Source of the DNA: Singulisphaera acidiphila DSM 18658
GTDB taxonomy: Bacteria; Planctomycetota; Planctomycetia; Isosphaerales; Isosphaeraceae
Assembly: GCF_000242455.2 (NCBI RefSeq)
Contig: NC_019892.1
Coordinates: forward strand, 8,690,744-8,754,743
DNA length: 64,000 nucleotides
Direction: 5' to 3'
In this document: piece by piece, positions 1-64,000 of the stretch
Numbering within the stretch: position 1 is the stretch's first letter
Layout of the letters: each line of letters begins with the position of its first letter
The notes under the pieces: generated by a model
Databases searched by the model: none
What the model was told of the DNA's origin: nothing
Seen by the model: the letters and a program-made list of their open reading frames with translations, nothing else
Position numbers and translations under genes: made by a program

Positions 1-3000
1 CAAACAAGTAATAAAGACCGGGAATGACCAAGACCCCAATCAAGGTGCCCACGAGCATCCCGCCGACTGAGGCGGTGCCAATGGTGCGGTTTCCGATCGC
101 CCCGGGGCCGGTGGCAACGACCAACGGAAGGAGACCGGCGATGAAGGCGAAGGAGGTCATCAGAATCGGCCGGAAGCGCAATTTTCCGCCTTCGATGGCC
201 GCCTCCTTGAGGCTCAGGCCCTCCTGGCGCCGTTGCACCGCGAATTCGACGATTAAAATCGCGTTCTTGCCAAGCAGTCCGACCAACATGACGAGACCGA
301 TCTGGGCGTAGACGTCGTTGGACAACCCCATGACCTTCAGTAACAGGAAGGCACCGAAGAGCCCGACCGGAAGCGACAGGATCACTGCCAGCGGCAGCAT
401 GAAACTCTCATATTGCCCAACAAGTACCAGATAGACGAATATGACGACGATCCCGAAGATATAAACAGCCAGGTTCCCCTTATTCGCCTCGTCATAAGAT
501 AGGCCTTCCCAGCCGATGTCGTAACCGGGAGGCAACGTCTCGGCGGCGACCTCTTCGATCGCCTTGATGGCTTGACCGCTGCTGTAGCCGACAGCCGGTG
601 CACCTTGAATGGCGGCGGAGGGATACAGGTTGTAGCGGTTGATCTCGTTCAAGCCCTGCTGTTTCTTGATCTTCATGAACGAGGAGTAGGGGACCATTTC
701 CCCATGCTCGTTCTTGACGAACATCTTCTCCAAATCCTCGGGGTACCGCCGGAACTCCGGCGCGGCCTGGACAAAGACCTTGAAGAACTGACCGAAACGG
801 ATGAAGCCTTGCTCCCAGGTGCTGCCTACGACGACGGATAGGTTGTCCATCGCGGTTCCAATCGACACACCCTTCTGCATGGCCACGTCGTTGTTGATGA
901 CCAGTTCATACTGCGGGTAGTTGCTGGCGAAGAAGGTGAACAGGCCCTTCACCTCCTTGCGTTTTGACAGGGCGGCCATGAACTTCTGGGTCACTTCTCC
1001 GAGCCGCTGGTAGTCGTTCGTGTTCGTCTTGTCGAGGACACGTGTCGAGAACCCCCCGGCCGCGCCAAAGCCCGGAACCGCGGGCGGCTCAAAGAACTCA
1101 AGTTTCACATTGGCTATCGCACGGCCTTTTTCGTCGAGCTTCTCAATGATCTGGCGCGAGGTCAGTTTGCGTTCGGACCAAGGCTTCAAATTGATGAGAC
1201 AGGTCCCCGCGTTCGAACCCCGGCCCTCGGTCAGAACCTCGTAACCGGCCAACGAGGAAACGGAGTTGACTCCTTCGATTTTTTTGGCGATCGCCTGCAG
1301 TTCGTGGGCCTTAGCGTTGGTGTACTCAAGGGTCGAGCCCGGAGGCGTCTGGATGATCCCATAGATCATCCCCTGGTCCTCAAGTGGAATAAAGCCCGTT
1401 GGAAGCTGCGTGTTTACCAGGAAAATGGCGGTGCCAAAGCCCATGATGACAGCCATGGTCAGCACCCGGCGCGTTACGATCCGGCGCAGGATCGCAGCAT
1501 AACCGCCCGTGACCCTCTCGACGCCACGGTCAAAAAGATGCAGCAGTATGGCCAGCGGCCCACGCTTTTTCACGTGGTTCGTGTGAGGTTTGAGAAGCAT
1601 CGCACAGAGAACTGGCGTGAGCGTCAGGGCCACGACACCGGAGAGAACGATGGACGTGGCCATCGTGAGACCGAACTGGCGGTAGAAGACGCCGACCGGC
1701 CCGGTCATGAAGGTCACCGGAATGAAGACGGCTGTCATCACCAGCGTGATGGCGATGATCGCACCGCTAATCTCGTGCACAACCTCCATGGTCGCCCGAT
1801 AGGGTGAAAGGTGCTTCTCGTTCATCTTGGCATGCACCGCTTCGACCACCACGATCGCATCGTCCACCACGACCCCGATCGCCAGCACCAGCGCGAAGAG
1901 CGTGATCAGATTGATCGATAGACCGAACAATAGCATGAAAAAGAAAGTCCCGATCAAGGACACCGGAACGGCCAGGGTTGGGATCAGCGTGGAACGCCAA
2001 TCCCCGAGGAACAGGAAGACCACCAAGGCCACCAACACGAAGGCCTCGAACAGGGTGTGAAGCACCTTCTCGATGGAGGCCTCCAGAAAGCTGGAAACAT
2101 CGTAGCTGACCTGAAAGTCCATGCCAGGAGGGAACGACTCCGCCTTCATCTCCGCGAGCTTCTCCTTGACCTCCTCAATGACGGTGGCGGCGTTGGAGCC
2201 AGGGGTTTGCTTGAGCACGATGGCAGCCGAGGGAAAGCCGTCGATGTCCGAGTAGAGGTTGTAGTACGAAGCGCTCAACTCGATTTTGGCAACGTCCTTG
2301 AGCCGAAGGATCTCACCATCCGGATTTGCTCTTAATATAATATTTTCATATTGCTCTGGTTTATTGTAGCGTCCCACCCAGGTCAGGACGTATTCGACTG
2401 TTTGCGAGGTCCTGCCCGTCGCCTGGCCAAGTCGTCCGGGCGAACCAATCATGCTCTGTTGCCCCAGAGCCTTCATGACGTCCTCGGAGGACAGGTTATA
2501 GGCACGCATACGGTCGAGATTCAGCCAGACCCGCATGGAATACTGGCGGCTGCCGAGAATCGTGGCGGTGCCGACGCCCCGAACCCGCTTGATTTCAGGT
2601 AGGATGTTGACAAAGGCGTAGTTGTAGAGGAAATTCTGGTCGACGCCTTCCTGCTTACTGAACACGTTCACATACATCAGCATGCTCGTCATCATCTGCA
2701 TGACGACGATTCCCTCCCGCTCCACCAGGGGTGGGAGTCTGTTTTTCACCATGTTGATCCGGTTATTTACATTCAAGACCGCCACGTTCGGGTCCGTGCC
2801 TGGCTCGAAGATGATCATGATCGTTGCTTCACCGGCACTGGTGGCGGCGGAGGCCATATAGCGCATGTCCTGTACGCCGTTGATAGCCTGCTCCAAGATA
2901 ATCAGGACCGAGTCGACCAAGACATTGGCACTGGCGCCGGGATAAGCAACCGTGACGACCACACTCGGCGGCGCGACGGAGGGGAACTGGGATATCGGCA

Positions 3001-3088
3001 GGGTTTTGATTGCCAGCGCCCCAAGGAACAAGATGATCACGGAGATAACGATCGCCAATGCGGGTCTATAGAGGATTCGTGCGAACAT
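1..3088 (-). CDS. RND efflux permease, HAE1 (AcrB/MexB) family, 3' end beyond window
   Basis: Inner-membrane proton-driven drug/metabolite exporter, the pump of a tripartite RND system. The frame is open from the ATG at 3088 to the window edge, about 1,029 residues, so only the last few tens of residues are missing. Residues 1-35 give MFARILYRPALAIVIS, a TM helix and LPISQFPSVAPPSV, typical of HAE1 permeases. The conserved TM4 acidic stretch GVVVDDAIVVVEAV and the second-half GLLGKNAILIVEFA are present. The adaptor gene lies 327 bp upstream on the same strand, and a TolC-like gene lies further upstream. Family and role are secure; the substrate cannot be told from sequence. Confidence 0.95.
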   Translation of the reverse strand, partial: MFARILYRPALAIVISVIILFLGALAIKTLPISQFPSVAPPSVVVTVAYPGASANVLVDSVLIILEQAINGVQDMRYMASAATSAGEATIMIIFEPGTDPNVAVLNVNNRINMVKNRLPPLVEREGIVVMQMMTSMLMYVNVFSKQEGVDQNFLYNYAFVNILPEIKRVRGVGTATILGSRQYSMRVWLNLDRMRAYNLSSEDVMKALGQQSMIGSPGRLGQATGRTSQTVEYVLTWVGRYNKPEQYENIILRANPDGEILRLKDVAKIELSASYYNLYSDIDGFPSAAIVLKQTPGSNAATVIEEVKEKLAEMKAESFPPGMDFQVSYDVSSFLEASIEKVLHTLFEAFVLVALVVFLFLGDWRSTLIPTLAVPVSLIGTFFFMLLFGLSINLITLFALVLAIGVVVDDAIVVVEAVHAKMNEKHLSPYRATMEVVHEISGAIIAITLVMTAVFIPVTFMTGPVGVFYRQFGLTMATSIVLSGVVALTLTPVLCAMLLKPHTNHVKKRGPLAILLHLFDRGVERVTGGYAAILRRIVTRRVLTMAVIMGFGTAIFLVNTQLPTGFIPLEDQGMIYGIIQTPPGSTLEYTNAKAHELQAIAKKIEGVNSVSSLAGYEVLTEGRGSNAGTCLINLKPWSERKLTSRQIIEKLDEKGRAIANVKLEFFEPPAVPGFGAAGGFSTRVLDKTNTNDYQRLGEVTQKFMAALSKRKEVKGLFTFFASNYPQYELVINNDVAMQKGVSIGTAMDNLSVVVGSTWEQGFIRFGQFFKVFVQAAPEFRRYPEDLEKMFVKNEHGEMVPYSSFMKIKKQQGLNEINRYNLYPSAAIQGAPAVGYSSGQAIKAIEEVAAETLPPGYDIGWEGLSYDEANKGNLAVYIFGIVVIFVYLVLVGQYESFMLPLAVILSLPVGLFGAFLLLKVMGLSNDVYAQIGLVMLVGLLGKNAILIVEFAVQRRQEGLSLKEAAIEGGKLRFRPILMTSFAFIAGLLPLVVATGPGAIGNRTIGTASVGGMLVGTLIGVLVIPGLYYLF

Positions 3089-3415
3089 AGTTCTGACTGC
3101 ACTTTCCGATAGATTACGTGTATGTGTGTGAACCGAATCTCGGTACCGACTGTTGCAGCCCCGGTGTCGAACGTCAGACCCTCACAAACCCATCGATTGG
3201 AACCATTTTCACCAGATCGTTCCGAATCGCTCGGCAGTTCGTCGGCGCCGACCGACCCGGCCCACTCCATCGCCAATTTGCCTGCACTCTTGGGGGCCAA
3301 GTCGATTGGGCGGAAATCCGAGAGGGCCGGGAATCGGCTGCATCTCTCGAGATCTGGTCTCGGAAAGTACAGTTCTGAGAGAATCTGGTTGAGTTCCGTC
3401 CCGGAAAGCGGTTTG
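3089..3415. other. Intergenic gap between adaptor and RND permease
   Basis: These 327 bases lie between two co-oriented efflux genes. No convincing coding frame or hairpin terminator was seen. The gap is unusually long for an RND operon, so the permease may have its own promoter or a processed leader. Confidence 0.5.
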
Positions 3416-4657
3416 TTATTCCGCCTTGTTTTTTAGGCTTGCAATCACCAGTTCCGGCTGACGAAACTCGAAGTCCACCTTCTCACCCTCGCGAACCTGG
3501 AGGCCCCCTTCGAGAACGATCCTGTCGTTCACATCAAGCCCTTTTTTGATAACATAAATGTCATCCTTTTCGTTCTGGACGACGATCTCGCGCTGGTGCA
3601 CCACGTCATCCTTGTCGACGACGTAAACGTACCGCTTGTCGAGAGTCTCGAAGGCCGCCCGCTGAGGGATGACGATGGCGTTCTTCACCACTCGGTTGAT
3701 CAACACGGTGCCGGTCTGACCGTGACGCAGCAAGCGATCCGGGTTCGGAAAATCCGCGCGGAAGGGGATGTTCCCGGTCTCGTTGTTGAATTTGGCCTCG
3801 ATCGCACCGATCTTGCCAGTCTGCTTGAACGTCTCACCGTTTGCCAGCACCAGTTCGATTTGCTGATCCCCTTCATGATGACCCAGGACGGCCATGTATT
3901 CGAGATATTGGGCCTCGGGCACATTGAAATAAACCCACATCAAGCTGTTATCGGACAAGGTCGTGAGGCTGTCCCCCTCCTTGATCAGGCTGCCCAACTG
4001 CTCCTGCAGGCGGTCGACGATCCCGTCGAAAGGTGCTCTGATGTTGGTAAAGTTCAATTCGGCCCCCGCCAGCTCCGCCTTGGCCTGGGCCTTTGCCAGT
4101 TTGGCCTGGAGCAGTGCCACCTCATTCTGAGAGACCACATTTTTCTCGAACAGCTTCTTGGTGTTCTTGTACTCCAGTTGCGCGAGTTGGGCCTCGGCGT
4201 TCTCGGCGTTCAGCCTTGCCTGGTAAAGAACTGGGACGATTTTGAACATCAAATCGCCCTTCTTCACCGCCTGGCCTTCCTTGACCGAGATCGCCTCGAG
4301 ATACCCGTTATCCAAAGCACGGACATTGATATGTCGCCGTGAGTGGATCTGGCAGACATATTCCTGGGTGAGGACGACGGCTTTGGCCTGAGGGCGGGTG
4401 ACCAGAATCTTATGATGCTCCTCGTGGGGCTGCTCCTCGTGCTTGTGAAAATACGACTCAAACTGGCCGACGATGCGTCCTTTCATCTGTTTGGCACCCA
4501 CGCCAAGGTAATCAAGGCACGCGTAAATTTTGGGGGTATTCAGCTGTGGGATGTCCACACGCATCTTATACAGGCCGAAGACCCCGCCGCTGATCAGGGC
4601 GACGACCAGCATCAAGGTGGTCACCGGTCGTCGCATGGCGAACTTAATCGGATTCAT
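3416..4657 (-). CDS. RND periplasmic adaptor (membrane fusion protein) with an RND-permease-like N-terminus
   Basis: Links the inner-membrane pump to the outer-membrane factor. The ATG at 4657 was chosen because AGGAG sits about 8 nt upstream; the frame stays open further upstream without coding character. The protein is 413 aa. Residues 1-66 read like the start of an RND permease: MNPIKFAMRRPVTTLM, a TM helix at 11-31, KMRVDIPQLNTPKIY, then AKQMKGRIVGQFESYF. A His/Glu-rich stretch (HKHEEQPHEEHH, 71-82) follows. A normal adaptor starts near residue 95, with lipoyl half-motif GYLEAISVKEGQAVKKGD, coiled-coil hairpin and second half IRAPFDGIVDRLQEQ. The adaptor role is secure; the meaning of the N-terminal graft is inference. 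Confidence 0.93.
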   Translation of the reverse strand: MNPIKFAMRRPVTTLMLVVALISGGVFGLYKMRVDIPQLNTPKIYACLDYLGVGAKQMKGRIVGQFESYFHKHEEQPHEEHHKILVTRPQAKAVVLTQEYVCQIHSRRHINVRALDNGYLEAISVKEGQAVKKGDLMFKIVPVLYQARLNAENAEAQLAQLEYKNTKKLFEKNVVSQNEVALLQAKLAKAQAKAELAGAELNFTNIRAPFDGIVDRLQEQLGSLIKEGDSLTTLSDNSLMWVYFNVPEAQYLEYMAVLGHHEGDQQIELVLANGETFKQTGKIGAIEAKFNNETGNIPFRADFPNPDRLLRHGQTGTVLINRVVKNAIVIPQRAAFETLDKRYVYVVDKDDVVHQREIVVQNEKDDIYVIKKGLDVNDRIVLEGGLQVREGEKVDFEFRQPELVIASLKNKAE

Positions 4658-5038
4658 CGCAGGGCTCCTGTTCGACTCTTCTCGACTCGACTCTGTCCCG
4701 ATTCCTTGGGCAAGGAACCACGGAGTGGGTTGGAGGAATTCGAGTACGGACGGCAGTCCGACTCGATTCGACGCCAGAGGGGGGGGAGATAGCGTCGGAA
4801 AGGCGCGCGGGATGATCTCCCGACCAAGTCGTTGTCGATCGATCGCAGACGTCCACGGCCGGGTCACGCCGAACCGACGACCACGAGGGACGTCGAACCC
4901 AAGACCTGGGCATTGGCGAGGCACGGTCTGGCCGAGCAGACGATGTCGACTGCACGCCATCCCCCAGGGCGGAGCCTGGACGACGCGTGAAGGACCGGCG
5001 AGACATCAGCCGGTAGTCAGAGATCCATCAGTGGATGA
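4658..5038. other. Intergenic gap upstream of the adaptor gene
   Basis: 381 bases between the small secreted protein gene and the adaptor gene, both on the minus strand. Frames remain open on both strands because of high GC, but none has a recognisable product. It probably holds the adaptor promoter; no consensus boxes were recognised. Confidence 0.4.
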
Positions 5039-5449
5039 TCAACAGCGGAGAGGACAGAGGGAGAAGATCGAGGGGGGGGCGATCAACTGGCGATCGGGGA
5101 CCTTGCGGAAGGAACCAGGGAGTAGGAAGAAAATTCGAGGCTCATCCCGAACATCGGCCCATTCCTGTTCTTCATTCTCGGGAGCCTTGTCCAAAGCATC
5201 GGCCCGATCCTGCTTTTCATTCTTGGAAGGACAGGCATTCATCTGCAGAACGACGTCGGTGGCTATCACTGCGCGAAGGCATGCCTTAGGTTGGCCCGTG
5301 GGGAGAGCGAGATTGTGGCAGAGGCAATCAGGCCGGGACGAGACGGTGGCAAACCCCGGCGTCCGAATCGGTCCAACCAGAATCCCAGCCAGCAGCGCCA
5401 GCAAGGACGTGATCAAGAACGTGGAGACGAGGCTTTTACGGTTGGGCAT
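5039..5449 (-). CDS. Small secreted or membrane-anchored hypothetical protein
   Basis: Not recognised. The ATG at 5449 is preceded by GAGGGG and starts MPNRKSLVSTFLITSLLALL, a good signal peptide or single TM anchor. The mature part has several cysteines (CLCHN, MNACP) and an acidic semi-repeat, NEKQDRADALDKAPENEEQE, suggesting an internal duplication. It lies between a divergent winged-helix regulator and the RND adaptor on the adaptor strand, so it may be an accessory of the efflux locus. An ATG 24 bases upstream is possible. The coding call rests on signal peptide, ribosome site and context only. Confidence 0.5.
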   Translation of the reverse strand: MPNRKSLVSTFLITSLLALLAGILVGPIRTPGFATVSSRPDCLCHNLALPTGQPKACLRAVIATDVVLQMNACPSKNEKQDRADALDKAPENEEQEWADVRDEPRIFFLLPGSFRKVPDRQLIAPPSIFSLCPLRC

Positions 5450-5567
5450 GGCCCCTCGCTTCTCGAATGTCATGATTCGAGGCTCGCTCGCCGGCGTCCG
5501 ACGAGATGGCTTTCTACCAGATCACTTCTGCGATTTCTCCAGCTGGCTGGGTGAAGCCCACAGCCTC

Positions 5568-5582
5568 ACATTATATACTCTA
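5568..5582. promoter_or_regulatory. Possible overlapping divergent -10 elements
   Basis: In the gap between the small secreted protein gene (minus) and the winged-helix gene (plus), the AT-rich run acattatatactc contains TATACT on the plus strand and TATAAT on the minus strand. The -35 regions are poor on both sides. A shared control region bound by the winged-helix regulator is plausible but unproven. Confidence 0.3.
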
Positions 5583-5683
5583 TCGACGTGCGAGGTGACT
5601 CCAAAAATTCCGGACAAGAAATACACGACATCCAAGTCGTAAAATTTATAGCCTCACTATCAACGGAAGTCAAGAGACGGCGT

Positions 5684-6013
5684 ATGGTTGTTCGAACCGT
5701 GGGAACCGGTCCCGAGTGGACATTCCTGAGTAACCACGCCCACGTGCTGCTCTGCATCGCAAAAGAGTCCGAGGTGCGCCTCCGAGAGGTGGCACATCGG
5801 GTGGGGATCACCGAACGGGCCGTTCAGCGGATTGTGGCCGACCTCGAGGAGGGAGGTTACCTTTCACGCTCGCGCGCGGGGCGGCGGAATCGCTACGAGG
5901 TGCACCTGGAACGCCCGCTGAGGCATTCGGTTGAGTCGCACCGCGAGGTGGGCGTGCTCCTCAACCTCATCCTCCGGCCTGACCAACCCGATCCAGAGGC
6001 CCCGGAGAGCTAG
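5684..6013 (+). CDS. Winged-helix (MarR-like) transcriptional regulator
   Basis: DNA-binding regulator of about 109 aa. It starts MVVRTVGTGPEWTFLSNHAH and continues VLLCIAKESEVRLREVAHRV then GITERAVQRIVADLEEGGYL, a clear helix-turn-helix followed by a basic wing (SRSRAGRRNRYEVHLE). The C-terminal helix VESHREVGVLLNLIL probably dimerises. The ATG at 5684 was chosen over an in-frame GTG at 5588 because the conserved part begins there and the extra residues look non-coding. It diverges from the adaptor side of the RND locus and converges on the outer-membrane-factor gene, so it may control the pump. That role is inference. Confidence 0.75.
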   Translation: MVVRTVGTGPEWTFLSNHAHVLLCIAKESEVRLREVAHRVGITERAVQRIVADLEEGGYLSRSRAGRRNRYEVHLERPLRHSVESHREVGVLLNLILRPDQPDPEAPES

Positions 6014-6092
6014 CTGACAGGTCGCGACGAACCTCTCTGGGACTCGTAGAGCGAGCCGATCAGGCGTTCTCGAGGATGTCAGCCTGCCCCGA

Positions 6093-6278
6093 TCACCCAC
6101 CCGCACCGTGCGGTTCGGGGGATGGCGGCTGGGAGGAGTTGGACGAATTCCGGTTGAGTCGTGGCTCGAGGGCGGCGATCCGCCGCTCGAACGAATCGAC
6201 CGGGCTGAGGATGGCCTCCAGGGCATCGGCCGGTATCTTGCCCTGGAGGTCGTCGAGCGGGGGTGGCTTGGCGCTCAT
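6093..6278 (-). pseudogene. IS66-type transposase N-terminal remnant
   Basis: A 61-residue frame with the N-terminal helix of IS66 TnpC-type transposases: SFERRIAALEPRLNRNSSNS then SQPPSPEP, matching the family pattern LE.RL.(Q/R)NSSNSS(K/Q)PPS. A stop follows almost at once, and the zinc-binding and catalytic parts are absent. No terminal inverted repeats were recognised. It lies just downstream of the outer-membrane-factor gene and marks a past insertion. Confidence 0.65.
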
Positions 6279-6405
6279 ACCATCTAAGAAAGTGACCGCG
6301 GGAGGCCGGTAGCGCAAGTTGCTACCGACCGTGAAAGGCTCCCCCAAAATCGGGTGTGTCGGAGATGATCGCGTCCTTCTCTCATGCCGCGAGCGAATCG
6401 GCCGC

Positions 6406-8208
6406 TCACTTCTCCGTCGCCGGATTCGGCGAGTCCGCGGGGTCTTTGGTCTCCTTCTCGCCGAACGGGCTAGGCAGGCTTTCGGGTGGTGGCGGAATCG
6501 CCGGTTGGTTGTCGGGCACCGTCTCGGGGCGGGGCGAGGCAGGTGTGGGGCCCACATCAATCAGGGCCTGGTCGAGTTGGTCGGCCGGAGGAATGATGAG
6601 TTTGTCGCCGACCGTCAGGCGGTCAGGGTCGGGGACGGCCGTCTTGTTGGCTGCCCAGAGGGCCTTGTGATACCGTTCCGACTCATAGTAGCGCTGCGAG
6701 ATCGTCCGGAAGGTCTCGCCACGGCTGACCGTGTGGATGTACGGGTTCTGATCGGGAACGCCGCCAACCCCATTGGGATTCGACGACAAGCCGCCGCCGA
6801 GGGCTTGGTAGGTGTTGACGATGGCAGACAGTTGCTCCACTTTGGTATCGATCAAGGTCGCTCTCGCATCCCTGAGGTCACGCTGAGCGAACAGCACATC
6901 GATGTATTCGACTCGGGCATTCTGAAAAAGGTTGCCGGCGACCTCGACTGAGGCCTCGAGCGCGGCCAACTGCTGCTTCTTGATTTCGATGCTGTTGGTG
7001 TACTTCTCCACCATGGACAGGCGGTTGACAACCTCGGTGAAGGCGTTGAGGACGACGCGCTGGTAGTTGTAGATAGCCTGCAATTGCCTGGCGTTCGCGG
7101 TGAGATACTCGGCCCTGATCGCTCTCTTGTTGACCAGCGGCCCGACCAGGCTACTCGCAAGACTGCCAACCACTGCCTGCGGTTCGAATAGATGATTGAT
7201 GACGAAGGCCTCAAGGCCTGTGCCACCATTGAGCACCAGCTGAGGAAAGAAGTTAACCCGGGCGACCTTCACGTCGAGCCCGGTAGCCGCCAGATCGCGC
7301 TCAGCTTGGCGGATATCGGGTCGGTTCTGGAGCAACTGCGAGGGCACTCCAACGCTCAGTCTGTTAATGTTCAGATCGTAGAATCCTGCAGACACGCGTT
7401 CGACGGGCTGCGGGAAGCGATTGACGAGGAAGTTGATCTTGTTCTCGGTCACGACGATGTCCTGATTCACGATCAGCTTTTCGCTCTGGTTCTTGCGAAC
7501 CTCAGCCTGGAATCGTAGGACACCCAGCTCGTTGATGCGGGCAGCTTCCTTCAGGTCCTTGGCGATCTCGAGGCTTCGCTCCTGAAGCTCGATGGTTAGA
7601 TTCTGATTCTCAAGCCGTTTGTCGAGCGCCATCAGCCTGTAATAATTCTCGGCAACATCGGCGGCCAGACGGGTTATGAAGTAGTTCCGCTTCTCAAGGG
7701 CGACGTTGTAGCGCTGCCCTGCCGCGTCCCTGGCATTCCGCAGCTGCCTGTAGATGTCCAGCTGCCAGGTGAGGTTGATGCCCCCCCCGAAATTTCCATG
7801 CGCAAGGGAAAAGTACTGCCCGGGCAAATACGGGTCGTTGAGTATGGCAGCCCCATCAAGCGTGAAGCGGCTAGCTCTGTTCAGCCCCGCGCCAGCCCCG
7901 GCAGTGACGAAGGGAAGGTACGCCCCTGACCGCGACAGAATCTGGTTGCTGGCGATCTGGACGTCCTCATTCAGGATCTTCAGCTCTCGATTGTTGGCCA
8001 CAGCCTGACAGATCAAGCTCGTCAGCATAGGATCATGGTAAAACTCTTCGATCGTGAGCTGCGATGAGTTTTCCGGGCTGGTCGATCCATTGAGGCTTTC
8101 CGGCAAGCCTGGCGGCGGCTCCGCCTTACGGAGGGGGGGGATTCCGCAGGACGGCAGAACCAGCAATATGATGCTGCAAGCGATCGCTCTCGCAATCACG
8201 TGCTTCAT
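6406..8208 (-). CDS. TolC-like outer-membrane efflux lipoprotein with C-terminal LysM domain
   Basis: Outer-membrane exit duct of the RND system, 600 aa. The ATG at 8208 gives MKHVIARAIACSIILLVLPS followed by Cys21, a lipobox (LPSC) as in OprM/NodT-type factors. The body carries the two-fold repeated outer-membrane efflux domain, for example TWQLDIYRQLRNARDAAGQR, VPSQLLQNRPDIRQAERDLA and NARVEYIDVLFAQRDLRDAR. Unusually, residues about 489-547 form a LysM domain (IHTVSRGETFRTISQRYY, then DPDRLTVGDKLIIPPADQ), followed by a Pro-rich tail. Ordinary TolC homologues end after the barrel/helical domain. The LysM would reach peptidoglycan from the periplasmic end. Confidence 0.93.
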   Translation of the reverse strand: MKHVIARAIACSIILLVLPSCGIPPLRKAEPPPGLPESLNGSTSPENSSQLTIEEFYHDPMLTSLICQAVANNRELKILNEDVQIASNQILSRSGAYLPFVTAGAGAGLNRASRFTLDGAAILNDPYLPGQYFSLAHGNFGGGINLTWQLDIYRQLRNARDAAGQRYNVALEKRNYFITRLAADVAENYYRLMALDKRLENQNLTIELQERSLEIAKDLKEAARINELGVLRFQAEVRKNQSEKLIVNQDIVVTENKINFLVNRFPQPVERVSAGFYDLNINRLSVGVPSQLLQNRPDIRQAERDLAATGLDVKVARVNFFPQLVLNGGTGLEAFVINHLFEPQAVVGSLASSLVGPLVNKRAIRAEYLTANARQLQAIYNYQRVVLNAFTEVVNRLSMVEKYTNSIEIKKQQLAALEASVEVAGNLFQNARVEYIDVLFAQRDLRDARATLIDTKVEQLSAIVNTYQALGGGLSSNPNGVGGVPDQNPYIHTVSRGETFRTISQRYYESERYHKALWAANKTAVPDPDRLTVGDKLIIPPADQLDQALIDVGPTPASPRPETVPDNQPAIPPPPESLPSPFGEKETKDPADSPNPATEK

Positions 8209-8748
8209 ATGCTTTGTATTCGAAGTTCTCGTTGAGAGGTGGGTCATCTGCCTCGTCCTTGAGGAATTTGCGCTTGTCGGCCATCCCGCCGAACAAGTAG
8301 TGAGCGATCACCTCCTGGCTCATGCCGGGGTCTTCATGAGCATCCTCAGCGAATCGTCGAATCGGCCATACCGACGGTCCGCTGTCTATTCGATCGGACT
8401 GTGCGGGTTATGACTTTAATAGCGATTTGCGTGATCAGGAGAACAATAGTAATTCCCGGCGCCCAAATCGGCCCCCCAGCTTTCCCGCTTTAGCACTTGC
8501 CGGTTCCAAACGATGCAATTTCGAGAGGTAGACGTTCGATAATCCGGCTCCGAGACTATCGAAGAGGCCCTTACGGGCTCGACGAACATCACGCGTACGC
8601 TTGATCTCTCGGCCAGCGCGCGCGGCGGCTCACCCTGTCTCTCGGAAGGGCTGGAAAGGGACCAGTTTCGGGGACGTTTGTTGGCGACGAGGAGTGGCCC
8701 AGGGTCGGTCTCGAACGAGCCGACCTGAGGTATTGTCGGAAGCCGTGG
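8209..8748. other. Intergenic region upstream of the outer-membrane-factor gene
   Basis: 540 bases with no gene I can support. The part next to the outer-membrane-factor gene must hold its promoter. The distal part leads into a transposase remnant and may be decayed insertion-sequence DNA. Confidence 0.4.
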
Positions 8749-8987
8749 ATGGTGGAGAAACATCGGACCTGGAGCCACCGGTCCTTGAAGGACAAGCGGT
8801 ACGTCTACGGCTGCACCGACGGCGTACACTTCAATATCCGCCTTGAGACGGCCAGTGCATCCTCAGTCCAGTGCATCCTCAGTGTTGATGGGGCAACGGC
8901 CGAGGGTAAGAAGGAGCTGATCGCCATCGTCGACGGCGACCGGTGAGAGCGATCAGTCGTGGAATAAATCGCCACTACTTGAAGGAG
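8749..8987 (+). pseudogene. IS256-family transposase fragment, frameshifted
   Basis: Residues LKDKRYVYGCTDGVHFNIRL and GATAEGKKELIAIVDGDR match the core of IS256 transposases (pattern KRYVY.WADG..F..R, then GAT.(D/E)GKKELIA..DGYRES). The frame stops at 8944-8946. Shifting by one base restores ESDQSWNKSPLLE, which fits the family continuation, so this is one decayed gene with a frameshift near 8944. A 16-bp tandem duplication lies inside it. Both ends of the element are missing. Confidence 0.8.
8852..8883. repeat. 16-bp perfect tandem duplication
   Basis: ccagtgcatcctcagt occurs twice back to back. The length is not a multiple of three, and it sits inside the IS256 remnant, consistent with mutational decay of a dead gene. 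Confidence 0.85.
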
Positions 8988-9187
8988 GTGATTGCTGGGA
9001 TCATTTTTCGAGGACGGAGTGATGAAAACCAACGCCGCCTGAAATTCTCTATCCACAAAGATTGACGGGCCGGCAAAGAGTCCGAATTCAGCGAATGCAC
9101 CTATTGATTATCTTGGGGTTTTCTCCCCTTGAACGGTGCAGCGATAGACTGTTTGCCGGCCCGTCGAAGATTGACTATACCTCCTCG

Positions 9188-9619
9188 TCAGCTCGCCGGG
9201 CGCTGAAAGACGAGGACATTCGCCCAGACGCCTTCGCCGGGATCGAATGCGGTCGGGCGATCGTCGTTGAACCCACCACTTCTGATATAGAGCCGCCCCT
9301 CTTCCAGGCGATAGATCGCGCGCATCTCGGGCACCTCTTCACCGTCAATCGTGGTGAACTTCACCCAGTCCAACGCCTTGGGCGAAGTCGTCTCATCGAT
9401 CTTCAGCTCACCGTCCGCCTGAATCTTTCGCCCCTGTGGCGTCGCAATCGTTGCCACGACCGCATTCCCTTTGATCTCGATCGAGACGACCGTTGCCTTG
9501 CGGAGCCCGACCTTCGTCTCCCACCGCCCCTGGAGCTTGGGCAAGTCTCCGTTCGACTCCGGTGCCGCACCAAGCGCCATGACCGCAAGCACGAATCCCG
9601 AAAAGAGTTTGGTATTCAT
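9188..9619 (-). CDS. TIGR03067-type secreted protein
   Basis: Small exported protein of a type found in multiple copies in planctomycetes; function unknown. The ATG at 9619 is preceded by GAGGGA. Residues 1-20 (MNTKLFSGFVLAVMALGAAP) form a signal peptide. The mature part begins DLPKLQGRWETKV, the LQG.W signature of the family, with beta strands ending YRLEEGRLYIRSGGFNDDRP. At 143 aa it has the usual length for one domain. It stands alone, divergent from the sirtuin pair. The assignment rests on the LQG.W start and the overall pattern. Confidence 0.8.
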   Translation of the reverse strand: MNTKLFSGFVLAVMALGAAPESNGDLPKLQGRWETKVGLRKATVVSIEIKGNAVVATIATPQGRKIQADGELKIDETTSPKALDWVKFTTIDGEEVPEMRAIYRLEEGRLYIRSGGFNDDRPTAFDPGEGVWANVLVFQRPAS

Positions 9620-9999
9620 CGACGCGATCCCTCACTCAGGAAGTTCACGTGGACGACCCCCGGAAAACGAAGGCCGACATGGATAAGATCGACTAGACCA
9701 GAGGACAAACTTCGCACTAACTTCAACCAAGACCATTATCCTGATCGACTTAGTCAATTATCAAGACTCTCGAGGGACTCCTTTCCCTCGAGGTTGTTCT
9801 TATTCCCATCCGCTTCCGGAGCTGGGACGTGCAGCGTGATCACCCGGGGAACCGATTTTCATTCCAAAAAGTGATGCAGGCTCCCCCGTATCGGCGTGGA
9901 ATTGACCCGGGGAGCGGGCCAGCTTAGAATACGCAAGTGATCGCCAGTTCGAGGTTTTTTTGCATAGGTCAAGGGCAGACGTTGCCAGGGAGCCACGGG
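9620..9999. other. Divergent intergenic region
   Basis: 380 bases between the minus-strand TIGR03067-type gene and the plus-strand CxxC protein gene. It should hold promoters for both. No consensus sigma-70 pair or operator was recognised, and no small gene is supported. Confidence 0.4.
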
Positions 10000-10239
10000 A
10001 TGCGACATGTAGGGAGGGTTCTACCAGTCCTCGTCTTGGTCCTGGGGCTTTCGGCCAACCTTTCGGCATGTCCCAATTGCAAGGAAGCGGTCGCCGCGCA
10101 GCCGAGTGAAGTGGCCAACATGAAGAACGGTTACAACTGGAGCGTCCTGTTCATGATGGGGATGCCCTTCACCCTGCTCGGCACGGGGGCACTCATGATC
10201 GCTCGGGGTGTGAAGCGGGGCACGCTGCCCGAGTTTTAA
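10000..10239 (+). CDS. Small membrane protein with a CPNC motif
   Basis: A 79-aa protein. The ATG at 10000 starts MRHVGRVLPVLVLVLGLSAN, a signal peptide, followed by LSACPNCKEAVAAQ with a CxxC pair just after the predicted cleavage point. A TM helix follows (WSVLFMMGMPFTLLGTGALM), then a short basic cytoplasmic end. The CxxC would face the periplasm, where it could bind a metal or be redox-active. It ends three bases before the sirtuin start, so the two are almost certainly co-translated. Function is unknown. Confidence 0.75.
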   Translation: MRHVGRVLPVLVLVLGLSANLSACPNCKEAVAAQPSEVANMKNGYNWSVLFMMGMPFTLLGTGALMIARGVKRGTLPEF

Positions 10240-10242
10240 ACG

Positions 10243-10968
10243 ATGACAGACCTCGAGAAAGCGGCGAAGCTCTTGGCCAAGGCGGGATCGGTCGCGGTCC
10301 TGACCGGTGCGGGAATCTCGGCCGAGAGCGGGATCCCCACGTTTCGCGGGCTAGGCGGTCTCTGGAACGGGCGCGACCCGATGAGCCTCGCCACTCCGCA
10401 AGCGTTCGCCGCCAACCCCGCACTCGTCTGGGAGTTCTACAACTGGCGTCGCGAACTGGTCACGCGGGCCGAGCCCAACCCCGGCCATCGAGCACTCACG
10501 GAATTAGCAGGCAAGCTGACCTGCTTCACGCTCGTGACGCAGAACGTCGATCGGCTCCATCAGCGGGCCGGGAGTCGCGACGTCCTCGAACTGCACGGCA
10601 ACCTTTTCGAGGTCCGCTGCACCGGCTGTGGGCAAACCTTCGACCGTGATGGCGAGACACTCCCTCCCCTGCCCCATTGCGAAGTGTGCGGCCAACTCCT
10701 CCGACCAGGCGTCGTCTGGTTTGGCGAAACGCTCCCGCCTGCCATCTGGGAAGCGGCCGAGGCTGCCGTCCGCCAGGCCCGCCTTCTCCTCGTCGTCGGC
10801 ACCAGCGCGGTCGTCTATCCAGCCGCCGGCCTCGTGGCCACAGCCCAAAGCGCAGGGGGTGCCGTGATCGAAATCAACCTCGAGCCCACGCCGATCAGCG
10901 ATGAGGTCGACCTCGCCCTCCACGGCAAGGCCGCAGCAATATTGCCCCTTCTCACCGATCTCCTCTGA
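10243..10968 (+). CDS. cobB: NAD-dependent protein deacylase, sirtuin family
   Basis: Removes acyl groups from protein lysines using NAD+, in the cytoplasm. The 241-aa protein shows the full sirtuin core: NAD-binding VLTGAGISAESGIPTFRG, TQNVDRLHQRAG, the catalytic histidine in LELHG, four zinc cysteines (CTGCGQ and CEVCGQ), LRPGVVWFGE and VVGTSAVVYPA. The length matches bacterial class III/U sirtuins. The start is three bases after the stop of the CxxC membrane protein gene, suggesting translational coupling. The physiological target is unknown. Confidence 0.95.
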   Translation: MTDLEKAAKLLAKAGSVAVLTGAGISAESGIPTFRGLGGLWNGRDPMSLATPQAFAANPALVWEFYNWRRELVTRAEPNPGHRALTELAGKLTCFTLVTQNVDRLHQRAGSRDVLELHGNLFEVRCTGCGQTFDRDGETLPPLPHCEVCGQLLRPGVVWFGETLPPAIWEAAEAAVRQARLLLVVGTSAVVYPAAGLVATAQSAGGAVIEINLEPTPISDEVDLALHGKAAAILPLLTDLL

Positions 10969-11038
10969 TCGAGCCTCCCGTCGAAATCCGCCGGCCCGGA
11001 CACATTGGGATTCACCCCAACGGCACGCCTCCTCGAGC

Positions 11039-11902
11039 TTATGATCGGCCAGAGTTCGACGACTTCGCCGGCGCCGCCAGGAGCGTCTTGACGAACGCAA
11101 GGTCGGCCGCAGTCTGCTCGATCAGTTCGGGGGTAGTCAGGTCGCGCCAGCTATGCGGCCCTTTGTATTCGCTATGGAGCGAGATCGGCCCATCAAATTT
11201 GGCCTGCCTGAGGGCGTCGAACACCTCGGGCCAGGCGACCAGGCCATCGCAAAGCGGGACCTGTTGAGCCTGCCAGACGGCCTTGACCTTCCCCGGCTCG
11301 GACTTCCAGCCGAAGTCCTTGACCGCGACGAGCCGAATCTGTGGACCCAGCAGCTCGAGGTTCTGCCGCCAGCCTCCGCTCCCCCCTTCCACAGCCGCAT
11401 GGCCAGGGTCGAAGTAGGCGGCGAGCCGGCTCGGGTCACGGTCGTGGAGCAAGTTCACCACCACTGCCGGCTGGCAGTTCACATAGCCGGGGCCGCTGTG
11501 GTTGTGGATCCCGAACGTGACCTTGTACGACTCGGCGAGTCGTTCCAGCCCATCGAGGTTCTGTTTCGCCTGCTCGATCGATTCGCGGAGCTTCCCCTTG
11601 GGCCCATTCCAGTAGCCCAGCTTGAGCAGCCGGATCCCTTGCCTGGCCGCCGCTTCGACGATCGCCTCGGCATGAGGGTCGGTCGCCCGCGTGATCGCCG
11701 TACTCGCCATGGGCACGTCCAACCCCTGGGCGTGGATCGCCGCCACGGCCGCCGGCAGGTCTTTCCCGACCGTGGCGGGCTCAACGTGCCCTTTGGGCCG
11801 AACGGTCAGGTCCACCCCGTCGAACCCAAGCGCCTTGATCCGCTCCGCCGCCTCGCCGACCGAAAATTCTTGCAGCATCTTCGAGAACATCACGAGTGGC
11901 AT
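11039..11902 (-). CDS. Sugar phosphate isomerase/epimerase-like TIM-barrel protein
   Basis: Xylose-isomerase-like TIM-barrel (AP endonuclease 2 fold) of 287 aa, probably acting on a sugar or inositol-type substrate with a divalent metal. Recognisable pieces are IKALGFDGVDLTVRPKGHVE near the start, FGIHNHSGPGYVN with a metal-site histidine, YFDPGHAAVEGG with an Asp/His pair, and LHSEYKG with the final acidic ligand. No signal peptide, so cytoplasmic. It converges on the sirtuin gene and has no obvious pathway neighbours. The exact reaction is unknown. Confidence 0.85.
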   Translation of the reverse strand: MPLVMFSKMLQEFSVGEAAERIKALGFDGVDLTVRPKGHVEPATVGKDLPAAVAAIHAQGLDVPMASTAITRATDPHAEAIVEAAARQGIRLLKLGYWNGPKGKLRESIEQAKQNLDGLERLAESYKVTFGIHNHSGPGYVNCQPAVVVNLLHDRDPSRLAAYFDPGHAAVEGGSGGWRQNLELLGPQIRLVAVKDFGWKSEPGKVKAVWQAQQVPLCDGLVAWPEVFDALRQAKFDGPISLHSEYKGPHSWRDLTTPELIEQTAADLAFVKTLLAAPAKSSNSGRS

Positions 11903-12129
11903 GGTCTCGTCCTCGATCCGCTGGAATCACAGAAATCCAGAGCATCCGACATCAACGTGAGCCTGCCAGGTAGGAATGAGACTGGCATCTGGCCCACATG
12001 AGGATGCGAACGAGCCGCCATCGTAACCAGCCCCAACTCTCGGACGTAGCCCCCACACGCTGCCAACCCGAAGTTGCTCGACCGGCCGGACCGTTCGGAT
12101 TCACACCGATCGGCCCGGTCGTGGGAGAT

Positions 12130-13077
12130 TCACTCCGCTGTTGGAGTGCGAAGCTTGCCCGCGTTCGTATTCTCGGCAAGGTCGGCGATCATCTCGTGGA
12201 CGGCCCCCTCGATCGCCGCTTGCCACTCCGCGCCGTACTTGGCGCGAGCGGCGGGCCGGCTGTAAGCGTAGGTCAGTCCGCGCGAGTTGTTGATGATCGC
12301 GCCGAGGCCATCGGTATCGAATGCCGGGGCAACATCCTTGGAAGAGCCTCCTTGAGTGCCGTAGCCTGGTACCAGGAACGGAATGCCGGGCAGTGTCGCG
12401 CGCAGTTCGGCGAGTTGATCGGGATAAGTCGCGCCGACCACCGCGCCGAGCAGGCTATAACCGGATGCGCCTCGATAGGGCTCGGCCCATTGAGCCAAGC
12501 GTTGAGCGACGTGTTGGTAGATTGCCTTCCCATCAGCGATCAGGTCCTGAAACTCACCGGCCGAGGCGTTGCTCGTCCGGACGAGGGCGTAGAGTCCTTT
12601 CCCCTCGCGTGCGGCCACCTTGACGAACGGGGTGATTCCATCGCTCCCGAGGTAAGGATTGACCGTCAAGCCGTCGGCATTCCATGAGGGTTCGAAGCTC
12701 TCGCCCACGGGAACCTTGCCGAGATAGGCCCGGGCATAGGCGTCGGCCGTGGAGCCGATGTCGTTCCGCTTGCCGTCGATCAAGACGAGCAGCCCTTTCC
12801 CTTGGGCGTACTGCGCGGTGGCGTGGAGCGCCGCAAACCCCTCGGGTCCATAGGCCTCATAGAACGCGGCCTGGAATTTGACGATCGGCACGAGCGGAGC
12901 GACCACATCGACCACGCCGTCCCCAAACACGCGCAGCGACTCCGCCACCCCCGGCCGATCGCCAGGGAACTTGTCGAGAAACTCAGGTGGCAAGTCCTCG
13001 GGCCGCGGATCGATCCCCACACAGATCGGGGTTCCCACTCGCTTTACGGCTGCATTCAAGCGATCCGCGAAGTGCAC
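12130..13077 (-). CDS. pyrF: Orotidine 5'-phosphate decarboxylase, PyrF type 2
   Basis: Last step of de novo UMP synthesis: decarboxylates OMP. The 315-aa protein shows GTPICVGIDPRPEDLPPEFL at the start, KFQAAFYEAYGPEG, and the catalytic DGKRNDIGSTADAYARAYLG (Lys and Asp of the DxKxxDI motif), which identifies the longer type 2 (mycobacterial-like) subfamily. LVPGYGTQGG near the end binds phosphate. Translation starts at a GTG at 13077 with GAGAGGAA upstream. It diverges from the tRNA-Pro promoter. The pyrC gene elsewhere in the window belongs to the same pathway but is not linked. Confidence 0.95.
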   Translation of the reverse strand: MHFADRLNAAVKRVGTPICVGIDPRPEDLPPEFLDKFPGDRPGVAESLRVFGDGVVDVVAPLVPIVKFQAAFYEAYGPEGFAALHATAQYAQGKGLLVLIDGKRNDIGSTADAYARAYLGKVPVGESFEPSWNADGLTVNPYLGSDGITPFVKVAAREGKGLYALVRTSNASAGEFQDLIADGKAIYQHVAQRLAQWAEPYRGASGYSLLGAVVGATYPDQLAELRATLPGIPFLVPGYGTQGGSSKDVAPAFDTDGLGAIINNSRGLTYAYSRPAARAKYGAEWQAAIEGAVHEMIADLAENTNAGKLRTPTAE

Positions 13078-13101
13078 GACGTAATTCCTCTCAGTACCGC
13101 A

Positions 13102-13129
13102 TTGACAGATCCAGGGCTCCCCCTATAAT
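13102..13129 (+). promoter_or_regulatory. Consensus sigma-70 promoter for tRNA-Pro
   Basis: TTGACA at 13102-13107 and TATAAT at 13124-13129, both perfect consensus hexamers, spaced by 16 bp. The first tRNA-Pro gene begins 33 bp after the -10 box. It lies just outside the 203-bp duplication that carries the two tRNA copies. Confidence 0.8.
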
Positions 13130-13162
13130 ACCGACTCAACACGAGGTCGTCTGCAAAGAATT

Positions 13163-13237
13163 CGGGGCGTAGCGCAGTTTGGCTAGCGCGCTAGACTGGG
13201 GGTCTAGAGGTCGTGGGTTCAAATCCCGCCGCCCCGA
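13163..13237 (+). tRNA. tRNA-Pro (anticodon GGG), copy 1
   Basis: 75-nt cloverleaf. The acceptor CGGGGCG pairs perfectly with CGCCCCG, followed by discriminator A. The anticodon arm is CTAGA-CTGGGGG-TCTAG with anticodon GGG, and the T arm is GTGGG-TTCAAAT-CCCGC. CCA is not encoded. Reads CCC and CCU. A consensus promoter lies upstream and an intrinsic terminator follows. Confidence 0.97.
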
Positions 13238-13261
13238 CTTGTCTGTGAGAGATTTCAATGA

Positions 13262-13303
13262 AAAGGGGCCTACGGCTCATCACCGTAGACCCCTTTCCTT
13301 TTT
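13262..13303 (+). terminator. Intrinsic terminator after tRNA-Pro copy 1
   Basis: Stem AAAGGGG-c-CTACGG with CCGTAG-a-CCCCTTT around a 7-nt loop, followed by cctttttc. Confidence 0.85.
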
Positions 13304-13365
13304 CGGGTCTCGTCGCGTTGGGATCGAAAAGTACCGACTCAAGACGAGGTCATCTCCAAAAAAAT

Positions 13366-13440
13366 CGGGGCGTAGCGCAGTTTGGCTAGCGCGCTAGACT
13401 GGGGGTCTAGAGGTCGTGGGTTCAAATCCCGCCGCCCCGA
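13366..13440 (+). tRNA. tRNA-Pro (anticodon GGG), copy 2
   Basis: Identical in all 75 bases to the copy 203 bp upstream, so structurally intact. No promoter was seen between the preceding terminator and this gene; expression may depend on read-through. Confidence 0.96.
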
Positions 13441-13461
13441 CTTGTTCTAACTGACGATCAG

Positions 13462-13504
13462 AAAGGGGCTTGCGGCGAAAGACGCAAACCCCTTTCTTGT
13501 TTTT
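13462..13504 (+). terminator. Intrinsic terminator after tRNA-Pro copy 2
   Basis: Stem AAAGGGG-cTTGCG with CGCAA-aCCCCTTT followed by cttgttttt. The outer stem matches the first terminator, while the inner stem and loop have diverged. Confidence 0.85.
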
Positions 13505-13636
13505 CGGGAAGACTCCACACATCATTCCCCCCACACCATTGGGCTCACGTGGCATTCACGCTGCCCCCGTCGCTGGGAGTTGGCGCACACGCCAAGCGTG
13601 AGCCGCTGGGGCGAGACAGATCCTCGGGATGGTCGG

Positions 13637-14629
13637 TTAAGGAACCCATCCGGGCAACGCAGCGGCCTGCTTCACCCAGGTCGCCATCTGTGCCTCGTCG
13701 AGTTCGTCGCCTTCGTGGATGTCGATCCAACGCGCGTCCTTACTGCGCACCGTGCCACCGGGCGGGACTGGTCGTAGCGACGTGCCGCAGAAGAAGGTCA
13801 CCTTGACGTAGCGGGTTAAGACGTGGAACGACAGGAACCAGCCCTGGCCCTCGATGCCGTAAAATGGCGAGTTCCACTTCACGGCCTTGCGCACGTTGGG
13901 GATGGTCCGCACGATCAGCGCGTCGAGGCGCTTCCCGAGGTCGCTCTTCCAGCTCGGCATCGCTGCTATGTACGCCTGCACTGGGGCATCGCCGTCTGCC
14001 TTCGCGATTTTCGGGTTGCCACCCGACAGGAGGATGACCTCCTCGCCGTTTCGCCCTTTGATCGGCTTGGCCTCTTTCGCACCTGGCTTGGCCTTCTTCG
14101 CACCTGGCTTCGGCAGGGACTTGGACTTCGGGGTGCTGGACCGGAGATTCTCCGCGACCGCGGCCTGGACCAAGGCCTTGAACGCCTCAGCGTCGAGCAC
14201 CTCTCCCTCCCGGATGTCGATGGCGCGACGCGTGTTTCCCTCGAGGCTGGAGTTGAAGAGCCCCCGAGGGTCCTCCAAGGAGGCACCTCGGGCGAAGGTC
14301 AGCTTGATTACCTGTTTGTAGGCCTCTCCCGTGCAGATGTTCCCAGCGCGGGACCAAACGGGTGTGCCCATCCATTTCCACTCCTCCATGATGTCCAAGT
14401 CCGCCTCGTGGATGATGCGGCGGACCTCTGCCAAGGTCTCGGCTCGCCAGCCACCCAGAGACCGGATCCGCTCGTCGATGAGACGAGAGGCCACCTTCCC
14501 GGTCGCGTGCTTCGCTTCCTCACCCGGTTTGACCTTCGCGCCTGGCTTCGGCGGGGATTTGGGCTTGGTGGCCGACTTGAGTGGCTTGTTCGCGCGCGAC
14601 GTGTCCTTAGCCTTGCTCTCGGTCATCAT
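13637..14629 (-). CDS. Protein with two tandem DUF1801 (YdhG-like) domains
   Basis: A 330-aa cytoplasmic protein. A Lys/Pro/Ala-rich leader (residues 1-45) precedes a first DUF1801-type unit (ETLAEVRRIIHEADLDIMEE, WKWMGTPVWSRAGNICTGEA, GSSLEG-like segment ending RRAIDIREGEVLDAEAFKAL). A second Lys/Pro-rich linker with repeated KPGAKKAKPGAKEAKP leads to a second unit (PSWKSDLGKRLDALIVRTIP, VKWNSPFYGIEGQGWFLSFH, ARWIDIHEGDELDEAQMATW). DUF1801 proteins have a frataxin-like fold and are poorly characterised. The basic linkers could bind nucleic acid, which is inference. Stand-alone gene. Confidence 0.85.
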   Translation of the reverse strand: MMTESKAKDTSRANKPLKSATKPKSPPKPGAKVKPGEEAKHATGKVASRLIDERIRSLGGWRAETLAEVRRIIHEADLDIMEEWKWMGTPVWSRAGNICTGEAYKQVIKLTFARGASLEDPRGLFNSSLEGNTRRAIDIREGEVLDAEAFKALVQAAVAENLRSSTPKSKSLPKPGAKKAKPGAKEAKPIKGRNGEEVILLSGGNPKIAKADGDAPVQAYIAAMPSWKSDLGKRLDALIVRTIPNVRKAVKWNSPFYGIEGQGWFLSFHVLTRYVKVTFFCGTSLRPVPPGGTVRSKDARWIDIHEGDELDEAQMATWVKQAAALPGWVP

Positions 14630-15154
14630 TCGTCCTTATTTCGTTGGACGTTTCTCGAGTCACTCTAGGTGTTCATCCCAGAATCGCTCATTAGTATGCC
14701 ATCCGGTCCCGTACGGGCCTGAACTGCGTAGGGACGAGGCGATAAACAGCGTTCTCGACCTTGCCGCTGTTCGGTTACGCGGCCGGCATCGGGCAGGAGG
14801 CGCAGCGAGACGGCCGGGCTTGCAATTGGGAATTACCACCATGTAGCCAATGCCTGCAAGTGGTTGCCTACGTGTCAATGTCAATTTAGGCTTCACGAAA
14901 GGCATCTGCCGGGTAGGCCCGACTCTCTGAGCTCAGCCTGTCGCTGCCTGGCACAAGGTGGCACGGATTGTCGTCGGTAATCCCTGAATGCCGGTGCAAA
15001 AAAGTTCTAACAGCCTCCTATCATCCCGACTGATTGGCAACAGCAAATCCCGCCAACCGTCGCGTCAGCGACGGTTGGCGGGATTTGAGCATTTTGAGAG
15101 AAGCAGGAAGTTCATCGAAGCCCCGCCACCGAGGCTTTCAGGAACAGCGGAGTT
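14630..15154. other. Intergenic region with a perfect inverted repeat
   Basis: 525 bases between two minus-strand genes. No gene is supported. It contains the 19-bp inverted repeat listed separately; nothing else was recognised. Confidence 0.5.
15044..15087. repeat. Perfect 19-bp inverted repeat with 6-nt loop
   Basis: Left arm caaatcccgccaaccgtcg, loop cgtcag, right arm its exact reverse complement. No T-run follows on either side, so it is not a classical terminator. It could be a REP-like palindrome or an mRNA-stabilising stem at the 3' end of the SRPBCC transcript. Confidence 0.9.
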
Positions 15155-15571
15155 TCAGCCAGCCACGCTCGACGCGATGGCCGACGAAATGCGCTCCAAG
15201 ACCTTTGGCCAACCCGCCCCCATACCCTCGAAGGCCGTTTTGCCCAGAGGGGAGTCGAGGTCGAAGCCCGAGTGCTCAAGGTGCAGCCGCGTGCCCGAGT
15301 TCTCGGGTTCAAGACGCCAGGTGATGGTCGTATCGAGCGTACCAGGCGCGAAGCTATAGCTCAGGAGACGCTCAGGTTCCACGGCAATGACTTCGCACGG
15401 TTGTTGCCCCCATGGCCCCATATCGAGCGTGAACCGATGGCCGACGACGGCTCGTACGTCACCCGCTGCCCACCATTTCGCATGAATTTTGGGGTCGGTC
15501 AGCGCTTGCCAGACCTTCTCCGGCGATTGACTGACAAATTGCGACAATCGAATTATGCCTGGTTGAATCAT
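15155..15571 (-). CDS. SRPBCC (AHSA1-type) domain protein
   Basis: A single helix-grip domain of 138 aa, likely cytoplasmic, binding an unknown hydrophobic ligand or acting on a toxic compound. It begins IIRLSQFVSQSPEKVWQALT then DPKIHAKWWAAGD, the typical start of AHSA1/START-like proteins, and ends with the long C-terminal helix GWPKVLERISSAIASS. It follows the ArsR gene with two bases between stop and start, and its ribosome site (GAAGAGGAA) lies inside the ArsR coding end. ArsR-SRPBCC pairs are common in bacteria. Confidence 0.92.
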   Translation of the reverse strand: MIQPGIIRLSQFVSQSPEKVWQALTDPKIHAKWWAAGDVRAVVGHRFTLDMGPWGQQPCEVIAVEPERLLSYSFAPGTLDTTITWRLEPENSGTRLHLEHSGFDLDSPLGKTAFEGMGAGWPKVLERISSAIASSVAG

Positions 15572-15573
15572 TG

Positions 15574-15882
15574 CTATTCCTCTTCCAAAGTACGATCAAA
15601 GGCTTGCAGCCGCTCACGCCAATAATGCTCAAATGGCTTTAGCCACTCATTCACTTCAACGAGACGTGCCGGCTCGATGTGGTAGTACCGTTCGCGGCCG
15701 CGCCGCTCGTCCCGAACCAGCTCGGCGCTCCGCAACACCTGCAAATGTTCCGAAACGGACGGGCGATGCAGGCTAAACTCATCAACCAGGTTATTGACGG
15801 TGTACGGCCGTTTGAGCAGGAGTTCCAGAATTCGACGGCGAATCGGATTCGCCAAAACCGCGAAAACATCGGGGGTCGTCAT
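15574..15882 (-). CDS. ArsR-family transcriptional regulator
   Basis: Winged-helix repressor of 102 aa, starting MTTPDVFAVLANPIRRRILE and followed by the recognition unit VNNLVDEFSLHRPSVSEHLQ VLRSAELV. The ArsR metal box ELCVCDL is absent, so it is not a metal sensor of the SmtB/ArsR type; it belongs with ArsR regulators that precede SRPBCC genes. The wing is RRGRERYYHIEPARL. It is translationally coupled to the SRPBCC gene and probably controls the pair. Confidence 0.92.
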   Translation of the reverse strand: MTTPDVFAVLANPIRRRILELLLKRPYTVNNLVDEFSLHRPSVSEHLQVLRSAELVRDERRGRERYYHIEPARLVEVNEWLKPFEHYWRERLQAFDRTLEEE

Positions 15883-16369
15883 GCCCGCATTATGCGTCGG
15901 ATATTTCCGACCTGTCAATAACAGAGACGAGAGAAAATCGGAACCGGAGTGACTGCTGCAAGAGAACGTGGAGCAAATTTCGGGAGGCAGCCCAAGTTGG
16001 ATACGGCGTGGGAAACCGCCCGTGCAAAGGTTCAGTCCACCGTCTGATCGACGAGAAGTCGTTGCTCGAACGATTCCGCTGCGCTACGATGAATGGATGG
16101 CCTGGGCGGAGAGCAGGGCAACGTGGTGGAACGACTCGAGCGCCGACCCAGGGGCCAAGACCGAAGGAGGGGCGGCACAATGCCGCCCTGTCATTCCTTC
16201 GGGATTGGCAAGAAAGCGGTCAATCTTTGCATATAGATCAAAAGTCCACCATTTTATCTCCCAACCCCGGTTTCTTCATTTCACGCTGAACCATTAGTTC
16301 AACCAAGAGAGATCACTTCGACTGCTGTACATTCGACGAAGACATACGCATGAGATCAAGAGAGACGCT
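15883..16369. other. Intergenic region upstream of the acetyltransferase
   Basis: 487 bases between divergent genes. No supportable gene. A 7-bp hairpin (gggcggc-acaat-gccgccc, 16170-16188) is present without a T-run. The last 150 bases are AT-richer and probably carry the acetyltransferase promoter. Confidence 0.4.
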
Positions 16370-16918
16370 ATGGATTTGGTGATTAAAGCACTTGACGGAC
16401 AGACCGCCGGGGATCCTCACAAGCTCAATGATTCATTCCTGGTGGAGTCCGAGTTGACTCTCTCCGCCGAGGGTGGCGTCATCCGCTACGAGGTTGTCCC
16501 GGTCCCCCCCTACAAGAAATCCTACGCCGACGACGGCTTGGCCGATTACCAGAACGCCCCTGACATCGCTGTTTTCCTTGCGTATCTCGATGGCCTGATC
16601 GCAGGCAGGGTCGTCTTATCGGAGGGATGGAACCGGTACGCCTGGATCGAAGACCTTGTCGTTGACGCCCGCTGTCGGAGGTTGGGAGTTGGCCGGGCAT
16701 TGATGGACCGTGCTATCGCCTGGGCAAGCGAGCGAGGGTTGCCAGGGATCAGGCTCGAAACGCAAAGCAACAACGTCCCCGCCTGCAAATTCTACGAGGT
16801 GTGTGGGTTTCAGCTCGGGGGATTCGACCAACACCTTTATCGGGGTCTGGACAAAGCAACTACGGAGATTGCCCTCTTCTGGTATCTTCCGATCCGAGCG
16901 AAGGGATCGCACGTCTAG
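16370..16918 (+). CDS. GNAT acetyltransferase, streptothricin-acetyltransferase-like
   Basis: Cytoplasmic acetyl-CoA-dependent N-acetyltransferase of 182 aa. The order and spacing of motifs resemble streptothricin acetyltransferases (Sat family): PPYKKSYADDG, EGWNRYAWIEDLVVDARCRR then LGVGRALMDRAIAWA (acetyl-CoA loop), GIRLETQSNNVPACKFYEVC GF, and the terminal EIALFWYLP. Sat proteins share NRYA.IED, LETQ.NN..ACKFY..CGF and FWYL. Self-resistance or drug detoxification is therefore possible, but the true substrate could be another amine. Stand-alone gene; no resistance island or mobile element adjoins it. Confidence 0.88.
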   Translation: MDLVIKALDGQTAGDPHKLNDSFLVESELTLSAEGGVIRYEVVPVPPYKKSYADDGLADYQNAPDIAVFLAYLDGLIAGRVVLSEGWNRYAWIEDLVVDARCRRLGVGRALMDRAIAWASERGLPGIRLETQSNNVPACKFYEVCGFQLGGFDQHLYRGLDKATTEIALFWYLPIRAKGSHV

Positions 16919-17107
16919 TGGACCCCGAAAGTGCGACCGCCAGAACCAGCAGGACGCCTACCGGAGGGCGCAATCCAAAGAAATGCACAAACCACAAGTT
17001 TTGCACGCGATTCCCACAGCTCAGTGCCAAAATGACGATCTTTATGAGAGACTGTAGGCTTCCCTCTCCCTGAGAGGACGAACGATCGCAGCGAGGGAGG
17101 CATGACG

Positions 17108-17413
17108 ATGACGGAATTCGGAGACCTCGACGGCCGATTCGAGTTCTATGCGATCGTCACTCCGGACGGGAAGATCCCGACCGTCTTGGATGACACCACG
17201 CTCAACGCCCCGGCCGAATGGTACACCAGCCCCATCGGCACCCTCGCCCACCTGTCCGACTTCGCGCTCGTCTTCACCGACTGGGACGACGCCAACACCG
17301 ACTTCCAGCGGTATCGAGTGAGCCTTCCGGCGGGGACGACGATCCGGGCCTTCACAGTCGGCGTGGTCGAGGTTGTGAACGCGTACGAAGGGATGGAAGC
17401 CAAGGCGAGTTGA
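17108..17413 (+). CDS. Hypothetical protein
   Basis: Not recognised. A 101-aa soluble protein, acidic and rich in aromatic residues, without signal peptide or TM helix (RFEFYAIVTPDGKIP, ALVFTDWDDANTDFQRYRVS). GAGGGAGG lies 8 nt before the ATG at 17108, which makes that start better than the ATG six bases upstream. Ends 29 bases from the converging gene. The ribosome site and codon pattern support coding. Confidence 0.65.
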   Translation: MTEFGDLDGRFEFYAIVTPDGKIPTVLDDTTLNAPAEWYTSPIGTLAHLSDFALVFTDWDDANTDFQRYRVSLPAGTTIRAFTVGVVEVVNAYEGMEAKAS

Positions 17414-17441
17414 CAAGCCGTTCGGCGGTGCGATGCCGAGG

Positions 17442-18803
17442 TCACTCGCATTCGCGCGATGGCTGCGAGGCGGCCGGACCAACACTCCAGCGGGGAGAAG
17501 TCTCAGCCTCACCGCAAGCCTCGCATCCTCGAACCGCCTCGGTGCATTCCGGTTCCCACTCGTGTGGGGCAAAACCGAGAGAAGAGCACGGATGAACCGC
17601 AAGCGGTGGACTGGCCAGGGAGTCGACGACGGAAAAGCGGTGAACCCGTAGGGGTGCCTCGGCCTGGACCTCCGCGAGGTCTGCTTTGACAGTGACATAG
17701 ACCCAGCGACCGTCTTCCGAGAAAATCGGTGGGCTGCAGGCCAGGCCGTCGGTCAATTCGATCACGTCCGACTCATCGACTCGGAGTCCTCCTGTCTCCT
17801 CGTCGACGGTCACCGGCGCCAGCCGCAACTCGAGGTCGGTATGCCCCTGCCGACGGACCAGGTAAGCCAAGGCTAAGCCACCGTCGGGAGTCGCGGAGAT
17901 CCGGGCCAGGCGTTCTTCCTGGATCGGCTCACCCCGTCTCTCAAGTGCCGGTCGGACAAGCCGTCCCGCCGCCTCGATCGCCCAGCCGTCGGCGCTGAGC
18001 CGGAGCCACCACAACTGCGGCAATTCCGGCCCCGACGTATCGGCACGATCTTCCCGGACCGCCATCGAGACGAGGAGCGTCCTCTCCAGGCTCGGTTCGA
18101 TCGGCCAGGTCGGATCCAAAACCCGAAGGATGGCGACACCAAGAGGGGGCGAGATTTTCCAGGTCAGCGGTCGAGGCAACAGGCCGTCGACCCTGGAGCG
18201 ATTGGAATCGCCGTTGTGTCCGAATGAGTGGCGATAGAGCCGCCCGTCTGTCCCCGCGAAGAGAATCGTCGCCGACAGATCCGGGGACCAGCAGGGCGGA
18301 CCACTCGCGGGCACTTCGAGCGGTAACCGGTCGAGAACCTCACCGCCGGGAAGCGCATAGCGCGCCAGCCCCGCAGTCCAGCAGCCATTGACATCGTATC
18401 CGCGCCATTGGGCGACGAGATGCATCCGATTCAGGCCGTCCCGCCAGGGAGAACAGACGGAGTACGCAAAGGTATCCGGCTCACCGACAGAGACACGCTC
18501 GATCTCACCCGTCTCCGCGTTCAACAGACTGATGTACTGGTGAGAAGTGGGGTCGATCAAGACCTGATGACTGACCACCCGACATCGAGGTGCCGCTTCC
18601 AGCCGGGATCGCCGTGGACCGCCGTCAGCCCGACCCAGCCTCACGGCGGCCACGATGAGACCAATCACCGCGACGACGAGGAGGTAGTTCAGAAGGGTTG
18701 ACGGCAACCGCAATGCAAGTCTCCAGGGCGAACCGCCGCTAGGACTGAATGACCTTGCCGATTGCCCGGATGCCGAAAACGTGTCAGACGGATTTCCGGA
18801 CAT
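17442..18803 (-). CDS. Membrane-anchored hypothetical protein, possible beta-propeller
   Basis: Not assigned to a family. A 453-aa protein with a Ser/Gly-rich start, one TM helix at about residues 34-54 (LLNYLLVVAVIGLIVAAV) and a large soluble part. Blocks such as YALPGGEVLDRLPLEVPASG, CWSPDLSATILFAGTDGRLY and CSPPIFSEDGRWVYVTVK resemble TolB/WD-type propeller blades. The ATG at 18803 is preceded by a G-run. It probably displays a propeller-like domain outside the membrane. Stand-alone gene; function unknown. Confidence 0.75.
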   Translation of the reverse strand: MSGNPSDTFSASGQSARSFSPSGGSPWRLALRLPSTLLNYLLVVAVIGLIVAAVRLGRADGGPRRSRLEAAPRCRVVSHQVLIDPTSHQYISLLNAETGEIERVSVGEPDTFAYSVCSPWRDGLNRMHLVAQWRGYDVNGCWTAGLARYALPGGEVLDRLPLEVPASGPPCWSPDLSATILFAGTDGRLYRHSFGHNGDSNRSRVDGLLPRPLTWKISPPLGVAILRVLDPTWPIEPSLERTLLVSMAVREDRADTSGPELPQLWWLRLSADGWAIEAAGRLVRPALERRGEPIQEERLARISATPDGGLALAYLVRRQGHTDLELRLAPVTVDEETGGLRVDESDVIELTDGLACSPPIFSEDGRWVYVTVKADLAEVQAEAPLRVHRFSVVDSLASPPLAVHPCSSLGFAPHEWEPECTEAVRGCEACGEAETSPRWSVGPAASQPSRECE

Positions 18804-19072
18804 CGCCCCCCCTTCGCGTCCGACGTCCACGCGAGCAATGGGTGTCGATGCGGCTTGATTGAGAGCGTAACAGAAACCAAGGTCACCGACAACATGATCA
18901 GCCTGGCCTGCTCTCACATGTCCCCGGAGACGTTATATTTCCCTGCCTCGCCTTGGCCGTTGGGGCCTGGAGATGCTCGCATCAACGAACGCGTCCGCTG
19001 AATTCAGACTGAAATCGACAATCGTTTCAAGTCCAGGTCGCGAATCCCCCAGTCCCCAACGAAACTCGATTC

Positions 19073-20377
19073 TCAGTGTCGAGCCGCAGACACCGCCGAA
19101 GTTGTTCCGGCCAAGGACGCGGTCTTCAGCGTCGGTTCGGTCGGTTCGACCTTCACGCCTTCAACAAGGTTTTCGGTGGGATTCTGAATGAGCCGTTCGG
19201 TGCCCGAGAGGCCCTGGAGGATCTCGACGTCTTGGCCGTAGTCACGTCCGAGCTGAACTTCCTGGTAATGCAACGAGTCGTCGGGGCCGACGACCGCGAC
19301 GCGGGTGCCGAGGGTGTTGATCACCAGGGTGGTGGCCGGAATGAGCAGCGGACGGCCCCCCGCCTCGTCAAAGCGGACCTTCACATACATGCCCGCATAG
19401 AGCTCGCCCTTCTCGTTGGGAAGGACAACCTCGGTGAGCAAGGTTCTCGACCGGGTCTCGATCGCCCCGGAGGTTCGCGTCACGTTGCCCACGAACTTCC
19501 GGTTTGGCTGTTCACGCACCAAAACTTCGGCATGCTGGCCCGCTTTGATGCCAATCGAGTTCGCTTGCGGCACGTTGACGTAGACTTTGAGCTTGTCGGT
19601 CTGAGCGATCCGGTAGAGCGGCTGACTGGAACCGGAGCTGATGAGAGCGCCGGTGTCGACGTTACGCTCGGTGATGACGCCACGGAACGGGGCCAGAACC
19701 TTCTGGAATTTTTGGAGCTCGGCCAGGCGATTGGCGCTGGCGGCCTTGGCCTCAATGTCGGCGGCGGCGGTCAGGAGAGTCGCCTCGGCCACCTTGAATT
19801 CGGCGGTGTACTCGTCGAGAACTTGCCTGGTCTCGGCCCCTCGACTGTTGAGTTGCTGGGAGCGTCTGAGCGTGAGCGCAGCCAGCTCGAGTCGCGACTC
19901 GGCAAGCTGGCGGTTCGCCTTCGATTGGGCCAACAGCGCCTGGGCCTGCTTGAGCTCCTGGTCAAGTTCGGGGGTGTCGATCTCGGCCAAGAGCGCCCCT
20001 GCTTCAACCTTATCGCCGATGTCCACGAGGTAGCGTTTGACGTACCCATCGGTGCGAGCAAACACATTCGTATCTTGAAATGCTCGGATCTCGCCGGGCA
20101 GCGTCAAGTCGGCCGGCTTGTCTTTGCGGAAGGGGACCGAAATCTGGACCCGGGGCCGACTCGCAATCGCCTCGGCGGTCTCGGCATAAAGGGAGGCCCG
20201 CTGCTCACGCCGGGGCTGCCGGCCAACGACATAGAGGGAGCCCAGCCCCCCTCCACCGAGGACGAGCAGGCCGAGGACGGCGAAAACGGGGGTCCTGGAC
20301 CGGGCGGGCTTGGGTTGCTCGGCAGGAGCACCGACACCCGGTAATGAATGATCCGGAATGAGGTTCACCGTGGTCAT
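19073..20377 (-). CDS. RND periplasmic adaptor (HlyD/AcrA type)
   Basis: Membrane fusion protein of 434 aa working with the RND permease encoded just upstream. A TM anchor lies at about residues 30-50 (VFAVLGLLVLGGGGLGSLYV). The lipoyl half-motifs are GYVKRYLVDIGDKVEAGALL and VLAPFRGVITERNVDTGALI, flanking a coiled-coil hairpin rich in Ala, Leu and Gln. The barrel part has VYVNVPQANSIGIKAGQ. The ATG at 20377 lies five bases after the permease stop. A TTG at 20386 overlapping that stop is an alternative. The gene order permease then adaptor is the reverse of most RND operons. Confidence 0.93.
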   Translation of the reverse strand: MTTVNLIPDHSLPGVGAPAEQPKPARSRTPVFAVLGLLVLGGGGLGSLYVVGRQPRREQRASLYAETAEAIASRPRVQISVPFRKDKPADLTLPGEIRAFQDTNVFARTDGYVKRYLVDIGDKVEAGALLAEIDTPELDQELKQAQALLAQSKANRQLAESRLELAALTLRRSQQLNSRGAETRQVLDEYTAEFKVAEATLLTAAADIEAKAASANRLAELQKFQKVLAPFRGVITERNVDTGALISSGSSQPLYRIAQTDKLKVYVNVPQANSIGIKAGQHAEVLVREQPNRKFVGNVTRTSGAIETRSRTLLTEVVLPNEKGELYAGMYVKVRFDEAGGRPLLIPATTLVINTLGTRVAVVGPDDSLHYQEVQLGRDYGQDVEILQGLSGTERLIQNPTENLVEGVKVEPTEPTLKTASLAGTTSAVSAARH

Positions 20378-20382
20378 TGGGC

Positions 20383-23300
20383 TCAATCCTCGTCTGTCTG
20401 AACAAGAGGCGGCTTGCGCCGCAGCAGGCTGTAAATGACCGGAACAAAGAACAAGGTGGCGAGGGTCGCGACACTCAGCCCACCGATGACCGCTCGGCCC
20501 AGCGGGGCGTTCTGCTCACCCCCTTCGCCCATCCCCAGGGACATCGGCAGCATGCCGATGATCATCGCCAGGGCGGTCATCAAAACAGGACGGAACCGAG
20601 TCCGCCCCGCGGCCAAGGCCGCAGTGCGAGCGTCGTCGCCTTGAAGACGCCGGCCATTGGCGAAGGTCACCATCAAGATGCTGTTGGCCGTCGCGACACC
20701 GATACACATGATCGCCCCCATGAGTGAGGGGACGTTGATCGTCGTCTGGGTAGCGTAGAGCATCCAGATGATCCCGGCGACGGCTCCCGGCAACGCCCAG
20801 AGGATGATGAACGGGTCGAGCCAGGACTGGAAGTTCACAACCATCAGCAGGTAGACGAGCAGGACCGCGAAGACGAGCCCGAACGCCAGCCCCTTGAACG
20901 ACGACTTCATGCTCTCCACCTGCCCGCGAAGGATCAGGTTCGAGCCTTTGGGAAGCTTCGTCCGGATCCCGGTCTGCGGATCGACCGGGCCGGCGATCTT
21001 CTCGATCACCTTCTCAAGGTCGGCCGCGACGCCCCCGAGGTCGCGCCCTTGCACGCTGGCGTACACGTCGAAGACAGGCTGGACGTTGTAATGGTTCACC
21101 ACCGCCGAGGTCACACCACGATCGACGTCCGCGACGTTGATGAGAAGCTGGGCCGAGGTCGCCGAGGCGCCGGGCGCGATGATCGGAGTATTGTTCAAGG
21201 CCTCAATCGAATCGATCAGACGCTGGGGGGTCTGAACGGCGACCGGGTAGTTGACTCCGTTCTTGGGGTCAATCCAGTAATTCGGCGAGACCTGCCCGCT
21301 CGAGCTGAGCGAGACGAGCAAGCTATTGGCAACGTCGCGCTGAGTCAGGCCCACCTGGTCGGCCCGCGTCCGGTCGACGTTCACCTGAAGCTTGGGGGCG
21401 TCGACAATCTGGTGCAGGTGGACATCCACCGCGCCCGGAATCTTGGCCACTTCCTTCTCGATCTCGCGGGCGACCTTGTAGTTTTCATCGCGGCGGTTGC
21501 CGCTGATCTGAATATCGATCGGCGCAGCCAGCCCGAAGTTGAGGATCTGCCCCACGATATCGGCCGGCTGGAAGAAGAACGTGGCCTCGGGAAAATCGTG
21601 GCTGAGGAGCTTGCGGAGCTTCGCGAGATACTCGGGGGTCGATCCGTGATGCTCATGAAGTGCAATCAGCATTTCACCATCCGCCGAGCCCACCGTGGCC
21701 GAGTCGCCAAACGCCAGATTGATCCCGTTGGCAGGGAGGCCGATGTTGCTCAAGATCGTGGCCACCTCGTGCGGCGGGATGGTCTTGCGAACCACCTCCT
21801 CGACCCGAGTGAACAGCTTCTCCGTCTCTTCGAGCCGGGTCCCGGATGGGGCCCGGATGTGCATTCGGATCTGGCCGGCGTCCACCGCCGGAAAGAAGTC
21901 TTGCCCAAGCTCACCGAAGAGGAGCGAGGTCCCCCCGACGAACGACGCAAAGCCCAGGCAGACCAAGATGCGATGGCTCAGTGCCCAGTCGAGCATCTGC
22001 GTGTAAAGGCCGCGAACCTTCTCGAACTGGTGGTTGAACGCGCGGTGAATCCGCCAGAAAATATCGCCCTTGGCCGGAGGCTTGGGCTGACCGAAGGCGT
22101 CGAGCTCAGGCGTGTACTCGACGTGGATCCCTTCCTCCTCGAGTTCGTGAGCGTTCTGCCGGTAGAGCTCAACCTCCTTGCCGAGCATGCCGTTGATCAT
22201 CGTCGGCACAAGTGTACGTGACAGGAAGTAGGACGCCATCATCGCGAAGGCGACCGCCATTCCCAGGGGCGTGAACAACGACTGGGCCGCCCCTGACAGG
22301 AAGGTCACGGGAATAAAGACGATGCAGATCGCCAAGGTCGAGACGAACGCAGGCACGGCGATCTGCTCGGCCCCATCGAGGATCGCCCGTTTTAACGGCT
22401 TCCCCATCGCCAAGTTGCGGTGAATGTTCTCGATCTCGACCGTCGCGTCGTCCACGAGAATCCCGACCGCCAGCGACAGACCGCCCAGCGTCATCGTGTT
22501 GATCGTATGCCCGAGCGCTGACAGGATCAGGATTGAGATCATGATCGACAGCGGAATCGAAATCGTGACGATCAAGGTGCTCCGCCAGCTCCCCAGGAAG
22601 AGCAGGATCATCATCCCCGTGAGCACGGCCGCGATCGCCGCCTCATGCAACACACCCTCGATCGAGTGGCGGACGAAGACCGACTGATCGAACAGAAAGT
22701 CGATCTTGAGCGCATCGGGCAAGCTCGCCTTGATCAAGGGCATCGCGGCCTTGACCCGCGCGACGATATCGAGCGTGGAAGCACCTCCCGCCTTGAGGAT
22801 GGTGAGCAGGCTGCCGCGCTGGCCGTCCTTGACGACGATGTTCGACTGCACGGCCGCCCCGTCGCGGACCTGGGCGACGTCCCGGATATGGATCGTCGCT
22901 CCTCCCACGTGGCGGATCGGCAGGTCGTTGAGGGCCTCGAGCACGTCGGGACTGCTGTTGAGCTGGACCTGGTAATCACGCGGCCCGATCTTGGCGTTGC
23001 CGGCGGGCAAGATCAGGTTCTGCGCGTTGATCGCGAGCGAGATGTCGGAGGGGGAAAGGTTGTTCGCATAGAGGGCCTCCGGGTCGAGGTCGACCATGAC
23101 CTGGCGGGGCTTACCCCCTAACGGCAGCGGGATCTGGGCCCCTTGGACAGTCGCCAGCCTCGTCCGGATGAAGTTCTGGCCCATGTCATAGAGCTGCTGC
23201 TCCGAGAGGCCGTCTCCGCCGACACCCACCTGAAGGATCGGGACGTTCGACGCGCTGAAGCGGATGATGAAGGGGGGCGTGATCCCAGGCGGCAGGACGC

Positions 23301-23652
23301 GGAGGACCGCGTTACTGATCGCATTGACCTGGGCGACCGCCGCCTCGATCTTGGCTCCGGGCTGGAAGAAGACCTTGATCACGCTCACGCCGGCCAGGCT
23401 CTGCGACTCGATGTGCTCGATGTCGTTGACCGTGGTCGTCATCGCCCGCTCGTGGATCGTGACGATCCGCTTCTCCATCTCGTCGGGCGACATGCCGGGA
23501 TAGGTCCACACCACGGCAACTACCGGGATGTTGATCTCCGGGAAGATGTCGATCGGCATGCGCAAGAGCGTCACGCCGCTCAGAACGGCGATCAAGAGCG
23601 ACATGACCACGAACGTATACGGCCGTCGCAGCGCGAGACGTACGATCCACAT
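20383..23652 (-). CDS. RND efflux permease, AcrB/CzcA-like
   Basis: Proton-driven inner-membrane exporter of 1,089 aa. The start is [20 protein letters not shown] with [22 protein letters not shown]4 carries [19 protein letters not shown] with the Asp pair typical of RND proton relay, and the second half has [17 protein letters not shown]. The length is full. GGAAGG precedes the ATG. It lies 127 bp downstream of a TetR gene and five bases before the adaptor ATG, forming a three-gene operon without an outer-membrane factor, which must come from elsewhere. Substrate unknown. Confidence 0.96.
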
Positions 23653-23779
23653 GGGGAGCGAAACCTTCCTGAGGAGCGGCGGACGCGGTCTGGCAGACCG
23701 TGCCGTTAGGCCGCTCAGGTCGAGGGTGGGCGTTGAGAGTCAAAAAAAATAGGCCGGGGACGAAGCCCCTCGACCCGTG

Positions 23780-24412
23780 TCAGCGGGGACCTGCGTCCGA
23801 GGGAGGGCTGCTCTTGAGAACTGTCTCGAACATCACGAAGAGGAAGTCGTCGAGAGGCTCATAGCTCTTGGCGACCTTCATGCGGAGGATGGCCCCTTCC
23901 CAACTGTTCAGGCAGAACCCGGCCAGTCGGTCCGCATCGAAGTCAGCGCGCAAGTCGCCAACCTGCTGGGCCTCGCGGAAACAGCGAGCGATCTTCGCCC
24001 GGTACTCAGACAAAACCTCTTCAAGCCGAGTTCGGAAAACTTCGCTGTGGTCGGCCATCTCCTGGCCAAGGTTGCCGAAGAGACAACCTTTCCGATACCC
24101 CAGCGACTGATGCCGAAGGGCCGACAACTCGAAAAACCGACGCAGCCGAGCAAGCGGCCTCACGTCTGTATTATTAAGTTGCTCGTCAAGACTCGCCATC
24201 CGCATCGCCGCATATTCGGCCACAACTTGCAGCCCGAAGTCTTCCTTGCTCTTGAAAAAGTGATAGAACGAACCTTTGTGAACCTTCGCTTCCTTGAGGA
24301 TCTCCTCCAGGCCGCAATGGTTGTACCCCTTCTCCAAGATCAAATGCGTTCCCGCAGCGATCAAGGCGGTCCGGGTCGCGACAGGCGGTCGATTGGTTCG
24401 CGTGGCGCTCAT
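23780..24412 (-). CDS. TetR-family transcriptional repressor
   Basis: A 210-aa dimeric repressor. The N-terminal helix-turn-helix is TALIAAGTHLILEKGYNHCG then LEEILKEAKVHKGSFYHFFK SKEDF, a canonical TetR signature. The C-terminal ligand domain includes GYRKGCLFGNLGQEMADHSE and a conserved-looking NSWEGAILRMKV near the end, as in AcuR/YxaF-like members. The ATG at 24412 was chosen; a palindrome overlapping the region just upstream is a likely operator. It precedes the RND-adaptor operon and probably represses it and itself. Confidence 0.94.
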   Translation of the reverse strand: MSATRTNRPPVATRTALIAAGTHLILEKGYNHCGLEEILKEAKVHKGSFYHFFKSKEDFGLQVVAEYAAMRMASLDEQLNNTDVRPLARLRRFFELSALRHQSLGYRKGCLFGNLGQEMADHSEVFRTRLEEVLSEYRAKIARCFREAQQVGDLRADFDADRLAGFCLNSWEGAILRMKVAKSYEPLDDFLFVMFETVLKSSPPSDAGPR

Positions 24413-24423
24413 GTCGCTAATAC

Positions 24424-24439
24424 TAGACTGGTCGGTCAA
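24424..24439. promoter_or_regulatory. Candidate TetR operator
   Basis: TAGACTGGTCGGTCAA is an imperfect palindrome with matching GAC/GTC half-sites, like operators bound by TetR proteins of the efflux class. It starts 12 bases upstream of the TetR start codon, where it would block autogenous transcription. A wider ACTAG...CTAGT repeat surrounds it. Confidence 0.45.
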
Positions 24440-24695
24440 CTAGTCAAGAGGGGGCGTTTTCTTGAGTTCCCAGTTGGCCCTGCCTTTCTGTTCAAACATA
24501 CACAGAACGACGGGTCGATCATAGGCGCTCCGCCCGCCTCGGGCGGTAGCTCGAAGACTCGGTCTTGCGTCTGATCTCTATTGTGGCTGCGCCACCACGG
24601 ACGACTCGTTGTCCAGGCAGTCCAGTCAGAACTCAGCCGGAACACAGGCCCCATTTCCGGCGATGGCGCAATGACAGCGAAAGTGGCTCTCGCCC

Positions 24696-25997
24696 TTAAA
24701 GAGGAGGGCTGTCATAGAAATGGACTTCGACGGCTTGGCCCGCTTCGTAGCCATCGATTTCTTCCGGGACAAGCACAAAACCGTCCGCCGCCACCGTGGA
24801 GCTCAGGATCGACGCCCCTCTTGGCCAGACCGGTTCGACGGCATCATCACCCGAACAACGCACTCGCAAATACTCGAGTTTGCCGCGTGGCGACCGGATC
24901 GGTTGACACAAGCGCATCGTGCGACGCGGGTAGGGCCAATCGGTATCTCGGGAACCAAGAATTCGAATGACCCGACGGGCGAAGAGATCATAGCCGAACA
25001 GGCACGCAACAGGGTTGCCTGGCAGCAGAATGACCGGCACATGTCGAATCATGCCGAACGCGACCGGCGCCGCGGGCCGGATGCCAACACCACGAAAGAC
25101 GATGGTTCCCAAAGCGTTCAGCACCGCGGCGGTGTGATCCCCTCTTCCATACGACGTTCCGCCGGAAATCAAGACACAATCGGCTCGCTCAACAAGCGCC
25201 TCAACTCCCGATCGGATCGCTTCGAGGTTGTCTGGCAAGATGCCAGCCTCCGCGCCCCCAGCGGCGATCACCTGGCCCCCGTCGCGCTCAACCAAGCATT
25301 TCAGCAAGAGCGAATTTGTATCGATGATTCGTCCGATACCCGGCGTTGCGTCGGGCGGGACCAGTTCATCGCCGGTCGCGAGGATTCCTACGCGAGGCAC
25401 TCGAGTGACGTCAATCTCACGGAGGCCAGCGGAACAGCACGCGGCAATGTCCTGTGGGCGTAACGTTCGCGGCGGCGAAACGATGATTCTTCCCGCTGGA
25501 ATATCCTCATCCGCCAGAGCCACGTCTTTATGCGACTCAACGGGCCTGCGGAGCAGGATCGTCTCGCCTTGCTGGTCGACCGATTCCCACCGGACCAAGG
25601 TGTCAGCCGTATTCGGGACCACAGCCCCCGTGGCGATTGCCGTGCATTCACCGGGGCCGATCGTTCCAGTGAACGGCTTTCCGGGTAACGACTCGCCCAC
25701 AATGGTGAGCGAGACTTCATCCCCGTCGGCCAATGCGCGGGCATCCTCAAAGCGAATCGCAAAACCATCCATGGCGGCTCGTCGGAACCCCGGCACGGAT
25801 GCAATCGCGATTGCCGGTTGCGCCAGACGGCGTCCGGCGGCAGCCAGTGGCGAAATCCTCTCCTGAGGCAGACAGGACAGCCGCCCATCGATCCGCGAAA
25901 ACGCTTCCGCAACGGTGCAAGCAAGCGAGGGGCTAGTGGATGAACCGGGCGGCCGGTTCCTGTGTTGATCCGCATCCGTGCGAAGGTTCGCAGTCAT
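24696..25997 (-). CDS. moeA: Molybdopterin molybdotransferase MoeA
   Basis: Inserts molybdate into adenylylated molybdopterin, the last step of molybdenum cofactor synthesis, in the cytoplasm. The 433-aa protein shows FRRAAMDGFAIRFED, GECTAIATGAVVPNTADTLV, VGILATGDELVPPDATPGIG RIIDTNS, ADCVLISGGTSYGRGDHTAA and VILLPGNPVACLFGYDLF. The canonical SGG.S.G loop reads SGGTSYGRGD. GGAAG precedes the ATG. No other moa/mob/mod gene is in the window, so it is an orphan here. The family call is firm. Confidence 0.94.
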   Translation of the reverse strand: MTANLRTDADQHRNRPPGSSTSPSLACTVAEAFSRIDGRLSCLPQERISPLAAAGRRLAQPAIAIASVPGFRRAAMDGFAIRFEDARALADGDEVSLTIVGESLPGKPFTGTIGPGECTAIATGAVVPNTADTLVRWESVDQQGETILLRRPVESHKDVALADEDIPAGRIIVSPPRTLRPQDIAACCSAGLREIDVTRVPRVGILATGDELVPPDATPGIGRIIDTNSLLLKCLVERDGGQVIAAGGAEAGILPDNLEAIRSGVEALVERADCVLISGGTSYGRGDHTAAVLNALGTIVFRGVGIRPAAPVAFGMIRHVPVILLPGNPVACLFGYDLFARRVIRILGSRDTDWPYPRRTMRLCQPIRSPRGKLEYLRVRCSGDDAVEPVWPRGASILSSTVAADGFVLVPEEIDGYEAGQAVEVHFYDSPPL

Positions 25998-26165
25998 AAT
26001 GTCCACTTCCAGGAATGTCGCAATCCCTTCTCCATTTCGCGACCGATCGGGATGCTCACGCCCGGCATGCCGTTGGTTGAAGACAGCATTGGAGACGACG
26101 CCTTGGCGACCAGAAACAGCGTCAGGCCGGAGGCCGGGCCGGCCTAACGCGGTGTCATCGCCCTA

Positions 26166-28187
26166 TCACCGGCTGAACCGATAGATTCCCTGGCCGTTGT
26201 TGGTGGTGGTCAGGAAGTAGACCTCTCCCTGTTCATCCTCGCCAAACGACAGGACGGGTAGGCCCTGAGACGGGATGGGGCGGTTCTCAACGACGCGGCG
26301 CTGGGCGTCGTCATAACGCAGAGCCCAGAGTCGGCCAGTCACGTAATCGGCGTAGAGATAGGCTCCATCCAATTCCGGCAGGCGAGTGCCTCGGTAGACG
26401 TTCCCCCCAGTGATCGACTTACCCGTGTCGTGGTGGGAGTACTCCCAGATCGGGTCGATCAACTCAGGCCGAGGGCCGACGCCCTTGACTCCGAAGGGAT
26501 GCAGCGACTCACGGAGGTTCCAGCCGTAGTTGCCTCCCTTGGTGATGATGTCGATTTCCTCCCAAAGGTTCTGGCCGACTTCGCCCGCCCAGAGCCAGCC
26601 CGTTTTCCGGTCGAAGGCCATGCGCCAGATGTTGCGGATGCCGTAAGCCCAGATCTCGGGACGGGCGTCGGAACGGCCAACGAAGGGATTGTCCTTGGGA
26701 ATCGCGTAGTTTTTATCACCTTCCTTGTGGTCGACATCAATACGGAGAACCTTGCCAAGCAGGGTTTCGAGATTCTGGCCGTTCTCGTGAGGGTCGTTGC
26801 CCGCGCCTCCATCCCCGTGCGTGACGTAAAGGAAGCCGTCAGGGCCGAAGAGGACGGTTCCCCCGTCATGGTTCCAGTACGGTTTCTTGAAGCGAAGGAG
26901 TTCCACCTCGGACGCCGGGTCGGCCTGGCTGGGGTCGTCCTTGCGGACCTGGAACCGCGAGACCACGTTCGTCAGCCGCTCCGCCTTCGGCGTGTAGAAA
27001 ACGTAGAGATACCCGTTTTCCTTGAATTTGGGGTGGAAGGCGAGCCCCAAGAAGCCTTCCTCGTTGGTCTCGTCCTTGTAGGAGACGCGGTCCCGGATAT
27101 CGAGGAAAATGGTGGTCTGGGTCGCCTTCTGATCGTTGGGGAAGGCGTGAATCACACCGTGCTGGGTGGCGACGAAGACGCGGTTCGAACCGTCACCGGC
27201 ATGCGTCAGGACGAGCGGCCGCAAGGTTTGGACAAGACCGTCCTCGGTCTCCCCCTTCCAGCCAGCCCATTGCAAGTCGGGGAACGCCACGGCGGTCTTC
27301 AAAGGAAGCGGTTCCTCGTTGACCTCAGCGCCAGGGACGGTGATCGGCACCTCGACGACTGTGCCCCCACCCATGTCGGGAACCAGGAGCCGCTTGGTGG
27401 AGGATTCGACCGTGAGGTCGGCCGCATTCGTGAGCCCCTGGGCCAGAAGCACGGGCTTGGCCCCGGGACGCGCAATGACGAACACGCGGCCCCCCTTCCA
27501 GTCGCTCACGAAGAGGCGACCGAACTGGTCCCAGGCAAGTCCGTCGGCAGCCCCCAGGCCGTCGGCGAGCGTCTCGACCGAATGATCGGCCAGCTTGATC
27601 CGGTAGAGCGTGCCCGTGCCGAAGTCGGCGAGGAGAAGATGCGACGCTCCATCAAGCAGTAAGCCGTTCGGCGTGTGGAGGTTCGGGAATTGCTTCTTGT
27701 CCAGGACCAGGCTCACGGCCCCCTTCGGCGTGATCCGGTAAACCGCCCCCTCCCCCCCTTGTCGGTTTCCCGAGTCGCTGACATAGAGAGTGCCGCTCTC
27801 CACATCGACGGCCAGGTCATTGAGGAACAGCGGCGGCGTGGGAAACGCCGAAGCGGGAGCGAAGACTTCCGCTTTGCCCTTTCCATCGATCCGCCAAACC
27901 CGATCCTTATCGGCCACGAAAAGCCATTCTTGATGGGCAACTAGCCCCTTCGGGTCATCGAGCCCCGAGGCAAACGGCACGGCCTTACCCTGTTCGATCT
28001 TAAGAACGGCACCGTCACCGTCGCGGCCGGATTCGCCGATAACCGAGACGAAAACCTGCCCCTGGCTATTCAGTGCCACCGACTCCGGTTTCGTCAGGCC
28101 CGTGACCACGGGCTTCGGCGGCGGTTGAGCGCCCGCTTGAGTGACCGCACTGCACACCACCAAAGCCAGACCCAGCGATTGCCTCAT
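26166..28187 (-). CDS. Secreted PQQ-dependent sugar dehydrogenase-like protein, double propeller
   Basis: Exported 673-aa protein with a signal peptide at 1-21 (MRQSLGLALVVCSAVTQAGA). Residues about 25-290 form an SMP-30/NHL-like propeller (TGLTKPESVALNSQGQVFVS, LYVSDSGNRQGGEGAVYRIT, DGLAWDQFGRLFVSDWKGGR). Residues about 320-673 are a glucose/sorbosone dehydrogenase domain: EGFLGLAFHPKFKENGYLYV, WNHDGGTVLFGPDGFLYVTH GDGGAGND, and EVGQNLWEEIDIITKGGNYG W. The second domain normally occurs alone and oxidises sugars with PQQ in the periplasm. No pqq genes are seen. GGAG precedes the ATG at 28187. Confidence 0.9.
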   Translation of the reverse strand: MRQSLGLALVVCSAVTQAGAQPPPKPVVTGLTKPESVALNSQGQVFVSVIGESGRDGDGAVLKIEQGKAVPFASGLDDPKGLVAHQEWLFVADKDRVWRIDGKGKAEVFAPASAFPTPPLFLNDLAVDVESGTLYVSDSGNRQGGEGAVYRITPKGAVSLVLDKKQFPNLHTPNGLLLDGASHLLLADFGTGTLYRIKLADHSVETLADGLGAADGLAWDQFGRLFVSDWKGGRVFVIARPGAKPVLLAQGLTNAADLTVESSTKRLLVPDMGGGTVVEVPITVPGAEVNEEPLPLKTAVAFPDLQWAGWKGETEDGLVQTLRPLVLTHAGDGSNRVFVATQHGVIHAFPNDQKATQTTIFLDIRDRVSYKDETNEEGFLGLAFHPKFKENGYLYVFYTPKAERLTNVVSRFQVRKDDPSQADPASEVELLRFKKPYWNHDGGTVLFGPDGFLYVTHGDGGAGNDPHENGQNLETLLGKVLRIDVDHKEGDKNYAIPKDNPFVGRSDARPEIWAYGIRNIWRMAFDRKTGWLWAGEVGQNLWEEIDIITKGGNYGWNLRESLHPFGVKGVGPRPELIDPIWEYSHHDTGKSITGGNVYRGTRLPELDGAYLYADYVTGRLWALRYDDAQRRVVENRPIPSQGLPVLSFGEDEQGEVYFLTTTNNGQGIYRFSR

Positions 28188-28662
28188 CGCGAGAACTCCA
28201 TGTGACTCAGGGACACCCCACCGTGACACCGCACCACACCGCGAGCCAATCGAACCGAAAGTCGGGAGCGATGGCCGATCGTCTCAGAATGGCCGCAATG
28301 TCCGTCGACATGATCATGCCAAACACGACCACGATCCCGCCAGAGCGACTCGTTATACCAGCAGGTTGCGAGGTGCTACAAGCATGGCGTACTATGACAC
28401 GATCATGGCGCAATCCCAACCGTCCGAGAACGATCTCCAAAATCGGGAACTCCTCAAACCTATGCCGGCGCCCCAACTCACCAGTCATGGGCCGCCAAAC
28501 AGGGGGAGATCGGCCTGATTCTCAAGGCCACCGATTCGCGCAAGCCGACTCGGCAAAAGCCTTAGGGATTCTTGTATTTGCTTGATGAGGATCGGCCTCA
28601 ATCAATCCCAATGGCATCCCCGCCCACCGTGTTCGATACACTCGACTCGAGGACTCCGTTCC
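28188..28662. other. Divergent intergenic region
   Basis: About 475 bases between the dehydrogenase gene (minus) and the YeiH-type gene (plus). No supportable gene. Frames with ATG starts exist but have no ribosome sites or recognisable products. Confidence 0.4.
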
Positions 28663-30105
28663 GTGCGATCCTGGTTTGCCTCGGAAGACTGGTTTGCCGT
28701 CTGGCTCGGCGTCGCGATCGTCTTGATTGCGTTACCGACTGCGGCGGGCCTCGACCTGTTGGGCTGGGTTGCCGCCCCACGAATCTGGCTCGGCCCCGGT
28801 GACGCCGTCCGCCCCGTTTCGGCTCACTACGCGGGCCTTCCCGGGTTCGTCAGCCTCCTATTCACTTACTTGTTGCTCCTTGGGCTTATCGGCGCCTGTG
28901 CTGCGATCCGAAAGTTCGACCTCCGGACGTTCATCCCCAGCTTCACGGTGATCTTCTGGCTCAGCGCCGCGAGCTTGATCCTCGGGCATTATGCTTACAT
29001 CGCCCAGACGCCCGATAAGCGATCGGCGACCGGCATCACATGGTCGCTCGGCTTGACCGGGGAGGCGGGTTTCCTCGTCGCCCTGCTGTCCGGCCTCTTC
29101 GTCGGAAACGTCCTACCGTCGGTGGCCGTCCGGCTGAAGTCGGCGGCCCGTTCCGAGTGGTTCATCAAGACCGCGATCGTTCTCCTGGGTGCGGGACTCG
29201 GGATCAAGGCCGCCGCCGCCTCCGGCCTCGTCACATCGATCATGTTTCGCGGTCTCGCCGCAATCATCGAGGCCTACCTGATTTACTGGGCCTTGGTCTA
29301 CTTCATCGCACGAAAGTACTTCCGGTTCAGCCGAGAATGGGCGGCGCCGCTCGCGTCAGGGATCTCGATCTGCGGGGTCTCCGCCGCGATCACCACGGGG
29401 GCGGCCATTCGCGCTCGCCCCATTGTGCCGATCATGGTCTCCTCGCTGGTCGTCATTTTCTCGGTGTTTGAGTTGCTGATCCTCCCGCTCGCCGCTCGTG
29501 AATTCCTGTCAAACGAGCCGCTGGTGGCGGCCGCCTGGATGGGCCTGGCGGTCAAAACCGACGGCGCGGCCGTGGCGAGCGGAGCGATCACCGACGCGCT
29601 GATCCGTGCTCGAGCTTTGGAGTCTGGAATCGCCTATGAGGCGGGTTGGATCCTGACGACCACGACGACGGTGAAGGTCTTCATCGATCTCTTCATCGGC
29701 GTCTGGGCAATGGTCCTGTCGCTCGTCTGGACCTACGGAATCGAACGGAAGCCCGGCGTGAAGGTCCCGGTCCGCGACGTGCTGAAGCGATTTCCCGCCT
29801 TCGTCCTCGGGTATTTCGCCCTCTTCCTCGCCTTCCTCGGCCTGACACTGGCCCGGCCGGCCATGGCCCCGGGCCTCGCGGCGGCGACCGCGCAAACCGA
29901 GCCCTTACGAGGCCTCTTCTTCGCCATGACCTTCTTTACCATTGGAATGGCTGCCGACCTCAAACGCCTTTGGGCCGAAGGGATCGGCCGGCTCGCCCTG
30001 GTCTACGTCATCAGCCTCTTCGGCTTCATTATCTGGATCGGGCTGGCGATCTCGTGGCTCTTTTTCCACGGCGCACAGCCGCCGATCATCACCGGAGGGC
30101 CTTGA
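28663..30105 (+). CDS. YeiH/UPF0324-family membrane transporter
   Basis: Polytopic inner-membrane protein of about 480 aa; relatives are called putative sulfate exporters. Recognisable blocks are GEAGFLVALLSGLFVGNVLP, WFIKTAIVLLGAGLGIKAAA, APLASGISICGVSAAITTGA AIRARP, AAAWMGLAVKTDGAAVASGA and the late RGLFFAMTFFTIGMAADLKR. About 11-12 TM helices are visible. It is longer than typical YeiH (about 350 aa), through N-terminal helices and inserted loops. I chose the GTG at 28663 with GAGG upstream; an ATG at 28585 adds 26 residues with poor coding character. A small TM protein gene follows immediately. Confidence 0.87.
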   Translation: MRSWFASEDWFAVWLGVAIVLIALPTAAGLDLLGWVAAPRIWLGPGDAVRPVSAHYAGLPGFVSLLFTYLLLLGLIGACAAIRKFDLRTFIPSFTVIFWLSAASLILGHYAYIAQTPDKRSATGITWSLGLTGEAGFLVALLSGLFVGNVLPSVAVRLKSAARSEWFIKTAIVLLGAGLGIKAAAASGLVTSIMFRGLAAIIEAYLIYWALVYFIARKYFRFSREWAAPLASGISICGVSAAITTGAAIRARPIVPIMVSSLVVIFSVFELLILPLAAREFLSNEPLVAAAWMGLAVKTDGAAVASGAITDALIRARALESGIAYEAGWILTTTTTVKVFIDLFIGVWAMVLSLVWTYGIERKPGVKVPVRDVLKRFPAFVLGYFALFLAFLGLTLARPAMAPGLAAATAQTEPLRGLFFAMTFFTIGMAADLKRLWAEGIGRLALVYVISLFGFIIWIGLAISWLFFHGAQPPIITGGP

Positions 30106-30106
30106 A

Positions 30107-30352
30107 ATGAGTGACCGCTCTCCCGAACCCGGCACGCAGCAGTCGCTCGCGGAAGAACTCGCCGCAATCCCGTACGAGCCGCTCCTGCCGATCGAAAAAT
30201 GGCTCATCGCCGTCAGTCTGATTCTTGGCGTCGCTCTCTTAGGCATCCTTTCATGGGCCAGTGCAACCTACTTTCCCGTCACACCGCCCTCATCCGCCTC
30301 GGGATCACAGACGCCGAATTCCCAGACAACGGCGACCTCAACCTCACGTTAG
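30107..30352 (+). CDS. Small single-TM protein following the YeiH-type gene
   Basis: An 81-aa protein with a polar N-terminus (MSDRSPEPGTQQSLAEELAA), the segment IPYEPLLPIEKWLIAVSLIL and one TM helix to about residue 66, then a Ser/Thr/Pro-rich tail. GGAGGGCC lies 8 nt upstream and the start is one base after the preceding stop, so it is translationally coupled to the transporter. The partnership suggests an accessory subunit; no function is known. Confidence 0.75.
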   Translation: MSDRSPEPGTQQSLAEELAAIPYEPLLPIEKWLIAVSLILGVALLGILSWASATYFPVTPPSSASGSQTPNSQTTATSTSR

Positions 30353-30546
30353 CCCCGATGGCCCTCCACCGCCGGCCGGGCCATGCCCCGGCTCGCCTTG
30401 CTTGTTCCTCGGCGCCGTCCTCGCCCACGGCCGGCTGACCGTCACGATCTGGATCAGGGCCGCCGGGCTCAGCGACCAGTTCCGTCCCTGTTACACCGCA
30501 GTTACGGCGGCTTCGGCGATCCGAAGGGAGTGGCCTCGCACGGGCA

Positions 30547-31578
30547 TCACAACACCCGCCATGGTAATTCCTCGCCTGCCAGGAACGGCGTCATCCCCTC
30601 GATCATCCGAGGGACGACCCATGGCTCGCGAGCCAACTCCATGCGGCCCTCGTTCAACGGCAGGCCGTAGAACTTGGCCCCGTTGACCGAGGTGAAGTCC
30701 TCCAGCCGATCCAGCGCCTCTTCCGCGTCAAACCTTGACGCGAGCGCCGCCATCGCGACGGGCGACGAGAACACCCCAGCAGCACAGCAGCCAGCGTCCA
30801 CGTTGAACTTGGCGGCGGTTGGATGGGGAGCAGAGTCGGTGCCGAGGAAGAACTTGCCCGTGGGCTCCAATGCCGCTCTCAAGAGGATCTCCCGATCCTC
30901 ATCGAATTTGGCGATCGGAGAATAGAAGTAGTGCGGGTGCAGTTGCCCGCCTCCCCCCCACCGGCCCCGGCCTCCAAGGTCATCCAAGGTCAGGTACAAA
31001 TGATGCACTGTAATCGTGCCCGCAACCGTGTCGGGGCAACTGCGGACCCACTCGACTCCCTCGCGCGTGCTGATGTGCTCCATCACCTGCCTGAGCTTCG
31101 GAAAGCCGTCCACCACCCGATGCATTTCGGGAAGCATTCTCTGCTCGGCGGTCAGCCATCCCGGCCCCGGCAGTTCCCCGTGCCAGCAGAGCACCATGCC
31201 GGATTGCTCCATGGCCGCGAAGGTATCGCCCAGTCCCCGCAACTGCTCGACCGTCACGCCGCCATGCGAGCCAGTGGTGACACCTTGTGGGTACACCTTG
31301 GCCGCCACCACACCGTGCTCCTTGGCTTCGTGGATCGTTGCCGGGGTCGTGCGTTCGGTCAACCGTATGGTCATCAGCGGCTGAAACTCAAACTCCGAGC
31401 ACTTACTGATACGATTACGAAGATCACTGGCCTGCGGTCCCGTGTCGATCGGCGGAACGTTTGGCATCACCAACGCTCGCTCGAAGTGCTTCGAGGTGTG
31501 ATTGACGACCTTTCGGAGCATCTCACCGTCGCGTAGATGCACATGGAAATCGTCTGGTCGTCGGATATTCAGGATCAT
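30547..31578 (-). CDS. pyrC: Dihydroorotase, PyrC type II
   Basis: Converts carbamoyl-aspartate to dihydroorotate in pyrimidine synthesis, with two zinc ions. The 343-aa length matches E. coli PyrC. Visible ligands are DDFHVHLRDG (HxH), VVAAKVYPQGVTTGSHGG with the carbamylated lysine, CWHGE, VMEHISTREGV, ITVHHL and GTDSAPHP with the catalytic Asp. The ATG at 31578 with GGGGAAG upstream begins MILNIRRPDDFHVH, as in type II enzymes; the longer open frame upstream is discarded. Stand-alone gene. Confidence 0.95.
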   Translation of the reverse strand: MILNIRRPDDFHVHLRDGEMLRKVVNHTSKHFERALVMPNVPPIDTGPQASDLRNRISKCSEFEFQPLMTIRLTERTTPATIHEAKEHGVVAAKVYPQGVTTGSHGGVTVEQLRGLGDTFAAMEQSGMVLCWHGELPGPGWLTAEQRMLPEMHRVVDGFPKLRQVMEHISTREGVEWVRSCPDTVAGTITVHHLYLTLDDLGGRGRWGGGGQLHPHYFYSPIAKFDEDREILLRAALEPTGKFFLGTDSAPHPTAAKFNVDAGCCAAGVFSSPVAMAALASRFDAEEALDRLEDFTSVNGAKFYGLPLNEGRMELAREPWVVPRMIEGMTPFLAGEELPWRVL

Positions 31579-32386
31579 TTTGCTTCCCCAAATACGATTC
31601 GTGCGTGCCTGATGAGCGACCGGATCCGCCAGGGATACAATCGGACCACCGATCCCAGTTCCACCCCTTGAGGCGCCCAGCCAGGCCATCCCGGCGACAT
31701 TGCAGCGGGACAGGATACCGCCACATGCGACGATGAGCTTGGTGATGGCCCTCTTGCGAGGCCTTGCTAATCCACTCAGCCACCAGCGGCGTCAACGGCT
31801 TTCCACTCAGGCCCCCGCCATCATACTGTGTCAAGGGACTGTGATCGCTCCCAAACAGACCCCGCCGGTCGATCCGCTCTGGCACGCTGGGCGGAACGAC
31901 CCACCGCCATTGACCTCAACGGCGTTGCGAGACGGTACGGGAAGGATGCGTCTTGGGTACCGAGCCGGTCGGGCCTTGATGGAGAGGCCCGCTTCAATCT
32001 CGGAGCGATGCTCGGCCGTGTGGACAGTATCTGCGAGTTCCTCGTGATAAAGTGGGGCGTAATCAGTTCTTCCCTGTCCCTCCTCTGCACCGTCTTCTTG
32101 CTCATCCCCCAGCGCTCGGCCAACTCACTACTAGGTGGAGAACGGTTTGATCTCGGTGACAACGTCCATTAAGGTGATCCCTGATCAGTATGCTCTTGTC
32201 CTCGTGGTGGTGGCGAAGCAGAAGTCTTCCCCCCTACCTCTCATGAATCGGTCAGCTTTGCCGATCTGCAATGCGGGGCGGTCTGGTCAGGATTTTCCTT
32301 TTGGTACTGCATTGGCCACATGAGCCCCTGCTGACGAATGTAAACCCTTGTTTGCGTGGGGACTTCGACGATATAGGGAGGAGCCT
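31579..32386. other. Intergenic region upstream of the amidohydrolase cassette
   Basis: About 810 bases between divergent genes. Frames of about 110 codons exist on both strands but neither shows a ribosome site, a known motif or sensible composition. No hairpin terminator or promoter consensus was recognised. Confidence 0.4.
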
Positions 32387-33172
32387 GTGGAGGTCTGGGA
32401 TCTGCACTGCCATCTCTCCGGGGTTCCCGGCCGGACACCGGATGAGCGGATGGCTCAGCTCATCAAGTACGCCGACCGGATGGGGATTGCCCGAATTTGT
32501 GTCTATATGGGAATGAACTGGTCGTACGACCCTTCACCCGAGGAATTCCGCAAACAGAACGACGAAGTCCTCCAGGCGTTGAGTCACTGGCACGACCGAG
32601 CGTTGGGGTTCGTCTACCTCAACCCGAAGCACGTCAAGGAGAGCCTCGCCGAGCTGGACCGCTGCGTTCGCGACGGCCCCATGGTCGGCGTCAAGCTCTG
32701 GGTGGCGCAGCATGCCAATGCCCCGGAGTTGGACCCGATCGTCGAGCGAGCGACCGAGCTCAACGCAGTTATTTTTCAGCATACCTGGATCAAGGCGACG
32801 GGAAATCTCCCAGGCGAATCGACCCCGATGGATCTTGCGGCCCTGGCGGCCCGACACCCGAAGGCGGCGCTGATCTGCGGCCATACCGGGGGGGATTGGG
32901 AGTTGGGAATCCGGGCCGTCCGAGGCCAACAGAACGTGGCAGTGGACCTGGCCGGAGGGGATCCGGCGGCCGGGATCACCGAAATGGCGGTGCGCGAGCT
33001 GGGCGCAGAGCGCGTGATTTACGGCAGCGACGCCGGTGGGCGGAGCTTCGCGTCGCAACTCGCCAAGGTGCAAGGGGCCGACGTCCCCGACGCGGCCAAG
33101 AAGCTCATCCTCGCGGGAAACCTCAAGCGGCTGCTCGGGCCGATCCTCCAGGCGAAAGGGGTCCGGCTGTGA
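32387..33172 (+). CDS. Amidohydrolase (Amidohydro_2 family), metal ligands intact
   Basis: TIM-barrel metal-dependent hydrolase or decarboxylase of 261 aa, cytoplasmic. The start is a GTG at 32387 with GGGAGGAG five bases upstream, giving (M)EVWDLHCHLSG. Ligand positions are intact: HCH after strand 1, FQHTW, ICGHTGGDWE and IYGSDAGGRSF with the final Asp. The stop overlaps the GTG of the next gene by four bases. The next gene encodes a homologue of exactly equal length that has lost the ligands, so the two may form a heteromer. Substrate unknown. Confidence 0.88.
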   Translation: MEVWDLHCHLSGVPGRTPDERMAQLIKYADRMGIARICVYMGMNWSYDPSPEEFRKQNDEVLQALSHWHDRALGFVYLNPKHVKESLAELDRCVRDGPMVGVKLWVAQHANAPELDPIVERATELNAVIFQHTWIKATGNLPGESTPMDLAALAARHPKAALICGHTGGDWELGIRAVRGQQNVAVDLAGGDPAAGITEMAVRELGAERVIYGSDAGGRSFASQLAKVQGADVPDAAKKLILAGNLKRLLGPILQAKGVRL

Positions 33173-33954
33173 CGCCTCGACTCATCGACACCAACGTGAA
33201 TCTCTCGCGCTGGCCAACCCGCCGAGTGCGGAACGACGAGACAGCCCGGCTCGTGGCGACCTTGAGCGGTCATGGCGTGGTCGAGGCCTGGGCCGGTAGC
33301 TTTGATGCCCTGCTCCACAAGGACCTGGCCGGAGTCAATACACGGCTGGCTCACGAGTGCCGCGCCCAATCACGGATCCGTCTCGTTCCGTTCGGCTCGG
33401 TCAATCCGGCTCAGCCCGACTGGGAGGAGGACCTCAGGCGGTGCGTCGAGGAGCATGGGATGCCAGGCATCCGCCTTCACCCGAACTATCACGGGTATCA
33501 GCTCGACCACCCGGCGTTCGCCCAGCTTCTCACGCTGGCGGCGAAGCGCGGCTTGGTCGTCGCACTCTGCCTTCAGATGGAGGACGAGCGCATGATGCAC
33601 CCCGCGTTCCGGGTCACTCCCGTCAATCCGGCTCCACTCGCGGCGGTGATCGCGAAGATTCCAGGGATCCGTCTGCTCTTGCTGAACGCGCTGAACGTCA
33701 TTCGCGGGGCATCGCTTCAAAAAGTGGTTCAGGCCGGCGACATCTCGGTGGAGATCTCCGCACGTGAAGGCGCCGGGGGCGTGGCGAGCCTGCTCGAGGA
33801 AGTGCCCCTGGATCGCGTCCTCTTCGGGTCCCATGCGCCTTTCCTCTATTTTGAGTCGGCCATCCTCAAGCTCAAGGAGTCGGACCTGACCCCGGCACAA
33901 CTGCGGGCGGTGCAGGAACAAAACGCGCGGCGGTTGGTATCCGCAGCGCGTTGA
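33169..33954 (+). CDS. Amidohydrolase homologue lacking metal ligands (probable pseudoenzyme)
   Basis: A 261-aa TIM-barrel protein of the same family and length as the preceding gene, starting at a GTG that overlaps the previous stop (GTGA). Each ligand position differs: the HxH site reads IDTNVNLSRW (NxN); the mid-barrel His sites read CLQMEDE and LLLNALN; the final Asp position reads FGSHAPF. GIRLHPNYHGYQ is retained. Catalysis by the usual metal mechanism is therefore unlikely. A structural or regulatory subunit for the active partner is the simplest reading. The DegT-type gene follows after 42 bases. Confidence 0.85.
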   Translation: MTPRLIDTNVNLSRWPTRRVRNDETARLVATLSGHGVVEAWAGSFDALLHKDLAGVNTRLAHECRAQSRIRLVPFGSVNPAQPDWEEDLRRCVEEHGMPGIRLHPNYHGYQLDHPAFAQLLTLAAKRGLVVALCLQMEDERMMHPAFRVTPVNPAPLAAVIAKIPGIRLLLLNALNVIRGASLQKVVQAGDISVEISAREGAGGVASLLEEVPLDRVLFGSHAPFLYFESAILKLKESDLTPAQLRAVQEQNARRLVSAAR

Positions 33955-33996
33955 ACCCACGAATTCAATTCTCAAGGCCTGAGCAGGATTTCTTCC

Positions 33997-35328
33997 ATGA
34001 CAGACAAGAATCCTTTCTCCCGACGCCAGTTCCTTGCCGCGACCTCGGGTGTCATGGGAGCCGCCAAGCTCTACGGTCAGGGGGCGGCGGGCGAGGCGAC
34101 CCCCGCCGCAAAACTTGCCCTTCAAGGGGGGCCGAAGGCCGTGCAAGGGGGCCTGCCGCAACTCGTCCGCTGGGGTCAGCCCGAACGGGAGCGGATGAAC
34201 GCCCTCATCGATCAGACGAACCTCTTCTACTGGAAGGGGCCACAGACGACCTTGCTGATTGATCGATTTCGACAGACCTGCCCGCTTGAGCACGTGATGA
34301 CCTGCTCGTCCGGCACCGCGGCCCTGCACATCGCCGTTGCGGCGGCCGGGATCGAACCGGGGGACGAGGTCATCACCAGTCCGATCTCCGACATTGGCAC
34401 TGTGATCGGGGTGATCTATCAGCAGGCGGTCCCCGTCTTCGCCGACCTCGGACGGAACACGTATAACCTCGATCCCGAAGACGTGGCGCGACGGATCACG
34501 CCCAAAACCAAGGCAATTATCGCCGTTCACCTCGCAGGCAACCCGTGCGACATGCACGCCCTGAAAACATTGGCCGATCAACACAACCTGGTCCTCATCG
34601 AAGACTGCGCCCAGGCCTGGGGAGCTAAGTTCCGCGACAAGCCGATCGGCACGGTTGGACATATCGGCTGCTTCTCGTTGCAGGCCGCCAAACACGTCAC
34701 CAGCGGCGAAGGAGGCGTGGTGGCCTCGAACGACCCACGGTTCGGCCCGCTCCTCCAGCGATTCGGGGACAAGGGGATGGACCGACTCGCCAAAGGGGGA
34801 TTGTTCGAGGTCTTCGCCACGAACTACCGGATGAGCGAACCGCAGGCGGGCTTCGCCGCCGCCCAACTCACACGCGTGGAAGGGATCGCGGAGAAACGCT
34901 CGCGACTCGGCAATCTCCTCAACGACAAAATCGCCAGCACGCCCGGAATCGAGCCCCATCAGGTTCATCCCGACGACCGCTCCACGTACTGGTTTTTGAT
35001 GTTCCGCGTCCGACCCGAGTCCTTCAAGTGCGAGCGGGCCGAGTTTGTCAAGGCCCTCGTCGCAGAAGGCGTTCCCGCCTCGGCTGGATATATTCCCGTG
35101 CCTCTCTACGGCAACCCGGTCTTCCAGAAACATGGCTTCTTCGCCGGGCGTTGGCCCCTCAAAGAACAGGGCCTGACGACGATGGACTACGCCCAGGTCG
35201 CCTGCCCCGAAGCGGAAGCAATCCTCAAGACGGGCGTCCGGGTGACAATTCACGAGGGGATGGGCGAGGCCTACGTCCTGAGCCTGGCCACGGCCGTCCG
35301 GAAGGTGGCGACCCACTACGCCCACTGA
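33997..35328 (+). CDS. DegT/DnrJ/EryC1-type PLP aminotransferase with Tat signal
   Basis: A 443-aa PLP enzyme of the DegT/StrS aminotransferase family. The N-terminus NPFSRRQFLAATSGVMGAAK is a twin-arginine signal, rare in this normally cytoplasmic family. The fold is clear: CSSGTAALHIAVAAAGIEPG DEV, AIIAVHLAGNPCDMHAL, LIEDCAQAWGAKF and FSLQAAKHVTSGEGGVV with the PLP lysine. C-terminal FVKALVAEGVPASAGYIPVP completes it. It probably ends the three-gene cassette begun by two amidohydrolase genes. It may transaminate a keto-sugar or act on a cell-envelope compound; export as a folded holoenzyme is inference. Confidence 0.9.
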   Translation: MTDKNPFSRRQFLAATSGVMGAAKLYGQGAAGEATPAAKLALQGGPKAVQGGLPQLVRWGQPERERMNALIDQTNLFYWKGPQTTLLIDRFRQTCPLEHVMTCSSGTAALHIAVAAAGIEPGDEVITSPISDIGTVIGVIYQQAVPVFADLGRNTYNLDPEDVARRITPKTKAIIAVHLAGNPCDMHALKTLADQHNLVLIEDCAQAWGAKFRDKPIGTVGHIGCFSLQAAKHVTSGEGGVVASNDPRFGPLLQRFGDKGMDRLAKGGLFEVFATNYRMSEPQAGFAAAQLTRVEGIAEKRSRLGNLLNDKIASTPGIEPHQVHPDDRSTYWFLMFRVRPESFKCERAEFVKALVAEGVPASAGYIPVPLYGNPVFQKHGFFAGRWPLKEQGLTTMDYAQVACPEAEAILKTGVRVTIHEGMGEAYVLSLATAVRKVATHYAH

Positions 35329-35440
35329 ACCGGCGATCGTCACCACCTCCTATTTTGGGAAACCGGCGCAGAGAACACGAGTGTCCCTTGGCATGCCGGA
35401 AAGGCATCAAGAGGCTATTCCAAATCGGGGGTCCCTCCGC

Positions 35441-37048
35441 TCAGCGCGAGATCGCGAGAGGTCGATAGATGAACCGGGAGGTCGTTTTACCCCCGTTGGA
35501 AAGCGCGGCGCCACCGCCGATTGCGGTCGGGTCAATGACGAATTCCGGCTGGGCCAACAGCTTCAAGCCGATCAACCCCCCCGTCCCAAGGCCGAACAGG
35601 TTGAGCCGGTCCGGAATGTCGAGCAGGTCAAGAATCACGATGCCACCGAACCCAACAATCGTATAGGTGACCGGCGTTTGCCCGACAATCGCCGAAAGTA
35701 ACGCACTCAGCCCCCCCGGCGTCGTCGTCTTCTGGTAGAGAGGAATAATTCGCGGTTGCCCTTTGATCGAGCCAAGCAGTGTTTTCACGGTCGCGGTAAG
35801 TCCCGCATCGCCGTTGATGGTCAGGGTTCCGTCGTTGCCGAGTTTAAAACTCCCCCCCATTGAGGCTAAGTCGGTCGCGTTCGGGCCATACTGGAGCTGA
35901 CGAACAAAGTCGGCGTTGCTTCCGTTGCCGTTACCGATGTAGATCGTGCCGAAATTGCCGATCCGCACCGGGTTCCCCAGAATTGGCAGCTTGTTCAAGA
36001 TCTCGAGCTTGATCCCGAGCAGGGCAAGAATCGGGTCGAGAATGATGTCGGGGACCAATAAGGGGATGAGCAGCGTCTCCTTGATTCGGTCGCCGGGCAG
36101 CAATGCGGCCAACGCAGGGTCGAGAGGAACGCTCAGGGGGTTCGAGAGATTCGTCGGGTTGAACGTGTATCGGGTGGGATCGAGCAGGATCGAAAGTGCG
36201 CTCCCCGTGTTGCTTAAAAGGGTACCGAGGGAGAGGTCGGCAAACTTGACTCGGGCGGAATAGTCGTTGCCGGTTGGGGCGATCGTCGGATCGTATCGGT
36301 AAAGGTCGAGTGAGCTCAGGCCGGCGGCCATCGCCCCGTAGGTATTGACGTCCATCGCAAAGGGCAAGAGCTTGCTCGTTGCCGGACCATTGGGATCGAT
36401 CCTGAATCCAATGATGTTGTCTTCGTAGGTTGCCGTGGCAGTCGCCGTGAGACCGATATTTTTAAATCCGTTGACCCCTCCAAAAAAGAGGGGAAGTGCC
36501 CCATTGCGCTGTCCATCACGATGTGCGGTGATCTGAACGGAATTCGCCGACTTGTACGTGGAGTTGACCGTGGGCGGGGTCACAAACGGCACAGGGATGC
36601 TCGTGACCGCCGGCAGGAAAAGCAACGGGGGGCTGAAAGCGACGGGGGGCGTTCCCGTATTGAGAACAAGCGCACTGCGATCCCCCATCGGGTTCGCGAG
36701 ATAGCCCACAACGATGTCGCCGCTCGTGCTATTCGGATTATTCGCGTCGAGTGCGATGCTGGCGCCGCCCGCCTGGTTCGAAGTAGCCAACGACTGGGCG
36801 AGGCTCCGTGCGGCCACGATCTCGGTGGACTGATCGGGCGACCCTTTAAGCTCATCACGATCGAGAAGTTGAGACGCGGCCGCCACAGCTGCGGAGTCGG
36901 CCACGTTCTGAAGTTGGGTCTTGGCCAGGGTGATATTGCCGGTGTCGACCGCCAGCCCAACGAATCCGATCAAGACGACCAACAAGACAGCGACGAGCAC
37001 CAGTATGGCCCCGTGCCGGGTTGGCGACGACCGATGATGAATACGCAT
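35441..37048 (-). CDS. TadG-like secreted pseudopilin-associated protein
   Basis: A 535-aa protein of the TadG type (Flp pilus assembly). After a basic start, RHGAILVLVAVLLVVLIGFV forms the TM anchor, followed by GLAVDTGNITLAKTQLQNVA DSAAVAAASQLL, the classical TadG pattern. The rest is a Gly/Asn/Thr-rich extracytoplasmic domain with a late hydrophobic stretch (LIPLLVPDIILDPILALLGI). GGGAGAGG precedes the ATG at 37048. It follows two TadE-like genes in the same direction. No tadA ATPase, tadB/C or flp pilin gene is in the window, so its role in a pilus is inferred. Confidence 0.82.
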   Translation of the reverse strand: MRIHHRSSPTRHGAILVLVAVLLVVLIGFVGLAVDTGNITLAKTQLQNVADSAAVAAASQLLDRDELKGSPDQSTEIVAARSLAQSLATSNQAGGASIALDANNPNSTSGDIVVGYLANPMGDRSALVLNTGTPPVAFSPPLLFLPAVTSIPVPFVTPPTVNSTYKSANSVQITAHRDGQRNGALPLFFGGVNGFKNIGLTATATATYEDNIIGFRIDPNGPATSKLLPFAMDVNTYGAMAAGLSSLDLYRYDPTIAPTGNDYSARVKFADLSLGTLLSNTGSALSILLDPTRYTFNPTNLSNPLSVPLDPALAALLPGDRIKETLLIPLLVPDIILDPILALLGIKLEILNKLPILGNPVRIGNFGTIYIGNGNGSNADFVRQLQYGPNATDLASMGGSFKLGNDGTLTINGDAGLTATVKTLLGSIKGQPRIIPLYQKTTTPGGLSALLSAIVGQTPVTYTIVGFGGIVILDLLDIPDRLNLFGLGTGGLIGLKLLAQPEFVIDPTAIGGGAALSNGGKTTSRFIYRPLAISR

Positions 37049-37178
37049 GCTTGACGCCTCTCCCACAGACTTCGCTGGCATCCCCGGCTCCCTTGGGAGT
37101 TCTGGGCGGCTGGCATCGAGGCGACGCGCCCCGAGATACCCGAATCCGGAACATTCCAGGGGCGCCACGACGAACCGA

Positions 37179-37616
37179 TTAGTTCGCTTCAGCGATCACA
37201 ATCGCTTTGGCATTCAATGGCATTGTCTGAGGCAAGATCCCAAAAGAGGGAATCATCACAGAATAGGTTGACTGAATCTGAACGGCGATCGGGTCGCCGA
37301 CCAAGGCCGTGGTCCACACGCCGTTGTTGTTGCCGGACGCGTCGGCCTTATAGATCGACACGGAAAGGCCGGCCCCCCCTTGACCTGCAAGTTGTTGGAT
37401 CACAAAGGCTTGGATATCGGACGTCGCCGCCGTCCGTTTCGAATTCACAGCCATTCGCGCTCCCGCTCGCGCCGCGTTGATGACAAGTTGGCGGGCCATC
37501 TCGTACCGGCCGTATTCCAGGATCGCGGAGACGAAGTACATGCAAGGCAGGAGCGCGAGGGCCATCTCCAGCGTCGCCGCCCCTCGACGCTTCGTTCGCC
37601 GACGTGGGTGCACCAT
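37179..37616 (-). CDS. TadE-like pseudopilin, second of two
   Basis: A 145-aa membrane-anchored protein. RRTKRRGAATLEMALALLPC MYFVSAILEYGRYEM is the TadE signature: basic residues, GA.(T/A)(L/V)E cleavage-like motif, then a TM helix and a tail with arginines (INAARAGARMAV). The mature part ends with mixed beta segments. GGGGAGAGGAG precedes the ATG at 37616. It stands between another TadE-like gene and the TadG-like gene and is probably co-transcribed with both. It likely takes part in a Tad/Flp-type secretion or adhesion apparatus. Confidence 0.85.
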   Translation of the reverse strand: MVHPRRRTKRRGAATLEMALALLPCMYFVSAILEYGRYEMARQLVINAARAGARMAVNSKRTAATSDIQAFVIQQLAGQGGAGLSVSIYKADASGNNNGVWTTALVGDPIAVQIQSTYSVMIPSFGILPQTMPLNAKAIVIAEAN

Positions 37617-37706
37617 GAGCGAATCTCCTCTCCCCGTCCTTCGCCACCGCACCGACTCAGGGGAGTCGCTGAACAACCCGCTTCAACCCACCGCGACCGT
37701 CGGCCG

Positions 37707-38138
37707 TCAGCTCGACTCTTTCACGTAGCACCAGACAGAACTCGCGGCCCAAGTCGGCGCAGCCCCAAGCGGTTTAGGGGAGTTCAACCATTGGACGTCG
37801 CCGGACGGAACGGACACTGATACCTGGATGCGATCCCCACGCTTGGCGTAGCTCAGATCGATCGCCCCGGGCGTGTCAAGATTCTGGATGGTGACGACGA
37901 CGGACTGGGTCGGCATCCCGGCATTGGAGAGGATGGATAGCATCATGCTCCGTACCGCGGAGTCGGTCGCCAAGCCGGTCGACGCCATCCGACCTCCTTG
38001 CCGGGCCGCCTGTGTTAAAAGTTGCTGAGCCTCGAAGAGGCTTCCCAACTGCCAGGTGCCCAGCAACAAGCCGACAAAAAAGGGGAGGCAGCCAGCCAAC
38101 TCTACAGCAGCAACTGCACGTCTTTTTCTACCAGACAT
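37707..38138 (-). CDS. TadE-like pseudopilin, first of two
   Basis: A 143-aa protein. It begins MSGRKRRAVAAVELAGCLPF FVGLLLGTWQLGSLF, the TadE start with E five residues into the helix, then AQQLLTQAARQGGRMASTG. The mature part is beta-rich (SVVVTIQNLDTPGAIDLSYA) and ends near a cysteine. The open frame continues about 80 codons upstream without coding character, so the ATG at 38138 is preferred although its ribosome site is weak. It is the first gene of the TadE-TadE-TadG run. Confidence 0.82.
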   Translation of the reverse strand: MSGRKRRAVAAVELAGCLPFFVGLLLGTWQLGSLFEAQQLLTQAARQGGRMASTGLATDSAVRSMMLSILSNAGMPTQSVVVTIQNLDTPGAIDLSYAKRGDRIQVSVSVPSGDVQWLNSPKPLGAAPTWAASSVWCYVKESS

Positions 38139-39109
38139 ATTGAGTCTCAAATCCGAACCCTCCAGTCTACTGGAAAGGCAGCGCAGGCAAGGGAGCAGCA
38201 CAAAACCTCCCCAAAAGGTTGGTCGTCGCTCCCCCAGGGCAAACCCCACGAAAACCAATGGTCGGCATCGACCCTCTGAGGCGCAAAAGACGAGGTGCGC
38301 AACCACGCTCTTGGTGGCGATCCAAGCGATGGAATCGAGATGGGAGATCGAGGCATCATCGCTGCCTCCCCCTCGTGGCATTCACCAGAGAAAAAAAGAG
38401 GACTGCAAACGACCTTACCGATCGGCCCCCCCCTCCTCCCATTCTCAAAACTCAACGCGTGCCCTGGAACGACCCACCCCGCACCAAGGTTAAGAGCCAA
38501 CCTTCGCACGCTCACCAACGTATCAGTCACGGTCACAGAGCCACTCAGGAGGTCTCATTTCCGGCTCGAGCTGGCCCCAACGCCACGATCGATTCCGCAA
38601 ATGCGATCCTCCGGATCTCACCTGCTAAAATGAAACGTGTTCCTTTAGTTAAACACAGATTGTTCAACACCACAGTTTCTTGAGTGCAGCCGGCTCGCAG
38701 CTTCGCCGTCACCAAATGGGGGTGGATCAGCCGAATCTGCACTCTAAATAAGAGTAACATTTGCCCCCCATGTATGAGAGCATGGGTCACAGCCCAAAAA
38801 CCGTCTATGGGCAAAATACTCAAAGTGTCCTAGACTTTTCCTTAGTCCATCATGCGAACAATCTCTTCGTGTCCTATACAAACATGATTTTCGGTCGCCC
38901 TAAACCTAATTTTGGGCCGCCTCGCAACGATCACAAACCATGATCAGGCCCTGCTTTTCTCAAGGCGTAGGTTCTCTTTAATAAGCAATAGGCATCTTTA
39001 TCCCGGGAGTCTAAACCAAAGTTCGCCTCACAATATGCGGTAATCGCCCCCTCCCCCCTCTGTGTCTCACTCGATGCCGAGAACGTCACTTGACCGAGGG
39101 ATTTTTGCA
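38139..39109. other. Long intergenic region between Tad genes and response regulator
   Basis: About 970 bases between divergent genes, the longest gap in the window. The last 500 bases are clearly AT-richer than the surroundings. No gene is supported: short frames on both strands lack ribosome sites and family motifs. It must carry promoters for the Tad run and the regulator. No consensus promoter pair or array of repeats was recognised. Confidence 0.45.
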
Positions 39110-39775
39110 ATGAATAAAAATAAGATCCGAGTGATTCTCGCCGATGCTCATGCCTTGGTTCGCGCAGGGATTCGCTGCCTGCTGACCGCAATGGACGCGA
39201 TCGAGGTCGTCGCCGAGGCTTCCGACGGCGACGAAGCCTTGATCGCCGTCGAAGCCCACCGGCCCGAGGTTCTCATCAGCGATCTGGTGATGCCCCATCA
39301 CGACGGCCTGGAGCTTACCGAGCATGTCGCTAAAGAGTACCCCGAAACCAAAGTCCTTATTCTCAGCATGTACTCAAGCGAAGATCATGTAATCCAGGCC
39401 CTCCGCGCCGGGGCGGCCGGGTATCTCCTCAAGAATTCCAGTGCGAACGAACTGGAGTTAGCCGTCCGAACCGTGGCCCAGGGTGAAAGCTATCTCAGTC
39501 CGCCGATCTCAAAGCATGTGGTAACACGATGTCTCCAGTGTGCCACCAATGAAGCGGCCGTGTCCGTGGCCTTAACAGCCAGGCAACGCGAGATTCTCAA
39601 ACGGATCGCCGAGGGCCAATCCACGAAGGAAATAGCGAGCAGCATGAATATCTCTCTAAAAACCGTCGCGGCCCATCGCGCCAAGCTCATGGATCGGCTC
39701 AAAATTTACGAAATTGCAAGTTTGACACGATACGCGATCCAAATCGGCATATCCAAGGTCGAGAAATCACCGTAA
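39110..39775 (+). CDS. NarL/FixJ-type response regulator with altered acidic pocket
   Basis: Two-component response regulator of 221 aa. The receiver domain (about 5-120) has VLISDLVMPHHDGLEL with phospho-acceptor Asp58, VLILSMYSSEDHV and GYLLKNSS with the conserved lysine. The usual ADDH acidic pair near the start reads ILADAHALVRAG, so one Asp is Ala13. The LuxR-type HTH (about 155-205) is LTARQREILKRIAEGQSTKE IASSMNISLKTVAAH. GAGGGA precedes the ATG at 39110. No histidine kinase gene is adjacent. Divergent from the Tad-like genes, which it could control; that is inference. Confidence 0.93.
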   Translation: MNKNKIRVILADAHALVRAGIRCLLTAMDAIEVVAEASDGDEALIAVEAHRPEVLISDLVMPHHDGLELTEHVAKEYPETKVLILSMYSSEDHVIQALRAGAAGYLLKNSSANELELAVRTVAQGESYLSPPISKHVVTRCLQCATNEAAVSVALTARQREILKRIAEGQSTKEIASSMNISLKTVAAHRAKLMDRLKIYEIASLTRYAIQIGISKVEKSP

Positions 39776-40047
39776 CTCCCCCTGTCGCACTTCAATAGAA
39801 CCTGACAAAATGGGCCACTCCGAAGCCCGAACAGGACGTCGAGCTCGACTCGCCCTCGGGGCAGAAACGCACGGCAATCGGCTTGGGGGATGGAAGAGAG
39901 TCCTGGCAAAGTTCGTGAGAGGCCACAATCAGCCGGGAACGTGGCAAAATTCAAACACGGTTGTGGTCGGTCTCTTCTTCTTTTGGGTGCCTGATGACGA
40001 TCAGGACAGGATCCTCCTCTTTTTTCTATAAAGAAGAGCACCAAGCC

Positions 40048-41844
40048 ATGAGCCGCGTACCCCACTTCTCCCGCTCAGGACGAAACGAGAGCGCGACGGA
40101 CTCGGGCCGTTCCTCCGAAGCGGATGAGAGTCGGGCCAACGACCCATCGGCAGGCTCAACCCGGCGAGCGACCTTGAAGACTCTAGCGGCGCTAGGGATT
40201 GGCACGGCCACGTTCCACCGCGCCCTGGCGGCTCAGGCCGACCAGGAGGGAAATGTCTCACCGGAGATGATCAAGCAGGCCGAGTGGATCGCCGGCCTGG
40301 AACTGAGTGACGAGGAACGCGAGACCACAGCCCGATCAGTCCAGCGTAGTCTCGGATCGTTCAAGACGCTCCGCGAAGTCGAGGTTGGCTACGACATCCC
40401 GCCGGCCCTCTCGTTCGTTCCGGCCCCGGGACTTCGCCCTTCCGAAGGAGTCCGGCGGAACCAGGCCAGCCCGACCGAATGGCAGACCCCCAAACGCCCC
40501 GATTCGGACGAGGTGCTGGCATTCCTGCCGGTTTCGGAGCTGGCGAGCCTGGTCCGCGCCCGGCGAGTGAGCTCGACCGAGCTGACGAAACTCTACCTCG
40601 ACCGACTCAAGCGGTTCGATCCCCTCCTGAAGTGCGTGGTCACGCTCACGGAGGAGCTGGCCTTGAAGCAATCGGCCAAGGCCGACGCCGAGCTTGCCGC
40701 TGGGATCTACCGCGGCCCACTGCACGGTATCCCCTGGGGAGCCAAGGACCTGATCGCCTACCCGGGCTATCCGACGAGTTGGGGGGCAACCCCGTTCAAG
40801 GATCGCGTGATCGACGAGAAGGCCACCGTGGCCGCACGATTGGAGGAGGCAGGGGCGGTGCTCGTCGCCAAGCTGACGCTTGGAGCACTCGCCCAGGGGG
40901 ACCGCTGGTTCGGTGGGATGACCCGGAATCCTTGGGACCCGCGCCGTGGTTCGAGCGGCTCGTCGGCCGGGTCCGCCGCTTCGGTTGCGGCCGGCCTGGT
41001 CGGCTTCGCGATCGGGAGCGAGACGCTCGGTAGCATCGTTTCCCCTTGCAAGACCTGTGGCGCCTCGGGCCTGCGTCCCACCTACGGACGGGTCAGCCGA
41101 CATGGCTGTATGTCCCTCTCCTGGTCGATGGATAAGCTCGGCCCGATCGCCCGCTCGATGGAAGACTGCGCCTTGGTGCTGGACGCCATCCACGGTTTCG
41201 ACGGCCTCGACCCGTCCGCGGTCGATCACCCGTTCGCCTGGCCCCCCCAGGTTGCCCTCCGTAGCCTGAGAGTCGGCTACTTCGAGAAGGCCGACCGGCC
41301 CCTCGACAAGCGCGACGACCTGAAGATCCTCCGTGAACTGGGCGTCACCCTGGTTCCGATCGCTTTGCCCGACGACTATCCCGCCTCGGCCGTCTCATTG
41401 ATGCTGCGCACCGAGGCAGCCGCCATGTTCGATGAACTGACCCGCAAACACGTGACGGAGGGCCTGAACACCTGGCCGGCTGCGTTCCTCCAGGGGCAGT
41501 TCACCCCCGCGGTCGAGTACCTCCGCGCGGCCCGGGTCCGCTCCCTCCTGATGCGTTCGATGGCTCGGCTCATGGAGACGGTCGACCTCTACGTCGGCAA
41601 TGGCGAGGACCTCGAGATCACGAACCTGACCGGCCACCCGACCGCCGTCCTGCCCGACACCTTCAAGAGCCGCCAAGAGCGTGACGTCCCCGGCTCAATC
41701 ACCTTCACCGGCCGCCTCTACGGCGAAACGACCCTACTCGCCGTGGCCAACGCCTACCAGCAAGCTGCGGGGCACCACCTCAGACGCCCCCCGTTGGAGC
41801 GTTTCCTGGCCGAGGAGGCCACAACGGACAAGGTCGAGAACTGA
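40048..41844 (+). CDS. Tat-exported amidase (amidase signature family)
   Basis: A 598-aa hydrolase of amide bonds, related to GatA/fatty-acid amide hydrolase. A long polar leader precedes a twin-arginine signal (STRRATLKTLAALGIGTATF). The Ser-cisSer-Lys triad is present: GIPWGAKDLIAYPG (Lys), RRGSSGSSAGSAASVAAGLV GFAIGSETLGSIVSPC (serines). No GatB/GatC genes adjoin, so this is not the tRNA amidotransferase. The DUF1501 gene starts 77 bases downstream in the same direction and may be co-transcribed. The start is the ATG at 40048; the frame extends upstream without coding features. Substrate unknown. Confidence 0.92.
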   Translation: MSRVPHFSRSGRNESATDSGRSSEADESRANDPSAGSTRRATLKTLAALGIGTATFHRALAAQADQEGNVSPEMIKQAEWIAGLELSDEERETTARSVQRSLGSFKTLREVEVGYDIPPALSFVPAPGLRPSEGVRRNQASPTEWQTPKRPDSDEVLAFLPVSELASLVRARRVSSTELTKLYLDRLKRFDPLLKCVVTLTEELALKQSAKADAELAAGIYRGPLHGIPWGAKDLIAYPGYPTSWGATPFKDRVIDEKATVAARLEEAGAVLVAKLTLGALAQGDRWFGGMTRNPWDPRRGSSGSSAGSAASVAAGLVGFAIGSETLGSIVSPCKTCGASGLRPTYGRVSRHGCMSLSWSMDKLGPIARSMEDCALVLDAIHGFDGLDPSAVDHPFAWPPQVALRSLRVGYFEKADRPLDKRDDLKILRELGVTLVPIALPDDYPASAVSLMLRTEAAAMFDELTRKHVTEGLNTWPAAFLQGQFTPAVEYLRAARVRSLLMRSMARLMETVDLYVGNGEDLEITNLTGHPTAVLPDTFKSRQERDVPGSITFTGRLYGETTLLAVANAYQQAAGHHLRRPPLERFLAEEATTDKVEN

Positions 41845-41920
41845 CCGGAATGCTTGTCCCGAGGCCCAGTCAGCGGTACGATCGACCAAGTCGATCCTGG
41901 ATCCCCGAGGGAACTTGCCG

Positions 41921-43417
41921 ATGACGGTGTCCAAGCACTCAGGCGATCCGAGCTGTGGTCGAACCCCCCGGCGCACCTTCCTCGCCGACCTCGGGTTCGG
42001 TTTCACCGGCCTGGTCCTCAGCGCCATGCTCAATCGCGACGGCGTCACTCGCGCCGAGGAGATCGGCGGCGGTTGGGCCCCGCCCAACGGTCTGCCGCAT
42101 TTCGCCCCCAAGGCCAAGAACGTGATCTGGCTCTTCATGGTGGGAGGAGTCAGCCATGTGGAAGGGTTCGACCCGAAGCCCAGCCTGACCCGTTACGCCG
42201 GGAAGACGATCGCCGAGACGCCCCTGAAGAGCGTGCTCGACTCGCCGCACAACACGAAGAACCTCCGCGAGTTCGTTGCCGGCAACCATGCGATCCAGCC
42301 CAAGATCTACCCGCTGCAGAACGGGTTCCGCAAGCGGGGCCAGAGCGGCATTGAGGTCAGCGACTGGTGGTCGAACGTCGGCGGTTGCATCGACGACATC
42401 GCCGTGGTCCGCTCAATGTGGACGACCGACAACGACCACGGCGCTCAGCTCCAATTCCACACCGGCCGGCATGCCCTCGAAGGCCCCTTCCCGACCATTG
42501 GTTCGTGGATCCACTACGGGCTCGGCTCGTTGAACGACGACTTACCCAGCTTCGTGGTCCTCGGCAACCCCCTGGCCGACTGTTGCGGCGGCATGGCGGG
42601 ACACGGCAGCAGCTATCTCGGCCCTGAGCACGACGGGGTCCGCCTGGAAGCCAACCCTGACAATCCCCTCCCCTTCGCCTCGCCCGGGCCGGATATGTTC
42701 CGCGAGGAGCAGGCGGAAGAGTTCGCTCTGCTCGGCCGGCTCAACCGGATGTCCGCCGTACGCTATCCGGACGACCCCGCCTTGCGGGCACGGATCCGGT
42801 CGTACGAACTGGCCGCGCGGATGCAGTTGGCAGTTCCCGAGGTCGTCCGCTTCGACAACGAGCGTCCCGAGACCCAGGCCCTCTACGGCCTCGATCAGGA
42901 CGCCACCCGGCCGTTCGGCCAACAGTGCCTGGCCGCGCGACGGATGGTCGAGCGCGGCGTCCGCTTCGTCCAGATCTTCCACGGCTCGAACGGCGGCGCG
43001 GGGGCCTGGGACGCGCACAGCAACCTCCGCGCGGGCCATACCCAGCTCTGCGGCCAGGTCGACGCCCCGATCGCCGGTTTACTCAAAGACTTGAAGAGGC
43101 GAGGACTGCTCGACGAGACCCTGGTCGTCTGGGCGAGCGAGTTCGGCCGCACCCCCGGAGCCCAAGGGGCCGACGGCCGCGACCATCACCCCTTCGGATT
43201 CTCGGTCTGGCTCGCCGGCGGCGGGATCAAAGGGGGTGTCGTCCATGGTGCCACCGATGAACTCGGCTTCCACGCCGTTGAGAATCGCCACTACGTCACC
43301 GACATCCACGCCACCGTCATGCACCAGCTCGGCCTCGACCCGAGGCGGCTCGAAGTCCCCGGCCAAAAGCGGCTCGAGATCGACCTGGGCAAACCGATCC
43401 GCGAGATCCTCGCCTGA
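41921..43417 (+). CDS. DUF1501 family protein with Tat-type signal
   Basis: A 498-aa exported protein of DUF1501, an alkaline-phosphatase/sulfatase-like fold abundant in planctomycetes and mostly uncharacterised. A twin-arginine-like start (TPRRTFLADLGFGFTGLVLS) is followed by KNVIWLFMVGGVSHVEGFDP KP, SMWTTDNDHGAQLQFHTGRH, IFHGSNGGAGAWDAHSNLRA, VWASEFGRTPGAQGADGRDH HPFGFSVWLAGGG and a terminal domain. The metal-type Asp/His residues expected in the fold are kept. Such genes often sit beside DUF1553/DUF1549 cytochrome-like partners; here the neighbour is an amidase. Confidence 0.93.
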   Translation: MTVSKHSGDPSCGRTPRRTFLADLGFGFTGLVLSAMLNRDGVTRAEEIGGGWAPPNGLPHFAPKAKNVIWLFMVGGVSHVEGFDPKPSLTRYAGKTIAETPLKSVLDSPHNTKNLREFVAGNHAIQPKIYPLQNGFRKRGQSGIEVSDWWSNVGGCIDDIAVVRSMWTTDNDHGAQLQFHTGRHALEGPFPTIGSWIHYGLGSLNDDLPSFVVLGNPLADCCGGMAGHGSSYLGPEHDGVRLEANPDNPLPFASPGPDMFREEQAEEFALLGRLNRMSAVRYPDDPALRARIRSYELAARMQLAVPEVVRFDNERPETQALYGLDQDATRPFGQQCLAARRMVERGVRFVQIFHGSNGGAGAWDAHSNLRAGHTQLCGQVDAPIAGLLKDLKRRGLLDETLVVWASEFGRTPGAQGADGRDHHPFGFSVWLAGGGIKGGVVHGATDELGFHAVENRHYVTDIHATVMHQLGLDPRRLEVPGQKRLEIDLGKPIREILA

Positions 43418-43565
43418 GTCGAGCGCAACCACCCTCCGACGTTTCGTTCCGCACGAGGGCCATGAAGACGATTCCTCTCGAGGAGCGGTGAAATCTCCGG
43501 TCGAGTTCCATCCAGCCCCGTCGGTATGATAGGAGAGCGGGACGAACCAATCAGGAGATCCAACG

Positions 43566-43850
43566 ATGTTGGAGGCCGTACCACCGCGTCGATTTCGACT
43601 CAGGTTACGATCGCTGATGATCGCGATTGCGGTCTGCGCTCTCCTTCTTTATCCGCTCTCCCGGTCAATTCGCGAGTTGGAGCAGATGAGACAAGGGCGT
43701 TTGAGAGCGGTTCAGGAGGCAAAACTCGCCCGGGATCTCGGCCGAAGGTCCAAGGCGGAAGCGCTCCGGCTGATGCACCTGGTCCGGGCGAAACCACGGT
43801 CGTCTCGCCCTCTGCTTCCGGGCGAGACGTCAGCACGTAGCGGACCGTAA
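43566..43850 (+). CDS. Small membrane protein with basic N-terminus
   Basis: A 94-aa protein starting MLEAVPPRRFRLRLRSLMIA then IAVCALLLYPL, a basic stretch leading into a TM helix; this arrangement recurs in many small planctomycete proteins of unknown function. A Gln/Arg/Leu-rich helix and a basic, disordered tail follow. AGGAG lies 8 nt before the ATG. It stands alone between the DUF1501 gene and a convergent esterase gene. Confidence 0.65.
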   Translation: MLEAVPPRRFRLRLRSLMIAIAVCALLLYPLSRSIRELEQMRQGRLRAVQEAKLARDLGRRSKAEALRLMHLVRAKPRSSRPLLPGETSARSGP

Positions 43851-43886
43851 TGGCCTTAACCTATTAACCCTGAAAAGACATCCTCA

Positions 43887-44801
43887 TCAACGCGTCTTTT
43901 CCGCCTTGAGAATCCCTTGCGAGCGGAGCCAATCCTCACACCGTTGCGGCCAGGTTGAGCTGGGGTGTTCGCTCGAACGCATGCCGAAGCCGTGGCCTCC
44001 CGTGGCATAGAGATGCATCTCGGCCGGGACACCGGCGCGTTTCAGGGCAAGATAGAGCTGGACGCTGTTCTCCGGGCTCACGTTATCGTTGCTGGCATGA
44101 ACCAGGAACATCGGCGGCGTCTGCGAGGTCACGCGGATCTCGGGAGTGAGTTCGCTCGCCCCCTTCTTGATGACGCCCCCCGAATAGATCAAGGCTGCGA
44201 AATCAGGGCGACAATCAACACGATCGACCGCATCGATCGGTTCATAACCGCGATGGTCGAAATTGGTGGAAGTCCAGGCGCCAAGGTGCCCGCCGGCGGA
44301 GAAGCCGAGAATGCCGATCCGCTTCGCGTCGATTCCCCAATCGGCCGCGTTGCTTCGGAGTAGGCTCAGGGCGCGCTGGGCGTCCATGAGCGCCTGTGGA
44401 GGAGGCTGATCCTCAGGGGTGCCCTCCCTGCGCGGAACGCGATACTTGAGCAAGGCCGCCGTGATCCCAATCTGGTTGAGCCAACGAGCCACCTGCTCCC
44501 CTTCGTGGTCCCAGGCGAGGTTCCGATACCCTCCCCCCGGGCAAACGAGGATCGCGGCGCCGCTGTTCTTCGACGCATCCGGCCGGTAGAGCGTGATCGT
44601 CGGTTTGGTCACATTGGTCAGGTTGGTGATCGTGGTCCCATCGGCCTTCTTCTTGGCCTGCTCCTCGCCAATCGAACCGGTTTCTCCGGGCGCGGGCCCC
44701 GGCCAGACGTCGAGCGTTCGCGGCGTCTGGGCTTCGAGAGCCATCACCAATGATGAGCCGAGTGTGAGTATCAACCCGAGTCCCAAGGCTTGAAGCTTCA
44801 T
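43887..44801 (-). CDS. Secreted alpha/beta-hydrolase (esterase/BD-FAE type)
   Basis: A 304-aa exported esterase. Residues 1-22 (MKLQALGLGLILTLGSSLVM) form a signal peptide. The mature protein has TITLYRPDASKNSGAAILVC PGGGYRNLAWDHEG (oxyanion loop), ALSLLRSNAADWGIDAKRIG ILGFSAGGHLGAW with the serine in GFSAGG, and a C-terminal HASNDNVSPENS and GGHGFGMR giving Asp and His. This pattern fits acetyl-xylan esterase or BD-FAE-like enzymes acting on plant-type polysaccharides. GGGGAGAG precedes the ATG. Divergent from the acyl-CoA synthetase gene. Confidence 0.92.
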   Translation of the reverse strand: MKLQALGLGLILTLGSSLVMALEAQTPRTLDVWPGPAPGETGSIGEEQAKKKADGTTITNLTNVTKPTITLYRPDASKNSGAAILVCPGGGYRNLAWDHEGEQVARWLNQIGITAALLKYRVPRREGTPEDQPPPQALMDAQRALSLLRSNAADWGIDAKRIGILGFSAGGHLGAWTSTNFDHRGYEPIDAVDRVDCRPDFAALIYSGGVIKKGASELTPEIRVTSQTPPMFLVHASNDNVSPENSVQLYLALKRAGVPAEMHLYATGGHGFGMRSSEHPSSTWPQRCEDWLRSQGILKAEKTR

Positions 44802-45021
44802 GAAGGGCTCTCCCCATCTTTTTTTGGGTTCGCGGTCTACAAGGAGATCTACGCCAACGGATCAACCTCGAACGATACCCGACCCCACGCCAGCCGCCAA
44901 GCGACATGGCCCCCTGTTTCCCGCTGTCGGATAGCGTCCGGGCCACGGCCCGATTATCCTCACACATCCGTCGCATTGACAGCCTTGATCGAAGTCCAGG
45001 AAATGACCTCGGAGGTGCGCG

Positions 45022-46695
45022 ATGAACGGCCTGATGATGGACTGCCCGCTGGTCATCCCGAGCATCCTGAAGCGAGCCACTCGCTACTTCCCCGAGAAGG
45101 AGATCGTCAGCCGTTACGAGGATGAGTCGATCCACCGCTCGAACTACGGCCAGTTGCACGCACGGGTCGTCCGGCTCATGAACGTCCTTCGTGACCTGGG
45201 AATCAAGCCGGGAGACCGGGTCGCGACCTTCGCCTGGAACCATCGCCGACACCTCGAACTCTACTTTGCCGTCCCTTGCCTCGGAGCGGTCCTCCATACG
45301 GTCAACCTCCGGCTCCACCGCGAGCAACTTCGATACATCTTCAACCACGCGCAGGATCGCGTCATCTTCGCGGACCGCTCCCTCGCGGGCCTGCTCGCCG
45401 GGTTGAAGCCCGAACTGCCGGCGGTCGAACGCTACATCCTCATGGACGAGCGCGGGCCGGAGCCGGCCGACTTGCCCACCCCCTGGGTGGACTACGAGCA
45501 ACTGATGGAGGCCGCCAGCGACCGCGAAGAGTTCCCCAAGTTCGATGAGAACACGGCCGCCGGCCTCTGCTACACGTCGGGAACCACCGGCGAACCGAAG
45601 GGGGTTCTCTACAGCCATCGCTCCACCTACCTGCACGCGATCTGCGGGTGCATGGTCGATACCTCAGCCGTCAGCGAGCGCGAGACCCTGCTCCCGGTCG
45701 TCCCGATGTTCCACGTCAACGCCTGGGGCCTCCCCTACTCCAGCGCCCTGGCCGGGGCGACGCAAGTCTTTCCCGGCCCCCTCGTGCTCGATCGCCCGCT
45801 TGCCGAACTCCTCGAGGCCGAGCGAGTGACCATCGCCGTCGGCATCCCCCTCATCTGGAATCGGCTCTACCAATATCTCAAGGAGAACCGGCACGACCTC
45901 TCGCGACTGCACACCTTGTTCGTCGGCGGTGCCGCCGCACCACGGACTCTGATCGAGGGATTCGCGCACGACTTCGGGATCAACGTCGTCCAAGGTTGGG
46001 GCATGACCGAAACGTCCCCCGTCGGCACGGTCTCTCGACTCAAGTCCGCCATGAGCGATTGGACCGAAACGGAGCGACTTAAGGTGCAGGTCAAACAAGG
46101 AGTTCCCGTCGTCACCTTCGAGACCCGAATCCTCGACGAGAACGAACAGGACCTCCCCTGGGACGGCCATCACGTGGGGGAGTTGGTCGTGCAAGGCCCC
46201 TGGGTCGCCAGCGCTTACTACGAGAATCCGGGGGCCGACGCCGCCTTCACCAAGGACGGCTGGTTCCGAACCGGGGACATGGCGACCATGGATGAACGGG
46301 GCTATATGCAGATCGCCGACCGCAAGAAAGACCTGATCAAACGCAAAGGTGAATGGATCTCCAGCGTCGATATGGAAAACGAGGCCCTGGTGCATCCGGG
46401 GGTCCTCGAAGCCGCCGTGGTCGGGCGGCCCGACGAAGCCTGCGACGAGTTGCCGGTCCTTTTCTTCGTCACGCGCAACGAATTCGCAGCGACGGTGGAG
46501 ATCGAGGACATCATCGCCCTACTGGGCCGCAAATTCGCCCGCTGGCAACTTCCCAAGCCCGAGGACGTCCGTCACGTGCCGACGCTCCCCAAAACCAGCG
46601 TGGGAAAGATCGACAAGAAAGCCCTCCGACTCCTGCTGCCGTGCCCGCCGCTCAAGGCCCAAACCACCTGTAACGCCCACAGCCAAGCGCCCTGA
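45022..46695 (+). CDS. Acyl-CoA synthetase (AMP-binding, long-chain type)
   Basis: Activates a fatty or other carboxylic acid with ATP and CoA, in the cytoplasm. The 557-aa protein has all core motifs: A3 LCYTSGTTGEPKGVLYSHRS, A5 NVVQGWGMTETSPVGTVS, A7 WFRTGDMATMDERGYMQIAD RKKDLIKRKGEWISS and A10 LPKTSVGKIDKKALR. The acyl pocket sequence resembles medium/long-chain ligases of the AlkK type. GGAGG lies 7 nt before the ATG. An ArsR-type gene follows 139 bases later, possibly unrelated. No other beta-oxidation genes are nearby. Confidence 0.94.
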   Translation: MNGLMMDCPLVIPSILKRATRYFPEKEIVSRYEDESIHRSNYGQLHARVVRLMNVLRDLGIKPGDRVATFAWNHRRHLELYFAVPCLGAVLHTVNLRLHREQLRYIFNHAQDRVIFADRSLAGLLAGLKPELPAVERYILMDERGPEPADLPTPWVDYEQLMEAASDREEFPKFDENTAAGLCYTSGTTGEPKGVLYSHRSTYLHAICGCMVDTSAVSERETLLPVVPMFHVNAWGLPYSSALAGATQVFPGPLVLDRPLAELLEAERVTIAVGIPLIWNRLYQYLKENRHDLSRLHTLFVGGAAAPRTLIEGFAHDFGINVVQGWGMTETSPVGTVSRLKSAMSDWTETERLKVQVKQGVPVVTFETRILDENEQDLPWDGHHVGELVVQGPWVASAYYENPGADAAFTKDGWFRTGDMATMDERGYMQIADRKKDLIKRKGEWISSVDMENEALVHPGVLEAAVVGRPDEACDELPVLFFVTRNEFAATVEIEDIIALLGRKFARWQLPKPEDVRHVPTLPKTSVGKIDKKALRLLLPCPPLKAQTTCNAHSQAP

Positions 46696-46833
46696 CCCAT
46701 CCTCATCGCTCACCAGCAGGCCCATCGGAAGCCGGGTCCCACTCCCGAGAATCGGCTCACTTGGCATGACTTCTGCTGTCCACCGCACCCCGTTGGTGAG
46801 ATTTCATTCCACGCAGCGGAGACACTCAGAGAC

Positions 46834-47232
46834 ATGGCTAAGTCCGTCAAGCGAGAGGAGGGGGAGCCCCGCGACAGCTCGAAAGAGGTGAGTCGAGTCT
46901 TCGATGACGCGATCCGAAACCTTGTGCAAGTGTCCCGGCTCCTCGGCGATGAGATGCGGCTCCGGATCCTTTTCTACCTGGCCCGAAATCAGGAGCTTCA
47001 CGTCACGGACCTGTGCGATCGGCTCGGCCAGAGCCAGCCCACCGTGAGCCACCACCTGTCGCTCCTCCGCGTCTCCGGCCTGATCGAGTCGCGGCGGGAG
47101 GGCAAACATAACTTCTACAGCGTCCGCACCGAGGCGTTCGGCGACTTGCTAATTACCCTCTTTTCCACCACCGGCGAGACCCCCAAGAAGGTCAAGCTCC
47201 ACGACTTCACCCTCAACTACCAAGGACGTTGA
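46834..47232 (+). CDS. ArsR-family transcriptional regulator
   Basis: Winged-helix repressor of 132 aa. Core: LVQVSRLLGDEMRLRILFYL, QELHVTDLCDRLGQSQPTVS HHLSLLRVSGLIESRREGKH NFYSV. HVTDLCDRLGQSQPTVSHHL carries the recognition helix, and ELHVTDLC is close to the alpha-3 metal box ELCVCDL but keeps only one of the two cysteines, so metal sensing is doubtful. A charged 20-residue N-terminal extension precedes it. It follows the acyl-CoA synthetase gene; a stem-loop lies downstream. Target genes unknown. Confidence 0.9.
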   Translation: MAKSVKREEGEPRDSSKEVSRVFDDAIRNLVQVSRLLGDEMRLRILFYLARNQELHVTDLCDRLGQSQPTVSHHLSLLRVSGLIESRREGKHNFYSVRTEAFGDLLITLFSTTGETPKKVKLHDFTLNYQGR

Positions 47233-47574
47233 GCGCCGATCCTTGCCAGCGGTGAAACCCCTGGAGAGCATTCGATAGGCTTACGTATTGCAGCCTCGAA
47301 GAGGCTGCAATGCCTCATCATTGGAATTGTTCGCGTTTCTTAAAGGCTTGCGCCCCTGGCTCGAGCCATTGACCCTCGCACGCCACCCCACTCACCCGCT
47401 CTCTGATCAATGGTGAGTGGAGTGCAAACGCGATTGACCGTCCCACGGCCGCTCCCCCCTGCAAGCGGGGCGGAGCCAGCCAAGGCAACGGGAAATGGCC
47501 GGGCACTACACGAGCAGCCCGGCCGGGCAAGAATCGACCTTAATAGAGAGCGGGGTCGGGGTCGGTCAACCCGA
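47233..47574. other. Convergent intergenic region
   Basis: 342 bases between the ArsR gene and a convergent small gene. It holds the stem-loop at 47287-47311; otherwise nothing was recognised. Confidence 0.4.
47287..47311. repeat. Perfect 11-bp stem with 3-nt loop
   Basis: ATTGCAGCCTC-gaa-GAGGCTGCAAT, 55 bases after the ArsR-type stop. No T-run follows, so it may be a weak terminator or mRNA 3' structure. Confidence 0.6.
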
Positions 47575-47853
47575 TTACTGACCCTGCTCGGTATGTTTGA
47601 TCGCCAAGAGTAACTGCCTCGCCCGCCGGCGGCACTCCGGGCTGACTTCCCCCCCTTTGGCAAACAAATGCTTAAGTAGCCGCACCGCTTCATCGAGACA
47701 AAGTTTTAACTCGATACTCTCTCGCCGCTCCTCGCACCAGGCGCGAAAGAGTTCATCATACTCGTCAGGATCGACGGCCGTAGGAACTGCGACCGGGGCA
47801 GAAGCCCCATCATTGGGAAAAGAATCCCAGGAAAGGTCGAAGCGACTCTCCAT
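47575..47853 (-). CDS. Hypothetical small acidic protein
   Basis: Not recognised. A 92-aa soluble protein from the ATG at 47853, which has AAGGAG 10 nt upstream; an in-frame TTG seven codons earlier is less likely. The N-terminal half is acidic and disordered (SWDSFPNDGASAPVAVP, DPDEYDELFRAWCEERRESI). The C-terminal half is helical with basic residues (LDEAVRLLKHLFAKGGEVSP ECRRRARQLLLAI). No signal or TM helix. The ribosome site and amphipathic helices support coding. Confidence 0.6.
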   Translation of the reverse strand: MESRFDLSWDSFPNDGASAPVAVPTAVDPDEYDELFRAWCEERRESIELKLCLDEAVRLLKHLFAKGGEVSPECRRRARQLLLAIKHTEQGQ

Positions 47854-48599
47854 CGCTACTGGCTCCTTCGCCAACAGGCGGACATCGGCAGCTCGAACTT
47901 AGAATTTACGTACCCAACTTAATGCGAATCGAAATGACCACGACTCATGCCGCCCGACACGAAAATGATGGGTACGCATCTTCGCGATCCCCTCGGTAAG
48001 ACGGTAATCGTCGTAAAACAACAGATCGGAACGTGATCGATCGGCTTCGACGTTACTCGCCGAACCGAACTGCACCCCAACGTGAAATGGCGTGATTGCG
48101 TGCGAGTGGTCTCGCACAAGACCAGTCCACTATCTATTGCGCTTGCATTTTCCAAGTGTCATACGATGCTGTCAACAAAAAAACCGAATCTGTGCAATCT
48201 TTTCCGATCTCGCTTTTCAAGCCAAACAAAGCGCATGCCAACTTTAGTCTTTTAGGACTGAAATGCCGGAACCGGACCGAGGTCAGCGGGGCGGTTTCGC
48301 CCGATCCCCGTCCTATCATCGACGTCGGACCTGGGGGGAAGCCGAACGATCACGCGTCAGCCCACTTGCGGTTCGTGAGGGGTTTGATAGGCTGAAAGAA
48401 ATTCCCGCCCTTCTCGAGGGCGGGCGTGCGCCAACCCTTGGTTGAAGCCGACGCTTCAGCCGGTCCCCTTGCCGGAAGCCGGTTCTCACGCCACGACTCG
48501 TCTGGGTTTGACTTGTCGATTCCGTGGCGCCCCCCCTGACCGCGACTCCAACTTTGGGATCGCACGAACCCCTGATTCCCCCGCCGAAGGAGCCTCTCC
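47854..48599. other. Intergenic region upstream of the Gfo/Idh gene
   Basis: About 745 bases, AT-richer in the first 350. A short minus-strand frame near 47900-48117 has no ribosome site I trust. A perfect 8-bp hairpin lies at 48404-48424 in the probable leader of the downstream gene. Confidence 0.4.
48404..48424 (+). promoter_or_regulatory. Stem-loop in the probable 5' leader of the Gfo/Idh gene
   Basis: cccgccct-tctcg-agggcggg forms an 8-bp perfect stem about 175 bases before the start codon. No T-run follows. It may be a terminator remnant or a leader structure. Confidence 0.3.
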
Positions 48600-50003
48600 A
48601 TGACCGAACCGAAGGGTGGTACGACTCGTCGCGAATTCCTCAAGGACACGGGCCGGATTGCGGCTGCGACCTCGGCGTTGGCCGGAGTGGCCATTCCCAG
48701 CGTTCACGCTGGTGAGAACAATACGATCAAGGTTGCCCTGATCGGCTGCGGGGGACGAGGCACAGGCGCGGCGGCAAACGCCCTGTCGGTCCAGCAGGGG
48801 CCGATCAAGCTCGTGGCCATGGCCGACGTCTTCCAAGACAAGTTGGACCGCGCCCACGACCAGCTCAAGAAAGAGTTCGCCGACTCGAGCAAGCCCAACA
48901 CGTTGGACGTCCCCGATGACCGTAAGTTCGTCGGATTCGACGCCTACAAGAAGGCGATGGAATGCCTCGAACCGGGCGATGTGGCGATCATGGCCACCCC
49001 GCCCGCCTTCCGCTGGGTCCAGTTCGGCGAGGCGATCGCCCGCAATCTCAACGTCTTCATGGAGAAGCCGATCACCGTCGATGGGCCGAGCACGCGACGA
49101 ATGCTCGCCTTGGGCGAAGACTCGGTCAAAAAGAACCTCAAGGTCGGCGTCGGCCTGATGTGCCGTCACTGCGCGGCCCGGGGCGAACTGTACGACCGGA
49201 TCAAGAACGGCGAAATTGGCGACATCCTGACCCTCCGAGCCTACCGACAGACCGGCCCGGTCGGCACGGCGTTCACCGGCCCCAAGCCCGACGGCATCAG
49301 CGAGCTGATGTACCAGATCCAGCGGTTCCACGGCTTCCTCTGGGCCAGCGGCGGCTGCTACAGCGACTTCCTGATCCACAACATCGAGGAATGCTGCTGG
49401 ATGAAGGATGCCTGGCCGGTCAGTGCCAAAGGGAGCGGAGCACGCACCTATCGCGAAGACAACATCGATCAGAACTTTGACACCTACTCGGTCGAGTATA
49501 CCTTCGCCGACGGGACCAAGTTCTTCCTCGAAGGGCGGAACATCACCGGCTGCGACCAAGAGTTCGCCAGCTACGCTCACGGCTCAAAAGGCTCGGCCGT
49601 GATCTCGACCTCAGGCCACTCGCCCGCCAAGTGCCGGATCTACAAAGGACAGAAGATCACCCGCAAGGATCTCGTCTGGTCCGCCCCGCAGCCTGAGGCC
49701 AACCCGTATCAGCTCGAGTGGGACCACCTGATCGACGCGATCCGGAACGACAAGCCCTACAACGAGGTCAAGCGAGGCGCTGAGGCCAGCCTCGTCACCT
49801 CGATGGGCCGGATGGCCTGCCACACCGGCCAGGTTATCACGTTTGACGACATGCTCAACTGCGAACATGAGTTCGCCCCGTATGTCGATCAGCTTACAGT
49901 CGACTCCCCCGCCCCGCTCCAGAAGGGCCCCAACGGCCTCTACCCCATGCCCCAACCCGGGATTGTCAGGAATCGTGAGTTCGAGACTCCGGCCAAAGCC
50001 TGA
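48600..50003 (+). CDS. Tat-exported Gfo/Idh/MocA-family oxidoreductase
   Basis: NAD(P)-dependent sugar oxidoreductase of 467 aa. A twin-arginine signal (TTRREFLKDTGRIAAATSAL) is followed by the Rossmann motif VALIGCGGRGTGAAANAL, PPAFRWVQFGEAIARNLNVF and the family EKP motif (MEKPITVDGPS). The C-terminal GFO domain includes GGCYSDFLIHNIEECCWMKD. Planctomycetes encode many such exported paralogues with tightly bound cofactor, often near sulfatases. GAAGGAG lies upstream of the ATG. A strong hairpin follows the gene. Substrate unknown. Confidence 0.94.
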   Translation: MTEPKGGTTRREFLKDTGRIAAATSALAGVAIPSVHAGENNTIKVALIGCGGRGTGAAANALSVQQGPIKLVAMADVFQDKLDRAHDQLKKEFADSSKPNTLDVPDDRKFVGFDAYKKAMECLEPGDVAIMATPPAFRWVQFGEAIARNLNVFMEKPITVDGPSTRRMLALGEDSVKKNLKVGVGLMCRHCAARGELYDRIKNGEIGDILTLRAYRQTGPVGTAFTGPKPDGISELMYQIQRFHGFLWASGGCYSDFLIHNIEECCWMKDAWPVSAKGSGARTYREDNIDQNFDTYSVEYTFADGTKFFLEGRNITGCDQEFASYAHGSKGSAVISTSGHSPAKCRIYKGQKITRKDLVWSAPQPEANPYQLEWDHLIDAIRNDKPYNEVKRGAEASLVTSMGRMACHTGQVITFDDMLNCEHEFAPYVDQLTVDSPAPLQKGPNGLYPMPQPGIVRNREFETPAKA

Positions 50004-50020
50004 GTCCGGTTCCCTAACGT

Positions 50021-50080
50021 GAAAACCACGGCTTTTCTCTCCCCTGCGGTCGCAGGGGAGAGAGGGACGTGGTTTCTTCT
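50021..50080. terminator. Bidirectional terminator between convergent genes
   Basis: Core stem tctctcccctgcg/cgcaggggagaga with a 2-nt centre, extended by an outer aaaccacg/cgtggttt pairing. The outer arms give A/T tails on both strands, serving the Gfo/Idh gene (plus) and the lipase-like gene (minus). Confidence 0.75.
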
Positions 50081-50082
50081 AT

Positions 50083-51591
50083 TTAAGAGGCGTCGACAGT
50101 AATCGTCCCGAGCCTCGCATTTGGAATGACCAGCACGCGCGGCCATTTCGGATCGGCGATGGCGACCCCCTTGGCACGCACCTGATACGTTCCCGGGGGC
50201 AGTCGGCGGCTCGTCAGGGACCAATTGCCGTCCTGGTCGGCGACCGTGCTACCGAGGACGATCGGCGGCGATGGCGCGGAAGATCGGGCACGCACACTCA
50301 ACCGGGTCCCAGGCGCGGCCGCCCCTTGAAAGACCGGTTCACTCGCCGCCGTGACGTCCGAGCCCATCGCCGGCTCGCCGTTCAGCAGCCCCGGATTCGT
50401 GAAGGGGGAATTGTCACCCAGGGTCGGCACGACGTGCACCTGGTACCAATCCACCACGTTCACATACCCGGTGTGACTGATCCCAACCCCGGTCAGGTTG
50501 TAATAGCGGACCGGCGTGTCCCCTTCGACAGGGACGGGAACCTGACCCCAAAGATTATAGATCCCATCATTTGACCCCTTCGCTCCCGCGATCGGTGTGC
50601 GCTGATAGTAGACGTCGGCCGCGTCGACGTTGCCCCAGATGACCGGCAACGGATCTTTGGCCTTCTGTTGATAGCCGTCGATGATCCAACGGGCCAGGTC
50701 ACCGAGCAGCCCCTTCGAAACGCTGTACTGCCGACCGCCGGGCGCATTGTTGTTGGCCGCGTGGGGGTCCAGCAGAGTGACCTTCAAGTATCCCTCGGCG
50801 AGTCGAGCCGGCTCGTTTTTCTCGAGGTAGCGAATCGCCACGCTGTTGACGACGGTCCCTTCGCTGTGACCGATGAAGTGGACGTCGACGGGTTCCCCCT
50901 CGGGAGCCTGGTTCGCCGCGAGCTCGACGAGGCGAGCCACGCGCGGTCCTTGCTTCGCCGCTGCCCCCGGCGTCCGACTCTCGGCAACCCAATTATAGGG
51001 GATAACCACGTCGTACCCCTGGGCCTTGAGCGATTTCGCCATCTGGAGCGCCCAGGGCGCCCCTCGATCTCTCCACGACTTCGTTTGAAACCCACCGTGC
51101 GTCAGCACGCCGATCAGATACGTCCGGAACGCCACCGAGTTCTGGCTCTCAGCGCCTCCGCTCAAGGCACTCGACGGGTCGGCGACCGCGAGCACGTACG
51201 GATGCGAGGGGGTCGGTGGAAGGCCGTCAGGCAACGAGAGCGTGAGCCGGTGATGCCCCTCCGCCAAGGGCGCTACCCCGTTGTCATCGAGTGCCGGCGC
51301 ACCCGGCCCGCCGATCGTCAGCGTCCTGACCGTCAGGTCGGACGAATCAAACCGATCGTCGGCCGAGCGATAGACCCCCAGTTCAAAGGGCTGGCCGAGA
51401 TCCCCGTTCGCCACGTGATATTCGATCGTCACCCCCCGCGAATCGAGGGTTGAGACCGAGTCCAAGACGACGGCGGGATCCAAGGAGGCCAGCAGTTCCC
51501 GACGCTCCAAAGACTCGATGCCCGGCCGAATCAAACCCGCTCGTTTCGGGCGTGCTCTGAAGGCCCGACGCATCTCACCATCAGTCTTCAT
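50083..51591 (-). CDS. Lipase-like alpha/beta-hydrolase with LE.R.LLA N-terminal motif
   Basis: A 502-aa surface or secreted protein. The start carries basic residues and GIESLERRELLASLDP, the LE.R.LL(A/S) motif seen near the N-terminus of many large exported planctomycete proteins. Residues 40-160 form an Ig-like or beta-sandwich module. The hydrolase part contains VAFRTYLIGVLTHGGFQ, QGYDVVIPYNWVAESRTPG and VDVHFIGHSEGTVVNSVAIR YL with the nucleophile in GHSEG. A C-terminal Ig-like module ends the protein (GSTVADQDGNWSLTSRRLPP G). The ATG at 51591 is chosen; upstream open frame is not coding. Substrate unknown. Confidence 0.82.
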   Translation of the reverse strand: MKTDGEMRRAFRARPKRAGLIRPGIESLERRELLASLDPAVVLDSVSTLDSRGVTIEYHVANGDLGQPFELGVYRSADDRFDSSDLTVRTLTIGGPGAPALDDNGVAPLAEGHHRLTLSLPDGLPPTPSHPYVLAVADPSSALSGGAESQNSVAFRTYLIGVLTHGGFQTKSWRDRGAPWALQMAKSLKAQGYDVVIPYNWVAESRTPGAAAKQGPRVARLVELAANQAPEGEPVDVHFIGHSEGTVVNSVAIRYLEKNEPARLAEGYLKVTLLDPHAANNNAPGGRQYSVSKGLLGDLARWIIDGYQQKAKDPLPVIWGNVDAADVYYQRTPIAGAKGSNDGIYNLWGQVPVPVEGDTPVRYYNLTGVGISHTGYVNVVDWYQVHVVPTLGDNSPFTNPGLLNGEPAMGSDVTAASEPVFQGAAAPGTRLSVRARSSAPSPPIVLGSTVADQDGNWSLTSRRLPPGTYQVRAKGVAIADPKWPRVLVIPNARLGTITVDAS

Positions 51592-51957
51592 AAATATGAC
51601 CCTTGGGAGTGCGAGCCCAAGGCTGACATCGCACTGAGCAGAACGATGGAAGCCCGTCACAGAGCGCTGATCGTCACGGCGACCCGCAATCTTGAAAGCA
51701 GTCTTCTCGATATCATCAACATTGCCCTTTTTAGCGCCAAATCCGTCCAAGTCAATAAGTGCAACCGCATGAAAACCCTTAACCCCAGAGCGACCGGCAC
51801 CTTGGGGAAGGTAATTACCAGCCCGGAATTCCCTCCCAGCAGCACGGCCGGCACAACCTCTCCCAAAAGAGGAGGGCCGACACGCCGTTGCGAATTCTCC
51901 CCGGAAAACGTAAAATCCAGCAATTCTCCAACAGGAGGTTCCCCTCAGGAGAAGGCG

Positions 51958-53319
51958 ATGTTCTCCCAGAATTGCGTGGGTCCCGTCCGTCGACGCGAGT
52001 TTCTGCGGCTCGGAATGCTGGCCCTTGGAGGCATGAGCGTTGCCGAACTCCTCGCTGCGCAAGCGGGCGCAGGGGGTTCCGCCCCGGACACCTCGGTCAT
52101 CCTCTTCTGGATGTGGGGGGGACCGAGCCAGTTGGAGACGTACGACCTGAAGCCTGAGGCCCCCGTGGAGTATCGCGGCCCCTACCGCCCGATTCCGACC
52201 GCAGTTCCCGGCCTTGACCTCTGCGAGCTCTTCCCGCTTCAGGCGAAACTGGGGGATAAGATCTCGCTGATCCGGTCGCTGCATCACACGATGTCCGCGC
52301 ACAATGACGCCTCGATCGAGGTCCTCACGGGCAAGACTCCCGCCAGGCCCGATCCCACCTCAACCTCACGGTCGGACCATCCCGACTTCGGCATGGTCGC
52401 AAGCCGACTGCGCGGAGCCCCGGCGGACGGCTTGCCACGGTACATCGGGATCCCACGCCAGCCGTTCATGACGCAACCGACATACCTGGGTGTCAGCCAT
52501 GCGGCGTTCGCGACCGGCGACCCCTCGGCCGCCAACTTCCGGGCCCCGAATCTCACCCTGGTCGGTGGAGTCAACGGCCAGCGATTGGATGACCGGCGCG
52601 GCCTGCTCACTCAGTTTGATGGGTTCCAACGCAACCTCGAACGCCCAGGAGCAGCCACCAGCGGCGACCCGTTTCGGGACGCGGCGCTCCAGATGCTCAC
52701 CAACCCGCAAATCGCCTCGGCATTCGATGTGGGCAAGGAAGATCCAAAACTGCGGGACCGGTACGGCCGGCACCTCTGGGGCCAAAGTTGCCTGCTGGCG
52801 CGCCGGCTCGCCGAGGCCGGCGCCAGCGTCATCACAATCGATGCCCTCGCCCCAACCCCGAGCGATCGCTACTTCAGTTGGGACGATCACATCAATGTGC
52901 AAACGAAGTGGGACCTCAATGACGCCATGCGATATCGCGCTCCGTTCATGGATCAAGGGCTGTCTGCGCTGATCGAAGACGTCTATCAGCGCGGCCTGGA
53001 CCGGAAAATCCTGATCGTGGCTGCCGGCGAGTTCGGCCGCACGCCCCGCTTGACCCAGGCGAGCGGTCTGACCGGCAGAGACCACTGGCCTGATGCCCAG
53101 TCAGCGCTTGTTTCAGGGGGCGGCCTGCGGATGGGCCAGGTCATCGGTGCAACCAATCACAAGGGCGAGTTTCCCACCGAGCGGCCCCTGACTCCCCAGG
53201 ACCTGCTGGCGACGATCTATCGCCACCTGGGCGTCAACCACCGCCACGAGTTCCACGACTTTTCCGGCCGTCCCATTCCGGTCCTCCCCGACGGGGAACC
53301 GATCCGAGAATTCCTCTGA
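51958..53319 (+). CDS. DUF1501 family protein with Tat-type signal (second copy)
   Basis: A 453-aa exported DUF1501 protein. The ATG at 51958 follows AGGAG. The N-terminus VRRREFLRLGMLALGGMSVA is a twin-arginine signal. SVILFWMWGGPSQLETYDLK PEAPVEYRGPY is the family start; SLIRSLHHTMSAHNDASIEV LTG and VAAGEFGRTPRLTQASGLTG RDHWP supply the conserved His/Asp residues. The end FHDFSGRPIPVLPDGEPIRE is typical. It is clearly diverged from the other DUF1501 protein in the window. It stands alone here, next to a copper-chaperone-like gene. Confidence 0.94.
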   Translation: MFSQNCVGPVRRREFLRLGMLALGGMSVAELLAAQAGAGGSAPDTSVILFWMWGGPSQLETYDLKPEAPVEYRGPYRPIPTAVPGLDLCELFPLQAKLGDKISLIRSLHHTMSAHNDASIEVLTGKTPARPDPTSTSRSDHPDFGMVASRLRGAPADGLPRYIGIPRQPFMTQPTYLGVSHAAFATGDPSAANFRAPNLTLVGGVNGQRLDDRRGLLTQFDGFQRNLERPGAATSGDPFRDAALQMLTNPQIASAFDVGKEDPKLRDRYGRHLWGQSCLLARRLAEAGASVITIDALAPTPSDRYFSWDDHINVQTKWDLNDAMRYRAPFMDQGLSALIEDVYQRGLDRKILIVAAGEFGRTPRLTQASGLTGRDHWPDAQSALVSGGGLRMGQVIGATNHKGEFPTERPLTPQDLLATIYRHLGVNHRHEFHDFSGRPIPVLPDGEPIREFL

Positions 53320-53509
53320 GATCAACCGGTTCGGTTGGGATACTTTCTGTCGCGAGCAAGGACCATCGGGTAATCTCAATCGTGACACAGGGTGATTCCC
53401 AAACGACGCCCGCTCGTGTTCGTCTGTTGTTCAAGGGACTTCCGAGACGCGCGATCGCCGATCGCGTCCCTTTGATGAATGAGTCCGCTGTCCGATCCGG
53501 AGAAATCGC

Positions 53510-54040
53510 ATGCGACTGTTTCTGGGCATGGTGGCAACGAGTCTGCTAAGCCTCTCGAGCGTGGGAAACGTGGCTCGCGCAGAGACAAAGGTGGAGATCA
53601 AAGGTGTCCACCTCTGCTGTGCCGCCTGTGAGAAGGGGGTAGTCACGGCCTTGAAGGGTCTCGACGGGGTCACCCAGGTCAGCGATCGCAAGAACAAGAC
53701 GGTGACCCTGACCGCCTCCAACGATGAGGCTGCGCAAACGGCCATCGACGCCCTGGCGGCAGCCGGATACCACGGCTCGATCGCGAGCGGCACGCTCTCG
53801 ATCAAGCAAGAGACCAATGTGCCGGCCGGAAAGGTCAAGAGCCTTTCGCTGACGAACCTGCACAACTGCTGCGGAGCCTGTGGCAAAGCGATCAAGGCGG
53901 CGGTCAAGACCGTCAACGGCGTGAGCGGCGACACCGTGAAGGCGAAGGAGGCCGACTTCGAGGTTACCGGCGACTTCGATGCCGCTGAAGTCGTCAAGGC
54001 CCTGAACGACGCCGGGTTCCACGTCCAAATCAAGCCCTGA
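53510..54040 (+). CDS. Secreted protein with two heavy-metal-associated domains
   Basis: A 176-aa exported protein. Signal peptide at 1-25 (MRLFLGMVATSLLSLSSVGN VARA). Two HMA-like ferredoxin folds follow: the first with KGVHLCCAACEKGVVTALKG, the second with LTNLHNCCGACGKAIKAAVK. Each metal loop is CCxxC rather than plain CxxC, and each unit ends with a typical helix (AQTAIDALAAAGYHG and AAEVVKALNDAGFHV). HMA domains bind Cu(I), Zn or Hg. A periplasmic location suggests metal buffering or delivery. GGAG precedes the ATG. No metal ATPase gene adjoins. Confidence 0.9.
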   Translation: MRLFLGMVATSLLSLSSVGNVARAETKVEIKGVHLCCAACEKGVVTALKGLDGVTQVSDRKNKTVTLTASNDEAAQTAIDALAAAGYHGSIASGTLSIKQETNVPAGKVKSLSLTNLHNCCGACGKAIKAAVKTVNGVSGDTVKAKEADFEVTGDFDAAEVVKALNDAGFHVQIKP

Positions 54041-54241
54041 TCGTGCTGCCCAGGGAACACGGCTCAACCCGTCCCACACCACCGCGTTCGGCCGCGAAAG
54101 GCGCAGGCTTCCGCCGCCGGCCGTGAGCGACGGTTGACCGAAATTCTCCTATCCCATCCTTAAAATGTGATTCGGTGGGGGGCCCGGACAACCTGCGTCC
54201 GTGTCCCCCTTCCGATGATTTCGAACATGAATGATTGAAAC

Positions 54242-54265
54242 AGGCCGGAATTGATAGACCGGCCT
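54242..54265. repeat. Stem-loop just upstream of the PHP gene
   Basis: AGGCCGG-aattgataga-CCGGCCT, a perfect 7-bp stem, followed within 20 bases by a run of seven T. The spacing resembles an intrinsic terminator or attenuator placed directly before the ATG at 54284. Confidence 0.5.
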
Positions 54266-54283
54266 TTGCATTGGGATTTTTTT

Positions 54284-55642
54284 ATGATTCGATTTTTTTA
54301 CAACACAATGATCGTTCTCGGGTTCGCGACCCTCGCTTCCGCTGGCGACGGTCCCACCAGGCCAATCCCGAACGACCTGGTTGTCACCGATCCGCCGCTC
54401 ACCTGGTACAAGGGAAACCTCCACACGCATACGCTTTGGAGTGATGGCAACGACTATCCCGAGATGATCACCGACTGGTATGTCCGGCACGGCTACAACT
54501 TTCTCGCCCTCTCCGACCACAATATCCTCAGCCAGGGCCCGAAGTGGGTAAGCGTGGCCAAGGCCGACGCCAGAGCCAAAAACGAAGGATTCGCGCGCTA
54601 CCGCGAGCGGTTCGGCGATCCGTGGGTTGAGACCCGCACGGTCGACGGCGACCAACAAGTCCGGCTCAAGCCCCTCAGCGAGTTCCGGGCTCGCTTCGAA
54701 CAGGCCGGTCGCTTCCTGATGATCCAAGGGGAAGAGCTGACCGACCATTTCGAGAAGAAGCCGATCCACATGAATGCCAGCAACGTGCTGGAACTGATCG
54801 CGCCCCAGGGGGGCAAGAGCGTCGTCGAGGTGATGAAGAACAACCTCGAAGCCATCCAGGCCCAGGGTGAACGACTGGGCCGGCCCATCCTGGGCCATGT
54901 CAACCACCCCAATTTCCAATACGGAATCACCGGCGAAGAGTTGGCGATGGTGACGAAGGAGCGGTACTTCGAGGTCTACAACGGCCACCCGGATGTCCAT
55001 CACCTGGGCGATAAGACGCACGTAGGGATCGATCGGATGTGGGACATCGTAAACACCTTGCGGATCGGCGAGATGAACGAGGCCCCGCTTTCCGGCCTGG
55101 GCACCGACGACTCCCACAACTACTTCGGCCAGGATGAGGCCTCACCGGGCCGCGGTTGGATCATGGTGCGTGCGCGACACCTGACCCCGGAGTCGATCAT
55201 CCTCGCCATCGAGTCGCGCGACTTCTACGCCTCCAGCGGCGTCACCTTGCGGGACGTCCGCTATTCAGCCGAGAGCCGAAGCCTGGAGCTGGACATCGAA
55301 CCCGATGGTGATGCCCAGTACACCACGCAATTCGTCGGCACCTTGGAAGGGTACGACCCCACCCGCAAGCCGGTCACCGACGAGACGGGCAAGATCCTCC
55401 AAGTCACCCAGCGCTATTCGGCCGACGTGGGCCGCGTCCTGGCGACCGTCGAGGGAACCAGCGTCCGCTACGAGTTGACCGGCAAGGAACTCTACGTGCG
55501 GGCCATCGTTAGTTCGACGAAACCACCCGAAAATCCCTCCTTCGCCGATCAGGTCCAGCAAGCCTGGACACAGCCCGTCGGCTGGGAAAAACGCATCGCA
55601 GCCGCCGATACTCCGAAAGCCGCGAAACCCGAATCGAAGTAG
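54284..55642 (+). CDS. Exported PHP-domain phosphoesterase-like protein
   Basis: A 452-aa metal-dependent phosphoesterase-like protein. A signal peptide (MIRFFYNTMIVLGFATLASA) precedes the PHP core: TWYKGNLHTHTLWSDGNDYP EMITDWYVRHGYNFLALSDH N, RFLMIQGEELTDHFEKKPIH MN and PLSGLGTDDSHNYFG with the last His/Asp ligands. A C-terminal beta domain follows (SLELDIEPDGDAQYTTQFVG). The usual cytoplasmic PHP proteins lack a signal, so an envelope substrate is likely. No clear ribosome site precedes the ATG, and a stem-loop plus T-run sits directly upstream. Confidence 0.9.
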   Translation: MIRFFYNTMIVLGFATLASAGDGPTRPIPNDLVVTDPPLTWYKGNLHTHTLWSDGNDYPEMITDWYVRHGYNFLALSDHNILSQGPKWVSVAKADARAKNEGFARYRERFGDPWVETRTVDGDQQVRLKPLSEFRARFEQAGRFLMIQGEELTDHFEKKPIHMNASNVLELIAPQGGKSVVEVMKNNLEAIQAQGERLGRPILGHVNHPNFQYGITGEELAMVTKERYFEVYNGHPDVHHLGDKTHVGIDRMWDIVNTLRIGEMNEAPLSGLGTDDSHNYFGQDEASPGRGWIMVRARHLTPESIILAIESRDFYASSGVTLRDVRYSAESRSLELDIEPDGDAQYTTQFVGTLEGYDPTRKPVTDETGKILQVTQRYSADVGRVLATVEGTSVRYELTGKELYVRAIVSSTKPPENPSFADQVQQAWTQPVGWEKRIAAADTPKAAKPESK

Positions 55643-55661
55643 TCAACGGTACAAAGCCAGT

Positions 55662-55704
55662 CCCCCCCTTCCCTTCTCTTTAAAAGCAGAAGCGAAAGGG
55701 GGGA
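55662..55704 (+). terminator. Possible terminator after the PHP gene
   Basis: An imperfect hairpin pairs ccccccttc...cttct with agaag...aaggggggag. It lies 20 bases after the PHP stop. Confidence 0.45.
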
Positions 55705-55855
55705 GGGCGAGGCGCCTCAGAGCGGACGTGAACATCCGCACGTCAACGTTTTTCACACGGGTGGATCACACACCAAGTCATCGGTAGCGCGAAGCTCACC
55801 CGGCCCGTCTGAAATTCAAAAATTGCCCCGGTTTCCCGATCCAACCCGTCCCGGT

Positions 55856-56023
55856 TCATATCTTGGCTGGTTTCGGGTTGGGTTCCATATCAGGCGTAGG
55901 ATTCTTCGGTGCCGCAGGGGTGGTATCCGACGGGATTCCCGGCTGGATGCCGCCCGCCGGCCCGCAGCCAATGAAGGCGCAGGCTGCAAGCACAAGGGAC
56001 CAACGGATTCCGGCGTGTCGCAT
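55856..56023 (-). CDS. 55-residue lipoprotein downstream of the DUF1559 gene
   Basis: Reading from the ATG at 56023: MRHAGIRWSLVLAACAFIGC then GPAGGIQPGIPSDTTPAA and PKNPTPDMEPNPKPAKI, stop. It has a basic start, a hydrophobic core and lipobox LAAC at residues 12-15 (a second Cys at 20), then a Pro-rich disordered tail. It follows the DUF1559 gene on the same strand after 104 bases. Small lipoproteins behind DUF1559 genes are common in planctomycetes. Too short to give a family match. Confidence 0.7.
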   Translation of the reverse strand: MRHAGIRWSLVLAACAFIGCGPAGGIQPGIPSDTTPAAPKNPTPDMEPNPKPAKI

Positions 56024-56127
56024 TGAGAATGGCTCTCGGGTTAAAGGGAATGCGTAAAATGGTCAGATGTGCCGCCAGCCAGAACAGAACCGAGGCGGCC
56101 GAGTCTTGAAGACCCGGCCTCGGTCGC

Positions 56128-57237
<1,110 letters not shown>

Positions 57238-57756
57238 TCGATGCTCCTCAATAAAAAAGGAATCAATCGTAATAAAAACAAACAATGACACCGGTATGAC
57301 TCGCTCAGTAGCCACGGCATCATTCAATTTGATTTCGCACACGAGGCGCGAACGAGCACGCAAGAGACGATGAGTCTCCCGATCGTGAGCGTCCCGATTC
57401 TTCTCGACAATTGTGGATCGTTAAGTATCCGTAGATTCTATCGAATCCGCGAAGACTATGTCTAGTGGGAGAAGCCACAAAAAACAAGCCAACGTTTTTC
57501 ACATTCGATTAGGTGCCTATCCCAAGCCGGCGGAAACTCGCCAACTGTGGCCAATCACCATGATGGGAGGTCGAGCGTCACGTGCCACGAACTCGGGGGC
57601 AGTGACACCCCAACTCTCCGCAAGTATTCAGGTTCAGATCGATCACAGGGGATCGGCTTTTCGATTACGAGAAAAGCGTGATGACATGCGGCCACTTGAT
57701 CGCGAGCGAAGATTCGAGAATCAAAATCTTCCCCACATGCAACCTTGGTTTTCGAC
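57238..57756. other. Intergenic region upstream of the DUF1559 gene
   Basis: About 520 bases. The 100 bases next to the DUF1559 gene are strikingly AT-rich for this genome and probably contain its promoter. No gene or clear terminator was recognised in the rest. Confidence 0.4.
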
Positions 57757-58908
57757 TTACTTTCCGAGAATCGGACGGAGGATTGAGCCGAAAATTTCTG
57801 CCATCCGCATGAAGCCGAGATCGGTTGGGTGCGAGCCGTCAACGGTCCCCTCGCCGTCAGTGCCGATTTGCAGATCGGCCGGAAGGTAGTGCAAGCCCTT
57901 GATTCCTGCCGCGAGCAGGTGCTCGTGGGCAGTCCGAAGCGCGGCGTGGTTGCGTTCATTATGCTCGCGGGGGGATGTCAGGATGAACCCGCTGGTATAG
58001 TTCCGGTCCTCGGCCAGAACGATCGGCGTGTCGGGATGCGCCTTGCGGAGCGTTTGCACGAACGGCTCGAGGCGTTCTTCGACCTCCTTGGAGCTCATGT
58101 TGGGCAGACAATCGAGCACATAGACGGCCGGATCGAGTTCGGCCAGGAGGCTGGCGAGTTCGGGTTCCATCTTGCCATTGCCCGAGAAGCCGAGGTTGAT
58201 GATCGGGCGGTTGAGTTGCCGACCGAGGATCGCCGTGTGGACCATCCCTGGGCGTGAAGCACAGCCCCCTTGGGTGATCGACGTGCCGTAGAAGAGGATC
58301 GGCTTCCGGAGCGCCTCGGGGCGAGGTTCCGTCCGGGCGACTTGGCGGTCCTTGGGAATGCCCAGTTCCACCGACGTGACGCCGTTGTAGAGCGGCAAGT
58401 AGAGCAAAAACTCGCGAGGGCCGTTGGGAAGTCCGGCCACCAACGTCACGGAGTTTGTGGGCGCAACTTTGGGTTGGCCGACCGCCAACCACCGCCACTG
58501 GCCATCGTCGGCTCTGGCATAGAGGTCGAGTCCGCTGACCCCCGTGGCGGGCATGTGAGGCATGGCCAGCGAAGCCTTGTTCAGCGTCCAACGCGCCTCG
58601 ATCGTCGGCGAATCGGTGACAAAGCGGACGCAGAGTCCGGTCGAGTCTCGGGACAAGTTCCAGACGGCGTCCCGCACGACCCCTTCCGCCTTCGCGGGGA
58701 GTCTGTCGAAGGGGCTCTTGGTCTCCTCCCAGCCCTGCCCCTCGACCCCCAGGTCGCGGATGTCGTACCACAGAGTCGCCGAGCCAGGCTCGCTCTTGGC
58801 CCGGGCGGGATCGAGCTTCGCCTCCTGGGCGGCGACCACCGCCGAGACACTGAGGAAGAGGATCCAGGTCGCGACAAGCCGGCTTCCTGAGCAGCAGCGT
58901 TTCATCAT
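57757..58908 (-). CDS. Secreted SGNH/GDSL-type esterase
   Basis: A 383-aa exported esterase. After a signal peptide (SRLVATWILFLSVSAVVAAQ) comes a beta-sandwich of about 150 residues, as in two-domain carbohydrate esterases (RFVTDSPTIEARWTLNKASL). The SGNH hydrolase follows: ILFYGTSITQGGCASRPGM with the serine, INLGFSGNGKMEPELASLL (Gly and Asn blocks), DPAVYVLDCLPNMS and DGSHPTDLGFMRMAEIF with the catalytic Asp-His. It lies 76 bases downstream of a sulfatase gene in the same direction, so it probably deacetylates a sulfated glycan attacked by those sulfatases. Confidence 0.9.
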   Translation of the reverse strand: MMKRCCSGSRLVATWILFLSVSAVVAAQEAKLDPARAKSEPGSATLWYDIRDLGVEGQGWEETKSPFDRLPAKAEGVVRDAVWNLSRDSTGLCVRFVTDSPTIEARWTLNKASLAMPHMPATGVSGLDLYARADDGQWRWLAVGQPKVAPTNSVTLVAGLPNGPREFLLYLPLYNGVTSVELGIPKDRQVARTEPRPEALRKPILFYGTSITQGGCASRPGMVHTAILGRQLNRPIINLGFSGNGKMEPELASLLAELDPAVYVLDCLPNMSSKEVEERLEPFVQTLRKAHPDTPIVLAEDRNYTSGFILTSPREHNERNHAALRTAHEHLLAAGIKGLHYLPADLQIGTDGEGTVDGSHPTDLGFMRMAEIFGSILRPILGK

Positions 58909-58984
58909 CACATTCCTCGTAGGATGAGCCCGTCCCACCATAAAATCCACTTCGGATCACTCCAATACGATTGTGCCCCGCGCG

Positions 58985-60610
58985 TCAGCGAGGCACGCCC
59001 TTCTCAAACGCAGCCTTCTTCTTGGCCGCGGCCTTCTTTTTCGCGGCTTCCGGAGCCGCCGGGCGGATGATCGATTCGGGCGGGTCCTGATCGGTGACCT
59101 TGAGCTCCTTGCGCAGGCGGGCCAGTTCCTGCTCGAGTTCCTCCTGGACCTTGGCATAGTCGGCCTGGCCGTGGACGCTCCGCATTTCTTGTGGATCTTC
59201 CTTGAGGTCGAAGAGCTCCCATTCGTCGATGTCGGGTCCATAGAAGTGGACGAGCTTGTAGCGATCGGTCACGACTCCGTAGTGCCGACGCACGCTGTGG
59301 GGGCCGGGGTACTCGTAGTAGTGATAATAAAAACTTTTCCGCCAATCTTCGGGCGTCCGCCCCTTGAACAGGGGGACCAGGCTCTTCCCTTGCATCTCGG
59401 CCGGAACCGGCTGACCTGCCGCTTCGAGGAAGGTCTCGGCGAAGTCGAGGTTCGAGACGAGGTCGGTGTTCACGCTCCCGGGCTTGGTCACTCCGGGCCA
59501 GCGCACGACGAGCGGAGTCCGCAACGATTCCTCGAAGATCCAGCGTTTGTCGAACCAGCCGTGCTCGCCGAGATAGAACCCCTGATCGGCCGCATAGACG
59601 ACGATCGTGTTGTCGGCCAGGCCCTCCTCCTCGAGGTACTTCAGCAGTCGCCCCACGTTCTCATCGACGGCCTTGATGCATGCGAGGTAGTCGTGCATGT
59701 AGCGGTTGTATTTCCAGCGGACGAGGTCGTCCCCCTTGAGATCGGCCTTCGCAAAGGCCTGGTTCCTCGGCTCGTAATAGGCGTCCCAGACCTTGCGCTG
59801 ATCGGGAGTCAGTTGCGGCGGGGCCTCGAGCTTGAGGTCCCTCGCCGTCATCGTCTTGGCGATCGTCATGTCCTGGTCGTGCTCGGCCTTGCCACGGCCG
59901 GAGTAGTCGTCGAACAGGGTCGAAGGCTCGGGATAGGCCCGATCGTTGTCATGTCCGAGATGACGGAGCGCGGGGGCCCACTCACGGTGGGGGGCCTTGT
60001 TCTGGCTCATCATCAGAAATGGCTTCGATTTGTCCCGCTTCTTGAGCCAGTCGATCGTAAGGTCGGTGATAATGTCGGTGGCGTACCCCTCATGCTTCAC
60101 CTGCGTCCCGTTGTCGATCATCGGCGGGTTGTAGTAGACCCCCTGCCCCGGCAGGATGTGCCAGTAGTCGAACCCGGTCGGTTCCGTCACAAGGTGCCAC
60201 TTGCCGACAACGGCCGTCTGGTAGCCCGCCCCCTTCAAGAGCTTGGCGACGGTCGTCTGCGACCCGTCGAACCGACTGCCCGAGTTGTTGTAGAACCCAT
60301 TGGCGTGGCTGTATTTCCCGGTGAGCACTGTCGCCCGGCTCGGCCCGCAAATCGAGTTGGGCACGACGCAACGATCGAACCGCATCCCTTCTTTGGCGAT
60401 CCGGTCGATGTTTGGCGTTTCAATCAACTTGCGTGGATCGTTGTAGGCACTGATGGACTGGTAGGCATGATCGTCCGAGAAGATGAACAGAATATTGGGT
60501 TGCTTGTTGGGCTCCGCAGACGACGCCATCGGAGATCCGCAGACGATCAAGAAGGCCCCGAGACACACGAGGGTGCGTCCGAGCCTTCTCCTGGCTGACA
60601 CTCTGCTCAT
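58985..60610 (-). CDS. Secreted sulfatase, Cys-type (S1 family)
   Basis: A 541-aa formylglycine-dependent sulfatase. The ATG at 60610 (GGGAG upstream) gives a signal peptide ([21 protein letters not shown]), then [20 protein letters not shown] with metal-binding Asp pair, [20 protein letters not shown] and [20 protein letters not shown] with the CxPSR site converted to formylglycine. [21 protein letters not shown] and the late metal ligands are present. The C-terminus is Lys/Ala-rich. Middle gene of a sulfatase-sulfatase-esterase run. Glycan substrate unknown. Confidence 0.95.
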
Positions 60611-60816
60611 CGAAATTCGCTCCCGCCACACGGACTGGATCCACCCTAATTTGTTGTCTTCTTGTGGGTTGGGCTTCAGCCTGCCACCCCCTCGAGAACC
60701 GGCAAGCTTGAGGCCGACCTGGCAAGGTGAAGCCGACCGTTGATTGCCCTTGGGGCATCCCCACCCACCCGACCTTTGCTCTTGTTCTAAGGCCAAACCG
60801 GGTCCGGCTCAAGATG

Positions 60817-62292
60817 CTACGGATTCTTCTCGGTCGGGATGATCGGCTTTCGCTCCCAGGTCCAGACGCCGTTCACCTTGGTGAGTAACCTCGCCAAGCT
60901 CCCGGGGGCGGGGGGTTCGTTCCGCTTGGGGAGCCAGCCGGCGAGTTCGCGTTTGCGCTCGGCCTGGTTCGGGTCGCCGGCGAGATTCGTCCACTCGTTG
61001 GGGTCGGATCGGTGATCGTAGAGTTCCTCGGAACCATCGGCGTAGCGGATAAATCGCCAGTGCTCGGTACGGACGGCGTGATTGTCTTGGTTGTGGGTCG
61101 TGATCGCCGGCCATACCCGAGGAGCAGAGGCATCCTTCAACTGGGGCGCGAGGCTGTGTCCTTCCAGACCCGGGCGTTCGGGGAGCCGGCAAAGCGCGAC
61201 GAGCGTCGGGTAGAGATCAAGCAATTCGGCCGGCCGACCACAACGGGCGCCGGCGGCAATGCCGGGGCCGGCGAAAATCAGAGGGACACGGGTCGACCGC
61301 TCCCACAAGGTGTTCTTGCCGGTGATCCCTTTCTCACCGAGGTGCCAGCCGTGGTCGGACCAGAGCACAACGACGGTCCGATCGGCCTGGCCGCTCACCT
61401 CGAGGGCATCGAGCACGCGGCCGACCTGGCTGTCCATGAAGCTGATGCTCGCCAGGTATGAGCGCACGAGCGGACGCCACTGCTTGGCCTCGAGCAACCA
61501 GGAAAGGCGAGGCTCGGGGAGTTTCCAGTGCAGATACCAGGAGAATTCGGGCACGTCGTCGCGGTCGTCGACCTTCACCGGGGGCATCACCAACGTTTCG
61601 TCCGGGTAGAGGTCGAACCAGCGCTGGGACGCGAAGCAAGGGACGTGCGGCAAGCGGAACCCGACCGCAACAAGGAAAGGCTGGCCCGGCGGTGGTGCCT
61701 GCAACCGCGCAATCGCAGCATCGGCGATCTTCCAGTCGGCTTGCTCCTCATCCTTGGCAGGAAAGACGCCCCAGTCCATCGCCTTGATCGGGTCGGGAGT
61801 CGCGACAAACTTCTGAGGTGGATACGGCATCCCACCGGCCACCGACCAGACCTGAAATTCCTTCTCCTGATCGCGCGGGGGGACCGACCCGTCGTGAAAG
61901 ATCTTCCCCGAGCAGAAGGTCGAGTATCCCTCGGCCGCCAACGCCTGGGGCAACGTGACCTGATCCTTGAGCGCCTCGACAGCACGGAAGCCCGGCTGGA
62001 GTGAATAAATGCCCGTGGTCGATGGTCGAAGCCCTGTCAAAAAGCTCGATCGTGAGGGGTTGCAGAGCGGCGCCTGGCAATGAGCATTGGTGAACAGAGT
62101 CCCGCGCCGGGCCAGCCGATCGATGTTCGGCGTCTTCGCTTGCGGGTGTCCCTCCAGGCAGCCGACCCAATCGTTGAGGTCGTCGACCGCGATCAAGAGG
62201 ACGTTCGGCCTGTCCTCTCCATCGCTGGCCCCCGTTTTACCCTCTCCGGGAGGAGCCAGGGCCAAGAGGAGACAAGTCAACGTACAGAGCAT
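60817..62292 (-). CDS. Secreted sulfatase, iduronate-2-sulfatase-like
   Basis: A 491-aa formylglycine-dependent sulfatase. Short signal peptide (MLCTLTCLLLALAPP), then RPNVLLIAVDDLNDWVGCLE GHPQAKTPNIDRLARRGTLF TNAHCQAPLCNPSRSSFLTG, in which CNPSR is the active site. VDDLNDW and the start QAPLCNPSR are typical of the iduronate-2-sulfatase group. VVLWSDHGWHLGEKGITGKN TLWE supplies late metal ligands. GAAGGAAAG precedes the ATG. It is the first gene of the minus-strand sulfatase operon, 206 bases before the next sulfatase. Confidence 0.95.
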   Translation of the reverse strand: MLCTLTCLLLALAPPGEGKTGASDGEDRPNVLLIAVDDLNDWVGCLEGHPQAKTPNIDRLARRGTLFTNAHCQAPLCNPSRSSFLTGLRPSTTGIYSLQPGFRAVEALKDQVTLPQALAAEGYSTFCSGKIFHDGSVPPRDQEKEFQVWSVAGGMPYPPQKFVATPDPIKAMDWGVFPAKDEEQADWKIADAAIARLQAPPPGQPFLVAVGFRLPHVPCFASQRWFDLYPDETLVMPPVKVDDRDDVPEFSWYLHWKLPEPRLSWLLEAKQWRPLVRSYLASISFMDSQVGRVLDALEVSGQADRTVVVLWSDHGWHLGEKGITGKNTLWERSTRVPLIFAGPGIAAGARCGRPAELLDLYPTLVALCRLPERPGLEGHSLAPQLKDASAPRVWPAITTHNQDNHAVRTEHWRFIRYADGSEELYDHRSDPNEWTNLAGDPNQAERKRELAGWLPKRNEPPAPGSLARLLTKVNGVWTWERKPIIPTEKNP

Positions 62293-62550
62293 GGGGGCGA
62301 CTTTCCTTCACATCCAGGGGCGGTTCGGCCTACCGTGAGGAGACGGTGGGCGAGCGATCCATCGTGGCGGAGAAACCGCGCGAGATCAACCGGTTCCCTT
62401 GGGCTTCATTCAACCCGGGGAACACCAAAAGGCGTCTGTGTGGATCGCCTTCAAGAAGCCCCCATATTTCATGCACACATCTTACAATATCTTCATGAAA
62501 TCTAAAGATCAAATACAACCCGACAAAACTCGTCCCTGGATGCCCAGTCG

Positions 62551-62832
62551 TCAGTTTCCAGGCGATTCGTTGCTCGGACGTTCAAAGTTCAAGGCACGGA
62601 AAATCGCGATAAAAAGCAGGGGGCCACCTAAAATCACCAACGCAACATTAACACCAACAAGGACTTGGGCAACGCCTCCCCATTGTTGTTCCAGGTGATA
62701 CAGTAGTCGAAACGGTATAGCGGCCCCCGCAAGGGCGCACATCAAGGTGAAACCAAGGCTGAAGCCATCCCACCAGAGTTTGCAAAACGAGGAGACCGTC
62801 GACACGCTCACTCTTGCATTGGACCGCAACAT
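62551..62832 (-). CDS. Small membrane protein with two TM helices
   Basis: Not recognised. A 93-aa protein from an ATG with AGGAG 8 nt upstream. Two TM helices are visible: FSLGFTLMCALAGAAIPFRL and VLVGVNVALVILGGPLLFIA IF, with a short loop containing HLEQQWGG between them. The tail is polar. It lies upstream of the sulfatase operon on the same strand but 258 bases away. Confidence 0.65.
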   Translation of the reverse strand: MLRSNARVSVSTVSSFCKLWWDGFSLGFTLMCALAGAAIPFRLLYHLEQQWGGVAQVLVGVNVALVILGGPLLFIAIFRALNFERPSNESPGN

Positions 62833-63186
62833 TCAGAGGCTCCTAATTCCTCATTAGCCGTGATAAAAGCGGAAGCATGAAGCCGTGTTGAGAAACCCAA
62901 GATCGAACCCGATCTCATCGACCGTAATCATAGCCCGAACCGAATCAGTTGGCACCAAGAGGTGCTGACTCCGGAATCATTCCAACCCTCGGTCGAAGTC
63001 GGGCGAATCGCCGATTCAAGGCCATTGACGATTGCTCCGCTCCTGCTCCGATTGTAACCTCAATGAGATGAAGGCGATCCGCCGTTCCTTTTTCCTCGGA
63101 GACAGCCAACCCTGTCCCAAGGTGGAATGGATCGGTCGTCTGCAAGCGCGGGAGCCTGGAATTCCAACCGTTGAGGTCTGTTGCCG
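62833..63186. other. Divergent intergenic region
   Basis: 354 bases between the small membrane protein gene and the FAD oxidoreductase gene. No gene is supported; promoters for both must be here but no consensus was recognised. Confidence 0.4.
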
Positions 63187-64000
63187 ATGTATGCACTGCT
63201 GTTCTGCACGCTCTCCGTCGCGCTGCAACCTACCGAGCCGAGTCGTGAAACCTACGATGTCGTCGTCTATGGGGGGACATCCGCCGGGATCAGCGCGGCG
63301 GTACAAGCCGCGCGGATGGGCAAGTCGGTCGTGGTAATCGCCCCCGAAGTCAATCTTGGCGGATTGACGAGCGGCGGACTCGGTTGGACCGACAGCGGCC
63401 GTAAGGATGCGGTCGGCGGCATGGCACTCGAGTTTTATCGCCGTGTCAAGACCCACTACGACAAGCCAGAGAACTGGAAACAGCAGAAGGCCGAGGAGTA
63501 TCGCCTCTACCACCGCAAGGATGACGCCATCTGGGCGTTCGAACCTCATATCGCCGAGAAGGTCTTCGAGGAGTTGGTCGCCGAGCACAAGATCCCGGTG
63601 CAGCGCAACGAATGGCTCGACCGTGCCCAGGGGGTCACGAAGAAAGGGACGAAGATCGTGGCGATCCGTACCCTGAGCGGCAAGACCTATCGCGGCAAAG
63701 TTTTCATCGACGCCACCTACGAAGGGGACCTGATGGCCTCGGCCGGCGTCTCGTTCACCGTCGGGCGCGAGGCGAACGCGAAGTATGGTGAGACGATGAA
63801 CGGTGTGCAGACCCGTCGCGCAGTCAGCCACCAGTTCGAGAAATCGGTCGATCCTTATGTCGTCCCCGGCGATCCCTCGAGCGGCCTGCTCCCCCGGATC
63901 CACGCGGGATCCCCGGGCGTGGACGGCGAAGGGGACAACCGCATCCAGGCGTACTGCTTCAGGATGTGCCTGACGAACGACGACGAGAACCGAATCCCGT
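63187..64000 (+). CDS. FAD-dependent oxidoreductase, 3' end beyond window
   Basis: The first 271 residues of an exported FAD oxidoreductase. The start MYALLFCTLSVALQPTEPSR looks like a short signal peptide. YDVVVYGGTSAGISAAVQAA RMGKSVVVIAP is the FAD-binding Rossmann motif, and NLGGLTSGGLGWTDSGRK is the signature of the FAD-dependent oxidoreductases (Pfam FAD_oxidored type) common in planctomycetes. VFIDATYEGDLMASAGVSFT VGREA follows as expected. The reading frame is open to the window edge. Substrate unknown; located near sulfatase genes, so a carbohydrate or related alcohol is plausible. Confidence 0.9.
   Translation, partial: MYALLFCTLSVALQPTEPSRETYDVVVYGGTSAGISAAVQAARMGKSVVVIAPEVNLGGLTSGGLGWTDSGRKDAVGGMALEFYRRVKTHYDKPENWKQQKAEEYRLYHRKDDAIWAFEPHIAEKVFEELVAEHKIPVQRNEWLDRAQGVTKKGTKIVAIRTLSGKTYRGKVFIDATYEGDLMASAGVSFTVGREANAKYGETMNGVQTRRAVSHQFEKSVDPYVVPGDPSSGLLPRIHAGSPGVDGEGDNRIQAYCFRMCLTNDDENRIP

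Follow-up and report, generated by a model that had tools for sequence, protein, structure and literature searches.

An RND adaptor of Isosphaeraceae whose first 70 residues are homologous to the N-terminus of an RND permease

The adaptor of an RND efflux operon in Singulisphaera acidiphila DSM 18658 carries, as residues 1-70, a segment homologous to the start of an RND permease. The gene lies in the window, the whole 64,000-nt stretch of DNA analysed here (NC_019892.1, positions 8,690,744 to 8,754,743), and encodes a 413-residue protein (P0001) on the minus strand from 4657 down to 3416, with the stop codon at 3416-3418; a preliminary description of this DNA had given the coordinates correctly, with the strand unstated. 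Homology, donor subfamily, junction, distribution and the presence of the lipoprotein enzymes were computed, and the explanation that we consider likely is that a lipoprotein signal was replaced once by permease codons 1 to ~70, which now export and tether the adaptor.

An AGGAG ribosome-binding site, recognised from the sequence, is found at 4665..4669 (minus strand), seven bases ahead of the ATG. The ORF remains open upstream of this ATG, the longer version being 514 aa, which could favour an artefact, whether a frameshift, a mis-assembly or a wrong start fusing two genes, or a chance likeness among transmembrane (TM) N-termini. Against this, the orthologues L013 and L020 have a single in-frame codon and then a stop ahead of the identical start, indicating that the 514-aa ORF is not the protein and ruling out a wrong start codon. 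Residues 84-413 (3419..4408, minus strand) constitute a complete adaptor body with membrane-proximal, beta-barrel, lipoyl and alpha-hairpin domains. TIGR01730 (RND_mfp) matched residues 87-395 with 219.8 bits (cut-off 94.9), Foldseek comparison of the body with AcrA/MexA gave E-values down to 2e-30, and the structural model has helices at 143-171 and 177-202, between strands.

As is usual for RND adaptors, the gene adjoins an RND permease gene. This operon partner (minus strand, 3088 down to 2) is of the AcrB type, with 1029 aa within the window, and continues past the window end; it matched ACR_tran with 981 bits, is full-length for the part inside the window and has its own intact TM1 (MFARILYRPALAIV...). 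The order adaptor to permease recurs in relatives, where the partner permease is conserved next to the adaptor. A gene for a TolC-type outer membrane factor (minus strand, 8247 down to 6406) precedes the adaptor gene and adjoins it in relatives too; the protein bears a lipobox-like LPSC in its N-terminus. At its C-terminus lies a peptidoglycan-binding LysM domain (residues 505-553; 22.7 bits against a cut-off of 20.9), which is kept in four relatives and may connect the efflux channel with the cell wall. Upstream of the adaptor, a 144-aa ORF (5039-5473, minus strand) has a hydrophobic N-terminal stretch and lacks a Pfam match; it is 49-72% conserved in three relatives. Adjoining the operon is a divergent gene for a winged-helix (MarR/IclR-like) protein (5588-6013, plus strand), which is also kept in relatives and is possibly the regulator of the efflux operon.

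The preliminary description had likened residues 1-66 to the start of an RND permease, and profile searches bear this out. Positions 2-69 of the 1021 in the Pfam ACR_tran profile (PF00873) align with adaptor residues 4-70, scoring 29.3 bits (E 2.5e-7) against the 84-aa N-terminal piece, above the gathering score of 28, and 24.5 bits (E 7e-6) against the whole 413-aa protein. The match is confined to residues 4-70; the RP motif, TM1 and porter-domain start of ACR_tran permeases are present in this module (residues 1-70; 4448..4657, minus strand), while the set of 12 TM helices and the two large periplasmic loops are absent. In hhalign, a profile of 14 adaptor N-termini matched a permease N-terminus profile that left out the donor subfamily with a probability of 99% (E 3.4e-18, 72 columns), and an HMM built from 13 donor-type permeases gave 107.6 bits on the window protein. 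Some 2000 shuffled versions, in which the N-terminal, TM and post-TM segments were permuted separately to preserve TM composition, scored no more than 13.1 bits with this donor HMM, and hydrophobic N-termini of neighbouring genes encoding neither permeases nor module adaptors reached 1.6 bits at most. Because the shuffled and control N-termini score so far below the real one, the similarity is homology.

The donor was another Isosphaeraceae permease subfamily (MNPIVFAMRRPVTTLMLVVAL...IFPSLNTPKIYVFLDYVGMSPDQMEG), 68% identical to the window module over ~70 residues. The best non-adaptor matches among 45 Isosphaeraceae genomes were permeases of ~1100-1200 residues with a consensus-like start, MNPIVFAMRRPVTTLMLVVALISGGVLALNKMRVDIFPSLNTPKIYVFLDYVGMSPDQMEGFIVNQLELYFQYVDG (L072-L082 and L183-L193 are examples of the donor type). 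In a module tree of 77 columns, a length at which finer branching is weak, the adaptor modules group as a single clade (100/99), which lies next to the donors and separate from other permeases. The single residue that had been described as missing in DI-PQL is a real deletion, of donor Phe37, and is common to 5/17 well-aligned adaptors. Capture from the operon's own permease is rejected, the module being only 18% identical to it and scoring 4.4 bits with a partner-type permease HMM vs 107.6 with the donor HMM. The permease encoded at 23652, with which the module had originally been compared, is a poor comparison gene, and its 37% identity (E 2e-4) together with the HMM scores rules it out as the source.

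A donor-type permease was looked for and not found in the S. acidiphila DSM 18658 genome, nor did this genome contain a second copy of the adaptor 5´ region. The module and the donors show synonymous differences of 0.45-0.67, indicating that the capture is old and that a donor is unlikely to have converted the module recently. A total of 26 RND permease genes has been reported for Singulisphaera acidiphila, the most among 920 genomes (PMC10872679), so that sequence for a recombination of this kind was plentiful. In the sister Singulisphaera genome, G001, a 266-residue open frame contains the donor permease start (L185:8283-9080) and is probably a decaying remnant of a donor gene. These data also bear on the idea that the module lets the adaptor associate or interfere with donor-type permeases, as a form of subunit mimicry across pumps. 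The origin of the module in the donor subfamily and the coexistence of donor and chimera in several genomes would fit such mimicry, yet the chimera is kept where no donor was found (the window genome, G014, G002, G021 and G036), the G001 donor looks reduced to the remnant, and TM1 alone is a small fraction of a permease. We therefore regard cross-pump mimicry as very improbable.

Replacement of the usual anchor, as the preliminary description had proposed, is borne out by the orthologues outside Isosphaeraceae (Gemmataceae, Pirellulaceae, Planctomycetaceae, Bacteroidota, Myxococcota and Verrucomicrobiota). A lipoprotein signal starts 72/76 of these rows, the lipobox having been assigned by pattern and, for seven further rows, by eye. 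Of the other four, three are of the Pirellulaceae type and one is from Schlesneria, and these lack both the lipobox and the module. Three related Pirellulaceae-type orthologues (L101, L109 and L119) read SLPAY, SMASV or SLSTY where the lipobox is expected and appear to have lost it. A lipoprotein orthologue on a contig titled Singulisphaera sp. GP187 (MAG; L153) groups with Myxococcota and Poly30 sequences, and the contig is possibly a mislabelled bin. In the window adaptor, residues 1-84 contain no lipobox, so that the lipidation common to, and not strictly defining of, RND adaptors is predicted to be absent.

The junction can be placed because a His/Glu-rich linker, residues 71-83 of the window adaptor (4409..4447, minus strand; predicted to be disordered, pLDDT <50 at 71-80), is common to the lipoprotein orthologues and the chimera. 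With a slash marking the junction, the alignment reads SAC/NKHEEAHHEGHHHT (L110) and SAC/AKHDEEHHEEAHR (L027) vs YF/HKHEEQPHEEHHK in the window adaptor, the linker starts being SAC/NKHEEAHHEG (L110) vs YF/HKHEEQPHEE, while donors read on as YF/QYVDG past this point. The two parts thus join at about residue 70/71, just past the lipobox cysteine of the orthologues. The linker is widely kept after the anchor and varies in length, up to ~60 residues in Pirellulaceae (e.g. L099, L116 and L139); it could bind metal ions. Since the window genome encodes the lipoprotein enzymes Lsp and Lgt and the channel protein has the lipobox-like LPSC, the anchor was swapped in a genome that retains the lipoprotein route; Lsp and Lgt rule out a loss of lipoprotein processing.

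A survey of planctomycete adaptors found the same N-terminus across Isosphaeraceae: the donor HMM gave at least 23.5 bits in 19/21 adaptors of the family, from 13 genera, with L022 (13.7 bits) and L029 (6.5 bits) scoring low and a further adaptor, L028, recognised with the adaptor profile only. In several genera the module is degenerate (L022, L025, L026 and L029). No chimera was recognised outside Isosphaeraceae among 249 genomes of the class, where the matches, taken collectively, were permease-length frames or short frames ending at module position 72 or earlier. Occurrence in at least 13 genera argues against the assembly or frameshift error that the preliminary description had raised as a way in which its reading might fail. 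Together with the stops upstream of the start in L013 and L020, the shuffles and the control N-termini, it rules out both such an artefact and a chance likeness, to which we attach a negligible probability.

The number of captures was addressed with trees of module and body. In a tree of the adaptor bodies, with the module left out, the chimeras do not form one clade and are mixed, with weak support, with Gemmataceae and Schlesneria lineages; the free tree needs four changes, and a one-clade constraint is not rejected (AU p 0.33). The module clade and the shared adaptor-only residues favour a single capture over several.

Within the module, a TM helix at residues 12-31 (4565..4624, minus strand) is the homologue of permease TM1 and is preceded by RR at residues 9-10. 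All family adaptors have the hydrophobic stretch, and nearly all have basic residues ahead of it. AlphaFold predicts helices at 3-31 and 41-70 (41-74 in a second model), a disordered linker at 71-80 and a well-formed body, with modest confidence in the module (pLDDT about 50-77). On the basis of hydropathy, charge and this model, we infer that the N-terminus lies inside and that the helix is uncleaved. Permease residues 41-70, as in AcrB, fold into a strand, turn and helix that begin the porter domain as its first strand and helix. The corresponding residues of the adaptor (4448..4537, minus strand) are remodelled, and AlphaFold models them with low confidence as a single helix. Adaptor-specific residues, some of them invariant, occupy a dozen donor positions, most between 48 and 72. 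Among 17 well-aligned adaptors (numbering as in L016, which after residue 36 runs one ahead of the window protein), Pro56 is replaced by Ala in 17/17, Glu60 by Lys in 15/17, Asn65 by Gly or Ser in 17/17 and Leu69 by Ser in 13/17, and donor Asp57 and Glu60 have mostly become basic. These shared changes suggest a role for the module beyond that of a bare anchor. Between the two Singulisphaera genomes, the module has a dN/dS of 0.44 and the body one of 0.20, so the module is constrained, though more loosely than the body, which fits an anchor.

According to the explanation that we favour, one capture in an ancestor of Isosphaeraceae would have brought codons 1 to ~70 of a different RND permease gene into the adaptor gene, displacing the lipoprotein signal. 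TM1 of RND permeases translocates the first periplasmic loop; by itself it is an N-in/C-out signal anchor, and therefore the same segment can export an adaptor body. The RR pair would stay cytoplasmic while the TM1 helix inserts and the downstream part is delivered to the periplasm, and the exported adaptor would then be held by the uncleaved helix rather than by a lipid. Its body would link the AcrB-type partner to the outer membrane factor in the ordinary AcrA/MexA manner. Following the capture, residues 41-70 would have shed porter-domain features, probably becoming a membrane-proximal stalk helix between membrane and linker. The preliminary description had gone further in suggesting that the captured helix replaces TM1 in the pump trimer. 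Its reading holds for the captured permease piece and the replaced anchor; because the partner permease keeps its own TM1, the substitution is not supported. That the adaptor mimics the partner permease, or is stoichiometrically tied to it, is conceivable at most.

The module might also do more than anchor, its TM helix or helix 41-70 contacting the partner permease specifically, within the membrane or close to it, and coupling the adaptor to the pump as in MacA and EmrA, a possibility that we consider unlikely. The residue replacements described above, Ala56 among them, and the conservation of the partner permease beside the adaptor count in its favour, as does the contact of the MacA and EmrA TM helices with their transporters, mentioned in passages of PMC4338810 and PMC13328181. 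On the other hand, dN/dS of the module is about twice that of the body, the degenerate modules would be odd for a binding surface, and the AcrB-type permeases that accompany lipoprotein adaptors of the outgroup (L180 and L182) are 74-83% identical to the window partner, indicating that the partner changed little when the anchor changed. Somewhat more doubtful is the fuller proposal that the captured N-terminus is a pump-specific coupling element, in which both the TM helix and helix 41-70 bind the partner permease, either inside the membrane or at its surface; if true, a lipid-anchored RND adaptor would have been turned into one mechanically coupled through the membrane.

Compared with known systems, the adaptor resembles AcrA/MexA (RND_mfp, TC 8.A.1) in having a body that is a full member of that family, an adjacent AcrB-type permease and a TolC-type channel nearby, but it lacks a lipobox and has the captured 70-residue permease N-terminus as its anchor. 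Residues 1-70 are homologous to the ACR_tran donor subfamily and collinear with it from the start codon, whereas the remaining ~1000 residues are missing and porter-domain residues 54-69 are altered. Tethering by an uncleaved N-terminal TM helix would be analogous to MacA, EmrA and HlyD as portrayed in the relevant passages of PMC4338810 and PMC13328181. The transporters of these proteins are of the ABC, MFS or type 1 secretion kinds, while that of the window adaptor is of the RND kind, and the same passages do not mention a permease origin for the helices of MacA, EmrA and HlyD. Lipid anchors are typical for RND adaptors and TM helices for ABC and MFS ones, as stated in a recent review (PMC13328181). 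That parts of transport systems can trade domains has a precedent in alpha-proteobacteria, where the exchange involved membrane fusion proteins and outer membrane auxiliary proteins (Xiao, Wang and Saier 2010, PMC2850547); in that case the helical domain of an adaptor moved into another protein, whereas in the present chimera an adaptor received the N-terminus of a permease. In the literature searched, we found no report of an adaptor anchored by a permease N-terminus.

For annotation, such N-termini can push an adaptor fragment over the permease family cut-off. The chimera indicates that fusing a periplasmic domain to TM1 of an unrelated transporter is one way to acquire a signal anchor, and that membrane anchors can pass between unrelated pump parts. 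What the lipid of RND adaptors is for, and whether their anchor has a role beyond tethering, has been called unclear, since AcrA without its lipid is functional (PMC8277102). A family in which the lipid was replaced by a traceable protein anchor, with close lipoprotein relatives as controls, provides a natural experiment on that role.

Follow-up and report, generated by a model that had tools for sequence, protein, structure and literature searches.

Intact and ligand-less amidohydrolase homologues form a gene pair conserved in four bacterial phyla, in many relatives with a Tat signal on one partner or the other, never on both

Introduction

The Amidohydro_2 family (PF04909) includes the dihydroxybenzoate decarboxylases, ACMSD, and the protein of PDB entry 3cjp; the title of PDB entry 4ifk describes a zinc-dependent decarboxylase of this family that cannot do without an arginine from the neighboring subunit. 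Among the enzyme/pseudoenzyme heteromers, of which plant PDX1.2 is an example, an active protein and its inactive paralogue are kept together, and a literature search at the level of titles found no amidohydrolase example. In heterodimers exported by the twin-arginine translocation (Tat) system, such as HybOC and PaoABC, one subunit bears the signal and the unsigned partner is exported along with it, as described in two reports (PMC10924467 and PMC4273604). Finally, the DegT/DnrJ/EryC1/StrS aminotransferases, including L-glutamine:inosose aminotransferases, share the PF01041 domain and the pyridoxal phosphate (PLP) lysine.

Here we describe a locus of Singulisphaera acidiphila DSM 18658 that resembles each of these systems in part. 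It was analyzed within a 64,000-nucleotide stretch of contig NC_019892.1 (hereafter, the window) and encodes two amidohydrolase homologues, AH1 and AH2, followed by a DegT-type protein. AH1 and AH2 have the fold of the Amidohydro_2 enzymes and AH1 has their ligand set as well, but both are shorter than most members of the family (about 261 versus 320 to 370 amino acids) and only about 15 to 20% identical to them, and AH2 lacks the ligands. The subunit-crossing arginine of 4ifk offers a model for a shared AH1/AH2 site, and retention of an active with an inactive paralogue recalls PDX1.2. One-signal export, proposed here for many relatives, would liken the pair to HybOC and PaoABC; these, however, are redox enzymes with a fixed signed subunit, whereas AH1 and AH2 are homologous barrels between which the signal switches sides. 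The DegT protein has the PF01041 domain and PLP lysine in common with the described aminotransferases but differs from them in its Tat signal and in reaching no NCBIfam equivalog. A title-level search of the open-licence literature found no account of either the AH1-AH2 pair or a Tat-exported DegT protein.

Results

Organization of the locus

The source genome comprises 9.76 Mb; of the named organisms, Singulisphaera sp. GP187 is the closest to it, with 85% identity across AH2. The initial annotation had noted two adjacent homologues of 261 residues with a 4-base overlap, which is borne out by the ORF coordinates (Table 1) and by profile comparison of the two proteins (hhalign probability 98.9). 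Given this homology and the recurrence of the pair in four phyla, the arrangement cannot be attributed to chance. AH2 and DegT are separated by 42 bases. The gene upstream of AH1, on the opposite strand (30547-31689), encodes an amidohydrolase-like protein with sub-threshold Pfam matches, which reads as a dihydroorotase, and the genes downstream of DegT lie on the minus strand, so that the trio looks like a transcription unit of its own.

Table 1. Genes, motifs and key residues of the AH1-AH2-DegT locus, in window coordinates
Feature	Position	Strand	Description and basis
AGGGAGGAG	32375-32383	+	Ribosome-binding-site-like, 5' of the AH1 GTG start; direct sequence reading
AH1	32387-33172	+	GTG 32387 to TGA 33172; 261-residue Amidohydro_2 protein with intact metal ligands
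AH1 HxH (H7, H9)	32405-32413	+	Sequence and alignment
AH1 K103	32693-32695	+	Strand 4, possible bridging lysine; K in 102/110 rows
AH1 H132	32780-32782	+	End of strand 5; alignment, model
AH1 H166	32882-32884	+	After strand 6; H in 110/110 rows
AH1 D215	33029-33031	+	Strand 8; D in 106/110 rows
GTGA overlap	33169-33172	+	AH1 stop and AH2 start; direct reading; 4-base overlap likewise in the second trio of the genome
AH2	33169-33954	+	GTG 33169 to TGA 33954; ligand-less Amidohydro_2 paralogue, 261 aa
AH2 N9-x-N11	33193-33201	+	Replaces HxH; N9 in 102/110 rows, position 11 variable
AH2 R102-L-H-P105-N-Y-H108	33472-33492	+	End of strand 4; R/K 110, P105 110, H108 108 of 110 rows
AH2 E138-D139-x-R141	33580-33591	+	After strand 5; E138 101, D139 108, R141 110 of 110 rows
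AH2 N173	33685-33687	+	Replaces strand-6 His; alignment
AH2 H222	33832-33834	+	Replaces strand-8 Asp; alignment
DegT	33997-35328	+	443-residue protein of PLP aminotransferase fold, bearing a Tat signal
DegT SRRQFL	34018-34035	+	Twin-arginine motif; kept in 26/26 orthologues with readable N-terminus
DegT Lys232	34690-34692	+	Presumed PLP lysine; matches the lysine of SLQATK in an alignment to PDB 8gyh

An intact and a ligand-less barrel

AH1 and AH2 both belong to the Amidohydro_2 family, with PF04909 scores of 73.5 and 72.5 bits, respectively, against a cut-off of 26.4, and no NCBIfam model gives a name to either. The AlphaFold2 model of AH1 (pLDDT 94.3) is closest, among solved structures, to 3cjp (Z 26.9, rmsd 2.3, 234 residues). 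Alignment placed the HxH, His, His and Asp ligands that had been read from the sequence at H7, H9, H132, H166, and D215, and this set is complete in 104 of the 110 aligned rows, the window included. The exceptions are L084, with a tyrosine at position 132, the broken gene of L117, and four loci of a single, inverted clade (L024, L032, L137, and L138), in which the HxH motif and the Asp are lost and AH2 has a Tat signal. An active AH1 is thus not essential everywhere, and the pair of this clade may have another function, perhaps in binding. Elsewhere, the sequence makes AH1 a likely metal-binding, active member of the amidohydrolase superfamily.

In AH2, the corresponding places are occupied by N9, N11, N173, and H222, and the segment after strand 5 (L-C-L-Q-M-E-D) contains no histidine, in agreement with the original reading of NxN, Gln/Glu, Asn, and His. 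This state was found in every relative tested: neither the HxH motif nor the strand-8 Asp is present in any of the 110 rows, and a lone histidine at a ligand place occurs in one row each, at position 9 in L044 and position 173 in L086. The residue equivalent to AH1 K103 is R102. Across all 110 rows, among which identity falls to about 27%, D7, P105, and R141 are invariant and R102, H108, D139, E138, and N9 are strongly kept, which argues that AH2 is not decaying. The AlphaFold2 model of AH2 (pLDDT 93.2) is close to several structures, among them 2dvt, 3s4t, and 3cjp, which are tied within one Z unit (24.4 to 23.9); the match to 2dvt has Z 24.4 and rmsd 2.6 over 248 residues. In the model, several of the conserved residues sit where barrel strands end or in the loop that comes next, which would place them on the active-site side of the superfamily.

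Conservation of the AH1-AH2 pair

Scanning of one genome per species, for 84,980 species, yielded 292 matches, of which the best 80 loci were kept; the organisms recorded are Planctomycetota, Verrucomicrobiota, Acidobacteriota, and Hydrogenedentota, along with a few doubtful bins. Within these best 80 of 292, 72 loci have AH1 immediately upstream of AH2 in the same orientation, and in 34 of them the two genes abut or overlap; two of the remaining loci are cut by a contig end and six show no AH1 in that place despite room for it, with AH1 located further off or inverted in two of the six (L092 and L123). Across 294 genomes of the phylum, AH1 was detected in 27 (E<=1e-35) and AH2 in all of these 27 (E<=1e-18), with cut-offs picked after the tables had been seen; one genome (G235) has AH2 without AH1. 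Far from being scattered in relatives, the AH1-AH2 pair is a conserved core unit.

Tat signals on the pair

Tat signals were called in 126 non-duplicate loci with a rule-based procedure requiring twin arginines, a hydrophobic stretch, and an upstream start codon, for which the background in the other two reading frames was 6 hits in 456 trials. A stricter rule missed clear signals, and the looser one was used for the counts, with five corrections by eye (signal present in L072, L104, L121, and L025; false hit in L106). The resulting set of 106 pairs leaves out L117 with its broken AH1, L126, in which AH1 is cut by a contig end, two fusions, three edge loci, 14 loci with no same-strand AH1 within 4 kb, and three duplicate loci.

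Among these 106 pairs, the signal is on AH2 alone in 36, on AH1 alone in 25, on neither protein in 45, including the window, and on both in none. Hence exactly one partner is signed in 61 pairs, and 8.5 doubly signed pairs would be expected if the two signals were independent (Fisher test, 6e-6, shared ancestry being ignored). The three-state label changed at least 14 times on a tree of the 110 rows, as estimated by a quick method with several forks left open. In addition, L137 (6345-8276, minus strand) and L138 (6500-8431, plus strand) encode Tat-AH2-AH1 fusions in a single ORF, which count as one event because the two genomes are sisters. The location of the signal on either partner but never on both, its repeated relocation, and the Tat-AH2-AH1 fusion are new observations. 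The presence of one signal and never two in many relatives suggests that AH1 and AH2 work and travel as one complex. The AH1 half of the fusion lacks HxH and the strand-8 Asp and keeps both other histidines.

The DegT protein and its link to the pair

The third protein of the locus is a DegT-type aminotransferase by its PF01041 match (274.5 bits) and PLP lysine; it reaches no NCBIfam equivalog cut-off, the best being PseC with 194.4 of the 423.5 bits required. Its N-terminus, MTDKNPFSRRQFLAATSGVMGAAKLYGQG, combines a twin-arginine motif with a hydrophobic stretch, both conserved, as expected of a predicted Tat substrate, and scores below threshold with the Pfam TAT_signal model (13.2 versus 22.7 bits). 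In the motif count of 26/26, the first match in L073 was spurious and the true motif was identified separately, and L087 is without an N-terminus. Assignment of a catalytic lysine and a twin-arginine signal to this protein therefore held: the domain score, the alignment of Lys232, and retention of the motif in relatives all agree. The envelope location initially proposed fared unevenly, being favored for DegT of the window by its signal but not demonstrably so for AH1 and AH2 of the window, neither of which carries one.

The earlier proposal of a three-protein pathway did not hold as a general rule. Among the best 80 of 292 loci, DegT orthologues (over 50% identity) lie directly downstream of the pair in only 22, which rules out a universal trio, and elsewhere in three more; they are absent from 53 loci with at least 1.5 kb of downstream sequence, and two loci have less. 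A link was nevertheless apparent among closer orthologues, since DegT matches of at least 60% identity occur in 5 of 59 related genomes, all five of which have the pair; DegT is next to AH2 in four of these, in one case across a contig break, and apart from it in G045.

The same genome contains a second AH1-AH2-DegT trio (L140 5088-12256; C1 about 819,000-826,300, the trio itself at about C1:820,800-824,000), 30 to 37% identical to the first and arranged in the same order, with Tat signals on AH1 and DegT; it is located behind DHDPS-like and epimerase-like genes. Six strong DegT matches are encoded in the genome (E<=1e-60), and only the two in the trios have a Tat signal. The second trio and this restriction of the signal support a lasting functional link between the pair and DegT, despite the patchy distribution of the latter.

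Of the 26 pairs labeled with DegT, a set that includes the window, 21 have one signed AH partner besides DegT, so that the pair and DegT would both be outside. The five with no AH signal are the window, L057, L008, L068, and L110; L014, from the same clade, is a sixth, its DegT being adjacent on another contig. Riding of the pair on DegT was ruled out as a general rule, given that 40 of the 45 unsigned pairs lack a DegT orthologue at their locus; the 40 include at least one contig-break case, L014.

Discussion

The suggestion that the two amidohydrolase homologues form a catalytic/pseudoenzyme heteromer gained support from the conserved pair and the consistently ligand-less AH2, which make it very probable on sequence grounds. 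The fuller reading that we favor, and consider probable, is that of an AH1-AH2 heteromer that is co-exported in many relatives by Tat hitchhiking. AH1 would work as a metal-dependent enzyme of the amidohydrolase superfamily, and AH2, an ancient ligand-less paralogue, would be a structural or regulatory subunit of its heteromer, with D7, R102, H108, D139, and R141 probably serving assembly, substrate binding, or the active site of AH1. Most simply, the two proteins would fold jointly in the cytoplasm and be exported by way of a single signal; in some lineages, DegT would act in their pathway as a Tat-exported PLP enzyme. The heteromer accounts for the 72/80 adjacency among the best 80 of 292 loci, the 27/27 co-occurrence, the one-signal pattern, the fusions, the invariant residues of AH2, and the second trio; against it stand the 45/106 unsigned pairs, among them that of the window, the six of the best 80 of 292 loci that lack an adjacent AH1, and the loss of AH1 ligands of the L024 type. 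A more specific version, possible if somewhat doubtful, is a split-site enzyme, in which the invariant residues of AH2 complete the AH1 active site in trans and only the assembled heteromer works and is exported, leaving the Tat signal free to be on either chain; in the window lineage, the unsigned pair may be carried out by the Tat signal of DegT, within a complex of all three proteins.

Conservation of AH2 could also mean that it is itself a metal-free enzyme that uses the newly conserved residues to catalyze a second step beside AH1. Metal-free catalysis does occur in the superfamily, the case in point being LigI, a pyrone-dicarboxylate lactonase, and the invariance of D7, P105, and R141 and near invariance of H108 and D139 in 110 rows, with several of these residues modeled on the catalytic face of the barrel, would suit such a role. 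LigI uses the strand-8 Asp, however, which is absent from AH2 in all 110 rows, and a subunit role would explain one-signal export and the fusions no less well, so that we regard this alternative as unlikely. One-sided signals might instead reflect a division of labor between AH1 and AH2 acting apart in two compartments, as only one partner is signed in 61 of the 106 pairs and the complex is itself deduced; yet the at least 14 label changes would have swapped the compartments each time, and the fusions place both proteins on one chain, making this arrangement quite improbable. The mixed catabolic neighbors, including sulfatase, Gfo/Idh, and c-type cytochrome proteins, would be at home in an ordinary operon for degradation of sugar acids or amides, with AH2 being no more than a chaperone or a duplicate in decay, an account that is hardly credible, the invariant residues and cross-phylum conservation of AH2 being at odds with decay.

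The initially proposed chemistry of hydrolysis followed by transamination would be plausible. With low confidence, we would guess that the substrate is a small sugar derivative with an amide or lactone group, that it is processed in the envelope, and that DegT attaches or removes an amino group. AH1 and AH2 appear to be a widespread and apparently uncharacterized enzyme/pseudoenzyme pair, in which a single export signal seems to have moved between the partners many times, and provide a natural test set for Tat recognition of assembled complexes and for the retention of ligand-less paralogues.

Wider module and additional observations

A nitrilase-fold protein (CN_hydrolase) is encoded just before AH1, its gene ending within 1.6 kb of AH2, in 12 of the best 80 of 292 loci, and is often preceded by a beta-propeller protein. 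The Glu-Lys-Cys triad is intact in all 12 long copies, and several N-termini, inspected by eye, suggest secretion. The genome of the window encodes a 56% identical nitrilase-fold homologue far from the trio, and a search of the 64-kb window with 12 query proteins found no nitrilase or beta-propeller remnants. These little-studied phyla would gain a defined envelope module, amenable to biochemical work, consisting of a secreted nitrilase-fold enzyme, AH1, AH2, and Tat-DegT.

Several other features were recorded. Three consecutive DegT genes with Tat signals are found in L113 (15906-20435, minus strand), 5 to 10 kb from an AH1-AH2 pair. In L078, L096, L100, and L133, DegT is missing and the gene directly downstream of AH2 encodes a large DUF7133/HEAT/cytochrome c-type protein, with domains assigned from the L127 copy. 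ORF translations of L203 at about 11500-16700 (C1 about 474,500-479,700) repeat short motifs in several frames, in the manner of a large CRISPR array or a comparable direct repeat. The window itself further encodes an amidase (PF01425; 39961-41844, plus strand) that may have a twin-arginine region close to the N-terminus (STRRATLKTLAALGIG), and three ORFs (35441-38381, minus strand) that by eye resemble TadE/TadG-type pilus or envelope proteins.
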